From positions 248,001-312,000 of the forward strand of contig CAIJNL010000002.1 of NCBI GenBank assembly GCA_903822005.1: a stretch of 64,000 nt of DNA. Direction: 5' to 3'. The stretch comes from an uncultured Nitrospiraceae bacterium. Its GTDB lineage: Bacteria; Nitrospirota; Thermodesulfovibrionia; Thermodesulfovibrionales; Dissulfurispiraceae. Below the pieces are notes generated by a model, which was not told the origin of the DNA, searched no databases, and saw only the letters and a list, made by a program, of their open reading frames with translations. The first letter of the stretch is position 1, and each line of letters begins with the position of its first letter. Made by a program: the position numbers and the translations under genes. This document shows positions 1 to 64,000 of this stretch, piece after piece.

Positions 1-1472
1 TCACTTTGCCGCAAAACTTTGCTTCCACCGATCACAAATGAATCACTGTTGTCGTAAAGTATCGGGGTTTTCATCCTTGTTGTCCTGATATATACCATGC
101 CGTGGTGGCGCGCAGCCCCCTCTACCAGCCTCTCGGCAGACACTGCATCCGATGGATAGAGCACCGCGCAGTCCTTGACTGTCCTGAACATGGCGATGTC
201 CTCAAGCCCCATCTGCGACGGTCCGTCCTCACCGATAGAGACTCCTGCATGAGAACCGCAAAACTTGATATTGGCTTTGGAATATTGGGCCATCCTTATC
301 TGGTCAAAAGCCCTCGTAAAAAAAGCCGCAAAGGTAGAGACAAAGGGTATCTTTCCTCTACGGGACAGGCCGAGCGCCGTGCCGACCATATTCTGCTCTG
401 TAATGTACATCTCGAAAAAATGGTCCGGATAAGCGTCCCTGAAAATCTCGGCATAGGTGGAATTGCTCACCTCGCCGTCAAGGACAACCATGTCAGGGAA
501 TTGCGGGAACAATCTCTTCAGCGCAAAACCGTATGCCTCACGCGTTGCAACTGGCTCGTCCTTGTCGTACGAAATCTCCAGGGCATCCATGGGACTCTTT
601 TTCTCCGGAACAAGGTTTTCGGGCAGCGGAATTTCTCCTCTTGCGCACATATCTACAGCGCCGAGTTCTCCAATGGCCTTCTGGAATTCGTCGCGGTTGA
701 GCGCTTTACCATGCCAGCCGTTTTTGTCTTCGATAAAAGAAACGCCTTTTCCCTTGATGGTTTTGGCGATGATCATAACAGGTTTATCTTTGACCTGCAT
801 GGCCTGCTCATAGGCCTTAAGGACTTCATCGAAACTGTGGCCGTCAATAACAATCGTCTCCCAACCGAATGCGGAAACTTTTTCCTGGTAGGCCACCAGA
901 TCATGCCCATGCATTGTCTCTCCCCTCTGGCCTAGACGGTTGACGTCAATGATGCCGATGAGATTGTAGAGCTTATAAAAAGCAGCAAGCTCCATAGCTT
1001 CCCATTGAGACCCTTCGGCCATCTCGCTGTCCCCGAGGAGCACATATGTCCTGTACGGAAGCTTGTCCAGATACTTTGCGTTCATGGCCTCGCCCACTCC
1101 TATGGAAAGACCCTGTCCCAGCGAGCCTGTGGCAGACTCGGTATACTGAAAAGACATGCCGGGGTGCCCCTCAAGCACACTGCCGAACTTCCTGTAGGTG
1201 GCAAGGTCCTGTTCGCCAAGCCGCCCGGCAGCGGCCCACAGGGCATAAAATAGGGGCGAAGCATGCCCCTTGGAGAAAATAAGCCGGTCATTGTTCGGAT
1301 GGTTCGGTTTGTCAAGATCGAACCTGAATGCCCCGCCGAATAGCAATCCTGTCATCAACTCAGTGGCCGAAAGACTCGAAGTCGGATGTCCGGAGCCGGC
1401 GCTCGTTGTCGAGAAAAGGATGTAATAACGAATGAGTCTGGCTATCTTCGTCAGTTTTTCAGTATCGCTCAT
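1..1472 (-). CDS. tkt: Transketolase, C-terminus cut by window edge
   Basis: Thiamine-diphosphate enzyme of the non-oxidative pentose phosphate pathway that moves two-carbon ketol units between sugar phosphates in the cytosol. The N-terminal 490 codons are present. They show the early SAGSGHPTSS stretch (catalytic-site His at about residue 29), the GDSEMAEG start of the thiamine-diphosphate/Mg motif near residue 147 ending in IIDVN, and the start of the second pyrimidine-binding domain with the catalytic Glu region (ITEQNMVG). The start is the ATG that opens MSDTEKLTK, with an AGGAGAT ribosome site just upstream. It is the short, single-chain transketolase type of about 620 residues, so roughly 130 residues lie outside the window. 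No operon partner is visible. Confidence 0.95.
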   Translation of the reverse strand, partial: MSDTEKLTKIARLIRYYILFSTTSAGSGHPTSSLSATELMTGLLFGGAFRFDLDKPNHPNNDRLIFSKGHASPLFYALWAAAGRLGEQDLATYRKFGSVLEGHPGMSFQYTESATGSLGQGLSIGVGEAMNAKYLDKLPYRTYVLLGDSEMAEGSQWEAMELAAFYKLYNLIGIIDVNRLGQRGETMHGHDLVAYQEKVSAFGWETIVIDGHSFDEVLKAYEQAMQVKDKPVMIIAKTIKGKGVSFIEDKNGWHGKALNRDEFQKAIGELGAVDMCARGEIPLPENLVPEKKSPMDALEISYDKDEPVATREAYGFALKRLFPQFPDMVVLDGEVSNSTYAEIFRDAYPDHFFEMYITEQNMVGTALGLSRRGKIPFVSTFAAFFTRAFDQIRMAQYSKANIKFCGSHAGVSIGEDGPSQMGLEDIAMFRTVKDCAVLYPSDAVSAERLVEGAARHHGMVYIRTTRMKTPILYDNSDSFVIGGSKVLRQS

Positions 1473-1561
1473 CTGTATCTCCTTTGCATGCAAGACGTTC
1501 TCTCTAATAATATACATAAAAAATAAGATATCGTGGAGAGTTGCCTCTCATGCCGTCAAAT

Positions 1562-1597
1562 AAAAAAAGGCCTGCCGGTATTCAGCAGACCCTTTAA
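1562..1597 (-). terminator. Rho-independent terminator of the TPR gene
   Basis: Read on the minus strand, a 9-bp stem with one bulged G (AAAGGGTCTG pairing with CAGGCCTTT) is followed directly by a T run. It lies about 20 bases past the stop of the TPR protein gene and before the transketolase gene, so it separates the two transcription units. Confidence 0.75.
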
Positions 1598-1618
1598 AAC
1601 ATAATACGTTTTCAGCGA

Positions 1619-2677
1619 TTAATTCTTTATACTCTTCTTGCCCTTTGCCCTCTTAAGATCGCTGACAGCAGTAGCATATTCAGGGTCGGCCTTTACGGCA
1701 TTCTCATAACTTCCTATGGCTTCATCCAGATATTCCATCTCGCCCGTACGGTCATACTTCTTTTCGAGCACATCACCAAGAAAACGGTGGGCCTGCCTGT
1801 CATTCGGGTTGATATCTATGGCTTTCCTGTAACATTCGATTCCCTTTTCGATGTTGCCCAGGCCGATATACGCGTCTCCCATGTATACCCATGCCTTGGC
1901 AAATTTGGGATCGAGCTCAACCGCCCTGCTGTAACCCGTGACAGCCTCCTGGTATTTGCCGGTGGAAAAGGACTTCTCAGCCTCACCGAAATATTTCATT
2001 GCCTCGGCATTTTCTGATCTCCATGCCGGCGCGGCTTTATTTGTGAGCAGGTTCAACGCGTCCTTTGCATAAGAGTTGTTCGGATTGATCCTGAGGACCT
2101 CACGGAACGGCTTGATGGACGACTGTGCGTCATCCTTAAGGATATATGCATAAGCTAGAGCAAGCTGCGCCTCTTCCGAATCCGGCTCCTTATCTACTGA
2201 AGACTTCAGCTCGGGCAGGGCCTTGTCAGCCTCTTTCCTGCTCAGGTACGCTTTGCCCCTTAGAAAAGAGGCTTTTGCGCTGCCTGGGCTCATGGACTCT
2301 ATGCCCCCGGCTATTTTCAGGACCCAGTCAATTTCGTTGTCCCTGAGCAGCATCCTTCCCAGAAAAAATTGGCTCGCTGGATTATAACCTTTGCGATCGG
2401 CCTTGATATATCTGGCATAATCGACAAGCTCCATATTCTTCCATGAACTGCCATAGTCCTTGCGCGTGTATGCATTCTGGGCATTGTCGTTAAGCTTGTT
2501 AAAAAAGAGATCACCTATGTCAGCCTTGTTTTTGGAAAGGATATCTCCCCACTGCGCTTTTTGCGCAGACATCAGCTGTGAGATCAGATCGTCCGTAATA
2601 GCGGCATGAGCCGTTGCCAACAAAATAACAGGCAAAATTATTGCGGCCACCAGGGTAAACACTATATTTTTTTGCAT
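1619..2677 (-). CDS. Exported TPR-repeat protein
   Basis: A 352-residue protein with an N-terminal signal peptide (MQKNIVF followed by a hydrophobic stretch ending ATAHAA). The mature part is mostly alpha-helical tetratricopeptide repeats. The clearest repeats lie in the second half, with signatures such as AWVYMGDAYIGLGNIEKGIE and NPNDRQAHRFLGDVLEKK around residues 230-310. TPR proteins are protein-interaction scaffolds; the partner is not identifiable here. It is a single-gene unit with AAAGGAGAAT upstream of the ATG and its own terminator. Export to the periplasm or outer membrane is inferred from the signal sequence; there is no lipobox cysteine. Confidence 0.8.
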   Translation of the reverse strand: MQKNIVFTLVAAIILPVILLATAHAAITDDLISQLMSAQKAQWGDILSKNKADIGDLFFNKLNDNAQNAYTRKDYGSSWKNMELVDYARYIKADRKGYNPASQFFLGRMLLRDNEIDWVLKIAGGIESMSPGSAKASFLRGKAYLSRKEADKALPELKSSVDKEPDSEEAQLALAYAYILKDDAQSSIKPFREVLRINPNNSYAKDALNLLTNKAAPAWRSENAEAMKYFGEAEKSFSTGKYQEAVTGYSRAVELDPKFAKAWVYMGDAYIGLGNIEKGIECYRKAIDINPNDRQAHRFLGDVLEKKYDRTGEMEYLDEAIGSYENAVKADPEYATAVSDLKRAKGKKSIKN

Positions 2678-2834
2678 TTATTCTCCTTTCCTGCATAGCT
2701 CCATTTTATTATCCCCGCAGTTTCGCACGGAGAGATATGCATAGGATATCATGAGATGGATATATTGGCAAGGCGTCGGCGAAGAATCGATTAAATAATC
2801 CAAAACAGCCCTGGTCGTAAAAAAAATACCCCGA

Positions 2835-2874
2835 AAAAAAAGACGCCGCCGTCATCCTTATTGACGGGACGTCC
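2835..2874 (-). terminator. Strong intrinsic terminator after the 43-residue ORF
   Basis: On the minus strand, GACGTC pairs with GGCGTC (one G-T pair) and, after one bulged C, CCGTCA pairs with TGACGG around a 7-base loop. Eight T residues follow. This marks the end of a short transcript that starts above the 43-residue membrane peptide gene. Confidence 0.75.
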
Positions 2875-2966
2875 TTCTATGCCGGTCTTCAGTTCAGCCG
2901 TATCTCCCGTACGGCTGAAAAGCGCAAAGCATGTTCCTGCGCCATTTACATACGCACAGCGAAAAG

Positions 2967-3098
2967 CTATCTTGTCAGCAGCGATGTTATTGTTGCCATG
3001 CAGACAAGAGAAACCAGCGCGATACCGAACATGGGAATAACATAATACCTGATCTCCCTGGCCATAATGTCCTGTCCCCTCAGAATTCTTGATAACAT
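2967..3098 (-). CDS. Small membrane peptide, 43 residues
   Basis: Not a recognised family. The ORF starts MLSRILRGQD, has a basic middle (MAREIRYY) and one hydrophobic span of about 20 residues (VIPMFGIALVSLVCMATITS), and ends LLTR. The start is supported by a very strong purine-rich ribosome site (GGAGAGGAGAGAA) immediately before the ATG. A strong intrinsic terminator follows about 90 bases after the stop, so the peptide seems to be the only product of a short dedicated transcript. A single-span small inner-membrane protein is the simplest reading; a role cannot be assigned. A longer ORF in another frame over the same DNA runs into the terminator and lacks such a ribosome site. Confidence 0.55.
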   Translation of the reverse strand: MLSRILRGQDIMAREIRYYVIPMFGIALVSLVCMATITSLLTR

Positions 3099-3277
3099 TT
3101 CTCTCTCCTCTCCGCATTTGCGGCCGGGTTAATTACTATCTGAGAGAATATTACCACCTAATCAGTAAAGAGAATGTGACAACGATCACGGGAAGGAGAA
3201 ATACATTCGGCTTATACGGTTGTAACTATGCCTTGCAGGACCAGACATTTACCGCCCTGATCCCGTAAAAGCTGTAT

Positions 3278-3487
3278 TTATTTTCCCTGTTTTCTATAAT
3301 CAGCGATCAGGGCCTTCATCTCCGGAGAATTGGCCTTAACGGTTCCTATCCTGTTTTCCTGACTGCAGCTCCCCTGAAATATATCGTAATCTCCGTGCTG
3401 ATTGGCCACAAAGAATTTGCCATCGCTTTCATAGCAGGTAACAAGCATCTTGTTGTATAACGATCTTACATGAGTCATCTTTATCAT
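3278..3487 (-). CDS. Hypothetical protein downstream of yajQ
   Basis: A 69-residue soluble protein of unknown function, beginning MIKMTHVRSL and ending IADYRKQGK. It has two cysteines (TCYESD, GSCSQE) and no membrane segment. It starts 21 bases after the yajQ stop on the same strand, so co-transcription is likely. The ribosome site is weak (AGGGAAACGG sits far upstream), and a start at the second Met four codons in is possible. I do not recognise the family. Codon use looks like that of its neighbours, which supports it being real. Confidence 0.5.
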   Translation of the reverse strand: MIKMTHVRSLYNKMLVTCYESDGKFFVANQHGDYDIFQGSCSQENRIGTVKANSPEMKALIADYRKQGK

Positions 3488-3508
3488 TGAATATCCAGCC
3501 GTTTCCCT

Positions 3509-4006
3509 TTATCTGAAGTTGCTGAACTGGAGATGAATGCCCAGGTCCTTTTCCTTGAAAAGAGTTATAAGGGTCTGAAGATCGTCTATTTTCTTGGCCC
3601 TCAACCGCACCTGGTCTTTCTGTATCTCAACTCCGACCTTGAGTTTGGTATCCTTGACAATCCTGACAATCTCCTTGGCCTTGTCCTGCGGTATGCCCTG
3701 CTGGAGGGTGATCACCTGCCTGACAGTGCCGCCTGAAGCCTGCTCTATGCTGCCATACGTTAGCGCCTTCAGCGCCACGCCTCTTTTCACAAGCTTGGAC
3801 TGGAGTATGTCAATAACGCTTTTAAGCTTAAAATCGTCATCTGATGCGACCGTGATTATGTGTTTGGCCTTGTCGAGCTCAATCGAACTCTTGCTGCCCT
3901 TGAAATCAAAACGCTGCCCTATTTCCTTGGTGGCCTGGGTTACGGCGTTTAAAACCTCCTGCATGTCAAGCTCGCAGGTGATGTCAAAAGTATGATCGTC
4001 AGCCAT
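3509..4006 (-). CDS. yajQ: YajQ-family nucleotide-binding protein
   Basis: A 165-residue member of the DUF520/YajQ family: small cytosolic proteins with two ferredoxin-like folds. Members in Xanthomonas and Pseudomonas bind cyclic di-GMP and act with transcription factors. Family hallmarks are visible: TFDITCELDMQEVLNAV at the start, RFDFKGSKSSIEL in the middle, and VRLRAKKIDDLQTLI followed by LQFSNFR at the end. GGGAGG lies at good distance before the ATG. The window also encodes an HD-GYP protein (21927), so cyclic di-GMP signalling is plausible in this organism. Binding by this particular protein is inferred from the family. Confidence 0.93.
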   Translation of the reverse strand: MADDHTFDITCELDMQEVLNAVTQATKEIGQRFDFKGSKSSIELDKAKHIITVASDDDFKLKSVIDILQSKLVKRGVALKALTYGSIEQASGGTVRQVITLQQGIPQDKAKEIVRIVKDTKLKVGVEIQKDQVRLRAKKIDDLQTLITLFKEKDLGIHLQFSNFR

Positions 4007-4260
4007 CGAAACCTCCCGTCGTCTATATAATAGATCCTTAAGTTTAAGCAGACCGTATAACTGCTCTCACAAGTTCCTGCAGTCTGCTTCTAATAGTCAA
4101 TTACTTAACGTAATTATATCATAAAAAGGAAAAGATGCCCCCCAAAGCAATGGCCTGAAAACGCAGCAGCTCATTGACGTTCTCTCTCTTCGCAGTTATC
4201 CCTGCATTATGGTAATATTATGCATAACTACGGCAGATATGCTTATGGGAGCATGTAACA

Positions 4261-6537
4261 ATGGATCATCATATTGATTTTGTCGAGCACGGTTATTGTC
4301 TGTTGTGGGAGCCGGAACTGGTATTGACGCATGTGCTGTCTGACATCCTTACCGGGCTGGCTTATTATTCGATCGCCTTTGCACTCTTCTACTTTGCTTA
4401 CAAGAGACGCGACCTGCCTTTCCTGAAGATATTTTATTTATTCGGCATCTTCATACTTGCCTGCGGCACCACCCACCTGTTTGGCGCATTTACCATATAT
4501 GTACCAGCATACTGGGAAGAGGGAATCGTCAAGGCATTTACGGCAATCGTTTCGGTCATTTCAGCAATCCTGTTTATACCGTTAATACCAAAGGCCATTG
4601 CGATGCCGAGTCTGACCCGGGCGCTGGAAGAGACCCGTGAATCAGAACAGAAATTCAGGACCCTCTTTGATAACAACACAGACGGTCTTATTATGGCGGA
4701 CATCGAAAGCAGGCAGTTCATGCTTGTCAACCGTACTATCTGCGCAATGCTGGGATACAGCGAGGATGAGCTGAAAAAACTCACTGTCGCGGACATCCAT
4801 CCTGATTATGCTGTTCCGCAAATTCTGAAGGATTTTGAAAAGCAGGCAAGAAAAGAGATAACAAGTGTTGAAGTCCCTGTGAAAAGAAAAGATGGGTCTG
4901 TCTTTTTTGCCGAGATTAGCGCATCGTTTTTCACTTCAGGCGGCAGGGAATATCTTTTAGGGGCCTTCAGGGACATCACCTTGAGGAAGCAGATCGAAGA
5001 TGCCCTCAGGGAAAGCGAAGCCAATTACCGGTCGCTGGTCAACAATGTGAACATCGGGGTCTTTAGAACCAGCACCGTCCAGGATAGTTTTCTCCAGGCA
5101 AACCCGGCCATGGTAAAAATATTCGGCTATGATTCAATAGAGGAGTTCAAAAGGGTCAACGTGACTGCCTTGTACCTGGACTCTGAATACAGAAAATTCG
5201 TTATTGCCGAAGTGAAACGAAAAGGTTTTGTAAAGGACGTAGAAGTGTCCCTGCAGAGAAAAGACGGGACGCCCATTTGGTGTTCCATAACGGCAACAGC
5301 TCAATTTGACGAGACTGGTGAGTTTAAATGGATAGATGGTGTTCTTGAAGATATAACCGGATGGAAAAAGGCCGAGGAAGAGAAAAAGCACCTTGAGACA
5401 CAACTTTTAAATTCGCAAAAGATGGAAGCCTTGGGTCAATTGGCGGGAGGTGTTGCTCATGATTTCAATAATGTGCTCAGCGCCATAATGGGGTATGCAA
5501 CTCTGAGCCAGATGACGCTGAAGGATAAAGACCCTGCCATGGAATATCTAAATGAAATTCTCGTTTCTACAAACAGGGCCTCTGACCTTACGCGAAGCCT
5601 TCTCGCGTTCAGCAGAAAACAGGCCATTAATGTAAAACCGATCAACCTTAATGATACTATTCGCGTCGCAGGGAAACTGCTCGGACAGCTTTTGGGAGAA
5701 GACATACTGCTTACCATGGCGCTTTCCGAACAGGATATTGTAATTATGGCCGACACCGGACAGATTGAACAGGTGGTGATAAACCTGGCAACGAACGCAC
5801 GGGATGCGATGCCTGGAGGAGGGACCCTTACCCTAAGTACACAGCAAATCGAAATGGATGCCGAATTCATAAGACTCCATGGTTATGGAGAAGAAGGTAA
5901 ATATGCCCTCATTTCAATAGAGGATTCAGGGACAGGTATCGACGAACAGACAAGAGAGAAAATATTCGAGCCTTTTTTTACGACCAAGGATGTGGGCAAG
6001 GGGACCGGCCTCGGGCTTTCAATCGTCTATGGGATCATAAAACAGCACCACGGCTATGTCGATGTGTATAGTGAAGTCGGAAAAGGCACTAATTTCAGGA
6101 TATATCTTCCCTCAAGAGACTTAAAGACAGCTGATTTACCTGCACCTGAATATATTCCGTTGCAGGGCGGCACTGAAACAGTGCTCATGGTGGAGGATGA
6201 AAAGGCATTGAGAAAAGCCTCCCGAACTCTGCTTGAGAAGTACGGGTACACGGTCATCGAAGCGGAAGACGGGATCGATGCGGTAAACAAGTTCAGGGAA
6301 CATAAGGACGCTATAGCCCTGGTACTTATGGATGTAATAATGCCCAGAAAAAACGGCAAGGAAGCATACCAGGAAATTCTTGCCATTAAGCCCGATGCCC
6401 GCGCGATATTCCTGAGCGGATACATGAGTGATGAAATAACGGATAAAATAGTTGCTGAAGGCTGGGAATTATTATCAAAACCTGTTTCTCCGAAAGACCT
6501 GTTTGTTAAAATCAGGGCAATGCTTGATAAAGAGTAA
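4261..6537 (+). CDS. Hybrid histidine kinase with ethylene-receptor-like sensor domain
   Basis: A 758-residue membrane sensor. Residues 1-115 form three membrane spans that match the ethylene-binding domain of plant ETR1 and cyanobacterial Etr1: [12 protein letters not shown], then [13 protein letters not shown]. The copper ligands C65 and H69 of ETR1 correspond to C68 and H72, and the essential D25 and Y32 to D28 and Y35, all at the same offset of three. Two PAS domains follow (about 128-245 and 250-370). The kinase core has phospho-acceptor His near residue 400 (GGVAHDFNN), an N box near 507 and G box DSGTGI near 558. A C-terminal receiver (from about 640) has Asp near 690 in LVLMDVIMP and Lys in LLSKPVSP. 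It stands alone, without an adjacent output gene. Architecture is certain; the ligand is inferred. Confidence 0.9.
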
Positions 6538-6629
6538 GACAATAAAGATAATCCCTTATACCATCCTTGACTTTGAAAGTGCCTACATGTAGAATTTGCT
6601 GACAGCGAACTTAATATAAGGAGGACGTA

Positions 6630-7088
6630 ATGAAAGGACAGATTCTGGAATATACTGTGCAGACGAATACAGGTGCAATCTCGGGTTCTGACGGTGCCAG
6701 ATATTATTTCAGCGGCGCGGACTGGAAAGGCACCTGTGCGCCGGCTCGCGGCATTACGGTTGATTTCGAGGTAGATGGCAATCAGGCGCGCGCCATATAT
6801 ACCTCTGTCGGCAGCGCCTCCTCGTCGTCAAAAAACAAGACGGCAGCCGGGCTCCTGGCCATCTTCCTTGGCGGCATTGGAATCCATAAATTTTACCTCG
6901 GTTACACAGGCACCGGCCTTATCTTTCTGCTTGTCAACACTGTAGGTTTTCTGGTCACATGGATATTGCTGTTTATGCCCAACATAGTCCTTGGTATCAT
7001 AGCCTTTGTGGAAGGCATTATATACCTGACCAAAACGGACGAAGAGTTTGAGCAGACCTATGTCGTAAACAGAAGGTCGTGGTTCTGA
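6630..7088 (+). CDS. TM2-domain membrane protein
   Basis: A 152-residue protein. The first ~65 residues form a small soluble domain (GQILEYTVQTNTGAISGSDG, then YYFSGADWKG) that resembles a cold-shock-like beta barrel. Residues ~72-140 form a TM2 domain: KTAAGLLAIFLGGIGIHKFYLG, a turn, and a second hydrophobic stretch. TM2 proteins are two-span membrane proteins of mostly unknown function. Start chosen from the TAAGGAGGACGTA ribosome site. It is monocistronic and is followed by copy A of the dispersed foldback repeat. The domain calls are from pattern; the role is unknown. Confidence 0.8.
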   Translation: MKGQILEYTVQTNTGAISGSDGARYYFSGADWKGTCAPARGITVDFEVDGNQARAIYTSVGSASSSSKNKTAAGLLAIFLGGIGIHKFYLGYTGTGLIFLLVNTVGFLVTWILLFMPNIVLGIIAFVEGIIYLTKTDEEFEQTYVVNRRSWF

Positions 7089-7155
7089 AAGTTACTGGCA
7101 AGAACTTTATTTGAGGGCTGGCGGCATAAAAACACCGACTTGTTGGTCATGATGT

Positions 7156-7302
7156 GACGGCAAGGGCAACCGCCTCTTGTCTCGCTGAATAATACCACTT
7201 TGATCTTATGACCGCATTACCTTAAATACGCAGATTACTATCTGCCGTTTAGAATCGCAAGGAAGGTCACACCGAGACATCGAGTCGGTCTCCCTTGCCG
7301 TC
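7156..7302 (-). repeat. Dispersed foldback element, copy A
   Basis: A 147-bp element bounded by a perfect 11-bp inverted repeat, GACGGCAAGGG and CCCTTGCCGTC. Read on the minus strand it contains the conserved blocks CGACTCGATGTCTCGGTGT and TTATTCAGCGAGACAAGAGG, whose TGTCTCG and CGAGACA cores are complementary and form a second inner stem. It fills most of the space between the TM2 gene and argS. Copies B (10193) and C (32598) lie in the opposite orientation. Confidence 0.8.
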
Positions 7303-7379
7303 CTGCAGTTTGAGCTGATTTCCAAATACGGCTGCTTTCTGTTGACAATGTCCCGGACTATTCCCTAAACTTAACGGTT

Positions 7380-9029
7380 ATGGAAAGAACACTTCGTGAA
7401 ATACTCGCGCAGGCAGGGGAAAAACTGCTTGCCTCAGGCCTCGGCCCGATAGAGATCGAAATACCCAAAGAAGAAGGTTTTGGAGACCTCTCCACTCCAG
7501 TTGCCATGGGGCTTGCAAAGGCCCTGAAAAAGCCTCCACGCAAGATTGCGGAGGAATTCGTAAAACTTATTGACAATAAAAATATATTCAGCAAGGTAGA
7601 AATTGCGGGGCCAGGTTTTATCAATTTTACCTTTACCCGCGACTTTCTGAGTGATGAACTCAAAAGACTGATCACGGAACGCGACCTGTTCCTTACCGAA
7701 AATGTGGGCAAAGGCAGGCGGGTGCAGATTGAATTCGTCAGCGCAAATCCTACCGGCCCCCTGCATCTCGGCCATGGCCGCGGCGCAGCTGTGGGGGCGG
7801 CGCTTGCCAACCTGCTTAAAGAGACCGGGTTTAATATCGAAAAAGAGTTTTATGTAAACGACGCCGGCAGACAGGTGCGCCTGCTCGGCCTGTCTGTATT
7901 CGCAAAATATATGGCATCGTGCGGCATCGACTATCCGTTTCCGGAGGACGGTTATCACGGTGACTATGTGGACGGCCTCGCAGCCGAGTTCAAAGAAGTC
8001 CATGGCGATTCGTTTGCGGATAAACAGTTTGATGAAGCTTCAGAAAACTTTATCGATTTCGCTTACAAGAAAATGCTCGCCCTCATCAAGAAAGACCTTG
8101 AGGATTTCGGGGTCATATTCGACACCTGGCAGAGCGAACGTGATCTCTACAGCAACGGCGATGTAGTACAAGCTATTGATGATCTGCGCGTGCGGGGATA
8201 TATCTTTGAGCACGAAGGGGCAACCTGGTTCAGGTCAACCGAATTCGGGGACGACAAGGACAGGGTCATCATCAAAAAAGATGGCGAATACACCTATTTT
8301 GCGCCGGACATCGCGTACCACCGCAACAAAATACTGCGCGGCTTTGAAGAACTGGTAGATATCTGGGGCGCGGACCATCACGGCTATATACCGAGGATGC
8401 AGGCGGTAATACAGGCGCTCGGCCTGCCCCCGGAGAGCTTGAGGGTGCTTCTCGTCCAACTGGTCAACCTGCTGAAAGGCGGGCAGCCAGTCCAGATGTC
8501 AAAACGCGCCGGAGAATTTATCACACTCAGGGAAGTCATGGATGACATCGGTCCGGACACCACCAAATTCCTGTTTTTGACCAGGAGATCGGACAGCCAC
8601 CTTGATGTGGACATCGAAGTGGCAAAAGCACAGTCGAGCGAAAATCCGGTCTTTTACGTCCAATATGCCCACGCAAGGATAAACAGTATCTTTGAAAAGG
8701 CGACAGAAACAGACGGCTATGTTGCAGGGAGTCAGAAATCAGGAGATTTTGACGGCGCACTCTATAATGATGAAGAAATGCGGTTAGTTAAAAAATTACT
8801 TCTATATCCGATGGTGCTCAGGGGTGCCGCTCTGACCCATGAGCCTCACAGGATCACCTTTTACATGCAGGAGCTTGCAGGACTTTTCCATCCATATTAT
8901 CACAAATACAAAGTCATTACCGGGGATGTGCAGCTTACAAAGGCCCGCCTTGCCCTTTGCGAGGCCATAAAGATTGTGCTACATCACGGACTCAAAGTTC
9001 TCGGCGTCAATGCCCCGGACAAGATGTAA
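7380..9029 (+). CDS. argS: Arginyl-tRNA synthetase
   Basis: Class I aminoacyl-tRNA synthetase that charges tRNA-Arg in the cytosol. The 549-residue length is typical. The N-terminal additional domain runs to about residue 110. The HIGH signature appears as HLGHGRGAAVG near residue 128, preceded by VSANPTGPL. The KMSKS-like loop is degenerate (VQMSKRAGEF near 375), as is usual for ArgRS. The C-terminal anticodon-binding helical domain ends in HHGLKVLGVNAPDKM. The ATG has no clear ribosome site, but the protein starts at the conserved N-terminal domain, so the start is plausible. It appears to be a single-gene unit. Confidence 0.97.
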   Translation: MERTLREILAQAGEKLLASGLGPIEIEIPKEEGFGDLSTPVAMGLAKALKKPPRKIAEEFVKLIDNKNIFSKVEIAGPGFINFTFTRDFLSDELKRLITERDLFLTENVGKGRRVQIEFVSANPTGPLHLGHGRGAAVGAALANLLKETGFNIEKEFYVNDAGRQVRLLGLSVFAKYMASCGIDYPFPEDGYHGDYVDGLAAEFKEVHGDSFADKQFDEASENFIDFAYKKMLALIKKDLEDFGVIFDTWQSERDLYSNGDVVQAIDDLRVRGYIFEHEGATWFRSTEFGDDKDRVIIKKDGEYTYFAPDIAYHRNKILRGFEELVDIWGADHHGYIPRMQAVIQALGLPPESLRVLLVQLVNLLKGGQPVQMSKRAGEFITLREVMDDIGPDTTKFLFLTRRSDSHLDVDIEVAKAQSSENPVFYVQYAHARINSIFEKATETDGYVAGSQKSGDFDGALYNDEEMRLVKKLLLYPMVLRGAALTHEPHRITFYMQELAGLFHPYYHKYKVITGDVQLTKARLALCEAIKIVLHHGLKVLGVNAPDKM

Positions 9030-9221
9030 CCTTACATAAACCTGTTTGCAACCCGCCCAATTTCTGCGATCGGTTTTGACCCTGCAAATAAAAATTTCGT
9101 GTCCTTCCATGTCGATTAATTGACAGGAAATGTCCTGGGATAGTAGACTTTTTCAGTCGCCGCTGCTGTCAACGGCGCAATTTATACAGCCAATCAGTCT
9201 AATTTTACATACTCGGGAGGA

Positions 9222-10160
9222 ATGATGAAAAAGCTGAACGGAGTAATCGATTCCCAGCAGTTCGACCAGGAAACCCTGAACTCAGTATTCCGTATTTCTG
9301 CAGACATGGAAAAGATGCAGTCCCATGATCTGTTAAAGGGAAAGATCATGGCCTCTCTTTTTTATGAGCCGAGTACCAGGACAAGGCTGAGCTTTGAGGC
9401 TGCCATGTGCCGGCTTGGCGGGCAAGTCATAAGCACAGAGAACGCGCAGCAGTTTTCATCAAAGGCAAAGGGCGAGAGCCTGGAAGACTCGATCCGGGTA
9501 ATAAGCGGCTATTGCGACACTATCGTACTTCGCTATCACAAGGAAGGCGGCGCGGCGCGCGCGCAGCAGTTTTCAAAAGTGCCGGTCATCAATGCCGGCG
9601 ACGGCAAGGGCCAGCATCCGACCCAGGCCCTGCTTGACCTTTACACAATAAAGAAATCATTCGGCAAGCTCAGCGGATTGACTGTAGCCATGGTAGGAGA
9701 TCTTTCCAATGGCCGGACTGTGCGTTCACTTTCATATATGCTTGGAAAGCATTACTCTGACAACAAGATCATTTTTGTCTCGCCCAAACAGACCAGGATG
9801 GGAGAGGATGTAAAACAGTATCTGACCTCTCACAAGATAAACTGGGAAGAGACAGACAACCTGAAGGCCGCCGCACCGCAGGCCGATGTAATCTACCAGA
9901 CACGAGTTCAGCGGGAGCGTTTCCAGGACGGAGATTCAGCGGTATACGAACAGGTCATCAAGGAGAGCGAGCGTTTTAATGTTAACGGCGAGCTTCTTGC
10001 GCTTATGAAAAAAGATTCTATTGTCATGCATCCGCTGCCGCGCGTTACCGAGATCAGCTACTCGGTGGACCAGGACCCTCGTGCCAGGTATTTCGAACAA
10101 GCCGAAAACGGTCTTTTCGTGCGTATGGCGCTGCTCAAGATGATACTGTCGGGTTATTAG
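9222..10160 (+). CDS. pyrB: Aspartate carbamoyltransferase catalytic chain
   Basis: Catalyses carbamoyl phosphate plus aspartate to carbamoyl aspartate, the committed step of pyrimidine synthesis. The 312-residue protein has the carbamoyl-phosphate loop YEPSTRTRLSFE near residue 50, HPTQALLDLYT near 132, the aspartate-side region VGDLSNGRTVRS, and HPLPRVTEIS near 272. GGGAGG precedes the ATG at ideal spacing; a second Met directly follows. No pyrI or pyrC neighbour is visible. The downstream region holds copy B of the foldback repeat about 30 bases past the stop, between this gene and the convergent folP. Confidence 0.96.
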   Translation: MMKKLNGVIDSQQFDQETLNSVFRISADMEKMQSHDLLKGKIMASLFYEPSTRTRLSFEAAMCRLGGQVISTENAQQFSSKAKGESLEDSIRVISGYCDTIVLRYHKEGGAARAQQFSKVPVINAGDGKGQHPTQALLDLYTIKKSFGKLSGLTVAMVGDLSNGRTVRSLSYMLGKHYSDNKIIFVSPKQTRMGEDVKQYLTSHKINWEETDNLKAAAPQADVIYQTRVQRERFQDGDSAVYEQVIKESERFNVNGELLALMKKDSIVMHPLPRVTEISYSVDQDPRARYFEQAENGLFVRMALLKMILSGY

Positions 10161-10192
10161 ATAGACAGAAAAGAGTACTTGTGCTCGCGTAG

Positions 10193-10340
10193 AAACCGGC
10201 AAGGTCAGTCGACTCGATGTCTCGGTGTTCCTTGCTTTAGATTTTAAACGGGTGAAAGCATCCTGCGCCTTTTAGAATCTGCGGTCGTTAAGTCAAAGTG
10301 ATCTTATTCAGCGAGACAAGAGGCGGCTGACCTTGGCGAC
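10193..10340 (+). repeat. Dispersed foldback element, copy B
   Basis: About 148 bp in the same orientation as copy C. It carries the conserved blocks CGACTCGATGTCTCGGTGT and TTATTCAGCGAGACAAGAGG. The outer arms read GGCAAGGTCAG and CTGACCTTGGC: the bases differ from those of copies A and C, yet still pair. It lies in the interval between pyrB and folP and overlaps the C-terminal codons of a doubtful minus-strand ORF. Confidence 0.75.
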
Positions 10341-10596
10341 AATTCAGCGCGATTATTCCTCTTAAATCAATCCAGATTGCTTTTATGATGTCAGCGGCAA
10401 TCGTATCTCGGCTTGCTGAATCATCGTGGGTATACTCGCTAAACGCCGGATCGGGATAGACGCTAACAATTTGTCTCTGTTTGTCATATGCAACGGCGAC
10501 GCTGCGCTGTCGATCCGGTTGCCGCCGCCAGCCATTAAATAGAGTCCTTCCCTGCACAAAGAAGGAAATATTAAAGTTTCCCGCGCTTAATCGCAT
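10288..10596 (-). CDS. Hypothetical ORF overlapping the end of folP
   Basis: A 102-codon ORF whose ATG overlaps the last 26 bases of folP in another frame. The middle (AVAYDKQRQIVSVYPDPAF, then ASRDTIAADIIKAIWIDLRG) has the look of a real soluble domain, but no family is recognised. The last ~17 residues are encoded by foldback copy B, so the original C-terminus may have been replaced when the repeat arrived. No convincing ribosome site is seen; a GTG start further in is possible. This may be a remnant. Confidence 0.3.
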   Translation of the reverse strand: MRLSAGNFNISFFVQGRTLFNGWRRQPDRQRSVAVAYDKQRQIVSVYPDPAFSEYTHDDSASRDTIAADIIKAIWIDLRGIIALNCRQGQPPLVSLNKITLT

Positions 10597-11413
10597 CCGC
10601 TACCCGGACAACCTTTGCCATCTCCTTTACATCATGCACCCGGATGATATTGGCTCCGTTCATCACCGCAATGGCGACCGCCGCGGCCGTGCCCTCAAGC
10701 CTCTCTGACGGCCCGGCATCACCTAGTATCCGGCCTAAAAAGGCCTTCCGTGACACGCCAACGAGAATCGGACGACCAAGAACCTCTAATTCAGGCAAGT
10801 ACTTCAGTATCTGCAGATTATGCTCAGCGGTCTTGCCGAATCCAATGCCTGGATCGATTACTATCTTTGACCTGTCAATACCTGCATCACAGGCAATTCG
10901 TATGCTATGCCTTAAATAGTCCATCACCTCGGGCATCAGATCTGAATAGACCGGATCTTTCTGCATGTCCCTTGGTGTGCCTCTTATATGCATCAGCACG
11001 ACAGGCACACCAGCTGCAGCTACCGCCTTTGCCATATCAGGATCAAACATCAGGCCACTGATATCATTTACCATGGATGCCCCTGCATCAATGGCCCTGT
11101 GCGCAACGGCTGCTTTATAGGTATCTATTGAAACCGGAATATTTATTTTTTTTGCTATCGCCTCGATGACGGGGATAACCCGCCTCAGCTCCTCATCAAG
11201 CGCAACCGCTTCAGACCCGGGTCTGGTGGATTCTCCACCGATATCGATGATGTCAGCTCCATCTTCAACCATCTGCAGGGCATGCTCCACCGCCCTCTCC
11301 CTGTCAAGAAAAAGACTACCGTCCGAGAAAGAGTCCGGCGTAATATTCAGTATGCCCATAATGGCGGTCTTCCAGCTGAAATCAAAAGAGTAATTTGACC
11401 ATTCAAGCTTCAT
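10571..11413 (-). CDS. folP: Dihydropteroate synthase
   Basis: Condenses 6-hydroxymethyl-7,8-dihydropterin pyrophosphate with p-aminobenzoate in folate synthesis; target of sulfonamides. The 280-residue TIM-barrel protein shows the family signatures GILNITPDSFSDGS near residue 20, DIIDIGGESTRPGS near 56, VNDISGL near 118 and IDPGIGFGKTAEHN near 195, ending with IRVHDVKEMAKVVRVADAI. GGGGG precedes the ATG by six bases. It is convergent with pyrB; no other folate gene is adjacent. Confidence 0.96.
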   Translation of the reverse strand: MKLEWSNYSFDFSWKTAIMGILNITPDSFSDGSLFLDRERAVEHALQMVEDGADIIDIGGESTRPGSEAVALDEELRRVIPVIEAIAKKINIPVSIDTYKAAVAHRAIDAGASMVNDISGLMFDPDMAKAVAAAGVPVVLMHIRGTPRDMQKDPVYSDLMPEVMDYLRHSIRIACDAGIDRSKIVIDPGIGFGKTAEHNLQILKYLPELEVLGRPILVGVSRKAFLGRILGDAGPSERLEGTAAAVAIAVMNGANIIRVHDVKEMAKVVRVADAIKRGKL

Positions 11414-11570
11414 TTGGATACCCCCGTGAACCTTTGTATATTATAAACTCTGAACAGCGATCAGTCCAAAATATCACCCATAAACATTCGGCCGCTGATC
11501 ACAGTAATTAAGACTTGAGTAGTTTAATTATTTATATTAAATTGATAATATCAGATAGAGGGCTGAAAGA

Positions 11571-12269
11571 ATGATTAAAACAACAGTGAAGATAGAATTG
11601 CCTCAATCCACATTTGAAACGTGGCAGGGCATAGTCGATATTCTGGCCGAAATAGTCGGGATCCCGGCTGCATTGATCATGAGGTTAAATGAGCCTTATA
11701 TCGAAGTATTTGTTTCCAGCAAGAGCAATGGAAACCCTTACAATCCGGGGGACAGGGAGCACATCTGGGGTTCCGGACTGTATTGCGAGACCGTGATCAA
11801 GTCCGAAGACAGACTGCTTGTTCCCAATGCGTTGACCGATGTTAACTGGATGAATAATCCTGATGTCAAGTTGAACATGATCTCGTATCTGGGCTTCCCT
11901 ATTCTTCTGCCGGATGGAAAAACATTTGGAACAATTTGTGTACTCGACCGCAAAGAAAATCGATATTCGAAAACGGTCGAGGATTTAATATTGAAATTCC
12001 GCCATATAATCCAGACAGATCTTGAACTCGTCTATCTGAACCAGTCGCTGGGCGATAAGAATAAGCGCTTAATGGATTATTTGACGGAACTCCAGGCATT
12101 GAGGGGAGTTGTTCCCATCTGCGCATACTGCAAAAGCATCAGGGACAGTCAGAATAACTGGCATCCCATTGAGCACTATCTGATCAAAAATCCGCAGGCA
12201 GATTTCAGTCATGGAATCTGCCCCGTTTGTATGAAAAAAAACCATCCTGAATTGGAAGATAAACCTTAA
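11571..12269 (+). CDS. GAF-domain sensory protein with C-terminal Cys cluster
   Basis: A 232-residue soluble protein. Residues ~15-155 form a GAF domain, with the typical GSGLYCETVIKSEDRLLVPNA and YLGFPILLPDGKTFGTICVLD stretches; GAF domains bind small ligands or chromophores. A short linker helix leads to a conserved tail (LQALRGVVPICAYCKSIRD, then FSHGICPVCMKK) often attached to bacterial sensor proteins. It has two CxxC pairs that could bind metal. There is no kinase, cyclase or DNA-binding output domain, so it probably acts through a partner. AGAGGGCTGAAAG precedes the ATG. It shares a bidirectional terminator with convergent ftsH. Confidence 0.8.
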   Translation: MIKTTVKIELPQSTFETWQGIVDILAEIVGIPAALIMRLNEPYIEVFVSSKSNGNPYNPGDREHIWGSGLYCETVIKSEDRLLVPNALTDVNWMNNPDVKLNMISYLGFPILLPDGKTFGTICVLDRKENRYSKTVEDLILKFRHIIQTDLELVYLNQSLGDKNKRLMDYLTELQALRGVVPICAYCKSIRDSQNNWHPIEHYLIKNPQADFSHGICPVCMKKNHPELEDKP

Positions 12270-12273
12270 CAAA

Positions 12274-12307
12274 AAAAGGACCGTGCCCTTAATAGCACGG
12301 TCCTTTT
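12274..12307. terminator. Bidirectional terminator between the GAF gene and ftsH
   Basis: A perfect stem (GGACCGTGC pairing with GCACGGTCC, extended by A-T pairs to 13 bp) with an 8-base loop is flanked by A and T runs on both sides. It can end transcripts from the GAF gene on the plus strand and from the ftsH operon on the minus strand. Confidence 0.9.
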
Positions 12308-12327
12308 AACTTTCTATAAGTGTCAAA

Positions 12328-14127
12328 TTAACTTGCCTTTTTGGCTGTCTTAACGTCCTTTACCATCTGGTCAATATCGGCCAAGTCTATGGTCTCCTTC
12401 TCAAGCAGCAGCTTGGCTACTGCTTCAAGCAGGCTCCTGTTTTTCTTTAACAGTTTTTTGGACACTTCATAGGCTTCCATCACGATACGCTTGACCTCTT
12501 CGTCTATATCAACCGCCGTCTTTTCGCTGTAGTCCTTGTGGCGTGCGATTTCGCGGCCAAGAAATATCTGTTCTTCCTTCTTGCCGAATGTAAGCGGCCC
12601 CAGCATCTCACTCATGCCCCACTCGGTGACCATGCGTCTGGCGAGTTCAGTGGCCCTTTCGAGGTCATTGCCTGCACCAGTTGTCATATGGCCCAGTGCC
12701 AGCTCCTCCGCAGCCCTGCCGCCCATGAGCACATTAAGCGCCTTAAGCAGGTAGTCCTTGGAATATGTGTATTTATCATCAATAGGAAGCTGCTGGGTCA
12801 CGCCGAGCGCCCTTCCCCTGGGAATAATGCTCACCTTGTGAAGCGGGTCCGTGCCGGGAGTCAGCTTGGCCACCAGAGCGTGACCTGCCTCGTGATAGGC
12901 GGTGTTCCTCTTCTCCTCATCGTTAAGGACCATGCTCCTGCGCTCAACACCCATAAGCACCTTGTCCCTGGCGAATTCAAAGTCCTCCTTGTCCACCTTG
13001 TCCTTACTCCTTCTTGCCGCTATAAGTGCGGCCTCATTGATAAGGTTGGCGAGATCAGCGCCCGTAAAGCCCGGAGTGCCGCGCGCTATCTTTTCGAGTT
13101 CAACATCATCAGCCATCGGAATTGCCTTGGAGTGGACCTTGAGTATTTCAATCCTGCCCTTTACGTCCGGCACAGGAACCACTATCTGGCGGTCGAATCT
13201 GCCGGGCCTGAGAAGAGCAGGATCCAGCACATCAGGCCTGTTGGTAGCAGCAACTATAATTACCCCTTCCTTGCCTTCAAAACCGTCCATCTCGACAAGC
13301 AGCTGGTTAAGGGTCTGTTCGCGTTCATCATGACCGCCGCCCAGTCCGGCACCCCTATGTCTTCCGACAGCGTCTATCTCGTCTATGAATATGATGCAGG
13401 GAGCGCTCTTCTTTGCCTGATCAAAAAGATCGCGGACCCTGGATGCTCCGACGCCCACAAACATCTCTACAAAATCAGAGCCGGATATGGAAAAGAAGGG
13501 CACTGCTGCCTCTCCGGCTATGGCCTTTGCGAGAAGGGTCTTTCCAGAGCCGGGCGCCCCAACCAGAAGTACTCCTTTGGGTATCTTGCCCCCCAGCCTC
13601 GAAAACTTCTGCGGGTCTCTCAGGAATTCTATGATCTCCTGGACCTCATTTTTTGCCTCTTCTATGCCCGCAACATCTGCAAAGGTTATCTTGACGGCCT
13701 TGTCAGAGACAACCTTGGCCCTCGACTTGCCAAACGACATGGCCTTGTTACCGCCGGCCTGCATCTGTCTCATAAAGAATATCCAGATCAGCACAATTAT
13801 AATTAAGGGGCCCCAGGACAATAAAAAGGTCATATACCAGGGCGGCTGATCAGGCGGCTTTGCATTAATACGAACATCCTTGTCCCTCAGTTCCTTTACA
13901 AGTTCAGGATAGCTGGCGGCGTATGTTTTAAACTTGGTACCATCCTTCAGACGTCCGCCGATATTGTTTTCCTTTATCGTTACCTCTTCAACAGCACCTG
14001 AATTCACACTTGCCAGGAAGTCCGAAAAGATCAGTTCCTTGTCGGACTTTGGCGGTGTATTGAACAGATTGAAGACAAAAAACACCGACATGACGATGAA
14101 CAGCCATATGAATATGCTTTTGTACAT
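12328..14127 (-). CDS. ftsH: ATP-dependent zinc metalloprotease FtsH
   Basis: Membrane-anchored AAA+ protease that extracts and degrades membrane and short-lived cytosolic proteins. Two membrane spans near the N-terminus ([18 protein letters not shown], then [11 protein letters not shown]) enclose a small periplasmic domain. Walker A is GAPGSGKT, Walker B is [11 protein letters not shown], and the zinc site is HEAGH. The start is set at the second possible Met (MYKSIFIWL), because AGGG lies about ten bases before it and other FtsH proteins begin there. An upstream in-frame ATG at 14148 has no ribosome site. It is the last gene of the amidase-gerM-murI-rph-ftsH operon and ends at a bidirectional terminator. 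Confidence 0.95.
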
Positions 14128-14150
14128 TGACGATTTACCCTGTATCATTT

Positions 14151-14882
14151 TTAATATTCTAACATATTGCCCGAAAATATCTCTTTTTGGACCGCGCCAA
14201 GCTCGCCTATGCCTTTTTCGGCAAGCCTGAGCAGTTCGTTGAGCACATCCTTTGAAAAAGGCTCTGATTCGGCGGTGCCCTGTATCTCTACAATCTTGCC
14301 GCTTCCTGTCATGACTACATTCATGTCAACGTCCGCGGTAGAGTCTTCAGCGTAACACAGGTCGAGCATAGGCACGCCGCCCACTATACCTACGCTTATG
14401 GCGGCCAGGCTGTCTATTAAAGGGTTTTTTGTCACCAGCCCCTTGTCCATTGCTACCCGGACTGCATCATAAAGCGCAATATAAGCGCCCGTTATCGAGG
14501 CCGTACGGGTCCCTCCGTCAGCCTGGATTACGTCGCAGTCGAGCCAGATAGTGCGCTCTCCCAGCTTTTCCATATCAATTACAGCCCTCAATGCCCTGCC
14601 GATAAGCCTCTTGATCTCAGTGGTCCTGCCGCCAGTCTTGCCGAGAGTAGCTTCGCGCGATGTGCGCACAGATGTGGCCCTCGGCAGCATGCCGTACTCG
14701 GCGGTTACCCAGCCTCTTTTCTGGTCCCTCAGAAAAGGCGGTACCTTTTCCTCTATGCTCGCAGTACATATGACCCTGGTATCACCTAGTTCGATAAGGG
14801 CCGATCCCTCCGCCGGTTTAATGTAATTGCGCCTGATCTTTATCCTGCGCAGTTCGTCATTTTTTCTTCCGTCAGGCCTCAT
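14151..14882 (-). CDS. rph: Ribonuclease PH
   Basis: Phosphorolytic 3'-5' exoribonuclease that trims tRNA 3' ends, acting as a hexamer. The 243-residue protein begins [12 protein letters not shown] and has the conserved GYGML-type turn as [10 protein letters not shown], the phosphate-binding [19 protein letters not shown] region, and [28 protein letters not shown] lies immediately before the ATG. Its stop is very close to the ftsH start, and murI lies 31 bases upstream, so the genes are one transcription unit. The usual partner rdgB is absent here. Confidence 0.96.
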
Positions 14883-14913
14883 TCATCCTCCAAATATTTA
14901 GCTGCTGGTACTG

Positions 14914-15726
14914 TCACAAAAGCGCCGGTATCTTTACCTTTTCGCTGTCTTTCATGTCTTCGCCGAGAAACCGGCTGCCGATTGCCCTGAATTTTTCTGC
15001 AGAATCCGTCACAAAAAACTTGTGCATGCCTGCGTTGCCACGCGTGCTGAGCAGAGGGCCTTCATCAAGAACAATTTTCAGGGTTTTCGCCGTTTCGACA
15101 GCGGAATCTATGATAACCACTCCGCTCATCACTTCAGCTATCACCTTTTTCAGCAGCGGGTAGTGCGTGCAGCCCAGGACTATGGTATCTATTTCCATTT
15201 CCCTGAGCGAGGAAAGATACCTTTCGGCAACCAGCCTCGCTACCTCCCCGTCCGTCCAGCCCTCTTCAGCAAGCGGCACAAACAGGGGACAAGCCAGGCC
15301 AAAGATATCGACCCCTTCATCAAGGGCCTTTATGGCCTTCACATACGCGCTGCTCCTTATAGTCGCCTCAGTTCCTACTACTCCTATGCGCCCGTTTTTT
15401 GTTGCTGCCAAAGCAGCACGGGCCCCCGGCTCTATAACGCCTATCACCGGGACTGAAACCCTTTCCCTTATGCCAGCAAGGCTTATGGCGGAAACCGTAT
15501 TACAGGCGACTACCAGTATCTTGACGCCTTTCTTTATCAGAAAATCCGTGCATTCAAAAGAATAGCGCGCTATGGTTTCAGACGACCTGGTGCCATAAGG
15601 TACACGGGCGGTGTCGCCGAGATAGATAATGTCCTCGCCCGGCAATATCCTGCTTACAGCCCTGAAGACCGTGAGTCCCCCGATGCCCGAATCGAAAATT
15701 CCTATAGGACTATTGCCTGTTATCAC
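14914..15726 (-). CDS. murI: Glutamate racemase
   Basis: Interconverts L- and D-glutamate to supply D-Glu for peptidoglycan. The 270-residue protein contains both catalytic cysteines: VACNTVSA near residue 75 and LGCTHYPLL near 186. It starts with IGIFDSGIGGLTVF, the family's N-terminal signature. The start codon is GTG, five bases after the stop of the GerMN-protein gene, with no separate ribosome site, so translation is probably coupled. It sits in the wall-related operon after the amidase and GerMN genes. Confidence 0.95.
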   Translation of the reverse strand: MITGNSPIGIFDSGIGGLTVFRAVSRILPGEDIIYLGDTARVPYGTRSSETIARYSFECTDFLIKKGVKILVVACNTVSAISLAGIRERVSVPVIGVIEPGARAALAATKNGRIGVVGTEATIRSSAYVKAIKALDEGVDIFGLACPLFVPLAEEGWTDGEVARLVAERYLSSLREMEIDTIVLGCTHYPLLKKVIAEVMSGVVIIDSAVETAKTLKIVLDEGPLLSTRGNAGMHKFFVTDSAEKFRAIGSRFLGEDMKDSEKVKIPALL

Positions 15727-15730
15727 GCTG

Positions 15731-16315
15731 TCAATAAGAGACCGATTCCCGCAGAGGAGTCATTATCATCATGTGCCCTCCTATGCTCTCGACCTCCCGG
15801 CCCTCTATAAGTATCTTTATATCTCTGACTTCAGAAACATTCGTAACAATCGTCTGATACAGCGACTTGAGCAGATAGTATTCATCTCCGTTATCACCCG
15901 AAAAATTTCTGCGGAACTCGTCAGACAGGTCTATATAGAAGACCCTGTTCCTGTCCCTGTATACTCCGCGCACTACCGTGTTTTTCAGATCAGTTTTGAA
16001 TCCGCTGAAATACTCCTGCAGCACCGATTCGACCATCTTGACCGGGAGAGAACCTGCTGCAACCGTTCTTTCTTCCTTTGTTACTCCCGATTTGGCAGGA
16101 TAGAAAATGGTCACCGGGACCCTTATTTCCGAAAACTGGACCGGCAGATCATTCCTGCCCTGACCCGCAATGTCCTGTATGAGGGGCATGGGTCTCCCGG
16201 GCATAAAAAAAGAGATAATCAGCCATCCGATAAGTGCTGCCGCCACGACGACAGCGCTGATCATGATTACCTTTTTCCTGATCGATGGTCTGTTTTTGTC
16301 CTTCGTGTTCTTCAA
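15731..16315 (-). CDS. GerMN-domain membrane-anchored protein
   Basis: A 194-residue protein with one N-terminal membrane anchor (KKVIMISAVVVAAALIGWLI) and a periplasmic GerMN domain, including VTIFYPAKSG, VRGVYRDRNRVFYIDLSDEF and VRDIKILIEGREVESIGGH. GerMN domains are found in Bacillus GerM and in wall-associated proteins of non-sporulating bacteria. Position directly after an amidase and before murI suggests a peptidoglycan role. The start codon is TTG with GAAGGA seven bases upstream, two bases after the amidase stop. The exact function is unknown. Confidence 0.8.
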   Translation of the reverse strand: MKNTKDKNRPSIRKKVIMISAVVVAAALIGWLIISFFMPGRPMPLIQDIAGQGRNDLPVQFSEIRVPVTIFYPAKSGVTKEERTVAAGSLPVKMVESVLQEYFSGFKTDLKNTVVRGVYRDRNRVFYIDLSDEFRRNFSGDNGDEYYLLKSLYQTIVTNVSEVRDIKILIEGREVESIGGHMMIMTPLRESVSY

Positions 16316-16317
16316 TG

Positions 16318-17541
16318 CTATTCCTTCATTCCTTCGGTGTTATTTCCATCTTTAGTGTCCCGCTTTTGTTCTGGTGTTTTTTCAGTTTTCGTGTCCGTCT
16401 TTGTTGCCGGCCTGGCTGCCGGAGGGACCCCAGTTTTCACCTCGGATTTCAGCTCCGCTTTGACCTCGGTTCTCTGTGCGGGGGCAGGCTGCCTGTCGTC
16501 CCTTGTGCCGGCTGACAAACCTTTTATGACTGCTGACAGCATCCTGTCCCTGTTTTTCTTGTCATAGCCGAAATCGTCGGGATTCGGCAGCTCCACGATA
16601 ACAGCCGGAACTCTGCTGCGCATAAGCAGGGGAAGCGGAAGCGACACCCTGACTACGCTTATAGAAAATTCTTTCTCTATGCCCTTTGCAATGGCCTCTG
16701 CTATATTCTTTGAAATCTCCCTCTTCTTCTGGCCAAGGATCGCGCCGCCGTCTTCAGTCCTGTCCGGCAAGACATAAACAGCCGGTACCTTTGTGGACGA
16801 GACATGAAAAACAATGAAGATATCCGGCATCTTCCTGTTTGCGACGCTGATCCTTTCAGCGAGAGTCATTACCAGATCAGTCTTCCTGGTAAGGACTGCA
16901 TCCCTGCCGCTCCTGGCAAGTATCCCGGCAAGGTCGCGGGAGAAGTTGAGCGTAAAATCCTTTTCAACAAAATGGGTTCCCCTGATTCCATAATCGAAAC
17001 CGCCGTGGCCCGCATCTATGACAAAAGTCCTGAAAGCCACCTGGTCTGCCAATGCCTTTAAGGCGGCTGACTGGCCCGTTTCATCACGCGGAGCGGCTGT
17101 AAAAAAAGCATCTATGACCATTCTCGAGGGTGACTGGAGTTTCAGCACCTTTATATCCCGGACATTGGGAACCGATACGGACAGAATAGAATCCTTGACA
17201 GCAAGGCTGACCGATTTTAATAACTCTACGGTCACCCCCTCTTTCAGGGTCCCTTTGTCGGTCTGGACAAACAGGCCATTTTTACCCTTGCCTGCAGCTG
17301 TGGCAACCGATCGGATGTCTATCTTAATGACCATGTTGCTGTCGAGCGAAGCAGAGCTTCCTTTAATCAGGCCTTCTTCTGCTGACACGACTATCCTGAC
17401 AAAATCAGCATGCCGGGCAGCGCGCAGCCTGATACCGGACCCTCCATTTTCCTGTGCGGCGGAAACAGAAGTATCCTGCACATGGAAAAGCACGAGCAGG
17501 CAGATACTTGTCAGGATTATTAATATCTTGCTATGGGGCAT
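16318..17541 (-). CDS. N-acetylmuramoyl-L-alanine amidase (AmiC type)
   Basis: Periplasmic zinc amidase that cleaves the peptide stem from muramic acid. The 407-residue protein has a signal peptide, then an N-terminal beta-rich domain (residues ~30-150, AMIN-like by position and by motifs such as FVRIVVSAEE). An Amidase_3 domain runs from about 165 to 345. Zinc ligands are His in IDAGHGG, Glu in FVEKDF and His in VFHVSS; the late catalytic Glu lies in VIVELPNP. The last ~50 residues are a Lys/Thr/Glu/Pro-rich, probably disordered tail. The GHFVS-type HxNS motif is altered to HVSS. First gene of the operon running to ftsH. Confidence 0.88.
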   Translation of the reverse strand: MPHSKILIILTSICLLVLFHVQDTSVSAAQENGGSGIRLRAARHADFVRIVVSAEEGLIKGSSASLDSNMVIKIDIRSVATAAGKGKNGLFVQTDKGTLKEGVTVELLKSVSLAVKDSILSVSVPNVRDIKVLKLQSPSRMVIDAFFTAAPRDETGQSAALKALADQVAFRTFVIDAGHGGFDYGIRGTHFVEKDFTLNFSRDLAGILARSGRDAVLTRKTDLVMTLAERISVANRKMPDIFIVFHVSSTKVPAVYVLPDRTEDGGAILGQKKREISKNIAEAIAKGIEKEFSISVVRVSLPLPLLMRSRVPAVIVELPNPDDFGYDKKNRDRMLSAVIKGLSAGTRDDRQPAPAQRTEVKAELKSEVKTGVPPAARPATKTDTKTEKTPEQKRDTKDGNNTEGMKE

Positions 17542-17728
17542 ATCCGTTTATTATAGAAGATTTCTTCCTTGAACTCTATATTAAACCACATTTATTCAGG
17601 GCCAATCAACAAAAACGCCTGCCCCGGCCGCTTCGTTTAGCGACGATTGCGCGGAATACCCATATTGACAACTCCCGAATTGCACTTTACCCCATATGTG
17701 TCTATATACTATGAGTAGAGAGGTAACG

Positions 17729-19420
17729 ATGCCTATGGTCAAGGATAATGTACCCGAAAATTCGAACGTTACGGTCCTGATTGTTGATGACGACCCCGCG
17801 CAACTCACGCTCATGTCCGCCTTTGTCACCCAGGGCGGTTATATGCCGGAAACGGCCTCTGACGGCAATGAAGCACTCGAAAAAGCACAGACCTGCAATC
17901 CTGACCTGATCCTGCTTGATGTATACATGCCGGGCGTTGACGGCATTGACGTTTGCCGGCAATTAAAGGCCAATCCGGAAACCCGCCATATCCCGGTAAT
18001 ATCAGTGACCGGCAACCTTGACAATGACGTAAGACTGAGTTGTCTTAAAGCCGGTGCCAATGACTTCATCAGCAAGCCGGTAGACGTTACCGAGCTTATG
18101 ATAAAAATAAGAAACATTGTCCGCTTCAAGGAATTCGAGGACATAAAGATAAAAAACGCGCTCATGGCAGAAACCTTTGAAGCAGTTGAAAGGGCAAAGC
18201 GTGAGTGGGAAGAAAGCATGGACTGCATCAGCAGCGTAATGATCCTTACGGATGCTCATGGCCGTATCCTGCGCTGCAACAAAATGCTCATTATCCTGAC
18301 CGGACAGCCCGTCGCGGAGCTTGTAAGCCGTGACTGGAAGGAAGTGATGCGGCGGGGAGGCTTCTCCGGCGGCAAAGATTTTTCAGAATCCTGCGAAATC
18401 TTCCATGAGAGCGGTAAATGGTTTGAATTTTTCTTGTTTGACAACAACACGCCTTATGAATCGTCATCAGTAAAGTCGGTAATAATACTCCGTGACATAA
18501 CTGAAGCAAAAAGGATCACCGGGGAGCTGCTGCAGAGCAGGGAAATGCTCAGGGTAAAAAACGAAGAGCTTGATAAGGCCTGCCAGAACCTGAAGATGAC
18601 GCAATCGCAGATAGTACAGCAGGAAAAGATGGCCTCCATCGGACAGCTGGCTGCCGGCATAGCTCACGAAATCAATAATCCTATCGGTTTCATTTCGAGC
18701 AATCTCACAAGCCTCGACAAATATGTGCGCAAACTCATCTATTATCTTGACCTTCAAAAGGAGGTCATTGAGCGGGAGAATCCGCACGATTTTCTTGCAA
18801 ATTTGCAAGAAAATCGAACGTCTCTAAAAATTGATTTCATTATGGATGATATCACGCAGCTTATCAGTGAATCCCTGGATGGAACAAACCGGGTAAAGAA
18901 GATAGTTCAGGATCTCAAGAGCTTTTCCCATGCAGATGGAACTGAAACGCAAGCGGCCGATATCAATAAAGGAATAGAAAGCACGCTCAACATCGTCCAT
19001 AATGAAATCAAATACAAGGCCACTGTTCGTAAAGAGCTTGCCGAGCTTCCCCTTGTTAAGTGCATACCGGGGCAGCTGAATCAGGTATTCATGAACCTGT
19101 TTGTTAATGCGGTGCAAGCCATAGAACAGCAGGGAGAAATATTGGTTAAGTCATGGGCGGACAAAAATAATGTTTTCGTGTCCGTTTCAGACACTGGCTG
19201 CGGAATGCCGGATGAAATAAAAAAGAGAATCTTCGAGCCTTTTTTTACCACAAAAGAGATCGGCAAAGGTACAGGCCTGGGTCTCAGTATTGCGTACGAT
19301 ATAATCAAGAAACACAGCGGCGAGATAAACGTGGAGAGCAGCGTCGGCAAGGGAACAACGTTTACTATTATTCTTCCCGTTTCGGGAACCCAAAAGGATT
19401 GCGATGGAAGCGGCCAATAA
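17729..19420 (+). CDS. REC-PAS histidine kinase
   Basis: A 563-residue soluble hybrid kinase. The receiver domain comes first, with phospho-acceptor Asp near residue 64 in [10 protein letters not shown] and Lys near 116 in FISKPVD. A PAS domain follows (about 150-260), then a coiled coil with the kinase core: His near 313 in [12 protein letters not shown], a long helical insert, N box [14 protein letters not shown], and G boxes DTGCGMP and [10 protein letters not shown]. Start chosen at MPMVKDN because GAGAGG lies five bases before it. It is the first gene of the phosphorelay cluster, and its end overlaps the next kinase by 17 bases. Its core is closely related to that neighbour. It lacks membrane spans, so the signal is probably cytosolic or comes through its own receiver. 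Confidence 0.88.
18787..18816. repeat. Perfect 30-bp palindrome inside a kinase gene
   Basis: Two 15-base arms with no spacer; the left arm starts CGATTTTCTTGC and the right arm ends GCAAGAAAATCG. It encodes residues around [10 protein letters not shown] in the variable part of the helical linker. The neighbouring paralogous kinase has no such sequence at the matching place. Confidence 0.9.
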
Positions 19421-21041
19421 AACTGAACGTAAGCCACTAGAGGAAAATGATCGCATTGCCCTGCTGGACGACTTTCCTGCCATGGTATGGCGGACCGGAA
19501 CTGAAGGGAATTGCGATTACCTGAACAATGCCTGGCTTGGCTTTACCGGACGGCGGCTCGAAGACGAACTCGGCAAAGGCTGGATGGATGGTATATATCC
19601 CTCTGATTTCGACCTCTGTTTTGAGACTGTTCAGAATGCGATTAAAGATAAGCTCTGTTTCCGCCTGGAGTACCGCCTGCGCAATCACAACATGGAATAC
19701 CGGTGGATACTGCACATGGGCCACCCATTTTACAGGCCCGACGCGGGCTTTGCGGGTCTTATCGGCTCCTGCTACGACATATCCGAGAGTAAACAGGCCC
19801 AGGAAATGCTAAGGGTATCCGAAGACTATTTCAGATCATTCATAGACAGCTCGCAGGACTGTATCGCCCATATATCAACAGATGGTATGTTCCTTAGCAT
19901 GAATGAGGCCGGATTGCGGCTCAACGGATTCTGCAAATCAGAAGAACTCGCAACTCTCAGCATTCAGGAAATGGTCAGTACGGACCGCGGGCTTATGGAA
20001 GAAGCAATTCGCAAGGCCGGGACCGGTGAAATGATTTCGATTCGCTACATGTCGAGGGACAGGCATTCGAATAATCTCTGGTGGGACGCCAAGTTAACAC
20101 CTGTCGCAGACTTCGATGGAAGTATCCGGAGTATTCTTCTTGTCTCAAGAGACATCACGAAAAGGAAACTGGCCGAAGAGGCCCTCGAGCAGAAAAACAT
20201 CGAACTCGAAAAGGCCTACGCGGAACTCAAGACCGCGCAGTCACAGATACTCCAGCAGGAAAAGATGGCCTCTGTAGGCCAGCTTGCCGCCGGCATAGCC
20301 CATGAGATCAATAATCCCATGGGATTCATTATCAGCAACATAAATACTCTAAGGAAATACGTCTCCAGGATCTGGGAGTTTGCCGATGCTCAGACAGAGG
20401 TCATAGCAGGCCAGGCACGAAGTACCGGAAACGAGGCAGACCTCAGTGCCATCAGGGAAAAAAAAGGTTCTCTTAAGATCGATCTCATCAGGGAAGATGT
20501 CGAAAACCTGATCACCGAGTCACTGGACGGAGCAGACAGGGTCAAAAAGATTGTTCAGGACCTGAAGAGTTTTTCGAGAATAGATGAGGCTGAATATAAG
20601 CCTGCAGATATTAATGCCGGTATCGAAAGCACAATCAACATCATCTGGAATGAACTCAAGTACAAGGTGAATCTGATCAGGGATTACGGCGAAATTCCCC
20701 AAACCAGGTGCAATCCCGGACAGCTCAACCAGGTCTTCATGAATATCCTGCTTAACGCGGGCCATGCCATCAGGGATAAAGGTGAAATACGTGTCCGCAC
20801 AAGACATGAAAACGGACGGATCAATGTAGTCATATCCGACACAGGCGGCGGTATGCCGCCGGAAGTTCAGAAACGCATATTCGAGCCATTTTTCACGACC
20901 AAAGACGTCGGAAAGGGGACTGGTCTCGGTCTCAGCATAGCGTATGACATAATAAAAAAACATGACGGCGATATCTCAGTCGAGAGCGCAATCGGCAAGG
21001 GGTCCTCATTTACCATATGCATTCCTGTTGTGGAGGCCTAG
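19404..21041 (+). CDS. PAS-PAS histidine kinase
   Basis: A 545-residue soluble kinase with two PAS domains. The first (about 20-130) has the PAS_3-like pattern [20 protein letters not shown] with W-GFTG and [13 protein letters not shown]; the second spans about 140-255. The kinase core has His near residue 300 in [12 protein letters not shown] and ATP-binding motifs DTGGGMP and [15 protein letters not shown] precedes the ATG, which lies inside the end of the previous kinase gene. The core repeats that of the upstream kinase, including [18 protein letters not shown], which points to duplication. There is no receiver of its own; the following receiver proteins are the likely targets. Confidence 0.88.
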
Positions 21042-21845
21042 ATGGGTGAATGGATAAAAATATTATGCGTGGATGATGAACCTAACGTTCTGACCGCGCT
21101 GAGACGTCTTTTCATGGACGACCAGTACACAATACTGACCGCCACATCGGCAGAAGACGGCCTCGAACTGCTCAGACAGAACAACGTGCAGATAGTCATT
21201 TCCGATTATCGTATGCCCCACATGAACGGTGTCGAGTTCCTGAAAGAGGTGCGAACCGTATGGCCCGACACCGTGAGGATAGTGCTTTCAGGATATGCTG
21301 ACGCTGCTTCGATTGTATCGGCGGTAAATGAGGGCCAGATATATAAATTCGTCCCAAAGCCATGGAATGACGACGAACTGAAAATAATCATAGCCCACGC
21401 AATAGAACGTTATTACCTCTTCAGGAAAAATGCCGAGCTGACCGCTGAACTCATCAAGGTCAACTCTGAACTCAAAATACTGCTCGACGAAAAATCGAGG
21501 AACCTTGAACTAAGGGGCAGAATGCTCGAAAGCAACCAGGAAATCATATACTCGCTGCCGGTGCCGGTTATGGGCATAGGTATGGACGATGTAATTGTCC
21601 AGTGTAACGAGGCCTGGGCAGTGGAAACGGGTGACCACTGGAAATGTCTGGGCCAGCTCGTTGACCATGCTCTTTCCCCTGAATTGTTGCACTTCATAGA
21701 ACAGGTGAAGCAGAAACATAAATGCGTTACAAGGACAACAATAAACGGGATTGGGGGACGGATCTTTGGTTCTTTAATGGGTCAAACCGACGGTGCGTAC
21801 AAAGGCCTGATGCTCGTCTTTATAAGAGAGGACAACAGCATATGA
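21042..21845 (+). CDS. Response regulator with C-terminal PAS-like domain
   Basis: A 267-residue protein. Residues 1-125 form a receiver with Asp near 55 in IVISDYRMP and Lys in FVPKPWNDDEL, the RpfG-type receiver ending. A coiled coil (about 130-165) joins it to a PAS-like segment (SLPVPVMGIGMDDVIVQCNEAW). No effector domain such as HD-GYP or helix-turn-helix is present, so it may relay or sequester phosphate or bind a ligand. The ATG directly follows the kinase stop codon, with GGAGG just before. Its own stop overlaps the start of a 31-codon ORF. Confidence 0.85.
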   Translation: MGEWIKILCVDDEPNVLTALRRLFMDDQYTILTATSAEDGLELLRQNNVQIVISDYRMPHMNGVEFLKEVRTVWPDTVRIVLSGYADAASIVSAVNEGQIYKFVPKPWNDDELKIIIAHAIERYYLFRKNAELTAELIKVNSELKILLDEKSRNLELRGRMLESNQEIIYSLPVPVMGIGMDDVIVQCNEAWAVETGDHWKCLGQLVDHALSPELLHFIEQVKQKHKCVTRTTINGIGGRIFGSLMGQTDGAYKGLMLVFIREDNSI

Positions 21846-21937
21846 GTGATTGCATTTTTTTCGCTGATGAGATGGCCCGGAAAGTAATACTTCCGGAAAA
21901 CGGCTCCATCATAGCCCCCGGCCAACATGGAAAATAA
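21842..21937 (+). CDS. 31-residue coupled ORF inside the phosphorelay cluster
   Basis: Encodes a 31-residue peptide starting MSDCIFFADEMARKV. Its ATG overlaps the stop of the REC-PAS gene (ATGA) and has GAGAGG about ten bases upstream. Its stop lies eleven bases inside the next gene (HD-GYP), whose own ATG has no visible ribosome site. This arrangement suggests that ribosomes finishing the small ORF initiate the HD-GYP gene. No family is recognised and no membrane segment is present. It may be a true small protein, a coupling device, or both. Confidence 0.5.
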   Translation: MSDCIFFADEMARKVILPENGSIIAPGQHGK

Positions 21938-23246
21938 TCGTCCCAATATATCAAAGCGTGTACTGTTTGTAGACGATGAGGAAAACATACTCCGTTCCCT
22001 GAAGCGTCTATTCATGGCCGAAGGTTATGAGGTAATTACAGCCCTGTCCGGGGCAGAAGGGCTAACGCTCCTGAAAGGGACCGAAACACCTGTTATCATC
22101 TCTGACCAGAGAATGCCGGGCATGTCAGGGGCCGAGTTCCTTGAGAAATCGAGGGAGATCGCGCCTGATTCAGTCAGGATTATACTTACGGGGCATGCTG
22201 ATGTCGAGGCGGCCATAGGCGCCATCAACAGGGGCGGCGCCTACCGGTATGTGTCCAAGCCATGGAACAACTCTGATCTGCTGCTTGTAGTAAAGGAGGC
22301 CCTCGACAAGTACAGCCTGGTCCAGGAGAACAGATATCTCACAGAACTCACCCTCCGGCAAAATGAGGAGCTGAAAAAGTGGAGTACCGAACTCGAATTC
22401 TATGTTCAGCAGCATACCATTGATCTGACCAGGCAGAACAAGGAATTAAAAAAACTGAACGAGAAATTCAGGAGAAACCTTGAAGAAATCATGGCATCAA
22501 TGTCCGGCCTCATCGAACTCAGAAATCGGACGATGCACAGCCACTCGCACAATGTAGCTAAATTGGCTGCCATGATGGCAGGCAATATGGGGCTCTCATC
22601 TCAGGATACCGAGACGATAATCATGGCCGCTCAGCTGCATGACATAGGCAAGATCGGCGAATCGGACATAGCCATGACCAAAACTGTGGCAGAACTCTCT
22701 GCCGACGAGATGGCCGAATATATGAAACACCCGGTCAGGGGACAGGCGGTAATTGACTGCATGGAAGACCTGCGTGAGGCCGGCATCCTTGTCAGGCATC
22801 ATCACGAATGGTACAACGGCAAGGGTTTTCCGGACAGGCTGAAAGCAGATTCCATCCCTCTCGGCGCAATGATAATATCCCTTGCAGACGGCTTTGACAG
22901 GATGCTGCATCGCGAGCTGCGTTCAGTTGAGAGCGCCCTCAATCAGGTCAAGACCATGTTGACATCCCAATTCGATGCTGCTCTGTATGCGCCCCTCGAA
23001 AAAGCGGCCAGGGAATTTTTCATTACCACAACCTCTGCCGATGACTGCATGGAGGTGGAACTGACCGCCAAAGACCTGAAGGACGGCATGGTGCTTTCGC
23101 GCGATGTGAGAACAGGCACCGGACTGCTTATGCTCAGAAAAAATACCATTTTGAATTTAAAAAACATAGATACTCTTACAAGGGGGTTCCATCTCGATCC
23201 TTCTAAAAGCGGGGTGTTTGTGTTCATGAAAAAGACCAGGACCTGA
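21927..23246 (+). CDS. REC-HD-GYP response regulator
   Basis: A 439-residue RpfG-family protein that probably degrades cyclic di-GMP. The receiver has Asp near residue 60 in VIISDQRMPG and Lys in YVSKPWNNSDL. A long coiled coil leads to the HD-GYP domain: HD near 238 in QLHDIGKIG and HHHEWYNGKGFPD near 290-302. The family's GYP triplet is GFP here. A C-terminal domain of about 90 residues (LKDGMVLSRDVRTGTG) is often found after this domain. It lacks a ribosome site and probably depends on the coupled small ORF upstream. Loss of the Tyr may alter activity; the other ligands look intact. Confidence 0.88.
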   Translation: MENNRPNISKRVLFVDDEENILRSLKRLFMAEGYEVITALSGAEGLTLLKGTETPVIISDQRMPGMSGAEFLEKSREIAPDSVRIILTGHADVEAAIGAINRGGAYRYVSKPWNNSDLLLVVKEALDKYSLVQENRYLTELTLRQNEELKKWSTELEFYVQQHTIDLTRQNKELKKLNEKFRRNLEEIMASMSGLIELRNRTMHSHSHNVAKLAAMMAGNMGLSSQDTETIIMAAQLHDIGKIGESDIAMTKTVAELSADEMAEYMKHPVRGQAVIDCMEDLREAGILVRHHHEWYNGKGFPDRLKADSIPLGAMIISLADGFDRMLHRELRSVESALNQVKTMLTSQFDAALYAPLEKAAREFFITTTSADDCMEVELTAKDLKDGMVLSRDVRTGTGLLMLRKNTILNLKNIDTLTRGFHLDPSKSGVFVFMKKTRT

Positions 23247-23300
23247 CAGCGATGGATTCATCGCGCAAAATAGCACAGCATAAAACAGAGGGGGCCTGAC

Positions 23301-23870
23301 ATGAGAAAGGACAGCATACTCATCGTCGATGACGAGCGCAACATAATCGAGGCGCTGAAACGGACATTTATCGAAGATCCATATAATGTTTTCTCTGCTG
23401 AAAACGCGGCCGATGGTCTAGCCATTGTGGCGGCACAGAAGATAAAGGTCGTTATCAGCGACGAGATGATGCCGGGCATGTCAGGGGCCGAGTTCCTTTC
23501 AAAGGTCGGCAGTCAGTTTCCGAATGTCGTAAGAATCATGCTGACAGGCCACGCCAGCCTGGAGGCTGCCATTAGGGCCATCAACATGGGGGAGATCTAC
23601 CGCTTCCTCACCAAACCCTGGAGCGAACTCGAAATTCGCTATACCGTGAAAGCTGCAATAGAAAAATATGATCTTGAAGAGGAAAACAAAAGGCTTCTTG
23701 AGCTCATTAAAAAGCACGCATTTAACATGAAGCTGCTAGAAAGGGAATTCCCCGGCATTACAAAACTCGAATATGACAATACTGGGTGCATAGTAGTGGA
23801 CGATGTCTCCGATGAGGAAATAGCAAAGATACTGGCCGAACTCGATAACCACCCGGACGCAAAGTTTTAA
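23301..23870 (+). CDS. Receiver protein with helical C-terminal tail
   Basis: A 189-residue protein. The receiver spans residues 1-125, with Asp near 54 in VVISDEMMPG and the RpfG-type ending YRFLTKPWSELE. A helix follows (KYDLEEENKRLLELIKKHA), then an acidic tail (CIVVDDVSDEEIAKILAEL). No catalytic or DNA-binding domain is present, so it may be a phosphate sink, a shuttle or a regulator acting through its tail. It is the last gene of the cluster, 54 bases after the HD-GYP gene, with GAGGGGG before the ATG. It closely resembles the receivers of the two upstream regulators, again suggesting duplication. Confidence 0.82.
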   Translation: MRKDSILIVDDERNIIEALKRTFIEDPYNVFSAENAADGLAIVAAQKIKVVISDEMMPGMSGAEFLSKVGSQFPNVVRIMLTGHASLEAAIRAINMGEIYRFLTKPWSELEIRYTVKAAIEKYDLEEENKRLLELIKKHAFNMKLLEREFPGITKLEYDNTGCIVVDDVSDEEIAKILAELDNHPDAKF

Positions 23871-23890
23871 CCTCAGGCCCTCGGAAAAAC

Positions 23891-23956
23891 CGGACACTTC
23901 TACTTTGCTTAAAAGCGGACATTTGTACTTTGCCTTGACAAACGCTGTCCGGACAG
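23891..23956. repeat. Short direct repeats and palindrome upstream of rho, possible IS end
   Basis: Two direct repeats 25 bp apart, CGGACACTTCTACTTTGC and CGGACATTTGTACTTTGC, are followed by a palindrome CTGTCCGGACAG that is flanked by two copies of TTGACAAA. Multiple ~20-bp direct repeats of this kind are known at the ends of IS21-like elements. No transposase is nearby, so at most this is a solo end. It may instead be a regulatory array for rho. Confidence 0.4.
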
Positions 23957-24133
23957 TTGACAAAGAGCGGGATATTAGGTAACCTATGAACAGTTCGGAG
24001 AAAACCCCCCTTAGCAGGGATAAACCATAATCAACTTTTTTGACCAGATACTTTCACTATTGAGGAAAATTCCAAATCTTGAGTATTAAAAGGTTCGACA
24101 ATTTCTATTATTCACCCGGAGAGGAAAAAAAAT

Positions 24134-25396
24134 ATGGAAAATAACATTTCAATTTCAGAATTGAAACAAAAGACCGTTGACAATCTGGTGACCATGGCCA
24201 AGGACCTTAATGTGGACACTGCCGGCGGAATGCGAAAGCAGGAACTCATTTTCGCAATCCTGCAGGCACAGACCGACAAGGCAGGCAATGTATACGGAGC
24301 GGGCGTCCTCGAAATACTGCCCGACGGCTTCGGGTTTCTGCGTTCACCCGATTACAGCTATCTGCCGTCCCCAGACGATATCTATGTCTCACCATCACAG
24401 ATCAGGCGTTTTGCCTTAAGGACCGGCGACTATGTCTCAGGACAGATACGCCCTCCCAAGGAGAGTGAGCGGTATTTCGCCCTCCTCAAGGTCGAGACCA
24501 TAAACGACGAGACACCGGAAGAGAACATCAGACGTCCGCTCTTCGATAACCTGACGCCGTACTATCCGACAGAAAAAATACAGCTTGAATATGTGCAGAC
24601 CGATTTTTCAATGAGGGTAATGGACCTTATCAACCCTATTGGAAAAGGCCAGCGCGGACTCGTTGTCGCAGCGCCCAGGACAGGCAAGACCATGCTTCTG
24701 CAGTCAATTGCCAAGGCAATAAGGACGAACCATCCCGAGATACATCTGATAATACTCCTGATTGACGAAAGACCGGAAGAAGTGACTGACTGGAAAAGAC
24801 AGGTCACCGGCGCCGAGATCATCAGCTCCACCTTCGACGAACCGCCGCAGCGCCATTGTCAGGTATCAGAGATGGTTATAGAAAGGGCAAAGAGGCTGGT
24901 TGAAGAGAAACGTGATGTAGTAATACTGCTTGACAGTATCACAAGGCTTGCAAGGGCGTATAACGCCATAACCCCTGCAAGTGGAAAAGTGTTATCGGGC
25001 GGACTGGACGCCAACGCCCTACAGAGGCCTAAGCGGTTTTTCGGCACTGCAAGAAATATAGAAGAAGGCGGCAGTCTTACAATTATTGCCACATCTCTGG
25101 TCGATACCGGCAGCAGGATGGATGACGTTATCTTTGAAGAATTCAAGGGCACAGGCAACATGGAAGTCCATCTCGACAGGAAGCTCGTCGAAAAGAGGAT
25201 ATTCCCCTGCATTGATATCAATGCCTCGGGTACCCGAAAGGAAGAGCTCCTTGTTGACGCCGACCAGCTCAACAAGATGTGGATACTCAGAAAAGTGCTC
25301 AATCCGCTCAGCACGGTCGAGAGCATGGAATTCCTGCTCAGCAAGCTCAAAGGCGCAAAAAGCAACAAAGACTTCCTCGAAATGATGAACAAATAG
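24134..25396 (+). CDS. rho: Transcription termination factor Rho
   Basis: Hexameric RNA-dependent ATPase that ends transcription. The 420-residue protein has an N-terminal helical Rho_N region, a cold-shock-like RNA-binding domain ([17 protein letters not shown] near residue 55), Walker [12 protein letters not shown] near 178, the [10 protein letters not shown] loop and [11 protein letters not shown]. The length is that of standard Rho with no large insertion. GGAGAGG precedes the ATG. It is followed closely by a small thioesterase gene, probably co-transcribed. The 260-bp upstream region contains repeats that could serve as promoter or regulator sites. Confidence 0.97.
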
Positions 25397-25422
25397 CCAC
25401 ATGGATTAGTACTGAAAAACTG

Positions 25423-25827
25423 ATGGAGCCTATTGACGATCAAAACTGTTTCGCATGCGGCAGGGACAATGAATACGGACTGAATCTCACCTTCAGCACG
25501 GCTCAGGGTAAAACCGTTTCGGAATTCAGCCTCCACAAGAGATTTCAGGGATATAAAAGTGTTGTTCATGGCGGCATTATCGCAACTATACTTGATGAAG
25601 CCATGGTCCACGCTGCTGTGGCCGAAGGCCTTTATCCGGTTACGGCCGAGATTACAGTGAGATACAAGCAGCCCCTTTTCGTGGAACGGCCCCTGGTTGT
25701 AGAGGCGGAACTGACCGCAAAAGGATCGAGAATAGTAGAGACACGGGCTTTTATTTCCGACAAGGCATCCGGCGCAATTTGTGCTGAAGCAACGGCCAAA
25801 TTAGTCCCACTTAAGCAATACCCGTAA
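25423..25827 (+). CDS. PaaI-type hotdog thioesterase
   Basis: A 134-residue single hotdog-fold protein of the acyl-CoA thioesterase (PaaI/YigI-like) group. It shows CFACGRDNEYGLNL at the start, the catalytic-loop motif VVHGGIIATILDEAM near residues 47-60, and VRYKQPL in the following strand. Family members hydrolyse acyl- or aroyl-CoA in the cytosol; the substrate is unknown here. The start at MEPIDDQNC is the first Met in frame after the rho stop, and no strong ribosome site is visible, so coupling to rho (26 bases upstream) is likely. Confidence 0.85.
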   Translation: MEPIDDQNCFACGRDNEYGLNLTFSTAQGKTVSEFSLHKRFQGYKSVVHGGIIATILDEAMVHAAVAEGLYPVTAEITVRYKQPLFVERPLVVEAELTAKGSRIVETRAFISDKASGAICAEATAKLVPLKQYP

Positions 25828-25895
25828 AGGCTTTGATACTGTTGACCATTTTCTACATGCCAGCAGCCAGTTCCACCTGTTTTTTTGAAATTTAG

Positions 25896-25947
25896 AAACG
25901 CCCGCTTCTCCATTTTAAGGGTTTTATTTCCCGAAGTAGCGTTTTTA
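25896..25947 (+). terminator. Possible terminator after the thioesterase gene
   Basis: AAACGC pairs with GCGTTT and, after a short internal loop, GCTTC pairs with GAAGT around a long AT-rich loop. Five T residues follow. The stem is imperfect and the loop is large, so this is a weak candidate. Confidence 0.3.
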
Positions 25948-26100
25948 CAAAAATCTCCGATATAATATCAACTGCATAGAGTGAGAAGCCAGGCTTTTTG
26001 TCACCCCTTAAGCCGCCAGGTACCGAATTTAACAGGCCAGCCCAAAATGTGCTGGTCCGCAACAGATAAATAGAGAAAAGAACAAAAGGAGTTAACATCC

Positions 26101-27783
26101 ATGCCTAAATTGACCTTCGGGTCCATGTCCAGAAACATCAACTGCGCTGTCATGGCGGTCGTGATCATTCAATTGCTGTCACTCGCTGCTGTTCACTTCT
26201 CAGGATATTCAGCCTATGCGTTTCTCGTGTCCGGTATCGTCTGTGTGTTCGCAGGCGCTTTCGCGATCCTTTTTTTGCGCTCTTCCACGGTAAAACCGCT
26301 AAAAAACATCTCCGCCATCCTGAAATACGGCGATCTTTCCAAAAAACTGCCGGCCTCTGCCGACGATGAAATCAGTGATATGTCGGATAAATATAATCAG
26401 CTCGCAAAAAACCTGGCCGGAATGCTGTCAGACACCAAACAGACCGGACTCAGGATGGCAGTGGAGTCTGCGAAAGTTTCAAAGCGTGTCAAGGACTCTT
26501 ATGACAGCGCGAGGGAACAGGGCGCCCTGGCCGATGTAATCTTCAGCAGCAGTGACGAAGTAAGTAAGGCTGTTAATGAAGTCTCCCAGAACGCTTCGAA
26601 TATTGCTGCGTCCACTTCCCAGAACCTGCAGACTGCGGGTCTGTCCCTTGCCGAACTCGAAGATGTGAAGAGACAGATGGTCGAGGTTGCAGAGAGGGTT
26701 TCAGGATTCAGCATAACCGTCAATGAACTAAATATAAATTCAGAGAAGATCAAGGACATCGTTCTTCTGATTAAAGACATCTCGGACCAGACCAACCTTC
26801 TCGCACTCAACGCGGCTATCGAGGCTGCGCGGGCCGGGGAACAGGGCCGCGGTTTCGCTGTTGTTGCCGACGAGGTGAGAAAGCTTGCAGAGAGGGTAAA
26901 GGGTGCTACCGAGGAAATATCGCTGAATATCAATAAAATGCTGCAGCGCGTTCAGGCCACGCTTAAAGAGACCGGCGAAATCAAGGAATACATGGACCGC
27001 ACAAGGGATACCGTCAGCAAAACCTCGGAGCATTTCGCGGGTATGGTGAACGACTTTGAGAACAATAATGCTCAGTTAGGCCGCATAGCCTCAGCCATCG
27101 AGGAACTGTCCCAGACAAATGTCGAGATCGGCGGGCAGGTTAAAGATATCCACACATTAAGTCTGAAGGTGGCGCAGAATCTTGAGGAATCAACAAAGTT
27201 TTCTTCTGACCTCAGCCAGATAGCGGAAGGCATGCTTGAGAATGTTTCACAGTTCAGGATCGGCTACGGTTCCATCGAAGAGACCATTGAGACAGCGAAA
27301 CAGTTCAGAGACCTTATCGAGAGAAAATTTCAGGAGGCCCATGGCAAAGGCATTAATATCTTTGATTCCAGCTACAGGCCTGTCCCGAATACCCGGCCGC
27401 AGAAACTTATAACCGTCTATAACGACTGGGCTGACGCTGAACTGCGTCCGGTCCTGGACAAAGGGGTCGAAGCGGTCAAAGGCTGTATCTATTTCTCTGT
27501 GTCGGATGTGAACGGTTATGTGCCAACGCATCCTACCAGAAGTTCAAAACCCATGACAGGCAATTATGAGAGTGATCTTCTGAACAGCCGCCACCAGAGG
27601 ATAATGTTCAACAACGATACTGAAAAGAGAAGATCAAAAAATGAGCGTCCTTTCCTCCTGCAGACATACAGCAGGGACACAGGCCAGGTCATCAACGATC
27701 TTTCGATGCCTCTGTATATAGACGGCCGTCATTGGGGCGGTATTATCGTCGGCATAGACCCGGCGGGTTTGCTGGACAAATAG
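26101..27783 (+). CDS. Methyl-accepting chemotaxis protein with C-terminal sensor domain
   Basis: A 560-residue chemoreceptor. Two membrane spans lie close together at residues ~14-60 with almost no periplasmic loop, followed by a HAMP-like segment ([20 protein letters not shown]). The signalling domain has the hairpin tip [20 protein letters not shown] near residue 230. After the coiled coil, about 150 extra residues (from about 410: [20 protein letters not shown], then [17 protein letters not shown]) form a cytosolic Cache/PilJ-like sensor. Sensing is therefore probably intracellular. No che genes are adjacent. AAGGAG precedes the ATG by about ten bases. Confidence 0.87.
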
Positions 27784-27845
27784 AGTTATACGCTCCTTTA
27801 TTTAAAGCGAGGTATAGGCAAATTCTTTCAGGGAGGTGTTTTTCA

Positions 27846-28151
27846 ATGAAGAAAGCAATAGGCATTCTGGTGATTGCAATACTCTGCATGGCGGTCTTTT
27901 CCCCTGTCCTGATGGCAGCTGAAAAGGGCTATGAGCTGAAAGCAGGCGCGGTATCAGTCAAGGAAGTCCTGATTGAAAATACCGGCAAAAGAGTAATCCT
28001 CCGGCTCGAATCTGGTGAGAACCTTGAAGGAACTGTGAGCAGGGTCGGAGACCTTGTCGTTCATATCTCAAAAATAGCTACCCGGGAATATTACGACGCA
28101 GTAGTCCGCATTGACAGGATAAGCGCGGTAATATTCAAAGTACGCGGCTGA
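27846..28151 (+). CDS. Small exported protein with Sm-like segment
   Basis: A 101-residue protein with a clear signal peptide (MKKAIGILVIAILCMAVFSP, cleavage after LMA). The mature part contains a short beta-rich stretch (VILRLESGENLEGTVSRVGD, then VVHISKIA) that resembles an Sm/Hfq-like fold by pattern only. Its periplasmic location argues against RNA binding. The start is fixed by GGGAGG before the ATG. It lies 62 bases after the chemoreceptor gene on the same strand and may be co-transcribed. The function is unknown. Confidence 0.75.
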   Translation: MKKAIGILVIAILCMAVFSPVLMAAEKGYELKAGAVSVKEVLIENTGKRVILRLESGENLEGTVSRVGDLVVHISKIATREYYDAVVRIDRISAVIFKVRG

Positions 28152-28186
28152 GTCTTCCTGGCGGAGCGCTAACGGTAATAAAACAG

Positions 28187-28206
28187 AGGGGACAACTGTC
28201 CCCTTT
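28187..28206 (+). terminator. Short intrinsic terminator
   Basis: AGGGGACA and TGTCCCCT form an 8-bp inverted repeat with a 2-base centre, followed by TTTAT. It ends the chemoreceptor/small-protein unit just upstream of the broken methyltransferase gene. Confidence 0.55.
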
Positions 28207-28209
28207 ATA

Positions 28210-28854
28210 ATGGAAACCTTCAACTATATAAATTATCTGGTCCTTGCCCTGCTTGTAATTGCTTGGTGCGTTTTGCACAGTGCAATGATATCAATATCAG
28301 TAACGGAATATCTGGATAAATGGCGAGGACCGCTGTATCGTTTTTACCGGCTCTTTTTCAATGTTATCGCAATACTGACGTTGGTGCCCGTAATTATGTT
28401 TGCCTCGTCGGTGCGGACGGAGCCAATATTCAACTGGGACGGCTATATGCGTATAATCTAGATAATCCTCTTCGGAATATCCGCCCTGCTGTTTTTTCTT
28501 GGAGGACGCCGGTATAGTGCAGAACAATTCATCGGACTTAAACAGGTAAGAGTGAAAACCTCCGGCAGGGCAGTATCCCATGCCGGAAAACTCGATACTT
28601 CGGGTGTTTTGGCTGTTACCCGCCATCCCTGTTATGTCGCCTCCATTCTGATCATTTGGGCAAGACCTCTGGACATATCCGCAATTCTTGTAAATGTTAT
28701 ATTCACCTGTTATCTGATTGCGGGAACTTTTATAGAAGAGAGAAAGCTTGTAAGGGAATTTGGCGATCAATACCGCACCTATCAAAAGAGAGTATCCATA
28801 TTGATTCCATACAAATGTTTGAAGCCAAAAATAATAAAACAACATAGCAACTAA
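28210..28854 (+). pseudogene. Isoprenylcysteine methyltransferase-like protein, interrupted by one amber codon
   Basis: An otherwise open frame of 214 codons with a single in-frame TAG at 28459-28461. The N-terminal part (to GYMRII) has two membrane spans. The part after the TAG resumes in the same frame with IILFGISALLFFLGG, then the family's RHPCYVASILIIW and EERKLVREFGDQYRTYQKRV motifs. These are typical of the ICMT/NnrU-like membrane methyltransferase group, which adds methyl groups to thiols or lipids using S-adenosylmethionine. One base change (CAG to TAG) explains the break. It could be a recent null mutation, a sequencing error, or suppressed in vivo. There is no strong ribosome site. 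Confidence 0.8.
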
Positions 28855-29012
28855 AACCGTGGGCACTATAGTTGAATGCCCGTTCACGCTCGCTAAAGAA
28901 AGTAAAATATAAAGAAGGTTATACGTCAAACAAGGTGCAAAATAGCATTGGATTCTTATATAATCTTTACAAAGGCAAACATTAAATATTGTATATTAAA
29001 AGGAAGGCATGC

Positions 29013-29900
29013 ATGGCAAATGTAAGGCAACCACTCGCTGAAGTCTTCGGCCACTTGATTAATGACCATACAGAAAAAGCCGTTAGATATCGCTCTCATC
29101 GTCTTTGTCCTTTTAATAATAAAGTACCGAATTGTACGAAAGATAAAGCGAAAGACCCTCTTGGCGTTTGCAGTATTTACCACGAAGACCATCCAGTACT
29201 AACTTGTCCTATCAGATTTCGTGAAAACTGGATAATTACCGATGACGCTGCTTCTTTCTTTTTTCAGAACAATGCTAATTGGAGTTCTTTAACTGAAGTG
29301 CGTTTGAATGACGCTCAAGGAAAGTCCGCTGGGAATATTGATGTTGTTCTTGTTGCTTATAACGACAAAGGAAAGATTTATGATTTCGGAGCGCTGGAAG
29401 TTCAGGCTGTATATATTTCAGGGAATGTACGTGAACCTTTCGAGTACTTTATGAAAGACCCAAAAGTTCGGGCATCAATGGATTGGTCTAAAGAGCCCAA
29501 CTATCCCCGGCCTGATTACCTCTCATCCTCACGGAAAAGACTTGCACCTCAACTTCTTTTCAAGGGCGGCATCCTGCATAGTTGGCAAAAGAAAGTAGTT
29601 GTTGCATTAAATAAGACATTCTTTGACACTCTACCAAAGTTGAAAAGAGTCCATAAATCCAAAGCAGATATTGCGTGGCTTATTTACGATTTGGAACTCA
29701 TTAAAGAAAAAGGCAATGAAGTCGGCAGATATTCGCTAAATAAAGTGGACGAAGTCTTCACCGAGTTCGAACCTGCTCTTATTTCAATAACCACAGCATC
29801 TCCTGGAAAAGTAGATGACTTTATAAAGCTTCTTCAGGAAAAACTAGACGATCAGATCGAAACGCCTCCTATTAACAAAACAATTGAGAAGCCCTTCTAA
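29013..29900 (+). CDS. NotI-family type II restriction endonuclease
   Basis: A 295-residue protein matching the NotI family. The N-terminus has EVFGHLIND, and four cysteines (C32, C41, C53, C65) in the contexts LCPF, NCTK, GVCSI and LTCPIR fit the iron-binding FeCys4 site of NotI. The catalytic pattern is Asp110 (GNIDVVLVAY) with Glu129-x-Gln131 (DFGALEVQAVYISG), as in the D...ExQ nuclease centre of NotI. Start at MANVRQ is set by AAGGAAGG five bases upstream. The adjacent adenine methyltransferase starts one base after its stop. The gene is clearly AT-richer than its surroundings, suggesting transfer. The recognition site cannot be read from sequence. Confidence 0.85.
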   Translation: MANVRQPLAEVFGHLINDHTEKAVRYRSHRLCPFNNKVPNCTKDKAKDPLGVCSIYHEDHPVLTCPIRFRENWIITDDAASFFFQNNANWSSLTEVRLNDAQGKSAGNIDVVLVAYNDKGKIYDFGALEVQAVYISGNVREPFEYFMKDPKVRASMDWSKEPNYPRPDYLSSSRKRLAPQLLFKGGILHSWQKKVVVALNKTFFDTLPKLKRVHKSKADIAWLIYDLELIKEKGNEVGRYSLNKVDEVFTEFEPALISITTASPGKVDDFIKLLQEKLDDQIETPPINKTIEKPF

Positions 29901-29901
29901 A

Positions 29902-30894
29902 ATGACTACTCGCAAACAAACACTATTATTCCCCGGAGCACAAGGCAAATTTGAAATGCCTAAGCCAGTTAACGTAGCGTCTGTTCCACAACGAAGTCCT
30001 TTTCGGTATCCAGGCGGGAAAACGTGGTTTGTGCCGACATTCAGGCAATGGATTGCGACTATCCATCCAAAACCCACTATCCTAGTTGAACCTTTTGCAG
30101 GAGGAGGGATTATTAGCCTGACGGCACTTTTCGAGAATTTGGTTCAAGATGCAATTATGGTTGAGCTTGACGACGAGATTGCTGCAGTATGGGAATCCAT
30201 CGTTAATGCTGACGCTGAATGGCTTGCGAACCGCATTCTTACTTTTGAATTATCCAAAGAATCAGTTATAAATGAGATCAGCAGAATTCCTTGTACTCAA
30301 AGAGAAAAAGCATTTCAGACAATTCTTAAAAATCGAACATTCCATGGCGGAATTCTCGCGGAAGGCTCCGGATTTCTCAAATACGGAGAGAATGGTAAAG
30401 GCATTCATTCACGTTGGTACCCTGCCACTATCGCCAAAAGATTTGTAAATATAAATCACTTTGCTACAAGAATCGATTTCCGTTGCGATGACGGATTAAA
30501 GGTAATACAAGAATTTTCTGACAGAAAAGATGCGATATACTTTATAGACCCTCCATATACTGCCGGAGGGAAGCAGGCAGGCAAGCGATTATATAAACAT
30601 TATAGTCTCGATCATGAGCAATTATTTAGTTTATGTGAAACTTTGAAGGGCGATTTCTTAATGACATACGACAATGCAGAAGAAGTCAAGAACATGGCTC
30701 GACGCCATAGTTTTCAAATGCGCTTAATCCCAATGAATAATACGCACCATGCAACGCTGGAGGAATTGGTAATTGGTAAAGATTTATCTTGGATGGACGC
30801 TTTTCCCTCGGTCCATGAACCTGAAACTACATATGTAGCCCAAAAAATCAGAAAAAAACGGACTACCAAACCTCTGAAACCGGATGTGGCATAA
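29902..30894 (+). CDS. D12-class adenine-N6 DNA methyltransferase
   Basis: A 330-residue modification enzyme that should methylate adenine in the nuclease's recognition site. Motif X is FRYPGGK (34-40), motif I EPFAGGG (63-69), and the catalytic motif IV is DPPY near residue 216, in the order of the alpha (Dam/D12) class. Start at MTTRKQT, one base after the nuclease stop, probably by coupling; an upstream in-frame TTG is less likely. Base composition matches the nuclease gene and differs from flanking genes. The pair forms a compact type II restriction-modification system. Confidence 0.9.
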   Translation: MTTRKQTLLFPGAQGKFEMPKPVNVASVPQRSPFRYPGGKTWFVPTFRQWIATIHPKPTILVEPFAGGGIISLTALFENLVQDAIMVELDDEIAAVWESIVNADAEWLANRILTFELSKESVINEISRIPCTQREKAFQTILKNRTFHGGILAEGSGFLKYGENGKGIHSRWYPATIAKRFVNINHFATRIDFRCDDGLKVIQEFSDRKDAIYFIDPPYTAGGKQAGKRLYKHYSLDHEQLFSLCETLKGDFLMTYDNAEEVKNMARRHSFQMRLIPMNNTHHATLEELVIGKDLSWMDAFPSVHEPETTYVAQKIRKKRTTKPLKPDVA

Positions 30895-30971
30895 AGTCGT
30901 CAACCCGCTTAGCACAAGAATAATCTTGCACCATCTAAATTACCTTTTCAATAAGGGTAGTAACAACTAAT

Positions 30972-32510
30972 ATGGGATACCGGGAAATCACGCTAAAACT
31001 GCCCACGGATTACTCTGAGGAACAACTCAGGGCTGAGATTGCGAAAGAACTGATTATCAGGGACTTCACATACCAGATAGAGAATAAAAGTCTTGACGCC
31101 AGAAAAAAAACGAATATTCACTGGCTGCTGCGCGTTGGCATCATATCACCCGAGATAAAGAGCGGAGAACCTTTCAGCCCGCCATCACTGGATATACCCC
31201 TTAAGAAAAGAACTGCAAAAGCTGTTGTCGTCGGAAGCGGGCCGGCTGGTTTTTTTGCGGCAATGGTGCTGCAGAAAGCAGGCATCAATACGACCCTGAT
31301 CGAAAGAGGGTCAGAGGTAGACAAGAGGGCCAGAGACATAAGGGAGTTTGAGACTGCCGGCACATTCAGCCCTGTCAGCAACTATTCTTTCGGTGAAGGC
31401 GGGGCCGGGACATTTTCAGACGGCAAGCTGACCTCGCGCACCAAATCCATCTCACTCGAAAAACGCTTTATCCTCTCCAGCTATGTCGATGCGGGCGCTC
31501 CGGAAGAAATAAACTACATGGCGCATCCCCATCTTGGCAGCGACAACCTCCGCGCCATCATGCGCAACCTGCGGAAACAGTTTCTTGAAATTGGCGGAAG
31601 TATCCGGTTCGAAACCATGCTTGAAGACCTGAACGTTGCTGATGGCAGGGTGCAGGCGGCAGTAACCGGCTCCGGACGGATCGATGCAGATTATTTCATC
31701 ATCGCGCCCGGACATTCGGCTTATGAAACATATCGCATGCTCATGAAAAACGGGGTACTGTTCCGCTCCAAACCTTTTGCCATAGGTTGCCGGGTGGAGC
31801 ACCCGCAGGAACTCATCAACATGGCCCAATGGGGCCGGGCTAAATTGCCGGGGGTAAGGGCCGCCGAATATCGCCTGACCTCTCCGGGAGATGGAAACTT
31901 GCCCGTTTATACATTCTGCATGTGTCCTGGCGGAAATGTCGTGCCTGCGACAGCATATAAAAACACGAACATCGTAAACGGCATGAGCCGGTTTAAACGG
32001 AATGGGAAATTCGCCAATGCTGCCTGTGTTGCAGGGCTCAGCCTGTCAAAACTTTTTGGCAGGGAGATCGGACCATTGGAAGCCCTTGACTGGCTCGGAG
32101 ATCTGGAGGAAAGTTTTTTCCAATATTCCGGCGGATATCAGGCCCCTTGCTGCGGCATTAAGGACTTCATATACAGGAAGGCGTCTTCAAAGAACTTTGA
32201 ATCAAGTTACCCGCTCGGGCTGAAACCGGCGGCATTATGGGAGATGCTTCCTGCTGCGGTAAGCGATTCTATTGTGGATGGTCTTAAGGACTTCAGCAGA
32301 AAAATCAGGGGTTTCGAAACAGGTATTATCATGGGCCTCGAAAGCAAGACTTCTGCCCCGATTCAGGTCCAGAGGGAATCCACCGGCTGCTGTACAGGGT
32401 TTGATAATTTATATGTGGTCGGAGAAGGAAGCGGGTATGCCGGGGGCATCATTTCGAGCGGTTCAGACGGTATAAGGGCGGCAATGCATATTATCCAGCG
32501 AACGTCATAA
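30972..32510 (+). CDS. FAD-dependent oxidoreductase, COG2509 type
   Basis: A 512-residue flavoprotein. An N-terminal domain of about 75 residues precedes the Rossmann FAD motif AVVVGSGPAGFFAAM near residue 83. Conserved features of the family follow: SFGEGGAGTFSDGKL near 140, YTFCMCPGGNVVPAT near 315, and the FAD-contacting end YVVGEGSGYAGGIISSG near 480. Members are annotated as uncharacterised FAD-dependent dehydrogenases; no substrate is known. It follows the restriction-modification island on the same strand, but its GC content is that of the core genome. Foldback copy C follows 88 bases after its stop. Confidence 0.85.
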   Translation: MGYREITLKLPTDYSEEQLRAEIAKELIIRDFTYQIENKSLDARKKTNIHWLLRVGIISPEIKSGEPFSPPSLDIPLKKRTAKAVVVGSGPAGFFAAMVLQKAGINTTLIERGSEVDKRARDIREFETAGTFSPVSNYSFGEGGAGTFSDGKLTSRTKSISLEKRFILSSYVDAGAPEEINYMAHPHLGSDNLRAIMRNLRKQFLEIGGSIRFETMLEDLNVADGRVQAAVTGSGRIDADYFIIAPGHSAYETYRMLMKNGVLFRSKPFAIGCRVEHPQELINMAQWGRAKLPGVRAAEYRLTSPGDGNLPVYTFCMCPGGNVVPATAYKNTNIVNGMSRFKRNGKFANAACVAGLSLSKLFGREIGPLEALDWLGDLEESFFQYSGGYQAPCCGIKDFIYRKASSKNFESSYPLGLKPAALWEMLPAAVSDSIVDGLKDFSRKIRGFETGIIMGLESKTSAPIQVQRESTGCCTGFDNLYVVGEGSGYAGGIISSGSDGIRAAMHIIQRTS

Positions 32511-32597
32511 AAACAGACGTTGCATCCACACTGTCTTCGAAGGCTCTGAATCTCGCCTCCGAAGACATCCCTACCAGTAAACTTTATTGTCCTCAGT

Positions 32598-32748
32598 AAG
32601 ACGGCAGGGACAGCCGACTCGATGTCTCGGTGTGACCTTGCTTTAGATCGTTAACAGCCGATAGTGTCATGCGTCTTTTTGACCATGCGGTCGTTAAGTT
32701 AAAGTAGTCTTATTCAGCGAGACAAGAGGGGGGTGTACCTGCCGTCTT
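32598..32748 (+). repeat. Dispersed foldback element, copy C
   Basis: A 151-bp element bounded by the perfect inverted arms AAGACGGCAGG and CCTGCCGTCTT. It contains the same two conserved blocks as copies A and B, CGACTCGATGTCTCGGTGT and TTATTCAGCGAGACAAGAGG (first base varies). It occupies half of the 305-bp gap between the FAD oxidoreductase and RRM genes; nothing else is seen in that gap apart from the RRM leader. A T run follows, so it could act as a terminator. Confidence 0.8.
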
Positions 32749-32815
32749 TTATCTTATGTTACTGTATACTTCTTAATACACAATTACCGGTTATAATTAA
32801 GAGAAGGAGATAAAA

Positions 32816-33196
32816 TTGAATTTACTAGTAAGAAATCTGTCTATTAAAATTACCGAAAAAGAATTACTGCAGATCTTCCAGAAGATCGGGAAGGTGATCG
32901 CGCATAACATAGTCATGGACAAAGACACCGGCCGGTCGAAAGGTTTTGGATTCGTCGAGATGCTGAATGATTATGAAGCCCTGGCAGCCATAAAAGCGCT
33001 TAACGGCAAGCGTATCAGCGGCCAGATTATAAGGGTAAAAACTGCTAATAAAATTGATTATTCAGCCCCGGCAAATGCTGACCGACCCCGTCCGGCGGTT
33101 CGGGCTCCGAGGGAAATGAGGGATACTGGCAGAACGAAAAACACCACTTCGCAGGGTGTTAAGCGCCCGAAGGCCATCCGAAAACAAAGAACTTGA
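32816..33196 (+). CDS. RRM-domain RNA-binding protein
   Basis: A 126-residue protein with a single RNA-recognition motif at residues 1-78: RNP2 is LLVRNL and RNP1 is KGFGFVEM, both with the aromatic positions mostly kept. The tail is basic and proline/arginine-rich (PRPAVRAPREMRD, then VKRPKAIRKQRT), and is probably disordered. Bacterial RRM proteins of this size bind RNA and are often cold- or stress-induced. The start codon is TTG, supported by GAAGGAGAT five bases upstream. It appears monocistronic. Confidence 0.9.
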   Translation: MNLLVRNLSIKITEKELLQIFQKIGKVIAHNIVMDKDTGRSKGFGFVEMLNDYEALAAIKALNGKRISGQIIRVKTANKIDYSAPANADRPRPAVRAPREMRDTGRTKNTTSQGVKRPKAIRKQRT

Positions 33197-33260
33197 GGCT
33201 GGCTCACTAATAAGGCGCTGGCCTCGCCCTCTTTCAACCTGAATCTCGTTTCTTTCAAGC

Positions 33261-33311
33261 TTGACAACTCCTGCCACCTTCCGTAAAATGTTAGTAAGCA
33301 CTTACAAACAT
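33261..33311 (+). promoter_or_regulatory. Promoter and palindromic operator of the tetR-efflux locus
   Basis: TTGACA (33261-33266), a 17-bp spacer and TAAAAT (33284-33289) form a near-consensus sigma-70 promoter. A 24-bp imperfect palindrome at 33288-33311 overlaps the -10 end and start site: each half reads ATGTT, one A/T, then GTAAG toward the centre. Ten of twelve positions pair. The location fits repression by the TetR protein encoded immediately downstream. Confidence 0.8.
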
Positions 33312-33338
33312 ATGCCTGCGAAAGTCTGAGGGCCTTTA

Positions 33339-33953
33339 ATGTCGGAAGTACAGCATTCTACACGGGAAAAGATACTTGAGGCGGCTCTGCGTCTTTTCTC
33401 CCAAAAAGGTTACCTCGGAGCAACCACCAAGGAGATTGCCGCCGAGTCAGGGGTCGCGGAGGTCACACTTTTCAGGCATTTCTCTTCAAAAGAGGCCCTG
33501 CTCGAAGATGTGCTCACATCCTACACTTATTTACCGGCTCTTAAAGAGATCATCCCCTCTGTATCCAAGCTGCCATATGAAGAAGCTCTTGTCGAGATAG
33601 CGAGGGGGTTCCTGATCACCCTTGATCTGAGGCAGGATTTCATAAAGATAATACATTCCGAGAGGCATCTTTATTCCGAAAAGCTCCTCAAAGGCTATCA
33701 CTCCACCATCAATGAAATATTCGTAACTCTTGCTGCATATCTGTCGGACATGCAGAAAAGCGGGACCTTGCGCGAGTTTGACAGCTTTCTTGCCGCACGG
33801 GCCTTCTTTGGGATGTTCTTTTCTTATTTCACACAATCTCATTTATTAATGTTCAAAAAATATGGTCCCAGCGAAACCGATCATCTCATAAAAGAGTATG
33901 TAGGCTTCTTCGTGCGAGGAACTATTCGGGAGGGGTTAACAAATAATGATTAA
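33339..33953 (+). CDS. TetR/AcrR-family repressor
   Basis: A 204-residue regulator. The N-terminal helix-turn-helix covers residues ~8-55 (REKILEAALRLFSQKGYLGA, then IAAESGVAEVTLFRHFSSKE). The rest is the helical ligand-binding and dimer domain. It lies directly upstream of the RND adaptor gene with a 20-base gap and downstream of a promoter overlapped by a 24-bp palindrome. This suggests an autorepressed efflux operon in which binding of a toxic ligand relieves repression. The ligand is unknown. Confidence 0.92.
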   Translation: MSEVQHSTREKILEAALRLFSQKGYLGATTKEIAAESGVAEVTLFRHFSSKEALLEDVLTSYTYLPALKEIIPSVSKLPYEEALVEIARGFLITLDLRQDFIKIIHSERHLYSEKLLKGYHSTINEIFVTLAAYLSDMQKSGTLREFDSFLAARAFFGMFFSYFTQSHLLMFKKYGPSETDHLIKEYVGFFVRGTIREGLTNND

Positions 33954-33973
33954 ACTTTTGTCCAGAGGCCTGT

Positions 33974-35188
33974 ATGAATAAGGACAGTTTATTTGCGCCA
34001 AAATGCGCATGGCTCATGAAGGGATTGCTGCTGGTCCTTTCAGTAATGCTGGCTGCCTGTTCGTCGAAGAGCGCCCCGCCTGCGCCTGCTGCGCCTGTAA
34101 CCGTGGCTGCCGTACTGCAAAAGGCCGTGCCATACGAAATCCGCACCATAGGAAACATCGAGGCCAATGCGAGCGTCATAGTAAAGTCGCAGATAGGCGG
34201 AATACTTTCAAAAATCCACTTCCAAAAGGGACAGGCCGTCAAAAAAGGCGCCCTGCTATTCACTATAGACCCTCGCCCTCTTCAGGCAACTCTCATGCAG
34301 GCACAGGGCGCGCTTGCCCGCGATACAGCGCAATTGACAAATGCCCGTGATGATGAGAAACGCTACGCCGAACTGGTAAAAAAAGGTTATATATCGAAAC
34401 AGCAATACGACCAGCAGCGTACGGCGGCTGATGCGCTTGAAGCTACCGTAAATGCCGACAGGGCCGCGGTAGAATATGCCAAACTGCAGTTGAGCTATTG
34501 CTTTATACACTCGCCGATCAGCGGATTTCTGGGCGACATACTCATCGACCAGGGCAATATTATAAAGGCAAATGATGATAACAAGTACCTGACCACGATC
34601 AGGCAGGTCCAGCCGATTTCAGTCACTTTTTCGGTCCCTGAAAAATCCCTTGCCGAGATCAAGAAATACAGGGCGCAAAAGCAGCTTGCTGTTGAGGTCT
34701 ATTTTGACGATCCGGCCCAAAAATCCGAAAAAGGCGTCCTCTCCTTCATAGACAATACAGTCGACACCGCCACCGGCACCATTAAACTCAAGGGGACCCT
34801 CAACAATGAAAAGGGCCGTCTCTGGCCGGGTCAGTTTGTTAATGTGCTTCTCTTCCTGTACACACAACAGGATGCCGTTGTAATACCGTCCCAGGCAATA
34901 CAGGCCGGCCAGATGGGTCAGTATGTTTACGTGGTTAACGAGGCCCTGAATGCTGAAGTGCGCCCGGTTGTAGTTGCACGGACCTACGGCGGCGAGTCAA
35001 TTATAGAGAAGGGGTTGAAACCGGGTGAGCGAGTAGTTACCGACGGTCAGCTCCGCGTTGTGCCCGGGGGGAAAGTACAGATCAAGGGTGAACCCGAAGC
35101 TGCCAAAGAGAACGGCACCCCCGCCCCGGAGCAGAAAAAAGAAGGACCTGCTGTACCGGCAAAAACTGAAGAGAAGACGGGGAAATAA
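33974..35188 (+). CDS. RND efflux periplasmic adaptor lipoprotein
   Basis: A 404-residue MexA/AcrA-type membrane-fusion protein linking an RND pump to an outer-membrane factor. The signal peptide ends with the lipobox LAAC (Cys29), so it is lipid-anchored. Features in order are a lipoyl half (VIVKSQIGGILSKIHFQKGQ), a coiled-coil hairpin (about 100-165, with KRYAELVKKGYISKQQYDQQ), the second lipoyl half, and a beta-barrel domain with GQFVNVLLFL. The tail is Lys/Glu/Pro-rich. AGAGG precedes the ATG. The pump gene follows after five bases. Confidence 0.93.
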   Translation: MNKDSLFAPKCAWLMKGLLLVLSVMLAACSSKSAPPAPAAPVTVAAVLQKAVPYEIRTIGNIEANASVIVKSQIGGILSKIHFQKGQAVKKGALLFTIDPRPLQATLMQAQGALARDTAQLTNARDDEKRYAELVKKGYISKQQYDQQRTAADALEATVNADRAAVEYAKLQLSYCFIHSPISGFLGDILIDQGNIIKANDDNKYLTTIRQVQPISVTFSVPEKSLAEIKKYRAQKQLAVEVYFDDPAQKSEKGVLSFIDNTVDTATGTIKLKGTLNNEKGRLWPGQFVNVLLFLYTQQDAVVIPSQAIQAGQMGQYVYVVNEALNAEVRPVVVARTYGGESIIEKGLKPGERVVTDGQLRVVPGGKVQIKGEPEAAKENGTPAPEQKKEGPAVPAKTEEKTGK

Positions 35189-35193
35189 GACAG

Positions 35194-38100
35194 GTGAATA
35201 TATCCGACATCTTCATACGCCGCCCGATAATGACTACCCTCGTCATGATTGCGATCCTGCTGTTTGGTCTCATAGGATACCGCCTGCTGCCGGTCAGCGA
35301 CCTTCCAAGCGTTGACTTCCCAACCATAAACGTAAGCGCAAGCCTGCCGGGTGCAAGCCCCGAGACAATGGCTTCATCAGTTGCCACGCCGCTGGAACGA
35401 CAGTTTTCGACAATCGCCGGCGTTGATTCCATGACCTCTACCAATGCCCAGGGCATAACCAACATAACGCTTGTCTTCACCCTCGACCGTGATATCGATG
35501 CCGCGGCGCAGGATGTTCAGGCAATGATATCCAAGGCCGCAAAGCTGCTGCCGCCGAATTTACCGACACCGCCTTCTTACCAGAAGGTCAACCCGGCGGA
35601 TTCTCCAATCCTTTATCTTGCAGTCAGCTCAGCTGTCCTGCCTCTTTCGCAAGTACATGAATATGCCGACACCTTTGTAGGCCAGCGCATATCGATGATA
35701 AGCGGCGTGGCCCAGGTATCGATCTTTGGGTCGCAGAAATATGCCGTCCGCGCGCAGCTGGACCCCAAGGCGTTGGCCTCGCGCAACATCGGCATTAACG
35801 AAGTGGCAGCCGCTGTGCAGAAAAGCAATGTCAACCTGCCGGTCGGGACCCTTGAAGGGCCCTATACCAATACCAATATCCAGGCCACGGGGCAGCTTTT
35901 TACAGCTGCGGACTATCGGCCCCTAATAGTCAGCTACCGCAACGGCATGCCGATACGCCTCAACCAGATCGGCAAGGTAATAGACAGCGTTGAGAACAGC
36001 AGGATATCGGCCTGGTTCACAGACACCAGGGCCGTAGTCCTAGCCATACAGCGCCAGCCCGGCACGAATACCATCGAGATCGTCGATGCCATTAAAAGAC
36101 TGCTGCCCACCTTCAGGCAGCAGATACCGCAGGCAGTAAACATTGATATACTTTATGACCGCTCGGACTCGATCAGAGACTCTGTGGCTGACGTTAAATT
36201 CACCCTTTTCCTGTCCATATGCCTTGTCGTGCTCGTCATATTTATCTTCCTTCGTAATCTCTCGGCTACCGTAATCCCTAGCCTTGCCCTGCCCATGTCC
36301 ATTGTCGGCACTTTTGCGGTCATGTATATTGTGGGTTACAGTATCGACAACTTTTCGCTCCTCGCATTGGTCCTCGCAGTAGGTTTTATCGTGGACGATG
36401 CCATAGTCATGCTCGAAAATATAATGCGGCATGTAGAAAGCGGTGAATCAGTGCTCGAAGCGGCCTTTAAAGGGGCCAAGGAAATCGGGTTCACAATCCT
36501 TTCGATGACGCTCTCACTGGTTGCGGTTTTTATTCCTGTGCTTTTCATGCCGGGCATACTCGGCAGGCTGCTGCATGAATTTGCGGTAGTAATCGGCACT
36601 GCAATACTGGTATCGGGGTTTGTCTCTCTAACGCTGACCCCAATGCTCTGCAGTCGCTTCATAAGACACAGCACCGGCCAGGAGCACAACAGGTTTTACA
36701 ATTATGCAGAACGCTTTTTTACCGGCATGATAAACGGCTATGAAAGAAGCCTGCGGTTCGTACTCGGCCACAAAAAAATAGTGATGATGGTAAATGGAGT
36801 GATACTCCTGCTCACAATACTTCTTTTCCTCTTTTATCCCAAGGGATACGGCTTCATACCGACCGATGATACGGGCCGGCTGCTCGCCTTTACCGAGGCA
36901 CAGCAAGGCATATCTTTTGAGTCCATGAAGGCGCACCAGCAGGCCCTTGCGGCCATAGTAAGAAAAGATCCCAATGTTGAGAATTTCATGTCGGCTATTG
37001 GGCCCAGCGGCGTATCATCTACAGGCAATGTGGGAAGGATATTCATGAAGCTGAAAGACCGCAAGGACAGGGACCTGAGCGCGGACGAGATGATCCAGAG
37101 ACTGATGCCGCTTGCAACCGGCGTACCAGGCATAAAAATGTTCATCCAGAACCCGCCCCTGATTACGATCGGCGGGCGTTTGACAAAGAGCCTTTACCAG
37201 TTTACCCTGCAGAGCACCGACACCGAAGATCTTTATAAAAATTCGGTCATATTTGAGCAGAAGATGGCGGCCCTGCCAATGCTGCAGGACGTAACAAGCG
37301 ATCTGCAGGTGAAATCTCCCCAGGTGAATGTGACCATAGACAGAGACAAGGCCGCGTCGCACGGCATAACCGCCCAGCAGATAGAAGACGCTCTATCCAC
37401 GGCCTACAGTCAGCTGCAGATATCAACGATCTACGCGCCAAACAATCAGTACCAGGTAATAATGGAGCTTGATCCTTCATACCAGAAAGACCCTTCGCTG
37501 CTTTCGCTTCTTTATATAAGGTCTTCCAGTACCGACCAGCTGGTTCCCTTGAGTACGCTGACCAAATTCAGCCAGAGCGCCGGCCCGCTTACCATCAACC
37601 ACTCAGGCCAGTTCCCTTCGGTCACGATCTCCTTTAATACTAAACCGGGTGTCTCCCTGGGAGAAGCGGTAGCCGCAGTCGGCAAACTCGCTCATACCTC
37701 GCTGCCGGCCACCGTAAGCACCAGTTTCCAGGGCTCGGCCCAGGCATTTAAAGATTCACTGCAGGGCATCTGGCTGCTGCTGATACTTGCAATCGTAGTA
37801 ATCTACCTGGTGCTCGGCATCCTTTACGAGAGCTTCATACATCCCATCACCATACTTTCGGGCCTGCCATCCGCCGGACTGGGTGCGCTTCTCACATTGC
37901 TTATATTCGGCTATGAGCTGAACATATATTCTTTTGTCGGCATAATATTGCTGATCGGTATAGTTAAGAAAAACGCCATCATGATGATAGACTTCGCCCT
38001 CGAAGCGCAGCGCACGGAAGGCAAATCGCCTGAGGAGGCCATTTTTCAGGGCTGTCTTATCCGGTTCAGGCCTATCATGATGACGACCATGGCCGCCTTT

Positions 38101-38319
38101 ATGGGCACACTTCCAATAGCCCTCGGAATAGGTGCGGGCGCTGAATCCAGACGGCCCCTCGGTCTTGCAGTTGTCGGGGGCCTGCTCTTCTCTCAGCTTA
38201 TAACGCTTTATCTGACGCCGGTCTTCTATACCTATATGGAATCTTTTCATGCATGGTGGTCGAGCAGAAGGACCGGCAGGAAGACAAAAAAAGTTCAGGC
38301 GGCCAGGGGGTTATCATGA
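35194..38319 (+). CDS. RND multidrug efflux pump, AcrB/MdtB type
   Basis: A 1041-residue inner-membrane proton/drug antiporter of the HAE-1 family. It begins FIRRPIMTTLVMIAILLFGL, has 12 predicted spans and two large periplasmic loops. The proton-relay region in span 4 shows VGFIVDDAIVMLENI with the paired Asp residues; span 10 contains GIVKKNAIMMIDFA with a conserved Lys. The start codon is GTG. It is sandwiched between its adaptor and two outer-membrane factor genes, so a complete tripartite pump is encoded. Substrates cannot be deduced. Confidence 0.95.
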   Translation: MNISDIFIRRPIMTTLVMIAILLFGLIGYRLLPVSDLPSVDFPTINVSASLPGASPETMASSVATPLERQFSTIAGVDSMTSTNAQGITNITLVFTLDRDIDAAAQDVQAMISKAAKLLPPNLPTPPSYQKVNPADSPILYLAVSSAVLPLSQVHEYADTFVGQRISMISGVAQVSIFGSQKYAVRAQLDPKALASRNIGINEVAAAVQKSNVNLPVGTLEGPYTNTNIQATGQLFTAADYRPLIVSYRNGMPIRLNQIGKVIDSVENSRISAWFTDTRAVVLAIQRQPGTNTIEIVDAIKRLLPTFRQQIPQAVNIDILYDRSDSIRDSVADVKFTLFLSICLVVLVIFIFLRNLSATVIPSLALPMSIVGTFAVMYIVGYSIDNFSLLALVLAVGFIVDDAIVMLENIMRHVESGESVLEAAFKGAKEIGFTILSMTLSLVAVFIPVLFMPGILGRLLHEFAVVIGTAILVSGFVSLTLTPMLCSRFIRHSTGQEHNRFYNYAERFFTGMINGYERSLRFVLGHKKIVMMVNGVILLLTILLFLFYPKGYGFIPTDDTGRLLAFTEAQQGISFESMKAHQQALAAIVRKDPNVENFMSAIGPSGVSSTGNVGRIFMKLKDRKDRDLSADEMIQRLMPLATGVPGIKMFIQNPPLITIGGRLTKSLYQFTLQSTDTEDLYKNSVIFEQKMAALPMLQDVTSDLQVKSPQVNVTIDRDKAASHGITAQQIEDALSTAYSQLQISTIYAPNNQYQVIMELDPSYQKDPSLLSLLYIRSSSTDQLVPLSTLTKFSQSAGPLTINHSGQFPSVTISFNTKPGVSLGEAVAAVGKLAHTSLPATVSTSFQGSAQAFKDSLQGIWLLLILAIVVIYLVLGILYESFIHPITILSGLPSAGLGALLTLLIFGYELNIYSFVGIILLIGIVKKNAIMMIDFALEAQRTEGKSPEEAIFQGCLIRFRPIMMTTMAAFMGTLPIALGIGAGAESRRPLGLAVVGGLLFSQLITLYLTPVFYTYMESFHAWWSSRRTGRKTKKVQAARGLS

Positions 38320-38333
38320 TCCAGGAGAACTTC

Positions 38334-39665
38334 ATGAATAAAGTCATCTCGTTTATTATTACTATTTTCTTTCTTTTGCCTGCCGGCGTAATGGCGGAAG
38401 AGCCTCAGCCTGCCGGGGACCTGTTCAGGAAAGATGAGGTCCTGACGCTCAGCCGTTGCATAGAAATAGCATTGCGCCAGCAGCCCTCAATGCTGGCTTC
38501 CACGTATACAGTAAACGCAATCCAGAGCAGGGTTGGCGAGGCCCAGTCAGGCTATTTTCCCCAGGTGAGTGTCTCTGGCGGGTATAACAGGATCCAGCCA
38601 ATGCCCGGCTCGTCAAATGCTACGACCCCGGGCCTTGTAACGACAACCCGCGTCAATACATTTGATCAGTACTCCGGCACTGCTGCCCTGACCCAGATGA
38701 TATACGATTTCGGAAAAACGCCGACCCAGGTCAGCATAGCGCGATTGAATCTCGATGCCTCCCGCGCAGACCTCGACGCCACCCGCGCCCAGACCATCCT
38801 TGCCGTCAAACAGGCTTATTTCGGCCTGCTGAAAGCGCAAAGAAATCTGGAAGTCGCAAAGGAAACCGTATCGCAATATGTTCAGCACCTCGATCAGGCA
38901 AAGGGTTTTTTCGAGGTTGGGGTAAAACCTAAATTCGATGTAACAAAAGCCGAGGTTGACCTTAGCAACTCACAGCTTAACCTGATAACCGCCGACAACG
39001 CCCTGAAGATAGCCCGGGTAACACTGAATAACGCGATGGGCCTGTCCAACCCGTCCGAATACAGGATCGAGGATTCCCTGTCCTTTGTAAGAAAAGATCT
39101 GACCCTTGCAAAGGCCATTGATACGTCCATGCAGAACAGGCCTGAGGTCCTTGCAACAGAACGCCGGGTCAGAGCTGCTGAAGAGAATGTCTCTCTTGCA
39201 ACAAAGGGCTTCTTCCCCGTAATTAGCGGCAGTGCGGCTTACAGCAGGGCTTCTATAAATGAAGTCAATTTAAAACAGGACGGCTGGAATGCCGGCGTAT
39301 CTATCTCTATCCCGATATTCAGCGGGTTCCTGACATACCATCAGGTGAAGGAAGCTGATGCAAACTATAGCGCCGCAAAGGCAAATTTTGATCTGCTCAA
39401 ACTCAACGTCGTGCTCGAAGTCCAGCAGGCTTATCTGAATCTCCTGGCTGCTGCCGACAGGATTCCGACTTCAGAACTTGCTCAGAGGCAGGCCACAGAA
39501 AATCTGGAGATCGCCAGCGGCAGATATGGAGCAGGGGTCGGCAACCCCATTGAGGTGACCGACGCGCAGGTCACTTATACCAATGCCAAGACCACATACA
39601 CGCAGGCGCTGTATGATTACAACATCGCTGTCGCGAACCTGGACAAATCCATGGGGCTTAAGTGA
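38334..39665 (+). CDS. TolC-family outer-membrane efflux protein, first copy
   Basis: A 443-residue outer-membrane factor. The start is taken at MNKVISF because AGGAG lies six bases before it and the protein then opens with a clean signal peptide ending VMAEE; longer in-frame starts lie in the end of the pump gene. Two internally repeated OEP domains of about 200 residues carry long helices (LDASRADLDATRAQTILAVK and ANFDLLKLNVVLEVQQAYLN). It follows the RND pump by 14 bases and overlaps the next TolC gene by 4 bases. It probably serves the RND pump. Confidence 0.92.
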   Translation: MNKVISFIITIFFLLPAGVMAEEPQPAGDLFRKDEVLTLSRCIEIALRQQPSMLASTYTVNAIQSRVGEAQSGYFPQVSVSGGYNRIQPMPGSSNATTPGLVTTTRVNTFDQYSGTAALTQMIYDFGKTPTQVSIARLNLDASRADLDATRAQTILAVKQAYFGLLKAQRNLEVAKETVSQYVQHLDQAKGFFEVGVKPKFDVTKAEVDLSNSQLNLITADNALKIARVTLNNAMGLSNPSEYRIEDSLSFVRKDLTLAKAIDTSMQNRPEVLATERRVRAAEENVSLATKGFFPVISGSAAYSRASINEVNLKQDGWNAGVSISIPIFSGFLTYHQVKEADANYSAAKANFDLLKLNVVLEVQQAYLNLLAAADRIPTSELAQRQATENLEIASGRYGAGVGNPIEVTDAQVTYTNAKTTYTQALYDYNIAVANLDKSMGLK

Positions 39666-40993
39666 GAAAATACGGAAAAAGAATAATCATCGCAACGGCC
39701 GTCGTACTGCCGATCCTCATCCTGTTGTCGCTGTCGCCCTCATCAGCCGACGAAACAGGCATCCCGCGGCTGGCGCTTTCAGACGGCCTTAAAATCGCCA
39801 CTCAGGATAGCAGGGTCATGAAGATCGCGGCTTTCTCAAAAGATATGGCTGCGCAGGATATAAACATCGCGCTCTCCCGCTATTTCCCGTCTGTCAATGC
39901 CCAGGCCAGCTATACAATGCTCGCCTACCAGCCGGGCGCCATATTCGGCGCAAACAAGGTGCCTACTTCCAACCAGGACTTCCCGTCCTACGGGGTAAGT
40001 TTCCACCAGACACTCTTCGATTTCTTTGCGCGTGAGTCCCTTTACAAGGCATCAAGGGAGTCTTTTGAGCTGTCACAAAGAGACATCTTCAGGACAAAAA
40101 ATATTATCGCCCTGGAATTCGTCAATGCTTATTTAACACTGCTCGAATCAGACCAGATGATAATTGTAGGACAGAAAGAGGTTGAGGCGCTCCAGTCGCA
40201 CTCGCGTATGGCGCTAGATCTCTTCGACGCCGGTACCATCACAAGGAATGATCTGCTGCAGGCCGAGGTCAGGCTTTCTGACGCGAGGCAAAGACTTCTG
40301 ACGCTGAAAAACCTGAGGTCCCTTTACGCATCAACCATCAATAAAATACTTGTGCGACCCCTAAACCAGCCGGTCACGCCGGTAGAACCTTCTGAAGTAA
40401 TCCTGCCGCTTCCCATACTCGAAAAGGCCTGGGAGGCCGCAGCCATAAACCGGCCTGAGATAAAAATCACGGACCATGAGCTGAGGATAAATGAGCTGAA
40501 GGAGAATGCCAAGAAATCCGAATTCCTGCCGTCGCTCTTCGCCCAGGGGGGATACGATTATACAAAAAACCAGTACCAGGTACATGAAGACAACTGGTCT
40601 ATAGTCTTCGGTCTGAAGTTCAATATCTTTAATGGCGGGGCCACGAAGGCCGAGCTGTCGAAGCTGAAATTGCGCTCAGAGCAGATTCGGGAAGACCGAA
40701 ACCGGATCACCGATGATATAAAACTTGAAGTAGAGCGCTATTATCTTGATGAAAAGAGCGCTGCAGAAAATACACTCGCCACAAAAGAGGCTGTCACGCA
40801 GGCCGCTGAAAACCTGCGCATCAACAGGGTCCGTTATGAAGAAGGCGTCGGAACAGCGACTGATGTGCTGGATGCCATCTCACTTCTGATTCTTGCTGAA
40901 AGGAACCATTACAAGGCAACGTACGACATGAAGCGGGCACATGCCGGACTGCTTTACGCAACCGGAGAAGATTTGACGATTTCATATAAATAG
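39662..40993 (+). CDS. TolC-family outer-membrane efflux protein, second copy
   Basis: A 443-residue outer-membrane factor with a signal peptide (to SPSSADE) and two OEP repeats, for example IIALEFVNAYLTLLESDQMI and SAAENTLATKEAVTQAAENL. The GTG start overlaps the stop of the first TolC gene (GTGA). Sequence identity with the first copy is low to the eye, so it is not a fresh duplication. It precedes emrA by 13 bases, so it may serve the EmrAB pump while the first copy serves the RND pump. Confidence 0.92.
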   Translation: MRKYGKRIIIATAVVLPILILLSLSPSSADETGIPRLALSDGLKIATQDSRVMKIAAFSKDMAAQDINIALSRYFPSVNAQASYTMLAYQPGAIFGANKVPTSNQDFPSYGVSFHQTLFDFFARESLYKASRESFELSQRDIFRTKNIIALEFVNAYLTLLESDQMIIVGQKEVEALQSHSRMALDLFDAGTITRNDLLQAEVRLSDARQRLLTLKNLRSLYASTINKILVRPLNQPVTPVEPSEVILPLPILEKAWEAAAINRPEIKITDHELRINELKENAKKSEFLPSLFAQGGYDYTKNQYQVHEDNWSIVFGLKFNIFNGGATKAELSKLKLRSEQIREDRNRITDDIKLEVERYYLDEKSAAENTLATKEAVTQAAENLRINRVRYEEGVGTATDVLDAISLLILAERNHYKATYDMKRAHAGLLYATGEDLTISYK

Positions 40994-41006
40994 AGGCGGA
41001 AAATAT

Positions 41007-42020
41007 ATGGCAGAGACAAAAGGCGAAACCAGTAACAACGGAAAAAAGAAAAAGATAGCAGTCCTGATATTCGCGGGCATTGTGGCAGTCGGGGCGGTCA
41101 TACTCTACTTTTACCTTGACTACAAATCCACCCACATAAGCACAGATGACGCGTATGTTGACGGCAGGATTTATCCGGTGGCCCCGAGAATTTCCGGCAC
41201 AGTAAAGGCAGTTTATGTTGATCATAATCAGGTAGTGAAAAAAGGCGATCTTCTGCTTGAGATAGACCCGGCAGACAATGACGCAAGACTTAACGAAGCG
41301 GCTTCTTCCACGGACGTGGAAAGAGCAAAGCTTGCCGAATCGGAGGCGCGTAAGAAGGCGGCCTCTGCCCAGCTCGAGCTGAAAGGGGCTAATATGCGCC
41401 AGGCCGAGATAGATATGAAGCGGGCTGAGACCCTTTTAGAAAAGGGCGCTATTTCGAGAGACCGGTATGACAGGACAAAGACCCAGCATGACGTCGCTGC
41501 CGCTGACTTCAAGGCCGCCCGTGAGCAGGTGCGCCAGGCTGAATCAGGCATAATCTCACAGGCCTCGCTGGTCAGAGAGAAAAGAGCGAAGCAGCTTACC
41601 GAAGAGCTGAATATGGGTTATACAAAAATATACGCTCCGGCGGACGGGCTTGTAACCAAGAAGAATGTCGAGAGCGGCAACAGGGTGCAGGCAGGCCAGC
41701 CTCTAATGGCAATCGTGGCGCTCGATGATATATGGATCACTGCCAACTACAAGGAAACGCAGCTCGAAAAGATACGGCCGGGACAGAAGGTAAAAATAGA
41801 GATAGATACGTTTTCAGGAGAGACCTTTTACGGAAAGGTGGACAGCATAACGGCAGGGACAGGCGCAGCTTTTTCTCTTTTTCCGCCTGAGAATGCCACT
41901 GGAAACTATGTGAAGATTGTGCAGAGGATACCCGTAAAAATAATCCTTGATAAAAAAGCTGGTGCGTCGCCCGTCCTCCGCGTGGGCATGTCAGTAGTGC
42001 CGACAGTAATCATCGAATAG
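41007..42020 (+). CDS. emrA: EmrA/HlyD-type efflux adaptor
   Basis: A 337-residue membrane-fusion protein for MFS pumps. One N-terminal span (IAVLIFAGIVAVGAVILYFY) anchors it in the inner membrane, with no lipobox. HISTDDAYVDGRIYPVAPRI is the family's signature start of the periplasmic part. A lipoyl half, a long coiled coil (about 85-195) and LGYTKIYAPADG-like second half follow, here NMGYTKIYAPADGLV. The stop is directly followed by the emrB ATG. The symbol is by family and context. Confidence 0.9.
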   Translation: MAETKGETSNNGKKKKIAVLIFAGIVAVGAVILYFYLDYKSTHISTDDAYVDGRIYPVAPRISGTVKAVYVDHNQVVKKGDLLLEIDPADNDARLNEAASSTDVERAKLAESEARKKAASAQLELKGANMRQAEIDMKRAETLLEKGAISRDRYDRTKTQHDVAAADFKAAREQVRQAESGIISQASLVREKRAKQLTEELNMGYTKIYAPADGLVTKKNVESGNRVQAGQPLMAIVALDDIWITANYKETQLEKIRPGQKVKIEIDTFSGETFYGKVDSITAGTGAAFSLFPPENATGNYVKIVQRIPVKIILDKKAGASPVLRVGMSVVPTVIIE

Positions 42021-43553
42021 ATGAACAAATGGATCGTTGCACTGACCGTGATGCTGCCCACGCTCATCGAGATCGTGGACACCTCGGTCGTCAATGTCTC
42101 GCTCGACCATATACGCGGCAGCCTCTCTGCCGGTATCGACGAGTCGACATGGACCATTACCTCCTACCTGGTCTCGAACGCCATTATCATACCGATGACA
42201 GGCTGGCTGAGCAGGATGTTCGGCAGAAAAAAATACCTCCTCTTCTCGATAATCCTGTTCACGGTCGCTTCATTCCTTTGCGGTTCGGCGTGGAGCCTCC
42301 AGAGCCTCGTCGTCTTCCGCATCCTTCAGGGCATTGGCGGAGGAGCCCTTCAGCCGATATCTCAATCCATCCTCCTTGAGACTTTCCCCCCGAAACAGCA
42401 CGGCATCGCCATGGCGGTCTTCGGGGTGGGCATCATGTTCGGCCCGATCATCGGCCCTCTCATGGGTGGCTGGATAACTGACAACTGGTCCTGGCACTGG
42501 ATCTTCTATATCAATATCCCGATCGGCATAATATCTGTCTTCATGACGATGATGTTCATCAAAGACCCCTCTTATATACAGAGTTCAAAAATGAAGATAG
42601 ATTACTGGGGACTTGCCCTCCTCTCTCTCGGTCTCGGCTGTCTCCAGATAGTCCTTGACAAGGGCCAGCAGGACAACTGGTTCGATTCCGGCTTCATAAC
42701 CGCGTTGACCGCCGTATCCGCGGTCTCACTCATAACCTTTGTAATGGTCGAACTTTTCTTTGCAGAGCACCCGATAGTTGATCTCAGGATATTCAAAAAC
42801 ATCTCCTTCGGCAGCGGTAACCTCGTCATGTTCATCGGCTTCTTCAACCTCTTCGCGAGCATCGTGCTGCTACCGATCTTTCTGCAGTCACTGATGGGCT
42901 ATACCTCATTCCTCTCGGGCTATGTGCTCGGTCCCGGTGGAATAGCCACGCTCATAGCACTTCCACTGGCCGGGCGACTGGTCACAAAGGTAAATCCGAA
43001 ATACCTGCTAACCTTCGGCATAATAGTCAATGCCTACGCCACATATCTCATGTCCAATTTCACCCTGAACGCGGACTTTGCAACCGTTATCTGGCCCAGA
43101 ATCGTGCTCGGCGTCGGGATGGGCTTTTTCTTCATACCGCTTACTACACTTACCATGTCGGGGATACCCAAAGAAGAGATGGGCAATGCCACGAGTATCT
43201 TTAACCTCGTCAGGAACCTCGGCGGCAGCTTTGGAGTCGCCTTTGTCACTACCATGCTTGCCCGGCGTGAACAGTACCATCAGGCGCATCTTGTCACTAA
43301 CCTTACACCTTATGACACCCAGTACCAGATGGCCGTTCAGCAGGGTGCGGAGCTTTTACAACAGAGAGGGCTGGAGGCGACCCAGGCCCAGTACGGCAGC
43401 CTGGCCAACATATACCAGGAGATGCTGCGACAGGCCGGCATACTGGCGTTTAACGACGCCTTTTTTCTGGTTTTCTGCATCATGCTGGTCGTGCTGCCGC
43501 TTGTCCTGCTTATGAGGGTCAGCAAGGTCCCGGGGCCGCCCGGACTGCATTGA
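42021..43553 (+). CDS. emrB: EmrB/QacA-type MFS multidrug transporter (DHA2)
   Basis: A 510-residue inner-membrane drug/proton antiporter with 14 predicted spans. DHA2 signs include TLIEIVDTSVVNVSLDHIRG at the start (motif D1), GWLSRMFGRKKYLLFS (motif A) and GIMFGPIIGPLMGGWI (motif C). The ATG follows the emrA stop without a gap, so translation is coupled. It completes a second tripartite pump in the same locus. The next gene, a nucleotidyltransferase-like protein, follows closely. Confidence 0.93.
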   Translation: MNKWIVALTVMLPTLIEIVDTSVVNVSLDHIRGSLSAGIDESTWTITSYLVSNAIIIPMTGWLSRMFGRKKYLLFSIILFTVASFLCGSAWSLQSLVVFRILQGIGGGALQPISQSILLETFPPKQHGIAMAVFGVGIMFGPIIGPLMGGWITDNWSWHWIFYINIPIGIISVFMTMMFIKDPSYIQSSKMKIDYWGLALLSLGLGCLQIVLDKGQQDNWFDSGFITALTAVSAVSLITFVMVELFFAEHPIVDLRIFKNISFGSGNLVMFIGFFNLFASIVLLPIFLQSLMGYTSFLSGYVLGPGGIATLIALPLAGRLVTKVNPKYLLTFGIIVNAYATYLMSNFTLNADFATVIWPRIVLGVGMGFFFIPLTTLTMSGIPKEEMGNATSIFNLVRNLGGSFGVAFVTTMLARREQYHQAHLVTNLTPYDTQYQMAVQQGAELLQQRGLEATQAQYGSLANIYQEMLRQAGILAFNDAFFLVFCIMLVVLPLVLLMRVSKVPGPPGLH

Positions 43554-43582
43554 AAATCGGCCAATATGGTAATATATCAAGT

Positions 43583-44317
43583 ATGCTTGAACTTTCACTT
43601 GACGGTATAACAGTAGGGGCCTCGTCCAGGATACGCCCATTCCTGACCGAAATACTCTCACGCTTCCCGGACTCGATACATTCGATCTACGTGACCGGCA
43701 GCGCACTGACACCTGACTTTAACGAGAAGAGATCTGACGTCAATTCGCTTATAATGCTCAACGAGATGAAGCTGGAATTCCTCAGGTCTCTTGCTCCTCT
43801 CGGCAGGAAATTCGGGGCAAAAGGTGTGGCGGCCCCTATCCTGATGACGCCGGAGTATGTGTCGCAATCCCTCGATGTTTTTCCGATGGAGTTCCTGGAA
43901 CTCAAGATGATACATAAAACTATCTATGGCAAGGACATACTCGAAGGCATAGAAATAGAGAAACCGCTGCTCAGGCTGCAGTGCGAGCGCGAGATAAAGA
44001 CACGCCTGATGGGCCTGAGGCAGGGATATATCTCAGTGCTCGGCAAGGCCGACAAGGTCTCCCGCATTCTCTCGGGCTCAATTACCGGCTGCATCCCCCT
44101 GTTCAGGGCCGTGATTTATCTGGAAGGCAAAGAGCCGCCTGTCACAAAGGCCGAAGTAATTAACGCCCTTGCCGAAGCAACCGGAGTCAAAGGCGGGGCA
44201 TTTGCAAAGGTATTGTCGCTGCAAGACAAAGATGGTGACGACGCGCTTTCGCTCTTTGAAGAGTACTACTCAAATCTGGAATCTGTCTCAGCTATCATCA
44301 ACGCCCTTGAGCAGTAA
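43583..44317 (+). CDS. Nucleotidyltransferase-like protein of unknown role
   Basis: A 244-residue cytosolic protein. IYVTGSALTPDFNEKRSDVN at about residues 35-54 resembles the GS...SD pattern of the pol-beta nucleotidyltransferase fold, but the usual DxD pair is reduced to SDVN, so catalysis is doubtful. A helical C-terminal part follows. The ATG at MLELSLDG is chosen; an in-frame TTG overlapping the emrB stop would add 11 residues. Neither has a good ribosome site. It is probably co-transcribed with the efflux genes or the TPM gene, but no functional link is evident. Confidence 0.65.
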   Translation: MLELSLDGITVGASSRIRPFLTEILSRFPDSIHSIYVTGSALTPDFNEKRSDVNSLIMLNEMKLEFLRSLAPLGRKFGAKGVAAPILMTPEYVSQSLDVFPMEFLELKMIHKTIYGKDILEGIEIEKPLLRLQCEREIKTRLMGLRQGYISVLGKADKVSRILSGSITGCIPLFRAVIYLEGKEPPVTKAEVINALAEATGVKGGAFAKVLSLQDKDGDDALSLFEEYYSNLESVSAIINALEQ

Positions 44318-44327
44318 AAAAACCATC

Positions 44328-45110
44328 ATGCGCCATCTACCCTCAAAATTCATAGCACTTGCAACGATATGTCTGCTGCTTTGTGCGGCAGCAGCATTTG
44401 CGGTAACGCCGCAGCCGCCTGCGACTCCCCAAACATATGTTGTCGACCTTGCCGGTATAATCCAGAATGACTACAAGGCAAAGTTGACCACATATCTAAG
44501 GGAGCTCGAACAAAAGACAACCGCACAATTCATCATACTTACTGTCAACAGCCTTGACGGCGAGGACGTCGCCGATATTGCCCAGCGCACCTTCGAAAAA
44601 TGGAAACTCGGCAAAAAAGGAAAAGACAACGGCCTTCTCATGGTTGTCGCGTTAAAAGATAAAAAATACCGCTTCCATACAGGATACGGCCTTGAGGGGG
44701 CGCTGCCCGACAGCATGCTCGGCTCAATAGGCAGGGACTATCTTGTGCCCTATTTCAGAAAGGGTGATTACGGCGGCGGCATATTCAACGCAACTGTTGT
44801 AATCGTCAGGACCATCGCGGGTGCCGAGGGAGCAGAGATTACCGGCATACCTAAAGCAGCAGCAAGGCCGCAGGCCAGGCCAAAAAGATCTTTTAGCTGG
44901 ACGGACCTCATCTGGATCGCTGTCGGCCTCGTGTTTTTTGTCCCGTTTCTGATATACAGCCTCTTCCGCAGGGCATCAGGCGGCAGTCGCTGGGGCGGCG
45001 GTTATTGGGGAGGCGGGTATGGCGGCGGCTTTGGTGGCGGAGGTGGCGGCGGCTTCGGCGGTGGCGGTGGCGGTGACAGCGGAGGCGGAGGCTCATCAGG
45101 CGGCTGGTGA
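44328..45110 (+). CDS. TPM-domain (YgcG-type) membrane protein
   Basis: A 260-residue protein with a signal peptide (to FAVTPQ), a periplasmic TPM domain (about 30-165, with VVDLAGIIQNDYKAKL, RTFEKWKLGKKGKDNGLLM and GYGLEGALPD), one membrane span (LIWIAVGLVFFVPFLIYSLF) and a cytosolic tail made almost only of Gly, Ser, Trp and Tyr. The start is the first Met after the preceding stop that opens a signal peptide. It is next to lemA, a common pairing in many bacteria; the joint role is not known. Confidence 0.88.
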   Translation: MRHLPSKFIALATICLLLCAAAAFAVTPQPPATPQTYVVDLAGIIQNDYKAKLTTYLRELEQKTTAQFIILTVNSLDGEDVADIAQRTFEKWKLGKKGKDNGLLMVVALKDKKYRFHTGYGLEGALPDSMLGSIGRDYLVPYFRKGDYGGGIFNATVVIVRTIAGAEGAEITGIPKAAARPQARPKRSFSWTDLIWIAVGLVFFVPFLIYSLFRRASGGSRWGGGYWGGGYGGGFGGGGGGGFGGGGGGDSGGGGSSGGW

Positions 45111-45199
45111 TAGTATCCATTCAGGGAAACCGGATGGCTGGATCAAATAGAGACTTTAAAAGGTTGAATAACGAATCCAATTCACAACAGGAGGTTTAA

Positions 45200-45784
45200 A
45201 TGAGTTCAGGAGCAAAGATAGCGATCGTAGTCATAGGAGTATTGGTCATAATCGGCATAGGTTTTATTGGTTACGGCGTAAGCCAGTACAACCACGCGGT
45301 ATCACTTGATGAAAAAGTGAAGGCACAGTGGGCGCAGGTGGAGAACCAGTTGAAAAGGCGCTACGACCTGATCCCTAATCTCGTCGAGACTGTAAAAGGC
45401 TATGCGACACATGAGAAAGAGCTGTTCGAGAATATAGCAAACGCAAGGACAAAATACTTTCAGCCTAATCAGACTACTGACCAGAAGATTGCCTCATCCA
45501 AGCAGCTGGAAGGGTTCCTTTCCCGTTTGCTGGTGCTGAAAGAGACATACCCGCAGCTAAAAGCCAATCAGTCTTTCCTCAAGCTTCAGGACACCCTGGA
45601 GGGTACAGAGAACAGGATTGCGGTTGAGAGAAAGCGCTACAACGATGTAGCGCAGGAAGTTAATACATTCCGCAGGTCGGTCTTTGGTGGCATCTTTGCC
45701 TCAATGGCAGGCGTAAAAGAGGCTGCCTATTACGAGATCCCTGCTGCTCAGAAAGAAACGCCAAAGGTGCAATTCGGAAAGTAA
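45200..45784 (+). CDS. lemA: LemA-family protein
   Basis: A 194-residue protein with one N-terminal span (IAIVVIGVLVIIGIGFIGYG) followed by a long helical bundle. Family marks are YNHAVSLDEKVKAQWAQVEN, QLKRRYDLIPNLVETVKGYA, and ENRIAVERKRYNDVAQEVN near the end. LemA proteins are membrane-anchored; their function is still unclear, but they are usually next to TPM proteins, as here. AGGAGG precedes the ATG. A strong bidirectional terminator follows. Confidence 0.93.
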   Translation: MSSGAKIAIVVIGVLVIIGIGFIGYGVSQYNHAVSLDEKVKAQWAQVENQLKRRYDLIPNLVETVKGYATHEKELFENIANARTKYFQPNQTTDQKIASSKQLEGFLSRLLVLKETYPQLKANQSFLKLQDTLEGTENRIAVERKRYNDVAQEVNTFRRSVFGGIFASMAGVKEAAYYEIPAAQKETPKVQFGK

Positions 45785-45793
45785 AACAGCAAT

Positions 45794-45840
45794 AAAAGGC
45801 AAAAAAAGGGACTGACACCAGTCCCCTTTTTTGCCTTTTT
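45794..45840. terminator. Bidirectional terminator between lemA and the SnoaL-like gene
   Basis: GGGACTG pairs with CAGTCCC around the 4-base loop ACAC. The stem is extended by A/T runs and by GGC/GCC on each side. Oligo-T follows in both directions, so it can end the lemA unit and the convergent minus-strand unit. Confidence 0.9.
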
Positions 45841-45867
45841 AAGATAACGCTATTTGCCGCGATTTTA

Positions 45868-46461
45868 TTAATTGCCTATGCCAATCTGTTTCATATAGGT
45901 CGCGTTGTCCCAGTAGAGCCATTCCTCTATCATGACTCCGTCTTTCCAGTGTCCGATCGTGCACATTGGAATGCTGAACTTCTTGCTCGTTGGCTGGATG
46001 AACTTGCCGTCACCGACAGGCATGGGCTTTGTGAATGTCCCGGTCATGATCCCGGTCACGGCAGTAAATTCGCCTGAGCCGAACCGGACCGGATGCACCT
46101 TTATACTTGTATCAGGGGCATATACAAACATGGCCTTCAGGTCTTCGATATGCCTGTCTATGCCGTCCGTGTGATGCCCGTCGGGCCAGTTGACTTTTAC
46201 GTCCTTTGAATGGCTTTCATGAAGCCTTACCCATTCCTGATTGCTGAAGACGACGAAATCGAGCGTGTCGAAGGTGACGAGGTTCTTTTCTACCATCGCC
46301 TTCTCATCTTTGTATTTCTTGAGTTCTATCTTCATCTCTCTGATCTTTGCCTTCATTTCGGGTGAATAGCCGTCCTCTTTCGGACCGGCTGCAAAGGTCA
46401 GTGGGATAAACACAACAAGGGATACTGCAACCAAACATACACTTAATGCCGATCTTTTCAT
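45868..46461 (-). CDS. Exported SnoaL-like protein
   Basis: A 197-residue protein with a signal peptide (MKRSALSVCLVAVSLVVFIP, cleavage near TFAAG). A helix-rich linker is followed by a SnoaL-like/NTF2 cone (about 60-195), including HESHSKDVKVNWPDGHHTDG, HPVRFGSGEFTAVTGIMTGT and GVMIEEWLYWDNATYMKQIG. Family members are polyketide cyclases, ester cyclases or binding proteins. Start is set by AAAGGAG before MKRSALS rather than at an upstream Met. It lies downstream of the pirin gene and is probably in the same operon. Substrate unknown. Confidence 0.8.
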   Translation of the reverse strand: MKRSALSVCLVAVSLVVFIPLTFAAGPKEDGYSPEMKAKIREMKIELKKYKDEKAMVEKNLVTFDTLDFVVFSNQEWVRLHESHSKDVKVNWPDGHHTDGIDRHIEDLKAMFVYAPDTSIKVHPVRFGSGEFTAVTGIMTGTFTKPMPVGDGKFIQPTSKKFSIPMCTIGHWKDGVMIEEWLYWDNATYMKQIGIGN

Positions 46462-46498
46462 AGTGCTTCTCCTTTCGTGAATCATAAACCCGCAAAGT

Positions 46499-47356
46499 CT
46501 ATTTATGTTTTATGAATGTCCCATTTCGATACTCATCAAACGCCTGCCGTATTTCTTCATCGGTGTTCATCACTATCGGGCCGTACCATGCAACAGGCTC
46601 TCCAATAGGCTTGCCTGATATAAGCAGGAACCTGACTTGTTCGTCTCCTGCCGTGACTGTTACCTTATCGCCGTCCTCAAAAAGGCAGACTGTTCCGTCA
46701 ACAATGCTCTTATCAGTCTGCCCGTCAAAGCGCCCTTTGCCTTCTATGACATAGGCGAACACTGTATGACCCCGTTTCGTGGCATGTGAGAATTCAGCCT
46801 TTGCCGGGACCGTCACATCCAGGTATTCAGGATCGATGATTATACCGGTAACCGGGCCTTCCTGCTTGCCGATCTTGCCTGCTATGACCTTGATCTTCAC
46901 CCCGTTTCCGAGTTTAACCTCCGGTACAGCGGCGCTCTTTATGTCGCGGTAACGCGGCTCCATCATCTTGTGTGACCTTGGCAGGTTGGCCCAAAGCTGG
47001 AATCCGTCCATTCTGCCTTCCGCATCGCCCTTTGGCATCTCCTGATGAATAATGCCGCTGCCTGCGGTCATCCACTGCATATCACCCGAGGAAATAACGC
47101 CCTTGTTGCCCATACTGTCTCCATGCTCCACATCTCCGGCCAGGACATATGTTATCGTCTCAATCCCGCGGTGCGGATGCCAGGGGAAGCCGGCCAAATA
47201 GTGGGCCGGGGTGTGCGAACGGAAGTCATCCAGCAGCAGGAACGGATCAAAAAGCGGCACCTCGTCGTTCGAGAATACCCGGTTCAGATGAACGCCGGCG
47301 CCCTCAAGGGTCGGCCTGCTTTTGATAATCTTTCGGATCTTTCTCTCTTTTGTCAT
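46499..47356 (-). CDS. Pirin-family protein
   Basis: A 285-residue bicupin of the pirin group. The N-terminal cupin holds the metal ligands in FPWHPHRGIETITYVLAG (His-x-His), with a further His in VEHGDSMG and Glu in SGIIHQEMP. The C-terminal cupin is less conserved, as usual. Pirins are cytosolic iron proteins; some are quercetinases and others redox-linked regulators. AAGGAAGATAAT precedes the ATG. It sits between DoxX and SnoaL-like genes on the same strand, a set often linked to oxidative stress. Confidence 0.93.
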   Translation of the reverse strand: MTKERKIRKIIKSRPTLEGAGVHLNRVFSNDEVPLFDPFLLLDDFRSHTPAHYLAGFPWHPHRGIETITYVLAGDVEHGDSMGNKGVISSGDMQWMTAGSGIIHQEMPKGDAEGRMDGFQLWANLPRSHKMMEPRYRDIKSAAVPEVKLGNGVKIKVIAGKIGKQEGPVTGIIIDPEYLDVTVPAKAEFSHATKRGHTVFAYVIEGKGRFDGQTDKSIVDGTVCLFEDGDKVTVTAGDEQVRFLLISGKPIGEPVAWYGPIVMNTDEEIRQAFDEYRNGTFIKHK

Positions 47357-47366
47357 ATTATCTTCC

Positions 47367-47795
47367 TTAGACTTTCCCCGCTATTTTCCTGTCCATAGAC
47401 CATTTCCCACCACCGCTGATCATAAGGGCGAGCGCGATGGCGACAACCAGGATATGATATTCAAAGCCTTCGCCCTTCTGGTTTCCGTACCAGTTCATGA
47501 AGAACCCGTTCTGCCAGTGGTTCAGATAAACACAGACAACCATGTTCACCGCAATTCCCAGAGCGGCTACGCGGGTGAGAAGACCTGTAATCAGCCCGAG
47601 CGGACCGAGCGTCTCCGCGAGAATCGCGCAGAATGCCAGCACTGGCGGAATTCCGAGCTGTACGGTAAAGGCATTCATTATTGCTGAAAATCCGACAATT
47701 TTCTGAAGCCCGTGAGGGATGAATACGGCCGCTAATATAACCCTAAGCAAAAGAAACGTGATATCATCCTTTGTACCGAACAGCTTCCTGAACAT
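47367..47795 (-). CDS. DoxX-family membrane protein
   Basis: A 142-residue four-span membrane protein. The DoxX pattern is visible: FLLLRVILAAVFIPHGLQKI, GLLTRVAALGIAVNMVVCVY and a C-terminal span with LVVAIALALMISGGGKWSMD. The start at MFRKLFG is fixed by AGGAGG five bases upstream; a longer frame with 24 more codons has no ribosome site. DoxX proteins are linked to thiol and oxidative stress responses. The pirin gene follows 10 bases later, so they are co-transcribed. Confidence 0.9.
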   Translation of the reverse strand: MFRKLFGTKDDITFLLLRVILAAVFIPHGLQKIVGFSAIMNAFTVQLGIPPVLAFCAILAETLGPLGLITGLLTRVAALGIAVNMVVCVYLNHWQNGFFMNWYGNQKGEGFEYHILVVAIALALMISGGGKWSMDRKIAGKV

Positions 47796-47983
47796 AGCGC
47801 CTCCTGAAATCGCTTTTCCCTGTTGTCCCTGCGGGACGCCTCTTAAATTTGCCTGAACATCGATCAAGCAATCGACTATGATCTGTTTCTGACCATATGA
47901 TAAGCTTTTTTGAGGCTAAGGCAAAGAAATCCTATTCTCCATTGTTATTCAGATAAAGCGCTCCGCACCTCCGCCTCCGCTCT

Positions 47984-48589
47984 TCAGGATAGCTTTTTGC
48001 TTGCAGGTCTATTTTTCAATAAAGGGAGCTGCGTCAGGTGCGCTGAAAAGTAGGGCTGCGAGCCGGCCGCCCTTGCTCCTGCAACCGTGACCCAGGTGGG
48101 AGGCCCTTCTGCCCAGAGTATATACCAGCTGACAACCTTCATTTTAGCCTCGGGTATATCCACAACCGCAAAACCGACTTCAGCATTCTGAAGTGACTCA
48201 ATAGAGAAACTCTGGTTTGGAGCGGCTCCCTGTTTTGCAGCCATATCGATATTGAGTTGCACTATATCCTGCCAGACCTGCTGCCTCGGCTGGTCGAGCT
48301 CCGTGAATTTCCATTTGAGATAACCTTTTTCAAGTAGCTCCTTGTGAGCATCTGCAGGCAGACCCGCAAACAAAATAATCAGTTTGCTGGTATTGGGATC
48401 ATTCATCTGCATGAGAAGAGGATGGTCGCCCCTCTTCAGGTCATCCGTGTCATATGAGGAAAGCTGCCCCTTGCCCGCCTTGATAACAAGGGCCACCTCA
48501 TCCTCAAAACCCGTCTGTTTTGCGCATCCAAAAATCGAAGCGGCCAAAAGAATCAAAACTGCAGCTAACTCAACTTTTGCGATATTCAT
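47984..48589 (-). CDS. Predicted lipoprotein of unknown function
   Basis: A 201-residue protein with a lipoprotein signal peptide (LAAVLILLAASIFGC, Cys22). The mature domain has SSYDTDDLKRGDHPLLM, then a Q-rich middle and WYILWAEGPPTWVTVAGARA near the end. I do not recognise the family. It is the first gene before the DoxX-pirin group but is separated from DoxX by about 190 bases, so it may be a separate unit. GGGGGATATC precedes the ATG. Confidence 0.7.
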   Translation of the reverse strand: MNIAKVELAAVLILLAASIFGCAKQTGFEDEVALVIKAGKGQLSSYDTDDLKRGDHPLLMQMNDPNTSKLIILFAGLPADAHKELLEKGYLKWKFTELDQPRQQVWQDIVQLNIDMAAKQGAAPNQSFSIESLQNAEVGFAVVDIPEAKMKVVSWYILWAEGPPTWVTVAGARAAGSQPYFSAHLTQLPLLKNRPASKKLS

Positions 48590-48976
48590 GATATCCCCCG
48601 GATAAAATTATCGATGCATATTCCACTGTAAAACGTCATCAAATGATGCTCATCACAAAACGGTAAAAAACTCAATAAATAGTAGCATATTAAGAACTTA
48701 AATATTAAGAGCCCTCAGACGGTTATAGCGAATAAATAGTGGAGAAACCCGATGATTCCGGCAACTCGTTCTGGAGCAAACCCACCATCTCGGGCAAAAG
48801 CGCATCCTTTCACCGAACCATGGACGGGACAGTTACTTCCCAGAAGTATTCACAGAGTGTCTTGCTCAAATTTGCGCATGTCTGCTGAGAGCATTGATTT
48901 TTGCTATTCTGAGACATCTGCTGATTTGCAAAAGAAATTGTGATATTTTCGTGTTTCATCATTAGCATGGGAGATA
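48590..48976. other. Intergenic stretch upstream of hicAB
   Basis: A gap with no convincing gene on either strand. The short open frames present lack ribosome sites and codon bias. The segment GGACGGGACAGTTACTTCCC near 48825 looks like the kind of sequence seen near REP-associated elements, but no repeat partner occurs in this window. The promoter of hicAB ends the gap. Confidence 0.5.
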
Positions 48977-49006
48977 TTGACACAGTACTATTATTGATAC
49001 TATAAT
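48977..49006 (+). promoter_or_regulatory. Consensus promoter of hicAB
   Basis: TTGACA (48977-48982), an 18-bp spacer and TATAAT (49001-49006). The hicA ATG begins only five bases after the -10 box, so transcription should start at or within a base or two of the start codon. Confidence 0.8.
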
Positions 49007-49011
49007 TAGAT

Positions 49012-49266
49012 ATGCCCAACATTGCAGAGATAGTTAAACATATGAAAAACAATCCAACCAATGTCAGGTTTGTCGAATTATGTGCAGTCTGTGATCATTA
49101 TTTTGGATCTGCCAGACAAAAAGGGAGCAGTCACAGAATATATAAAACACCTTGGCAGGGGGATCCGAGAATCAATATTCAAAACCACAATGGGATGGCA
49201 AAAAACTATCAGGTCAAGCAAGTGCCTAAGGCAATTGAAATTCTGGAGGTGACTCATGGAACTTAA
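49012..49266 (+). CDS. hicA: HicA-type toxin
   Basis: An 84-residue mRNA interferase-like toxin with the double-stranded RNA-binding-like HicA fold. The pattern is NIAEIVKHMKNNPTNVRFVE, then the catalytic-His region KGSSHRIYKTPWQG and a C-terminal helix KNYQVKQVPKAIEILEV. The family start aligns with this ATG, which lies five bases past the -10 box of a consensus promoter, so the message is probably leaderless. An internal Met at residue 11 would lose conserved sequence. It overlaps hicB by 11 bases. Confidence 0.85.
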   Translation: MPNIAEIVKHMKNNPTNVRFVELCAVCDHYFGSARQKGSSHRIYKTPWQGDPRINIQNHNGMAKNYQVKQVPKAIEILEVTHGT

Positions 49267-49585
49267 AAATGATCATTATACGTATAGGGTAACTTGGTCT
49301 GCGGACGACAAAGAGTATGTAGGGTTATGCGCCGAATTTCCGAGCTTGAGCTGGCTGGCAAAAGATCCAGAAGCGGCGCTGAAAGGTATCCGCAAGGTTG
49401 TTGCAGAGGTGGTAGGTGATATGAAAAAAACGGGGGAACCCATCCCGGAACCGATTGCCAATCGTAATTACAGCGGGAAGTTTGTGGTCCGTATTACGCC
49501 GGAAACACACCGACTCCTTGCAATCCAATCAGCTGAAACTGGAGTAAGCCTGAATCGTCTTGTCTCCGCCAAAGTCAGCAGATAA
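49256..49585 (+). CDS. hicB: HicB-type antitoxin
   Basis: A 109-residue antitoxin that should neutralise HicA. The N-terminal partial RNase H-like domain shows YTYRVTWSADDKEYVGLCAE and PEAALKGIRKVVAEVV. The C-terminal ribbon-helix-helix (FVVRITPETHRLLAIQSAET, ending SLNRLVSAKVSR) is a DNA-binding domain for autoregulation. GGAGG lies inside the end of hicA, directly before the ATG, so the pair is translationally coupled. Confidence 0.88.
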   Translation: MELKNDHYTYRVTWSADDKEYVGLCAEFPSLSWLAKDPEAALKGIRKVVAEVVGDMKKTGEPIPEPIANRNYSGKFVVRITPETHRLLAIQSAETGVSLNRLVSAKVSR

Positions 49586-49853
49586 AGCTTATCCCATCCG
49601 GTTTGATACGGACTGCTCCTTTCTACTGATAATCTTGATAATTGCCATTTCGCGATGCTTATCGATTTCTGAAATCATATGTGAATCCGATTGAAAGACG
49701 CGTCTATCTCTTGAAACGAAAGGATCATGGTCATTAAGAGGGCTCTCTGGACAATTATGTCGTCTCTTGCGACCTTTCTTTTAAGTCCTTAATATTTGCA
49801 GATGCGAAAATGTGAATGTAACCCCTATTGTTATTAAACGACATTATTCATTG
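49586..49853. other. Intergenic stretch before the Abi-alpha gene
   Basis: No gene or repeat is evident on either strand. The segment is AT-rich compared with the window and holds only the promoter of the next gene at its end. Confidence 0.5.
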
Positions 49854-49882
49854 TTAACAAATTAGCTACATCGTGGTATAAT
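49854..49882 (+). promoter_or_regulatory. Promoter of the Abi-alpha gene
   Basis: TTAACA (49854-49859), a 17-bp spacer and TATAAT (49877-49882), about 40 bases before the ATG at 49924. This fits a housekeeping sigma-70 promoter. Confidence 0.7.
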
Positions 49883-49923
49883 TGTGACATATTTACGGGG
49901 GAAAGTGCAGTTAAGAGGAGACA

Positions 49924-50733
49924 ATGGCAGACGGATGGCTTGAAATAGTTAAAGAGGCGGTAAAACTGCCCTCATTACTCACAGACATATATGGAGATCT
50001 CTTGCGGCCGGGAGTCAAGCAGGTTGGCAAGGCTCTTGAGACTGTAATGGGACTCGGGAACACCATTATGTGGCCATTAGCACTGATAAACGAAAAAGCA
50101 CGTCTCACTTTGGAACGAAATCTTGAAAAGTATCGAGAGCAACTTGCTGACACGCCTGAGGAACGCATCGTTCCCGTCCTGCCAGAGATTGGCGTGCCAC
50201 TTGCCGAAAAGATGTCATATGTCGTAGACGAAGAACTTAGCACGCTCTATGTCAACCTGCTCGCGAAGGCATCCACTGAAGAAACAGCTAAATTTGCCCA
50301 CCCAAGCTTTGTTACTGTTATCAGTTGCCTTTGCCCAGATGAAGCTATTCTTCTCAGAGAGATGTATAAACGAAATCCAGTGCCTTTTATCGCAGTGCAG
50401 CTTAAGGTCAAAGGAAAGGAAGGTTTTAGGCCAATCGGCGATGTCCACACAGGCATCGAAAAGGAAAACAACATTAGATTATTATTTCCCAGCAACACTC
50501 AAGCATATATCAGCAATTTCGAGGGTCTCGGGCTGATCCATGTCCGGCGCGACATCTTTCTTGTCGCTGAAGATCGATACGCGACTCTTGAGAAGGTCTA
50601 TAAACCGCAATATGAATCATTGCATCCTGACCGAAAGAAAGAAACGATTGAGTTCATGCGGGGAAAGATCGATGTTACGCCATACGGCCTTCTGTTTATG
50701 GAGGCGTGTCTCACTGGATTGAAGAAGAGCTAA
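49924..50733 (+). CDS. Abi-alpha-like (DUF4393) protein, possible phage defence
   Basis: A 269-residue protein that resembles the Abi-alpha/DUF4393 family. Typical features are DIYGDLLRPGVKQVGKALET at the start, helical middle with PEERIVPVLPEIGVPLAEKM, and DEELSTLYVNLLAKASTEET, followed by a C-terminal winged-helix-like part. Family members are annotated as abortive-infection or defence-linked, mostly from context. The gene has its own promoter and AGAGGAGAC before the ATG. It lies next to HicAB in an AT-richer stretch, which suggests a small accessory region. No catalytic motif is visible. Confidence 0.7.
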   Translation: MADGWLEIVKEAVKLPSLLTDIYGDLLRPGVKQVGKALETVMGLGNTIMWPLALINEKARLTLERNLEKYREQLADTPEERIVPVLPEIGVPLAEKMSYVVDEELSTLYVNLLAKASTEETAKFAHPSFVTVISCLCPDEAILLREMYKRNPVPFIAVQLKVKGKEGFRPIGDVHTGIEKENNIRLLFPSNTQAYISNFEGLGLIHVRRDIFLVAEDRYATLEKVYKPQYESLHPDRKKETIEFMRGKIDVTPYGLLFMEACLTGLKKS

Positions 50734-51100
50734 AGATTAGGTGCACCGAACGCCGCAGGCCGGCACGCCACGCCGGTGGCCATATGGTTACACTGCGAAT
50801 GACAGTTAGCTGATCCGAGAAATTATTGCTGCGTATTTCCATTCAAAACCGTCACAGTTCTGGGCACGTTATGAGCTGAAGATTCCTGTGAGCTATCAGT
50901 GCCCCCTCATAGAAAGATCGATATTCAAGATTATCAGGTGATACAGATAAAGGGGCGATGCATAGAACCGGGAAATGTGACATTTTGCAACGGAACGTGG
51001 CATACCACACCCTGCCATTCTGTGATATAGTGTAAAAGCGTGTTATATGCGTGCAGCTCGATCAAAATGAATATCAGACAAACGGGGAGGCAATCCTAAG
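50734..51100. other. Intergenic stretch before the rubredoxin gene
   Basis: No gene is seen. A short inverted similarity exists between AAACCGTCACAGTTCTGG (about 50847) and the complement of the segment near 50990 (AAAATGTCACATTTCC), roughly 140 bp apart. It could be a decayed mobile-element remnant; support is weak. The rest carries only the leader of the rubredoxin gene. Confidence 0.4.
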
Positions 51101-51262
51101 ATGGCAAAATACAAATGCAGCATATGCGGTTATGTTTACGATCCGGCGATTGGCGACATTGACAACAGGGCTAATCCCGGCACCAGTTTTGACGATTTGC
51201 CGGCCGATTGGGTCTGCCCTGTTTGCGGGGCCCCGAAGGATCAATTCGAAAAGATTGACTGA
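51101..51262 (+). CDS. Rubredoxin
   Basis: A 53-residue one-iron electron carrier. Two Cys pairs bind the Fe: [10 protein letters not shown] at residues 6-9 and CPVCGAP at residues 39-42, with the conserved aromatic positions and [17 protein letters not shown] lies about ten bases before the ATG. Rubredoxins serve in reductive detoxification of oxygen or superoxide in anaerobes and in other redox paths. No rubredoxin partner such as rubrerythrin is adjacent; a radical SAM gene is convergent downstream. Confidence 0.95.
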
Positions 51263-51316
51263 GGGAAGAAAAGGCGCGGTATACAGAATATAATAACTCT
51301 GTCCTGCGCAGCGCTT

Positions 51317-52381
51317 CTAGTGAAGGTCGAAAATGCATCCCCCTCCGGCCGTTGGGCCAAAGTGGATGAGGTGCAGCTTGGAGCAATTCTGACACGAAGC
51401 AGCGCCATGTTCCTGGTAAAAAGAACGCCTGAACTTTTTATAGCCTTCGCTCCACCAGATATTCGCGATAGACTGTTTGGTGATATTCCCGAAGGTCAAA
51501 CGCTCCCTGAGCTCGGTATTTTCTGTCTGTCCCCGGTCCTCTGATACCGGGATACTCGCTGAAACACAGGGCAGCACGTCCCCCGTGGCGGAAATGACCA
51601 GTGCTTTTTCAATATTCTCGCTGCAGAATGATCTTCGGTGACCGCCATACCCGATCTGATAGTGGATAGGCACTCCCATCTTCGCTCCATCTGCCTGCAC
51701 TTCATCCAGATAAGTTCTCAGGCTCTCAAACTCTTCTTTAGTCTGTGGGAACAATTCCTCTTTTCTGAGTTCCGGCGTCGGGATATAATCGAGTGTACTT
51801 ATGACCACCTCGCTGACGCCGAGTCCTTTCAGAAGGGACGGCAGCCTTTTAACATCGTCCTTGTTCGACTGCAGCAGCACATACGCCACATGAATATCAG
51901 GCTTGTCAATCCCGGCCCGCTTCTTCGCGGCGGTCAATTCCCGTATCCTGTCCAGGACGGTTTCAACAGGGGCGCCCTTCCTTACATAATCATTGCAGGG
52001 GTCTGTATTCGCAAGCGAGAATGACAGTATGTCCAGGCCGGATTGAATAATCCGGTCAATCATGCGGCCGTCAAGGAGCATACCGTTTGTAGTAGTTCCC
52101 ACCTGGCAACCCGCCTTTTTTGCCTCTTCGACCATCCTGAAAAAAGACGGGTTCAGCAGAGGCTCGCCCCACCCCTGAAGGTAAGCAAGCTTTGCATTCT
52201 TAAGCGCTGGAATGACATGCCCGAAGGTCTCCATGGTCATGTGCCTGTTCACCCAGCAATGACGTAAAGTAGTGTAAGGACAATATATGCAAGCGGCATT
52301 GCAGAACGAGGTCACCTCAACCTGTATCCAGTCAAAGGTCGGAAGAAAGAAAGAATGTATATAGCGCCGGATCCTTTCCAT
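51317..52381 (-). CDS. Radical SAM protein with SPASM-like C-terminus
   Basis: A 354-residue enzyme. The radical SAM 4Fe-4S ligands are C27, C31 and C34 (CNAACIYC). GWGEPLLNP at about residue 70 is the SAM-contacting strand. A Cys-containing C-terminal region (SFCSEN, GDVLPCVSAS, SCQNCSKL) fits a SPASM-type auxiliary cluster domain. Such enzymes modify peptides or small metabolites by radical chemistry; the substrate is unknown. It lies three bases after the SDR gene, last in the cytochrome-kinase-SDR-radical SAM group. Confidence 0.88.
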   Translation of the reverse strand: MERIRRYIHSFFLPTFDWIQVEVTSFCNAACIYCPYTTLRHCWVNRHMTMETFGHVIPALKNAKLAYLQGWGEPLLNPSFFRMVEEAKKAGCQVGTTTNGMLLDGRMIDRIIQSGLDILSFSLANTDPCNDYVRKGAPVETVLDRIRELTAAKKRAGIDKPDIHVAYVLLQSNKDDVKRLPSLLKGLGVSEVVISTLDYIPTPELRKEELFPQTKEEFESLRTYLDEVQADGAKMGVPIHYQIGYGGHRRSFCSENIEKALVISATGDVLPCVSASIPVSEDRGQTENTELRERLTFGNITKQSIANIWWSEGYKKFRRSFYQEHGAASCQNCSKLHLIHFGPTAGGGCIFDLH

Positions 52382-52384
52382 ATT

Positions 52385-53278
52385 CTATAGCCCGATCAGC
52401 TTCATGCTCAATTCCCAAAGCCGTCTGCGGGCATCCCTGTTATGGGCCTGGGGATTGGGCTCCGCAACCTTCTTTCCATCGAAATATTTTCCAGTGACAC
52501 CTTCGAGGGCAGGAGAGATTGCCAGATACTCAACGGCCTTTGCTCCCTCCTCCACCGTACTTGCAGGGATGTCGAAAAACGGCGAGTCATATACCAGCTT
52601 TGTGTTCATAAGGGTGGCCGGGTGTATGCAATTGACCGTAACGCCGCTTCCCTTGAGTTCCCTTGCCATGTCGATGGTAAACATTACCTGCGCGAGTTTG
52701 CTCTGCTGGTAAGCATGCCAGTCGTCGTAGTCATTTTCGAGCATCACATCCCCGAAATCTATCGATTGCTGACCGGCCGAGGCGACATTGATAATCCTGG
52801 AAGGCGCCGCCCTCTTCAGCAGCGGCAGCAACCTGAAGGTGAGCAGAACGTGGGACAGATAATTGACCGCAAAACGGAGTTCATGGCCTTCGGAACTCAC
52901 CTCGCGCTTCGCCTCAAGGGTCCGCACGCCGATACCGGCGTTATTGATCAGAACGTCAATCTGTTGATGATCAGCCAGAATTTGGTCCGCCATTTCGCGG
53001 ACATCACTGAGCGAGGCAAAGTCAGCATTAAAATATCTGAGGTTCTGGTTGCCTGTCTTCTCCATGAGTTCAAGTCTGGCAGCTTCTCCTTTATCCATAT
53101 TACGGCCATGCAGCAGTACAGTTGCCTGCTGCTCAGCAAAATAGCTGGCAACTTCTTTTCCGAGCCCGTCGGTCGCCCCGGTCACAAGGATTATTTTATT
53201 GCTGAATGCCTTCATGTCCTGCATATTCGTCAATGTATCACATTCATTCTGAAATTTATCCCGGTTATGCCGCATCAT
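52385..53278 (-). CDS. Short-chain dehydrogenase/reductase
   Basis: A 297-residue NAD(P)-dependent oxidoreductase. Cofactor motif is TGATDGLG near residue 35, NNAG near 112, catalytic Ser in INVASAG and Tyr-Lys in YQQSKLA. The sequence resembles the retinol dehydrogenase/WW-oxidoreductase-like SDR group by its long C-terminal part (CIHPATLMNTKLV, then GKYFDGKKV). The ATG overlaps the stop of the histidine kinase gene (ATGA); a shorter form starting at MKAFSNK, 22 codons in, would be the more usual length. Substrate unknown. Confidence 0.85.
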   Translation of the reverse strand: MMRHNRDKFQNECDTLTNMQDMKAFSNKIILVTGATDGLGKEVASYFAEQQATVLLHGRNMDKGEAARLELMEKTGNQNLRYFNADFASLSDVREMADQILADHQQIDVLINNAGIGVRTLEAKREVSSEGHELRFAVNYLSHVLLTFRLLPLLKRAAPSRIINVASAGQQSIDFGDVMLENDYDDWHAYQQSKLAQVMFTIDMARELKGSGVTVNCIHPATLMNTKLVYDSPFFDIPASTVEEGAKAVEYLAISPALEGVTGKYFDGKKVAEPNPQAHNRDARRRLWELSMKLIGL

Positions 53279-54744
53279 CCGCGGTCGATATTTTTTTCAT
53301 ATTCCTCTCTGGTCGGAAGCTTTATGATCACAGTCGTGCCGCCGGCAGGCGCGGCGAAAATGTCCATGACTCCCTGATGTTGCTGAATGATCCCGTGTGC
53401 AACGCAAAGGCCCAGTCCCGCGTTCTGGCTGATTTCCTTAGTGGTAAAAAACGGGTCGAATACGCACGGTAAATTTTCTTTCGAAATCCCAGACCCGGTG
53501 TCGGTAACAGATACCTGCACCATATCATTTTTCTGAACGGTATAAATTCGCATCCTGCCGCCTTTCGGCATGGCCTCCACTGAATTAGTCAAAACGTTGA
53601 CGAAGACCTGCGCGAGCTTGCCCTGGTCTCCCATGATATTCTGAACGGGCACGTCGTTTCTTTCGAGGACAATGTCCTTCATTTTATGCTCAAGAAGCTT
53701 CAGTGCAGCTTCAACGACACTGTTGATGTTTACAGGCACAAAGTTTTCGCCTTCCCTGCGGTAAGACTGGAGGAGTTCTCCAGCAATCACTGACGCATGA
53801 GCGATGTTCTTTTCAACCGCCTCGATCTGTTTTGTCACCGCGTCAGGCGCAACACACCCACCTGTCAGGCTTTTCTTCAGCATCTTGATGCCTTGTGAGG
53901 CATCCGTCAACGGATGACCGATCTCATGCGAGATGCCCGCCGCAAGACGGCCCAGCGACGACAGTTTCTCCGACTGGACGAGGATTCTGGTCTGCTGCTC
54001 GATTTTTTGTCTCATCTCGATGTTGAAAATATTCAATGCCTTAAGAATAAAAAAGGTTATAAAAACAGCCGCCAGCCCGCGCAGGAACGACGCGATCAGG
54101 TGCAGGTCAAACGATGTAGTCTGGAAAACAAATATCCCGCCGAAAATGCCGTAAAAAGTGAACGCCGCACCGGCGTAAAAGAAATTCACCGAAACGGCCC
54201 TGCTCAGATTTTTTGTCTGGTTTGCATAGGTGATCAGGCCATACGCGGTTGTAAGTCCGGCCATAGGCCCGAGGGTATATCTTATACCAACCTCAACATG
54301 CCAGAGGAACAGCATGTCCACATGTGATCCTTGCGCCCAGATAAAGGCAGCCAGCCCGAAAACAGCAACAAAGAGGACCGCCCTGATCCGTTTCATTTGC
54401 CTTTCATCGAAAGTGCTGAGCAGCGAGAGTCCAAACTGCAGGAGAAAATATAATGAAAAAATAAGCAGATAAAGCAGAATCATCCTTACAAGATAGATTT
54501 CCTGCAGCGATAACTGCTCACCCCGGATCAGGGGGTAGACGTCGAGCCATTCGTGGGCTCCGTATAAAAACCCGAAGACTCCGAGCATCCAGAGACCGTT
54601 TGCGAGTTTAAGGTCGCTCCCTTTCATGTTTGTCACGGAAATGGAAACGCCGAGAAAAAGGAACGAGGCCCCATAAAAAAAATAAAGCGGGTACTCTATG
54701 GGAATGCCGGATAAAAGATTATAGAGGGCCATCAGCGTCGTCAT
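53275..54744 (-). CDS. Multi-span membrane histidine kinase
   Basis: A 489-residue sensor kinase. The first ~235 residues hold seven or so membrane spans (IEYPLYFFYGASFLFLGV, LVRMILLYLLIFSLYFLLQF and others) with short loops, so the signal may be sensed within the membrane. The kinase core has His near residue 271 in AAGISHEIGHP, N box VFVNVLTNSVEAM, and ATP motifs DTGSGIS and AGLGLCVAHG. No response regulator gene is adjacent. It follows the triheme cytochrome gene by 44 bases and overlaps the SDR gene by four, suggesting that a redox state could be the signal. Confidence 0.85.
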   Translation of the reverse strand: MTTLMALYNLLSGIPIEYPLYFFYGASFLFLGVSISVTNMKGSDLKLANGLWMLGVFGFLYGAHEWLDVYPLIRGEQLSLQEIYLVRMILLYLLIFSLYFLLQFGLSLLSTFDERQMKRIRAVLFVAVFGLAAFIWAQGSHVDMLFLWHVEVGIRYTLGPMAGLTTAYGLITYANQTKNLSRAVSVNFFYAGAAFTFYGIFGGIFVFQTTSFDLHLIASFLRGLAAVFITFFILKALNIFNIEMRQKIEQQTRILVQSEKLSSLGRLAAGISHEIGHPLTDASQGIKMLKKSLTGGCVAPDAVTKQIEAVEKNIAHASVIAGELLQSYRREGENFVPVNINSVVEAALKLLEHKMKDIVLERNDVPVQNIMGDQGKLAQVFVNVLTNSVEAMPKGGRMRIYTVQKNDMVQVSVTDTGSGISKENLPCVFDPFFTTKEISQNAGLGLCVAHGIIQQHQGVMDIFAAPAGGTTVIIKLPTREEYEKNIDRG

Positions 54745-54758
54745 GTACAATGTCCCAT
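54741..54758 (-). other. Five-codon ORF coupled to the kinase start
   Basis: GGGAGG is placed six bases before an ATG at 54758 that opens a five-codon frame (MGHCT). Its TGA overlaps the kinase ATG at 54744 (ATGA). The kinase ATG itself lies about 20 bases from that ribosome site, further than usual. The arrangement suggests that the kinase may be translated by re-initiation. Confidence 0.35.
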
Positions 54759-54788
54759 ACTATTCCTCCCTACCATTTGACAGAACAG

Positions 54789-55112
54789 CTACGGTTCCCG
54801 GTGGCAGCGCGAACAGCTTTTACTGTCCTTTACATCGAATGCCTTCTGCCCATTATGGCATCCGCCGCAGAACATTGCCTTGTTCATCTTGTCCATATCC
54901 ATCTTGAATGATCCATGGGCCATCTGAAAAAACTGGTAATGACAGTCCGCGCACGAGATCGCTTTTCCTTTCAAATGCTCTTTGTGGCTGAAGACAACCG
55001 GTAAAGTATCCTTCGGTGTAAAGGTAAGGTCTCCACCTCCCACCTGCGTCAGGGCGGCAATGGGTATCGATAACAAGAACGCGAATAAGACCACTAAATA
55101 CAACCTTTTCAT
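54789..55112 (-). CDS. Triheme c7-type cytochrome
   Basis: A 107-residue periplasmic cytochrome. A signal peptide (MKRLYLVVLFAFLLSIPIAA) is followed by three CxxCH haem sites: CADCH, CGGCH and CSRCH, with extra His residues (VVFSHKEHLKGK) as axial ligands. This is the class III cytochrome c7/c3-like triheme pattern. It probably carries electrons in the periplasm; the redox partners are unknown. It begins the unit cytochrome-kinase-SDR-radical SAM. AGGAATATG provides a modest ribosome site. Confidence 0.9.
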   Translation of the reverse strand: MKRLYLVVLFAFLLSIPIAALTQVGGGDLTFTPKDTLPVVFSHKEHLKGKAISCADCHYQFFQMAHGSFKMDMDKMNKAMFCGGCHNGQKAFDVKDSKSCSRCHREP

Positions 55113-55227
55113 ATTCCTGCTCCCCCCAACACAAAGCTACTCTTCTAAATTTAATACTAATGATTCGGCTTCAGATATGCAAGTCTTATTGGCCGGTTTT
55201 TCAATTCACAAAATGGCATAAATCGGG

Positions 55228-56103
55228 TTACAGTCTCCGCAATCGCTCGGGCTTTAACCTTGAAGCATTGCCCTCTCGCGCGACTTCACGGATCATCTTT
55301 ACAGTCTCGTCCCGCTGTACCGGCATTCTGACCATCACCGGCAGGTAGTTCGACGCGTGATTCGCAAAGAAAAGCCCCCTCATATCGGTATGTTCTATCA
55401 TTTCCGCAAGCTCGTCCAGGATAGCAAAGGAGTCAGGCAGCATAAAATCACCCGATTCCTGGAGCAGATGAAGCGGCGTACCGGGGACCACCATGGTGGT
55501 GAGCGCGCCCACATAATCCGGATCGATCTCCGTAAGCATCTTTCCGGTCGCGCGCGCGTGTTTGATGCTCCCGGATCTGCCGCCAATGCCGAGCAACACC
55601 GTTACCGACAACTTGATGCCTGCCTTCTTTACCCGGCCGGAAGCCTCAATCATCTCTTCTTCGGAAACTCCTTTCCTCATCCAGGCGAGTAACGCGTCGT
55701 CTCCCGACTCAACCCCGAGGTAGAGGATGCCGAGACCTTGCTCACGAAGGGCCGCAAGTTCTTCCAAGCTCTTGCCAAGAATGCTCTGCGCGTTCGCGTA
55801 CATGCCGATACGCTGGAGCCTCGGAAAATTACGCCGGAGAAGCGTGAAAAACTGGAGCAGGTCCTGCTGCGGGGCTGCAAGTGCGTCGCCGTCAGCAAGA
55901 AAGATCCTGCGTGTGTCTTTAAAGTCCTGGGCGCACTCCAGGATCTCCCGTTCCATTTCCTCAATACTGCGGATGCGAAATTTCTTCTGCTTGTAAGCAG
56001 GGCAGAATACGCACTGGTTGTGGGAACACCCAACGGTGTATTGGAGGATAAGGCTTTCGGCCTCGCTCGGAGGCCGAATGATAGTCCCTTCGTATTCAGG
56101 CAT
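55228..56103 (-). CDS. Radical SAM protein with Cx4Cx2C cluster motif
   Basis: A 291-residue enzyme. The 4Fe-4S ligands are C26, C31 and C34 in GCSHNQCVFCPAYK, the variant with four residues between the first two Cys that is typical of one COG1032-like group. Other motifs are IFLADGDALAAPQ (SAM-contacting) and LGVESGDDALLAWM. No B12-binding or SPASM domain is present. The ATG at 56103 is chosen; a preceding TTG is unlikely. It lies 44 bases after an SDR gene on the same strand. Function unknown. Confidence 0.87.
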   Translation of the reverse strand: MPEYEGTIIRPPSEAESLILQYTVGCSHNQCVFCPAYKQKKFRIRSIEEMEREILECAQDFKDTRRIFLADGDALAAPQQDLLQFFTLLRRNFPRLQRIGMYANAQSILGKSLEELAALREQGLGILYLGVESGDDALLAWMRKGVSEEEMIEASGRVKKAGIKLSVTVLLGIGGRSGSIKHARATGKMLTEIDPDYVGALTTMVVPGTPLHLLQESGDFMLPDSFAILDELAEMIEHTDMRGLFFANHASNYLPVMVRMPVQRDETVKMIREVAREGNASRLKPERLRRL

Positions 56104-56147
56104 CAAATATTTTTACCTTGTTGAGACAGGGTTGCTGTCCTGCCGTG

Positions 56148-56897
56148 TTAGTGGTAAGTCACACCCGAGTCGATGACAAGAACCTGTCCAGTCGTGCTGT
56201 CGCTCCGGCAAAACTCCACGACCTGGCGGGCCACATCATCAAGGTCGGCCGGCTTTTGCAGTGCAGAGGTCTGGATCGTCTTTTCAACCGCAACAGGGTC
56301 GAGCCGTCCCGTCATCCGGGTACCCATCATCAAGCCCGGGGCCACCGAGTTAACGGCTACATCCGGCCCAAGGGCAATAGCCATGCACCTGGTCAGATGG
56401 ATGAGCCCAGCCTTCGAGACAGCGTAGGCGATACTGCTGCCGCGGGGCGCCAGCCCGGCAACCGACGCGATATTCACGATCCGCCCTTTATGCTGCTTCT
56501 GCATGATCGGCGCCACCGCCTTGATGCACATGAAAGGGGATGTAAGGTTGGACAGGAGGATGTTATTCCAGATCTCCATCGTCAGTCCGTCCAGGTCCTT
56601 GAAAGGGACCAGCTGATTGTGGGCGGCGTTGTTGATCAGGATGTCGATGCGGCCGTACTCTTTCATCACGCGCTCGACCATTCGCTGGATCTGGTCCTGA
56701 TCATTCATGTCGGCCTGCACGGCGATACAGCGGGGGCCCAGGGCAGACCACTCCTTCGCAAAGGCTTCAGCCTCGGCCTGGGACTTCACATATACTCCAG
56801 CCACTTGACTCCCCTGCTCTGCAAATGCCCGGCCGATGCGCTGGCCCAACCCGCCTGTGCATCCGGTCACAATCGCAACCGCGTTCCTGAGATCCAT
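56148..56897 (-). CDS. SDR oxidoreductase, FabG-like
   Basis: A 249-residue classical short-chain dehydrogenase. TGCTGGLG near residue 12 binds NAD(P), NNAA is at about 89, and the catalytic Ser (NIASVAG) and Tyr-Lys (YAVSKAG) are present. The end (TGQVLVIDSGVTYH) is typical of 3-oxoacyl-ACP reductase-like SDRs. GGGGGAAAC precedes the ATG. It is followed by a radical SAM gene. There is no fatty-acid gene cluster here, so the substrate is open. About 300 bases upstream, before the toxin-antitoxin pair, contain no other gene. Confidence 0.87.
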   Translation of the reverse strand: MDLRNAVAIVTGCTGGLGQRIGRAFAEQGSQVAGVYVKSQAEAEAFAKEWSALGPRCIAVQADMNDQDQIQRMVERVMKEYGRIDILINNAAHNQLVPFKDLDGLTMEIWNNILLSNLTSPFMCIKAVAPIMQKQHKGRIVNIASVAGLAPRGSSIAYAVSKAGLIHLTRCMAIALGPDVAVNSVAPGLMMGTRMTGRLDPVAVEKTIQTSALQKPADLDDVARQVVEFCRSDSTTGQVLVIDSGVTYH

Positions 56898-57196
56898 AAT
56901 AAGTTTCCCCCTTTGAATTGCCTGAAGTAATTGATTGCAAGACTTGTATTGTAGCCTTGGCAGCTCAAATATAACGCTTTATTGATGGATTACGCAATCT
57001 GAAGACATATAATGAAACAAGAGCAATCATAATTATCAAAAATGGCGCGGTTGCCGGAATCAGGACTGCAGGTCATGATCAAACAAATGATGGCATTTAC
57101 GCTTCCCGCCCCTTGGCGAATAAGCCCCGAAAAAGCGTATAGAATTTGAACATATGATATAATATTATCAGTAAAATGCTGTAAAGGACGGTTACC

Positions 57197-57397
57197 ATGG
57201 CTCAGATAGACGCACTAAAAAACGCAATTAAGGCACTACCAAACGCTGAGTATGTCCAATTGAGGCGGTGGTTTTGGGAGAAAGACTGGCAGGAGTGGGA
57301 CAAACAGATCGAAAAAGACTCGGCGGATGGAAAACTTGATTTCCTTGTGAGAGAAGCGCTTGACGAGAGAAGCAAAGGCAAACTCCGGAACCTGTAG
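57197..57397 (+). CDS. Antitoxin of a RelE-like toxin-antitoxin pair
   Basis: A 66-residue, highly charged helical protein (AQIDALKNAIKALPNAEYVQ, then RRWFWEKDWQEWDKQIEKDS). It resembles small antitoxins found directly upstream of RelE/ParE-type toxins. The start has AAGGACGG at good distance. The toxin ATG directly follows its stop codon. A TATAAT box lies at 57158, without a good -35. No DNA-binding motif is obvious, so autoregulation may need the complex. Confidence 0.7.
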   Translation: MAQIDALKNAIKALPNAEYVQLRRWFWEKDWQEWDKQIEKDSADGKLDFLVREALDERSKGKLRNL

Positions 57398-57658
57398 ATG
57401 CATCGAACGACTGAGCGATTTTGGAGATGTTTTGACAAACTTCCAGAAACTGTTCAGGAACTGGCCAATCGCAATTTCAAAATCCTGAAGACAGACCCTA
57501 AACATCCATCTCTCCATTTCAAAAAAGTGGGCACTTTTTGGTCAGCTCGAATAGGCCTTGATTATAGGGCGCTTGCAGTTGAGGACAACCCAGACTTCAC
57601 ATGGGTATGGATAGGCACCCACGATGAATATGAACGACTGATCAGCAATAAGGACTAA
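57398..57658 (+). CDS. RelE/ParE-superfamily toxin
   Basis: An 86-residue protein with the RelE-like pattern: [20 protein letters not shown] as the N-terminal helices, [10 protein letters not shown], and the strand pair [20 protein letters not shown], ending [18 protein letters not shown]. RelE-type toxins cut mRNA on the ribosome, whereas ParE toxins hit gyrase; this group resembles the former, with conserved Arg and His. It starts at the base after the antitoxin stop, so the two are coupled. Confidence 0.8.
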
Positions 57659-57723
57659 TCTGTAGCTTCTTCTCTTCATGCTCATCCTTGCACCTATACA
57701 CTCCTTATGAATACAATGACAGT

Positions 57724-60189
57724 ATGATTACAAGAATCGATATACCTGTAACCGGAATGACCTGTGCGGCATGTTCTGCTGCATTGGAACGGGCTATTCA
57801 GAAGCTGGATGGCGTGAAGAGCGCTGCCGTTAACCTTCCCCTTGAACGCGCTACTGTTGAATTCATTGATCCTAAAGTTCCTATACCTATAACCGCTGTC
57901 ATCGACAAAGTAAGAGATGAAGGGTTTAATGTTGTGACCATAAAACTGGATATTGCTGTTGGCGGCATGACCTGCTCTGCCTGCGTAAGCGCGGTCGAGC
58001 GGGCGCTGAAAGCCGTTTATGGTGTTCTCAATGCCACTGTCAACCTTGCAACCGAAAAGGCATCTGTCGAGTATGTCCCTACCATTACAGGCTTCGAGGA
58101 CTTCAAAAAGGCGATAGAGGAAGCCGGATATTCCGCCCATATAGTAACAAAGGAATTTGTCGATACCGAACGCGAGGCGCGCGAAAAAGAATATGCCAAA
58201 TTGAAAAAGCATCTCATCATCAGCGCCCTACTCGCAGGCCTGATAATGATCGGCAGCATGTTTGATCTTCCTGTAATCTCGAACTGGATAACATTGCTTG
58301 TCCTCGCAACTCCCGTTCAGTTCTGGGTAGGCATGAGATTTCACAGGGCCGCCCTGTCAGCAATCAGGCATGGCGGAGTGAATATGAACACCCTCATCAG
58401 CGTGGGCACCAATGCCGCTTATTTTTACAGCGTGGCCGCTACCATTAATCCGCAGCTATTTACAGCCGGGGACATTGCCCCGCATGTTTACTTCGATACC
58501 TCTGCCACCATCGTAACCCTGATACTTTTAGGCAGACTGCTCGAAGCAGGCGCAAAGGGCAAGACGTCAGACGCGATAAGAAAACTTATGAAACTCCAGC
58601 CCACGACCGCGACTGTTGTGAGAGGTGATATTGAACAGGAGATAAATATCGACGAGGTCGTTATCGGCGATATCGTAATCGTCCGGCCAGGAGAGCGCAT
58701 TGCTGTCGACGGCGTGGTAGTTGACGGTCTTTCAGCTGTTGATGAATCAATGCTCACGGGCGAAAGCCTGCCTGTCGAAAAGGAGCCGGACAGCATGGTC
58801 TTCGGCGGTACGGTTAACAGCGCTGGAAGCCTCAGGTTCAGGACAACACGGGTCGGCAGCAATACATCGCTCTCGCGAATAATCAAACTCGTTCAGGACG
58901 CGCAGGGCAGCAAAGCCCCTATTCAGCGGCTTGCAGACAAGATAGCCTCGGTCTTTGTCCCTGTTGTAATCGGGATAGCGGCGCTTACATTCTCACTATG
59001 GCTCATCTTCGGCCCGCAGCATTCATTCACGCTCGCCCTGATGAATTTCATAGCCGTGCTGATCATAGCCTGTCCCTGCGCACTCGGACTGGCGACCCCG
59101 ACAGCAATTATGGTGGGCACCGGAAAGGGCGCTCAGATGGGCATACTGATAAGAGACGCAGCAGCGCTTGAGCAATGCCACAGGATAAACACCATCATCC
59201 TCGATAAAACAGGCACCATTACAAAGGGAGAGCCTGAGGTGACCGATATAATCGAATTCAGCAGGCAAGGGTCGCAAGCAGGGATACGGAAGACCAATAA
59301 TTTCGATCTGGATGTTCTGAGCCTTGCCGCGTCAGCAGAGAAGCCCTCAGAGCACCCTCTTGCAAAAGCCATTGTACGGAAGGCCGAATCTGAGGGCATT
59401 ACTACGATTGACGCCAAATCATTTCTTGTCTCTCCAGGCGGAGGAGTCAAGGCAGTGATTGCAAAGGGTGATGTTGAACAGGAAGTGATAATCGGCAATG
59501 AACGCTTCATGGCTGAGAATAAAACAAACCTTTCAGCTGCCTCGGAATATTCTGCACTTGTTTTCTCGGAAGGTAAGTCGCCTGTCTACATGGCCGTTGA
59601 TAAAAGACTCGCCGCCATTTTCGCGATAGCCGACAGCGTGAAGGAAGATTCGGGCCGCGCCATAGCCCGGCTCATGAGCATGAATATCGAAGTCATCATG
59701 CTGACCGGAGATCATAAAAATACCGCTGAGACCATTGCCCGCAAGGTCGGCATCACAAGGTACTTTTCGGACGTGCTGCCTGACAAAAAGACCGCTATAG
59801 TGAAGCAGATAATGGCAGAGGGAAAGATCACTGCCATGGTTGGCGACGGGCTGAACGACGCCCCTGCACTTGCTTCCGCTGATGTAGGCATAGCAATCGG
59901 CACAGGCACAGACATAGCGATAGAGGCCTCTGACATAACACTCATCAAGGGCAGCCTTATGTCGCTGGTCGACGCTATACAACTGAGCAGGCTCACCATC
60001 AATACCATAAGACAGAACCTGTTCTGGGCCTTTATATACAACATCATCGGCATCCCGGTTGCAGCTGGAATCCTGTATATATTCGGCGGTCCGATGCTAA
60101 ACCCCATGATAGCATCGGCAGCCATGTCCTTAAGCTCAGTGTCTGTGGTCGCCAACTCTCTCACGCTCCGCGGGAAGAAACTGCAGTGA
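57724..60189 (+). CDS. copA: Copper-exporting P1B-type ATPase
   Basis: An 821-residue inner-membrane ATPase that pumps Cu(I) from the cytosol. Two N-terminal metal-binding domains carry GMTCAAC near residue 12 and GMTCSAC near 81. The membrane metal site is CPC in [12 protein letters not shown] near 449. Cytosolic signatures are TGES, DKTGT (Asp phosphorylated, near 494), [18 protein letters not shown] near 660 and [11 protein letters not shown] near 707. The start ATG opens [11 protein letters not shown]; an upstream in-frame TTG is unlikely. No copper chaperone or regulator is adjacent. Confidence 0.95.
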
Positions 60190-60238
60190 CCGGGCTTTAC
60201 AAACACCTTTAAATGGGTTAATCTATCAACGGATATTC

Positions 60239-61957
60239 ATGCGCAACTACTTTAAACTTTTGCTGAAAAGGATAATAAAACCAGAGGCTCCTGAACCGCA
60301 GGCTGTCGGTTCACTCCTTGTAATTCCCCTTGGCGGCGTTGAAGAGATCGGCCTGAACATGACCGTCTTCCAGTATGGCGACGATATTGTCATCGTCGAT
60401 GCGGGCCTGATGTTCCCTGAAGAGGAAATGCTCGGGGTCGATATAGTCATCCCTGACTTCACCTATATCCTCGAAAACAGGGAAAAGATCCGCGCCATAG
60501 TGCTTACCCACGGACATGAAGACCATGTGGGCGCCCTTCCTTTTCTGCTTAAAGAGATCAACGTACCGGTCTTCGGCACTGCACTCACCATTGCCCTTGT
60601 AAGAGAAAAACTTAAGGAATTCGAGATAACGGATATCCCGCTTATCTCCGTCAAACCTCGGGACATCATAACCCTCGGCGTCTTCAGGGTCGAATTTATA
60701 AGAGTCACCCACAGCATCGTTGACGGCGTGGGCCTAGGCATACAGACACCTCTTGGCAACATCATCCATACCGGAGATTTCAAGCTCGACCCGACACCTG
60801 TTGACGGAGAGCTAATGGACTTCCACAAGTTCACCGAATACGGCGAAAAAGGCACCATGCTGCTTATGTCGGACAGCACCAATGCCGAAAAAGGCGGCTT
60901 CACCTTTTCCGAAAAAGAGGTAAGAAGGGGCTTTGAAGACATATTCTCAAAGACCTCTGGCAGGATCATCATAGCGACCTTTGCCTCCAACATCCATCGC
61001 GTGCAGCAGGCTATCGACGTGGCCGTGCAGCACGGGCGCAAGGTCATCATGTGCGGCAGGAGCATGATATCGAACTCGGCCATTGCGCTGGAACTCGGGT
61101 ATCTAAAGATGCCGCCGGACACCTGGGTCAAGATAGAAAACCTTAAAAAACTGCATGATGAAGAGGTCGTGATCATCACCACCGGCAGCCAGGGAGAGCC
61201 GATGAGCGTGCTATCCAGGATCGCGATAAATGAGCACAAACAGATCAAGGTGAAAGAAGGCGATACCGTCATACTCTCTGCAAAGGTAATCCCCGGCAAT
61301 GAACGCTCAATAGGCAGGATAATCAATCACCTCATGAGGCGCGGCGCTGACGTAAAGTATGAGAAGGTTTCGGACATTCATGTCTCGGGCCATGCCTCAA
61401 AGGAAGAGCTGAAACTGATGATGAACCTGGTGAAGCCGAAATATTTCGTTCCTATCCATGGCGAATACCGCCATCTTAAGTACCATTACAGGCTCGCCGA
61501 AAAATCGGGCATCCCCCAGGAAAACATCTTTATGCTCGAAAACGGCAGTGTGCTCGAGATCAACGAGAGCGGGGCGTCTATCAGGGAAAAGGTCACTTCG
61601 GGCCGCATATTTATCGATGGCCGCGATGCAGGAAGTGTGGAGGACATCGTTCTCAGGGACAGGCGGCGCCTAGCGCATGACGGGATAGTAATCATACTAG
61701 TCGGCATAGAAAAAAGCACCAAGAAAATTATTTCGGGTCCCGAAATAATTTCGAGAGGCTTTGTGTTTGAAGATGCGTCGCAGGACATAATAAACGAGGT
61801 GCGGGCCCTGATGGACGGCACTCTTAAAGACCTTGATGACGATGTCATTGCGGACGTTTCCCTGATGCAGGCAAAGATGAGGTCCACCCTCAAGAAATAT
61901 CTGCGCAACACCATGGACAGGAAACCTATGATAATGCCGATCATCATGGAAGTCTGA
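60239..61957 (+). CDS. rnj: Ribonuclease J
   Basis: A 572-residue metallo-beta-lactamase/beta-CASP nuclease with 5'-3' exo- and endonuclease activity for mRNA decay and RNA maturation. The zinc motif is THGHEDHVGALPF near residue 90, a further His lies in IHTGDFKLDPTP, and SGHASKEEL is in the beta-CASP part near 382. The C-terminal domain runs from about 470. A 27-bp inverted repeat is embedded in the codons for KIISGPEIIS. It has little ribosome site; ATG at 60239 matches the family start. Confidence 0.95.
   Translation: MRNYFKLLLKRIIKPEAPEPQAVGSLLVIPLGGVEEIGLNMTVFQYGDDIVIVDAGLMFPEEEMLGVDIVIPDFTYILENREKIRAIVLTHGHEDHVGALPFLLKEINVPVFGTALTIALVREKLKEFEITDIPLISVKPRDIITLGVFRVEFIRVTHSIVDGVGLGIQTPLGNIIHTGDFKLDPTPVDGELMDFHKFTEYGEKGTMLLMSDSTNAEKGGFTFSEKEVRRGFEDIFSKTSGRIIIATFASNIHRVQQAIDVAVQHGRKVIMCGRSMISNSAIALELGYLKMPPDTWVKIENLKKLHDEEVVIITTGSQGEPMSVLSRIAINEHKQIKVKEGDTVILSAKVIPGNERSIGRIINHLMRRGADVKYEKVSDIHVSGHASKEELKLMMNLVKPKYFVPIHGEYRHLKYHYRLAEKSGIPQENIFMLENGSVLEINESGASIREKVTSGRIFIDGRDAGSVEDIVLRDRRRLAHDGIVIILVGIEKSTKKIISGPEIISRGFVFEDASQDIINEVRALMDGTLKDLDDDVIADVSLMQAKMRSTLKKYLRNTMDRKPMIMPIIMEV
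61725..61751. repeat. 27-bp inverted repeat inside the RNase J gene
   Basis: Two 13-base arms (AAATTATTTCGGG and CCCGAAATAATTT) around a single T. They encode the KIISGPEIIS part of the C-terminal domain. As RNA it would need the central bases to form a loop, so a stem of about 11 bp is possible. Confidence 0.9.
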
Positions 61958-62076
61958 CAGTACCTGCAAACCACACTCTTCCGGCAGCTGCCTGCTTGCA
62001 AATCTTTCCGATCTGTGTATATTTCTATAAGAAAGGCCTTTGTGCCAAATAATCAATATCTGAAAGGAGACAATAT

Positions 62077-62625
62077 ATGCTGTCAAAAAAAATGGAAGAA
62101 GCCCTGAACGAACAGATCAACCGCGAGATGTATTCGGCCTACCTTTATATGTCCATGTCATCGTACTGTACCACTGTCGGACTTAAAGGTTTCGCTAACT
62201 GGTTCATGGTCCAGTATCACGAAGAGATGCTGCACGCCATGAAACTTTATGAGTATGTCCTGGCGCAGGGAGGCCACCCGATACTAAAGGCGATCAAGCA
62301 GCCCCCTTCTGACTTCGAATCCATGGCTAACGCCTTCAACAAAACGCTGGAGCATGAGCAGTTCATCACAAAATCGATAAACGAGTGGATGGATCTTGCG
62401 ATAGCCGAGAAGGACCACGCGACTCAGATATTCCTGCAGTGGTATGTGACCGAGCAGGTCGAAGAGGAAGGCAATGACAATGATATCATCGCCCAGCTGA
62501 AGCTGATAGGTAAAGATACGCAAGGCCTGATACTCCTCGACAGGGAACTCGCCGGGCGGATCACTACGGTGCCGACCGAGTTCAGCAAAGGCATAGCAGC
62601 CGCAATGAAAGGTACTGCCGGGTAA
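62077..62625 (+). CDS. ftnA: Bacterial ferritin
   Basis: A 182-residue iron-storage protein forming a 24-subunit shell. The ferroxidase ligands are seen in EQINREMYSAYLYM (Glu16-17 region), HEEMLHAMKLYEYV (Glu and His near 50), EHEQFITKSI and WYVTEQVEEEGNDN (Glu near 127-130). It lacks the haem-binding Met of bacterioferritin. AAAGGAGAC precedes the ATG. Probably monocistronic, with an inverted repeat after the stop. Confidence 0.95.
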   Translation: MLSKKMEEALNEQINREMYSAYLYMSMSSYCTTVGLKGFANWFMVQYHEEMLHAMKLYEYVLAQGGHPILKAIKQPPSDFESMANAFNKTLEHEQFITKSINEWMDLAIAEKDHATQIFLQWYVTEQVEEEGNDNDIIAQLKLIGKDTQGLILLDRELAGRITTVPTEFSKGIAAAMKGTAG

Positions 62626-62666
62626 CAGCATACCGGACCAAACCATTCAGTTAAGCCAAAACCGAG

Positions 62667-62702
62667 GCCCCCTGTTTCCGGCCATGGATCAGGGGGCATT
62701 TC
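62667..62702 (+). terminator. Probable terminator of the ferritin gene
   Basis: GCCCCCTG pairs with CAGGGGGC around a 15-base loop, followed by ATTTC. The stem is strong but the T run is short, so efficiency is uncertain. Confidence 0.5.
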
Positions 62703-62769
62703 AGCAGTCAAGTTCATTTTTTTTCGCCTGATAAGTTATCCTAATCTTATATCATTTTCGGAGGTAATT

Positions 62770-63555
62770 TTGGACCCAGAGATTTTGCAGGCCATTGTCC
62801 TTGGCATTGTTCAGGGGCTGACAGAATTTTTTCCGGTCAGCAGCACCGCCCATCTCATACTGTTTCCCTGGGTTTTCGGCTGGCATGGGCAGATAGACAC
62901 CCTCGCCTTTGATGTTGCGTTGCATGGCGGCACTCTTGTCGCCTTGCTCGTCTGTTTTTACAGGGAATGGATAGATATGCTGACTAAAAACCACAAGGCG
63001 TTGCTGACGGTCATGATCGCGGCAGTTCCAGCCGGCATAGCCGCGCTGCTGCTGCACAAGATAGTCGAAGAGACCCTTCGCAATCCGCTTGTAATAGCAG
63101 TAGCGCTTGTGGTCTTCAGCTTTGTAATGCTCTACGCCGACCGTTTTGCTGACCGCCATAAGGCAGACTCCAAATCAGAACCTTCCCGTACGGATGCCTT
63201 AATAATAGGGATGCTGCAGATCATTGCCCTGGTGCCGGGTGTTTCGCGCTCAGGCATTACGATGTCTACCGGCATGTTCACCAAACTTACCCGCGAGGGC
63301 GCGGCTCGCTTTTCGTTCCTGGTCTCGACGCCCCTGATCGGCGGAGCGACCGTCTGGGAAGGCCGCAAAATATTCGGTCATTCCGAGGCCTTCCGTCTTG
63401 ATGTAGTCGCAGTTGGTGTAATAACAGCCGCGATATCGGGTTTTTTTGCAATCCGCTTCCTGCTCAGTTATCTGAAGACCCATCGTTTCGATGTGTTTGT
63501 ATATTACAGGTTCGGACTTGCTGCTATAATATTAGCATTATGGCTGAAAGGTTAA
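62770..63555 (+). CDS. uppP: Undecaprenyl-diphosphatase
   Basis: A 261-residue multi-span membrane enzyme (BacA type) that recycles the lipid carrier of wall synthesis and gives bacitracin resistance. Motif one is GLTEFFPVSSTAHL near residue 17-30, and motif two is PGVSRSGITM near 157, with RFSFLVSTP. The start codon is TTG with GGAGG five bases upstream. Its last 16 bases overlap the ftsK start. Confidence 0.95.
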   Translation: MDPEILQAIVLGIVQGLTEFFPVSSTAHLILFPWVFGWHGQIDTLAFDVALHGGTLVALLVCFYREWIDMLTKNHKALLTVMIAAVPAGIAALLLHKIVEETLRNPLVIAVALVVFSFVMLYADRFADRHKADSKSEPSRTDALIIGMLQIIALVPGVSRSGITMSTGMFTKLTREGAARFSFLVSTPLIGGATVWEGRKIFGHSEAFRLDVVAVGVITAAISGFFAIRFLLSYLKTHRFDVFVYYRFGLAAIILALWLKG

Positions 63556-64000
63556 TCACGCCTGACGAAGAAGAGCTGCTCAATCCGTCATCTCCGAGGA
63601 GAAGGCAGTCATCTGGCAGCCGCAAAAATCAGGACAGCCGGGCAAAGAAAATCCGGTGGATCACCGGCGTACTCGCGATACTCGGCAGCATCTATCTTGC
63701 TCTTACCCTGATATCTTTCACCAAATGGGATCCGTCAATATTCACGTACTCCAACAGGCCTGTACAGAACTACGGGGGCATCGTAGGCGCGTATATTTCG
63801 GACCTGATACTCTCAACTATCGGAATTACCGGATATCTCCTGCCACTGTTCCTGATCGGCTACGGCGTCAGGAAGATGCTCGGCGGAGAGAGGAATCTTT
63901 TTCATATTGCAGGCTTTATACTCTTTATCCTTGCGCTTGCGATGATGGCCGAGCTCATCTCCCAGTCCACAGCGAGATCTCTCGATCCGTCCGGGGGTCT
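63540..64000 (+). CDS. ftsK: DNA translocase FtsK, N-terminal part
   Basis: The first ~153 codons of an FtsK/SpoIIIE-type protein, cut by the window end. After a charged head (TPDEEELLNPSSPRRRQSSG) come the membrane spans, including ITGVLAILGSIYLALTLISF, NYGGIVGAYISDLILSTIGI and HIAGFILFILALAMMAELIS. The spacing and the WDPS...NYGG..GA pattern match the FtsK_4TM anchor. The motor domain would lie beyond the window. The ATG overlaps the uppP end, so the genes are coupled. Confidence 0.85.
   Translation, partial: MAERLITPDEEELLNPSSPRRRQSSGSRKNQDSRAKKIRWITGVLAILGSIYLALTLISFTKWDPSIFTYSNRPVQNYGGIVGAYISDLILSTIGITGYLLPLFLIGYGVRKMLGGERNLFHIAGFILFILALAMMAELISQSTARSLDPSGG

Follow-up and report, generated by a model that had tools for sequence, protein, structure and literature searches.

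A hybrid histidine kinase of an uncultured Nitrospiraceae bacterium with an ethylene-receptor-type input domain that keeps the putative copper ligands and lacks proline 36

Bacterial receptors that demonstrably bind ethylene are known from very few species, mainly cyanobacteria and Azospirillum. The locus described here lies outside these groups, and it raises the question whether a bacterial hybrid kinase with an input domain of the plant ethylene-receptor type may sense ethylene, or another small ligand, through copper. The gene occupies positions 4261–6537 on the plus strand of the window, that is the whole stretch of 64,000 nucleotides that was analysed, and encodes a protein of 758 amino acids. 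The open reading frame, its translation and the Pfam matches give the domain order ETR1_N-PAS-PAS-HisKA-HATPase-REC, all on the same strand. The input domain (aa 1–114; 4261–4602) is followed by two PAS domains (aa 131–239, 4651–4977; and aa 274–366, 5080–5358, matched by PAS_9), by HisKA (5431–5625) with the phospho-acceptor His400 in the motif AGGVAHDF, by HATPase_c (5752–6114) and by a receiver (Response_reg; 6181–6513) with Asp691 in the motif LMDVIMP. The kinase and receiver motifs are intact, including the H, N, G1, F and G2 boxes and the receiver aspartate.

The family of the input domain is given by the Pfam profile ETR1_N (PF25487), which matches residues 20–114 with 112.6 bits (E = 1.1e-32); since the curated cut-off is 27 bits, a chance match is excluded. 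The preliminary description had left room for an unrelated membrane family to match better, but when the N-terminal domain was scanned alone, ETR1_N was the sole family matched. Hydropathy and AlphaFold2 both indicate three N-terminal transmembrane helices, as in the ETR1_N family, and in the AlphaFold2 model, a monomer predicted with 18 sequences, they span residues 18–48, 55–78 and 84–114 (mean pLDDT 89, pTM 0.74; an earlier run with three sequences was poor, with pLDDT 62). No credible match was found in the PDB when it was searched by sequence with the input domain and with a profile of 14 relatives, and a Foldseek comparison of the domain model with the PDB gave no solved structure at E ≤ 0.001. 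That Cys68 and His72 should face each other in the helix bundle is a weak test, because these residues stand at i and i+4 on helix 2, hence on the same face whatever the fold, and the outcome is nearly guaranteed. The invariant residues F61, F64, I65, C68, G69 and H72 form one arc of helix 2 at 100 degrees per residue. Nor is a predicted overlay decisive, since AlphaFold and EPR data conflict on the helix packing of ETR1 (reviewed in PMC13012798). Judged by its sequence, the input domain is truly related to the copper-using input domain of the plant ethylene receptor. The ETR1_N family and its scatter among bacteria are already known, and the discovery in itself is modest.

The residues of the copper and ethylene site were read from alignments with Arabidopsis ETR1, whose numbering was verified on the published residues C4, C6, D25, Y32, I35, P36, I62, C65 and H69. 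It had been claimed that all ETR1 residues tied to copper and ethylene binding are present. The five residues listed in support of this claim do occur at an offset of +3, namely Asp28 (ETR1 Asp25; 4342–4344), Tyr35 (Tyr32; 4363–4365), Ile65 (Ile62; 4453–4455), Cys68 (Cys65; 4462–4464) and His72 (His69; 4474–4476), all on the plus strand as are the codons that follow, and Ile38 (Ile35; 4372–4374), absent from that list, is kept as well. The word "all", however, does not hold, for six of the seven residues required in ETR1 are present and the seventh, Pro36, is replaced by Ala39 (GCC codon, 4375–4377), a substitution that the same description had recognised and that is confirmed here at the same offset. 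The window protein thus retains the pair that corresponds to the copper ligands of ETR1, Cys68 and His72 being copper ligands by homology, and lacks the complete set of seven that marks a functional ethylene receptor. Helix 3 carries Lys91 (4531–4533), which aligns with a conserved lysine proposed to form a salt bridge with the aspartate (PMC13012798). According to the AzoEtr1 paper, the seven residues were defined by alanine-scanning mutagenesis of ETR1 (PMC11819568), and for that reason Ala39 bears directly on ethylene binding; the effect of P36A is taken second-hand, through this paper rather than from the original mutagenesis source. Reports on the characterised receptors give proline at position 36 (PMC11819568, PMC6682694).

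Is the protein, then, a true ethylene receptor, in whose background Ala39 is tolerated with a useful affinity for ethylene? Every other required residue is kept, the domain of AzoEtr1 is 54% identical, and sister proteins of the same clade and architecture have the proline together with the remaining six residues, as does L066, which shares both the family and the domain order of the window protein. On the other side, alanine at position 36 is a change of the type recorded as binding loss in ETR1, at least as the AzoEtr1 paper relates it, and the neighbourhood is without evident ethylene physiology. Such a receptor is conceivable, although we would sooner expect otherwise.

How freely position 36 varies was read from an alignment of the window domain, 32 other bacterial domains and Arabidopsis ETR1, in which two loci (L047 and L032) hold one and the same gene, leaving 32 distinct bacterial domains, the window's included. 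Proline was found in 23 of them. The other nine have alanine (the window, L064 and L040), threonine (L063 and L065), serine (L072, L074 and L075) or valine (L078). Cysteine and histidine are kept in 31 of the 32 domains, and the eight with alanine, threonine or serine all retain Asp, Tyr, Cys and His. So far as this sample reaches, Pro36 tolerates change in nature and the copper ligands do not, which implies either that the pocket has been retuned or that proteins outside plants depend less on Pro36. The former would make the window protein a copper sensor with its Cu(I) site kept and directed to another ligand (a different olefin, acetylene or CO) or to a membrane Cu(I) or redox readout. The eight substituted domains are in its favour, as are phage relatives that vary at position 36 (P, G or S) and keep Cys and His; its ligand is, however, purely hypothetical, and by the topology and support values of the maximum-likelihood tree the substituted proteins form no single clade apart from the proline-bearing ones. 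In the clade to which the window protein belongs, 4 of 11 members lack Pro36. We regard this retuning as unlikely. The more general proposal, a natural branch of ethylene-receptor-type sensors that has kept the Cu(I) site, lost the proline and taken a non-ethylene ligand (an unsaturated gas, CO or Cu(I)), appears more unlikely still; if true, it would show the ETR1_N input to be a general copper-based gas sensor.

The exception among the 32 domains, L078 (G361:C5:28695-28982), has N, F, V and Q at the Asp, Tyr, Cys and His positions, and this ETR1_N kinase is likely a copper-free descendant. Such a decayed homologue within the phylum lends some weight to the idea that the input domain of the window protein is itself decaying or blind to ligand, with the PAS domains driving the kinase and the membrane part serving as a mere anchor, and two PAS domains do stand between input and kinase. 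The copper-site residues of the window protein are, however, all intact, and because of this and of its 66–73% identity to three relatives of its clade the domain looks constrained. A blind input domain is therefore considered improbable.

The kinase is sparsely distributed. The ETR1_N cut-off is exceeded in 15 of 396 sampled genomes of the window's phylum and in 5 of 31 genomes of its family; since, in addition, a genome of the same genus (G294) gave no ETR1_N match, the kinase is not core to the lineage. Weak matches of 21–26 bits, seen in many genomes of the phylum, were set aside: they lie below the cut-off, which one further match clears only narrowly with 29 bits, and almost none of them reappeared when the domain of the window protein served as the query. 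The named genome collection yielded two relatives, 67% identical and both on contigs of metagenome-assembled genomes (MAGs) labelled Geobacter. The maximum-likelihood tree places the window protein in a supported set of 11 (98/99), in which relatives from the phylum are mixed with Geobacter MAGs, and this mixing suggests transfer between phyla, unless the Geobacter-labelled contigs are misbinned. Among plasmid-borne domains the closest come from Azospirillum (about 54% identity), and further matches were found in cyanobacteria, Novosphingobium, Rhodovastum, Rhizobium and Deinococcus. As read from the sequences, relatives fuse ETR1_N to PAS-HK-REC, HK-REC, a plain HK or GGDEF/EAL-like C-termini. 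By the same reading, the phylum also contains split receptors (L071:6077-6694, L073:6265-6867 and L077, near the middle of its contig), in which a kinase-free ETR1_N protein of about 200 aa adjoins a separate kinase-like gene of 600–880 aa and receiver genes.

The genomic context adds little on the ligand. The kinase gene stands alone, without informative neighbours: upstream, on the opposite strand, is a YajQ-like gene, and downstream a small one that encodes a TM2-like membrane protein (both named by reading the sequence). Among the window's reading frames and the loci of relatives no neighbour indicative of ethylene or copper was found, an operon shared with copper genes was sought and not found, and across the relatives' loci the window-type kinase has no conserved neighbour gene. 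Copper exporters are common. The CopA-type ATPase to which the preliminary description had drawn attention is indeed encoded in the window (57688–60189, plus strand), but at 53 kb from the kinase gene and with no shared neighbourhood its link to the sensor is uninformative. Two further putative sensors of the window may be recorded: a 232-aa protein (11571–12269, plus strand) that reads as GAF-like, has no kinase domain and carries a Cys-rich C-terminal part (CAYC...C...CPVC), and a second membrane histidine kinase of 491 aa with a multi-span N-terminus (53275–54750, minus strand). Elsewhere in the genome, four nitrogenase-family genes stand in a row, two of which share a reading frame (G000:C41:53410-58861). 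The cluster has the appearance of ordinary nifDKEN and the organism can probably fix N2; a methylthio-alkane reductase as a source of ethylene was dropped from consideration, the cluster resembling ordinary nifDKEN.

Taken together, the findings favour, as reasonably probable, a three-helix sensor that depends on Cu(I), responds to ethylene or some comparable π-acceptor and drives a phosphorelay. Its domain identity, conserved residues, intact motifs and three-helix fold are established here. Dependence on copper is likely, and ethylene as the physiological ligand is put forward only tentatively. The ethylene-receptor-type input of the preliminary description thus stands as to family, upheld by the profile, the identity to AzoEtr1, the copper ligands and the three-helix model, but ethylene sensing is not established; judged by this one required residue an ethylene receptor would not be predicted, and because of the natural Pro36-to-Ala change the affinity for ethylene is uncertain. 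In the proposed mechanism the hybrid kinase is anchored in the membrane and its input domain would, by homology, be dimeric. Each chain would hold one Cu(I), bound on helix 2 by Cys68 and His72, and Asp28 and Lys91 would lie close by. A small π-acceptor gas, ethylene or similar, would meet the copper and shift its coordination, and the occupied site may then alter autophosphorylation of His400. From His400 the phosphate would pass to the attached receiver, at Asp691, and from there, presumably, to an Hpt protein or response regulator encoded elsewhere, giving an output in trans. Hpt-domain matches in the genome number four, all outside the window and all within long reading frames (713–1233 aa).

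ETR1_N-like proteins also occur in viral genomes. A profile scan of IMG/VR found them at 16 loci on viral contigs (L083–L098), mostly as proteins of 120–175 residues without a kinase (e.g., L091:3956-4330), and all six that were checked pass the Pfam cut-off. The Tyr, Ile, Ile, Cys, Gly and His residues are kept in all 16, the residue at the place of Asp25 varies, Lys91 is found in one of the 16, and Pro, Gly or Ser stands at position 36. A GH108 endolysin and Rz/Rz1-like reading frames immediately precede the gene in L089–L093, and an endolysin-type gene follows it in L096 and L097. The cultured Maribacter phages Molly and Colly carry the domain (E = 1.5e-16) in a "hypothetical protein" of 289 aa, whose gene in Molly_1 (L099:3432-4301) stands directly upstream of one for N-acetylmuramoyl-L-alanine amidase. 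The top structural match of the window model in the viral library was a 289-residue protein (E = 2.6e-4) that, by its length, is probably this phage protein. Possibly the viral proteins act as copper-domain holins or in lysis timing, an idea only; no literature tying ethylene receptors to holins was found. Stand-alone phage ETR1_N proteins, several of them beside lysis genes, are more unusual than the kinase itself.

A member of the family from outside cyanobacteria and Azospirillum, with a natural change of Pro36, offers a direct test of the need for this proline, and equally of what copper domains sensed before their use in plants. Among known systems, AzoEtr1 of Azospirillum brasilense Sp7 is the one to which the window domain is 54% identical over 114 aa; the matching locus on plasmid ABSP7_p1 has a reading frame of 525 aa, the published length of AzoEtr1. 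Both proteins have the three helices and the Cys/His, Asp, Tyr, Ile, Ile and Lys residues. AzoEtr1 (ETR1_N-PAS-HK), however, has Pro36, one PAS domain and no attached receiver, a separate response-regulator gene adjoining it, whereas the window protein has Ala39, two PAS domains and a receiver of its own. Of the two, it is AzoEtr1 for which ethylene binding is demonstrated, its first 130 residues binding 14C-ethylene in yeast (PMC11819568). CckA-type hybrid kinases are alike in the HK-REC half and differ in the input; the NCBIfam CckA model matches aa 137–756 (E = 5e-117), but with 391.8 bits against an equivalog cut-off of 1000, and with a different input, identity with CckA is ruled out. In the cyanobacterial SynEtr1 and GeiEtr1/2, PAS or GAF kinases carry an input of this same three-helix family (PMC6682694); GeiEtr1/2 keep all seven residues, compared with six in the window protein, and SynEtr1 is, according to the literature on cyanobacterial receptors, additionally a UV-A light sensor. 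Plant ETR1 of Arabidopsis is 30% identical over the domain, has Pro36 and a GAF domain in place of Ala39 and PAS, and has two N-terminal cysteines, just one of which aligns in the window protein (Cys13); yet the two have six of the seven ethylene-binding residues in common, and both carry kinase and receiver in one chain.
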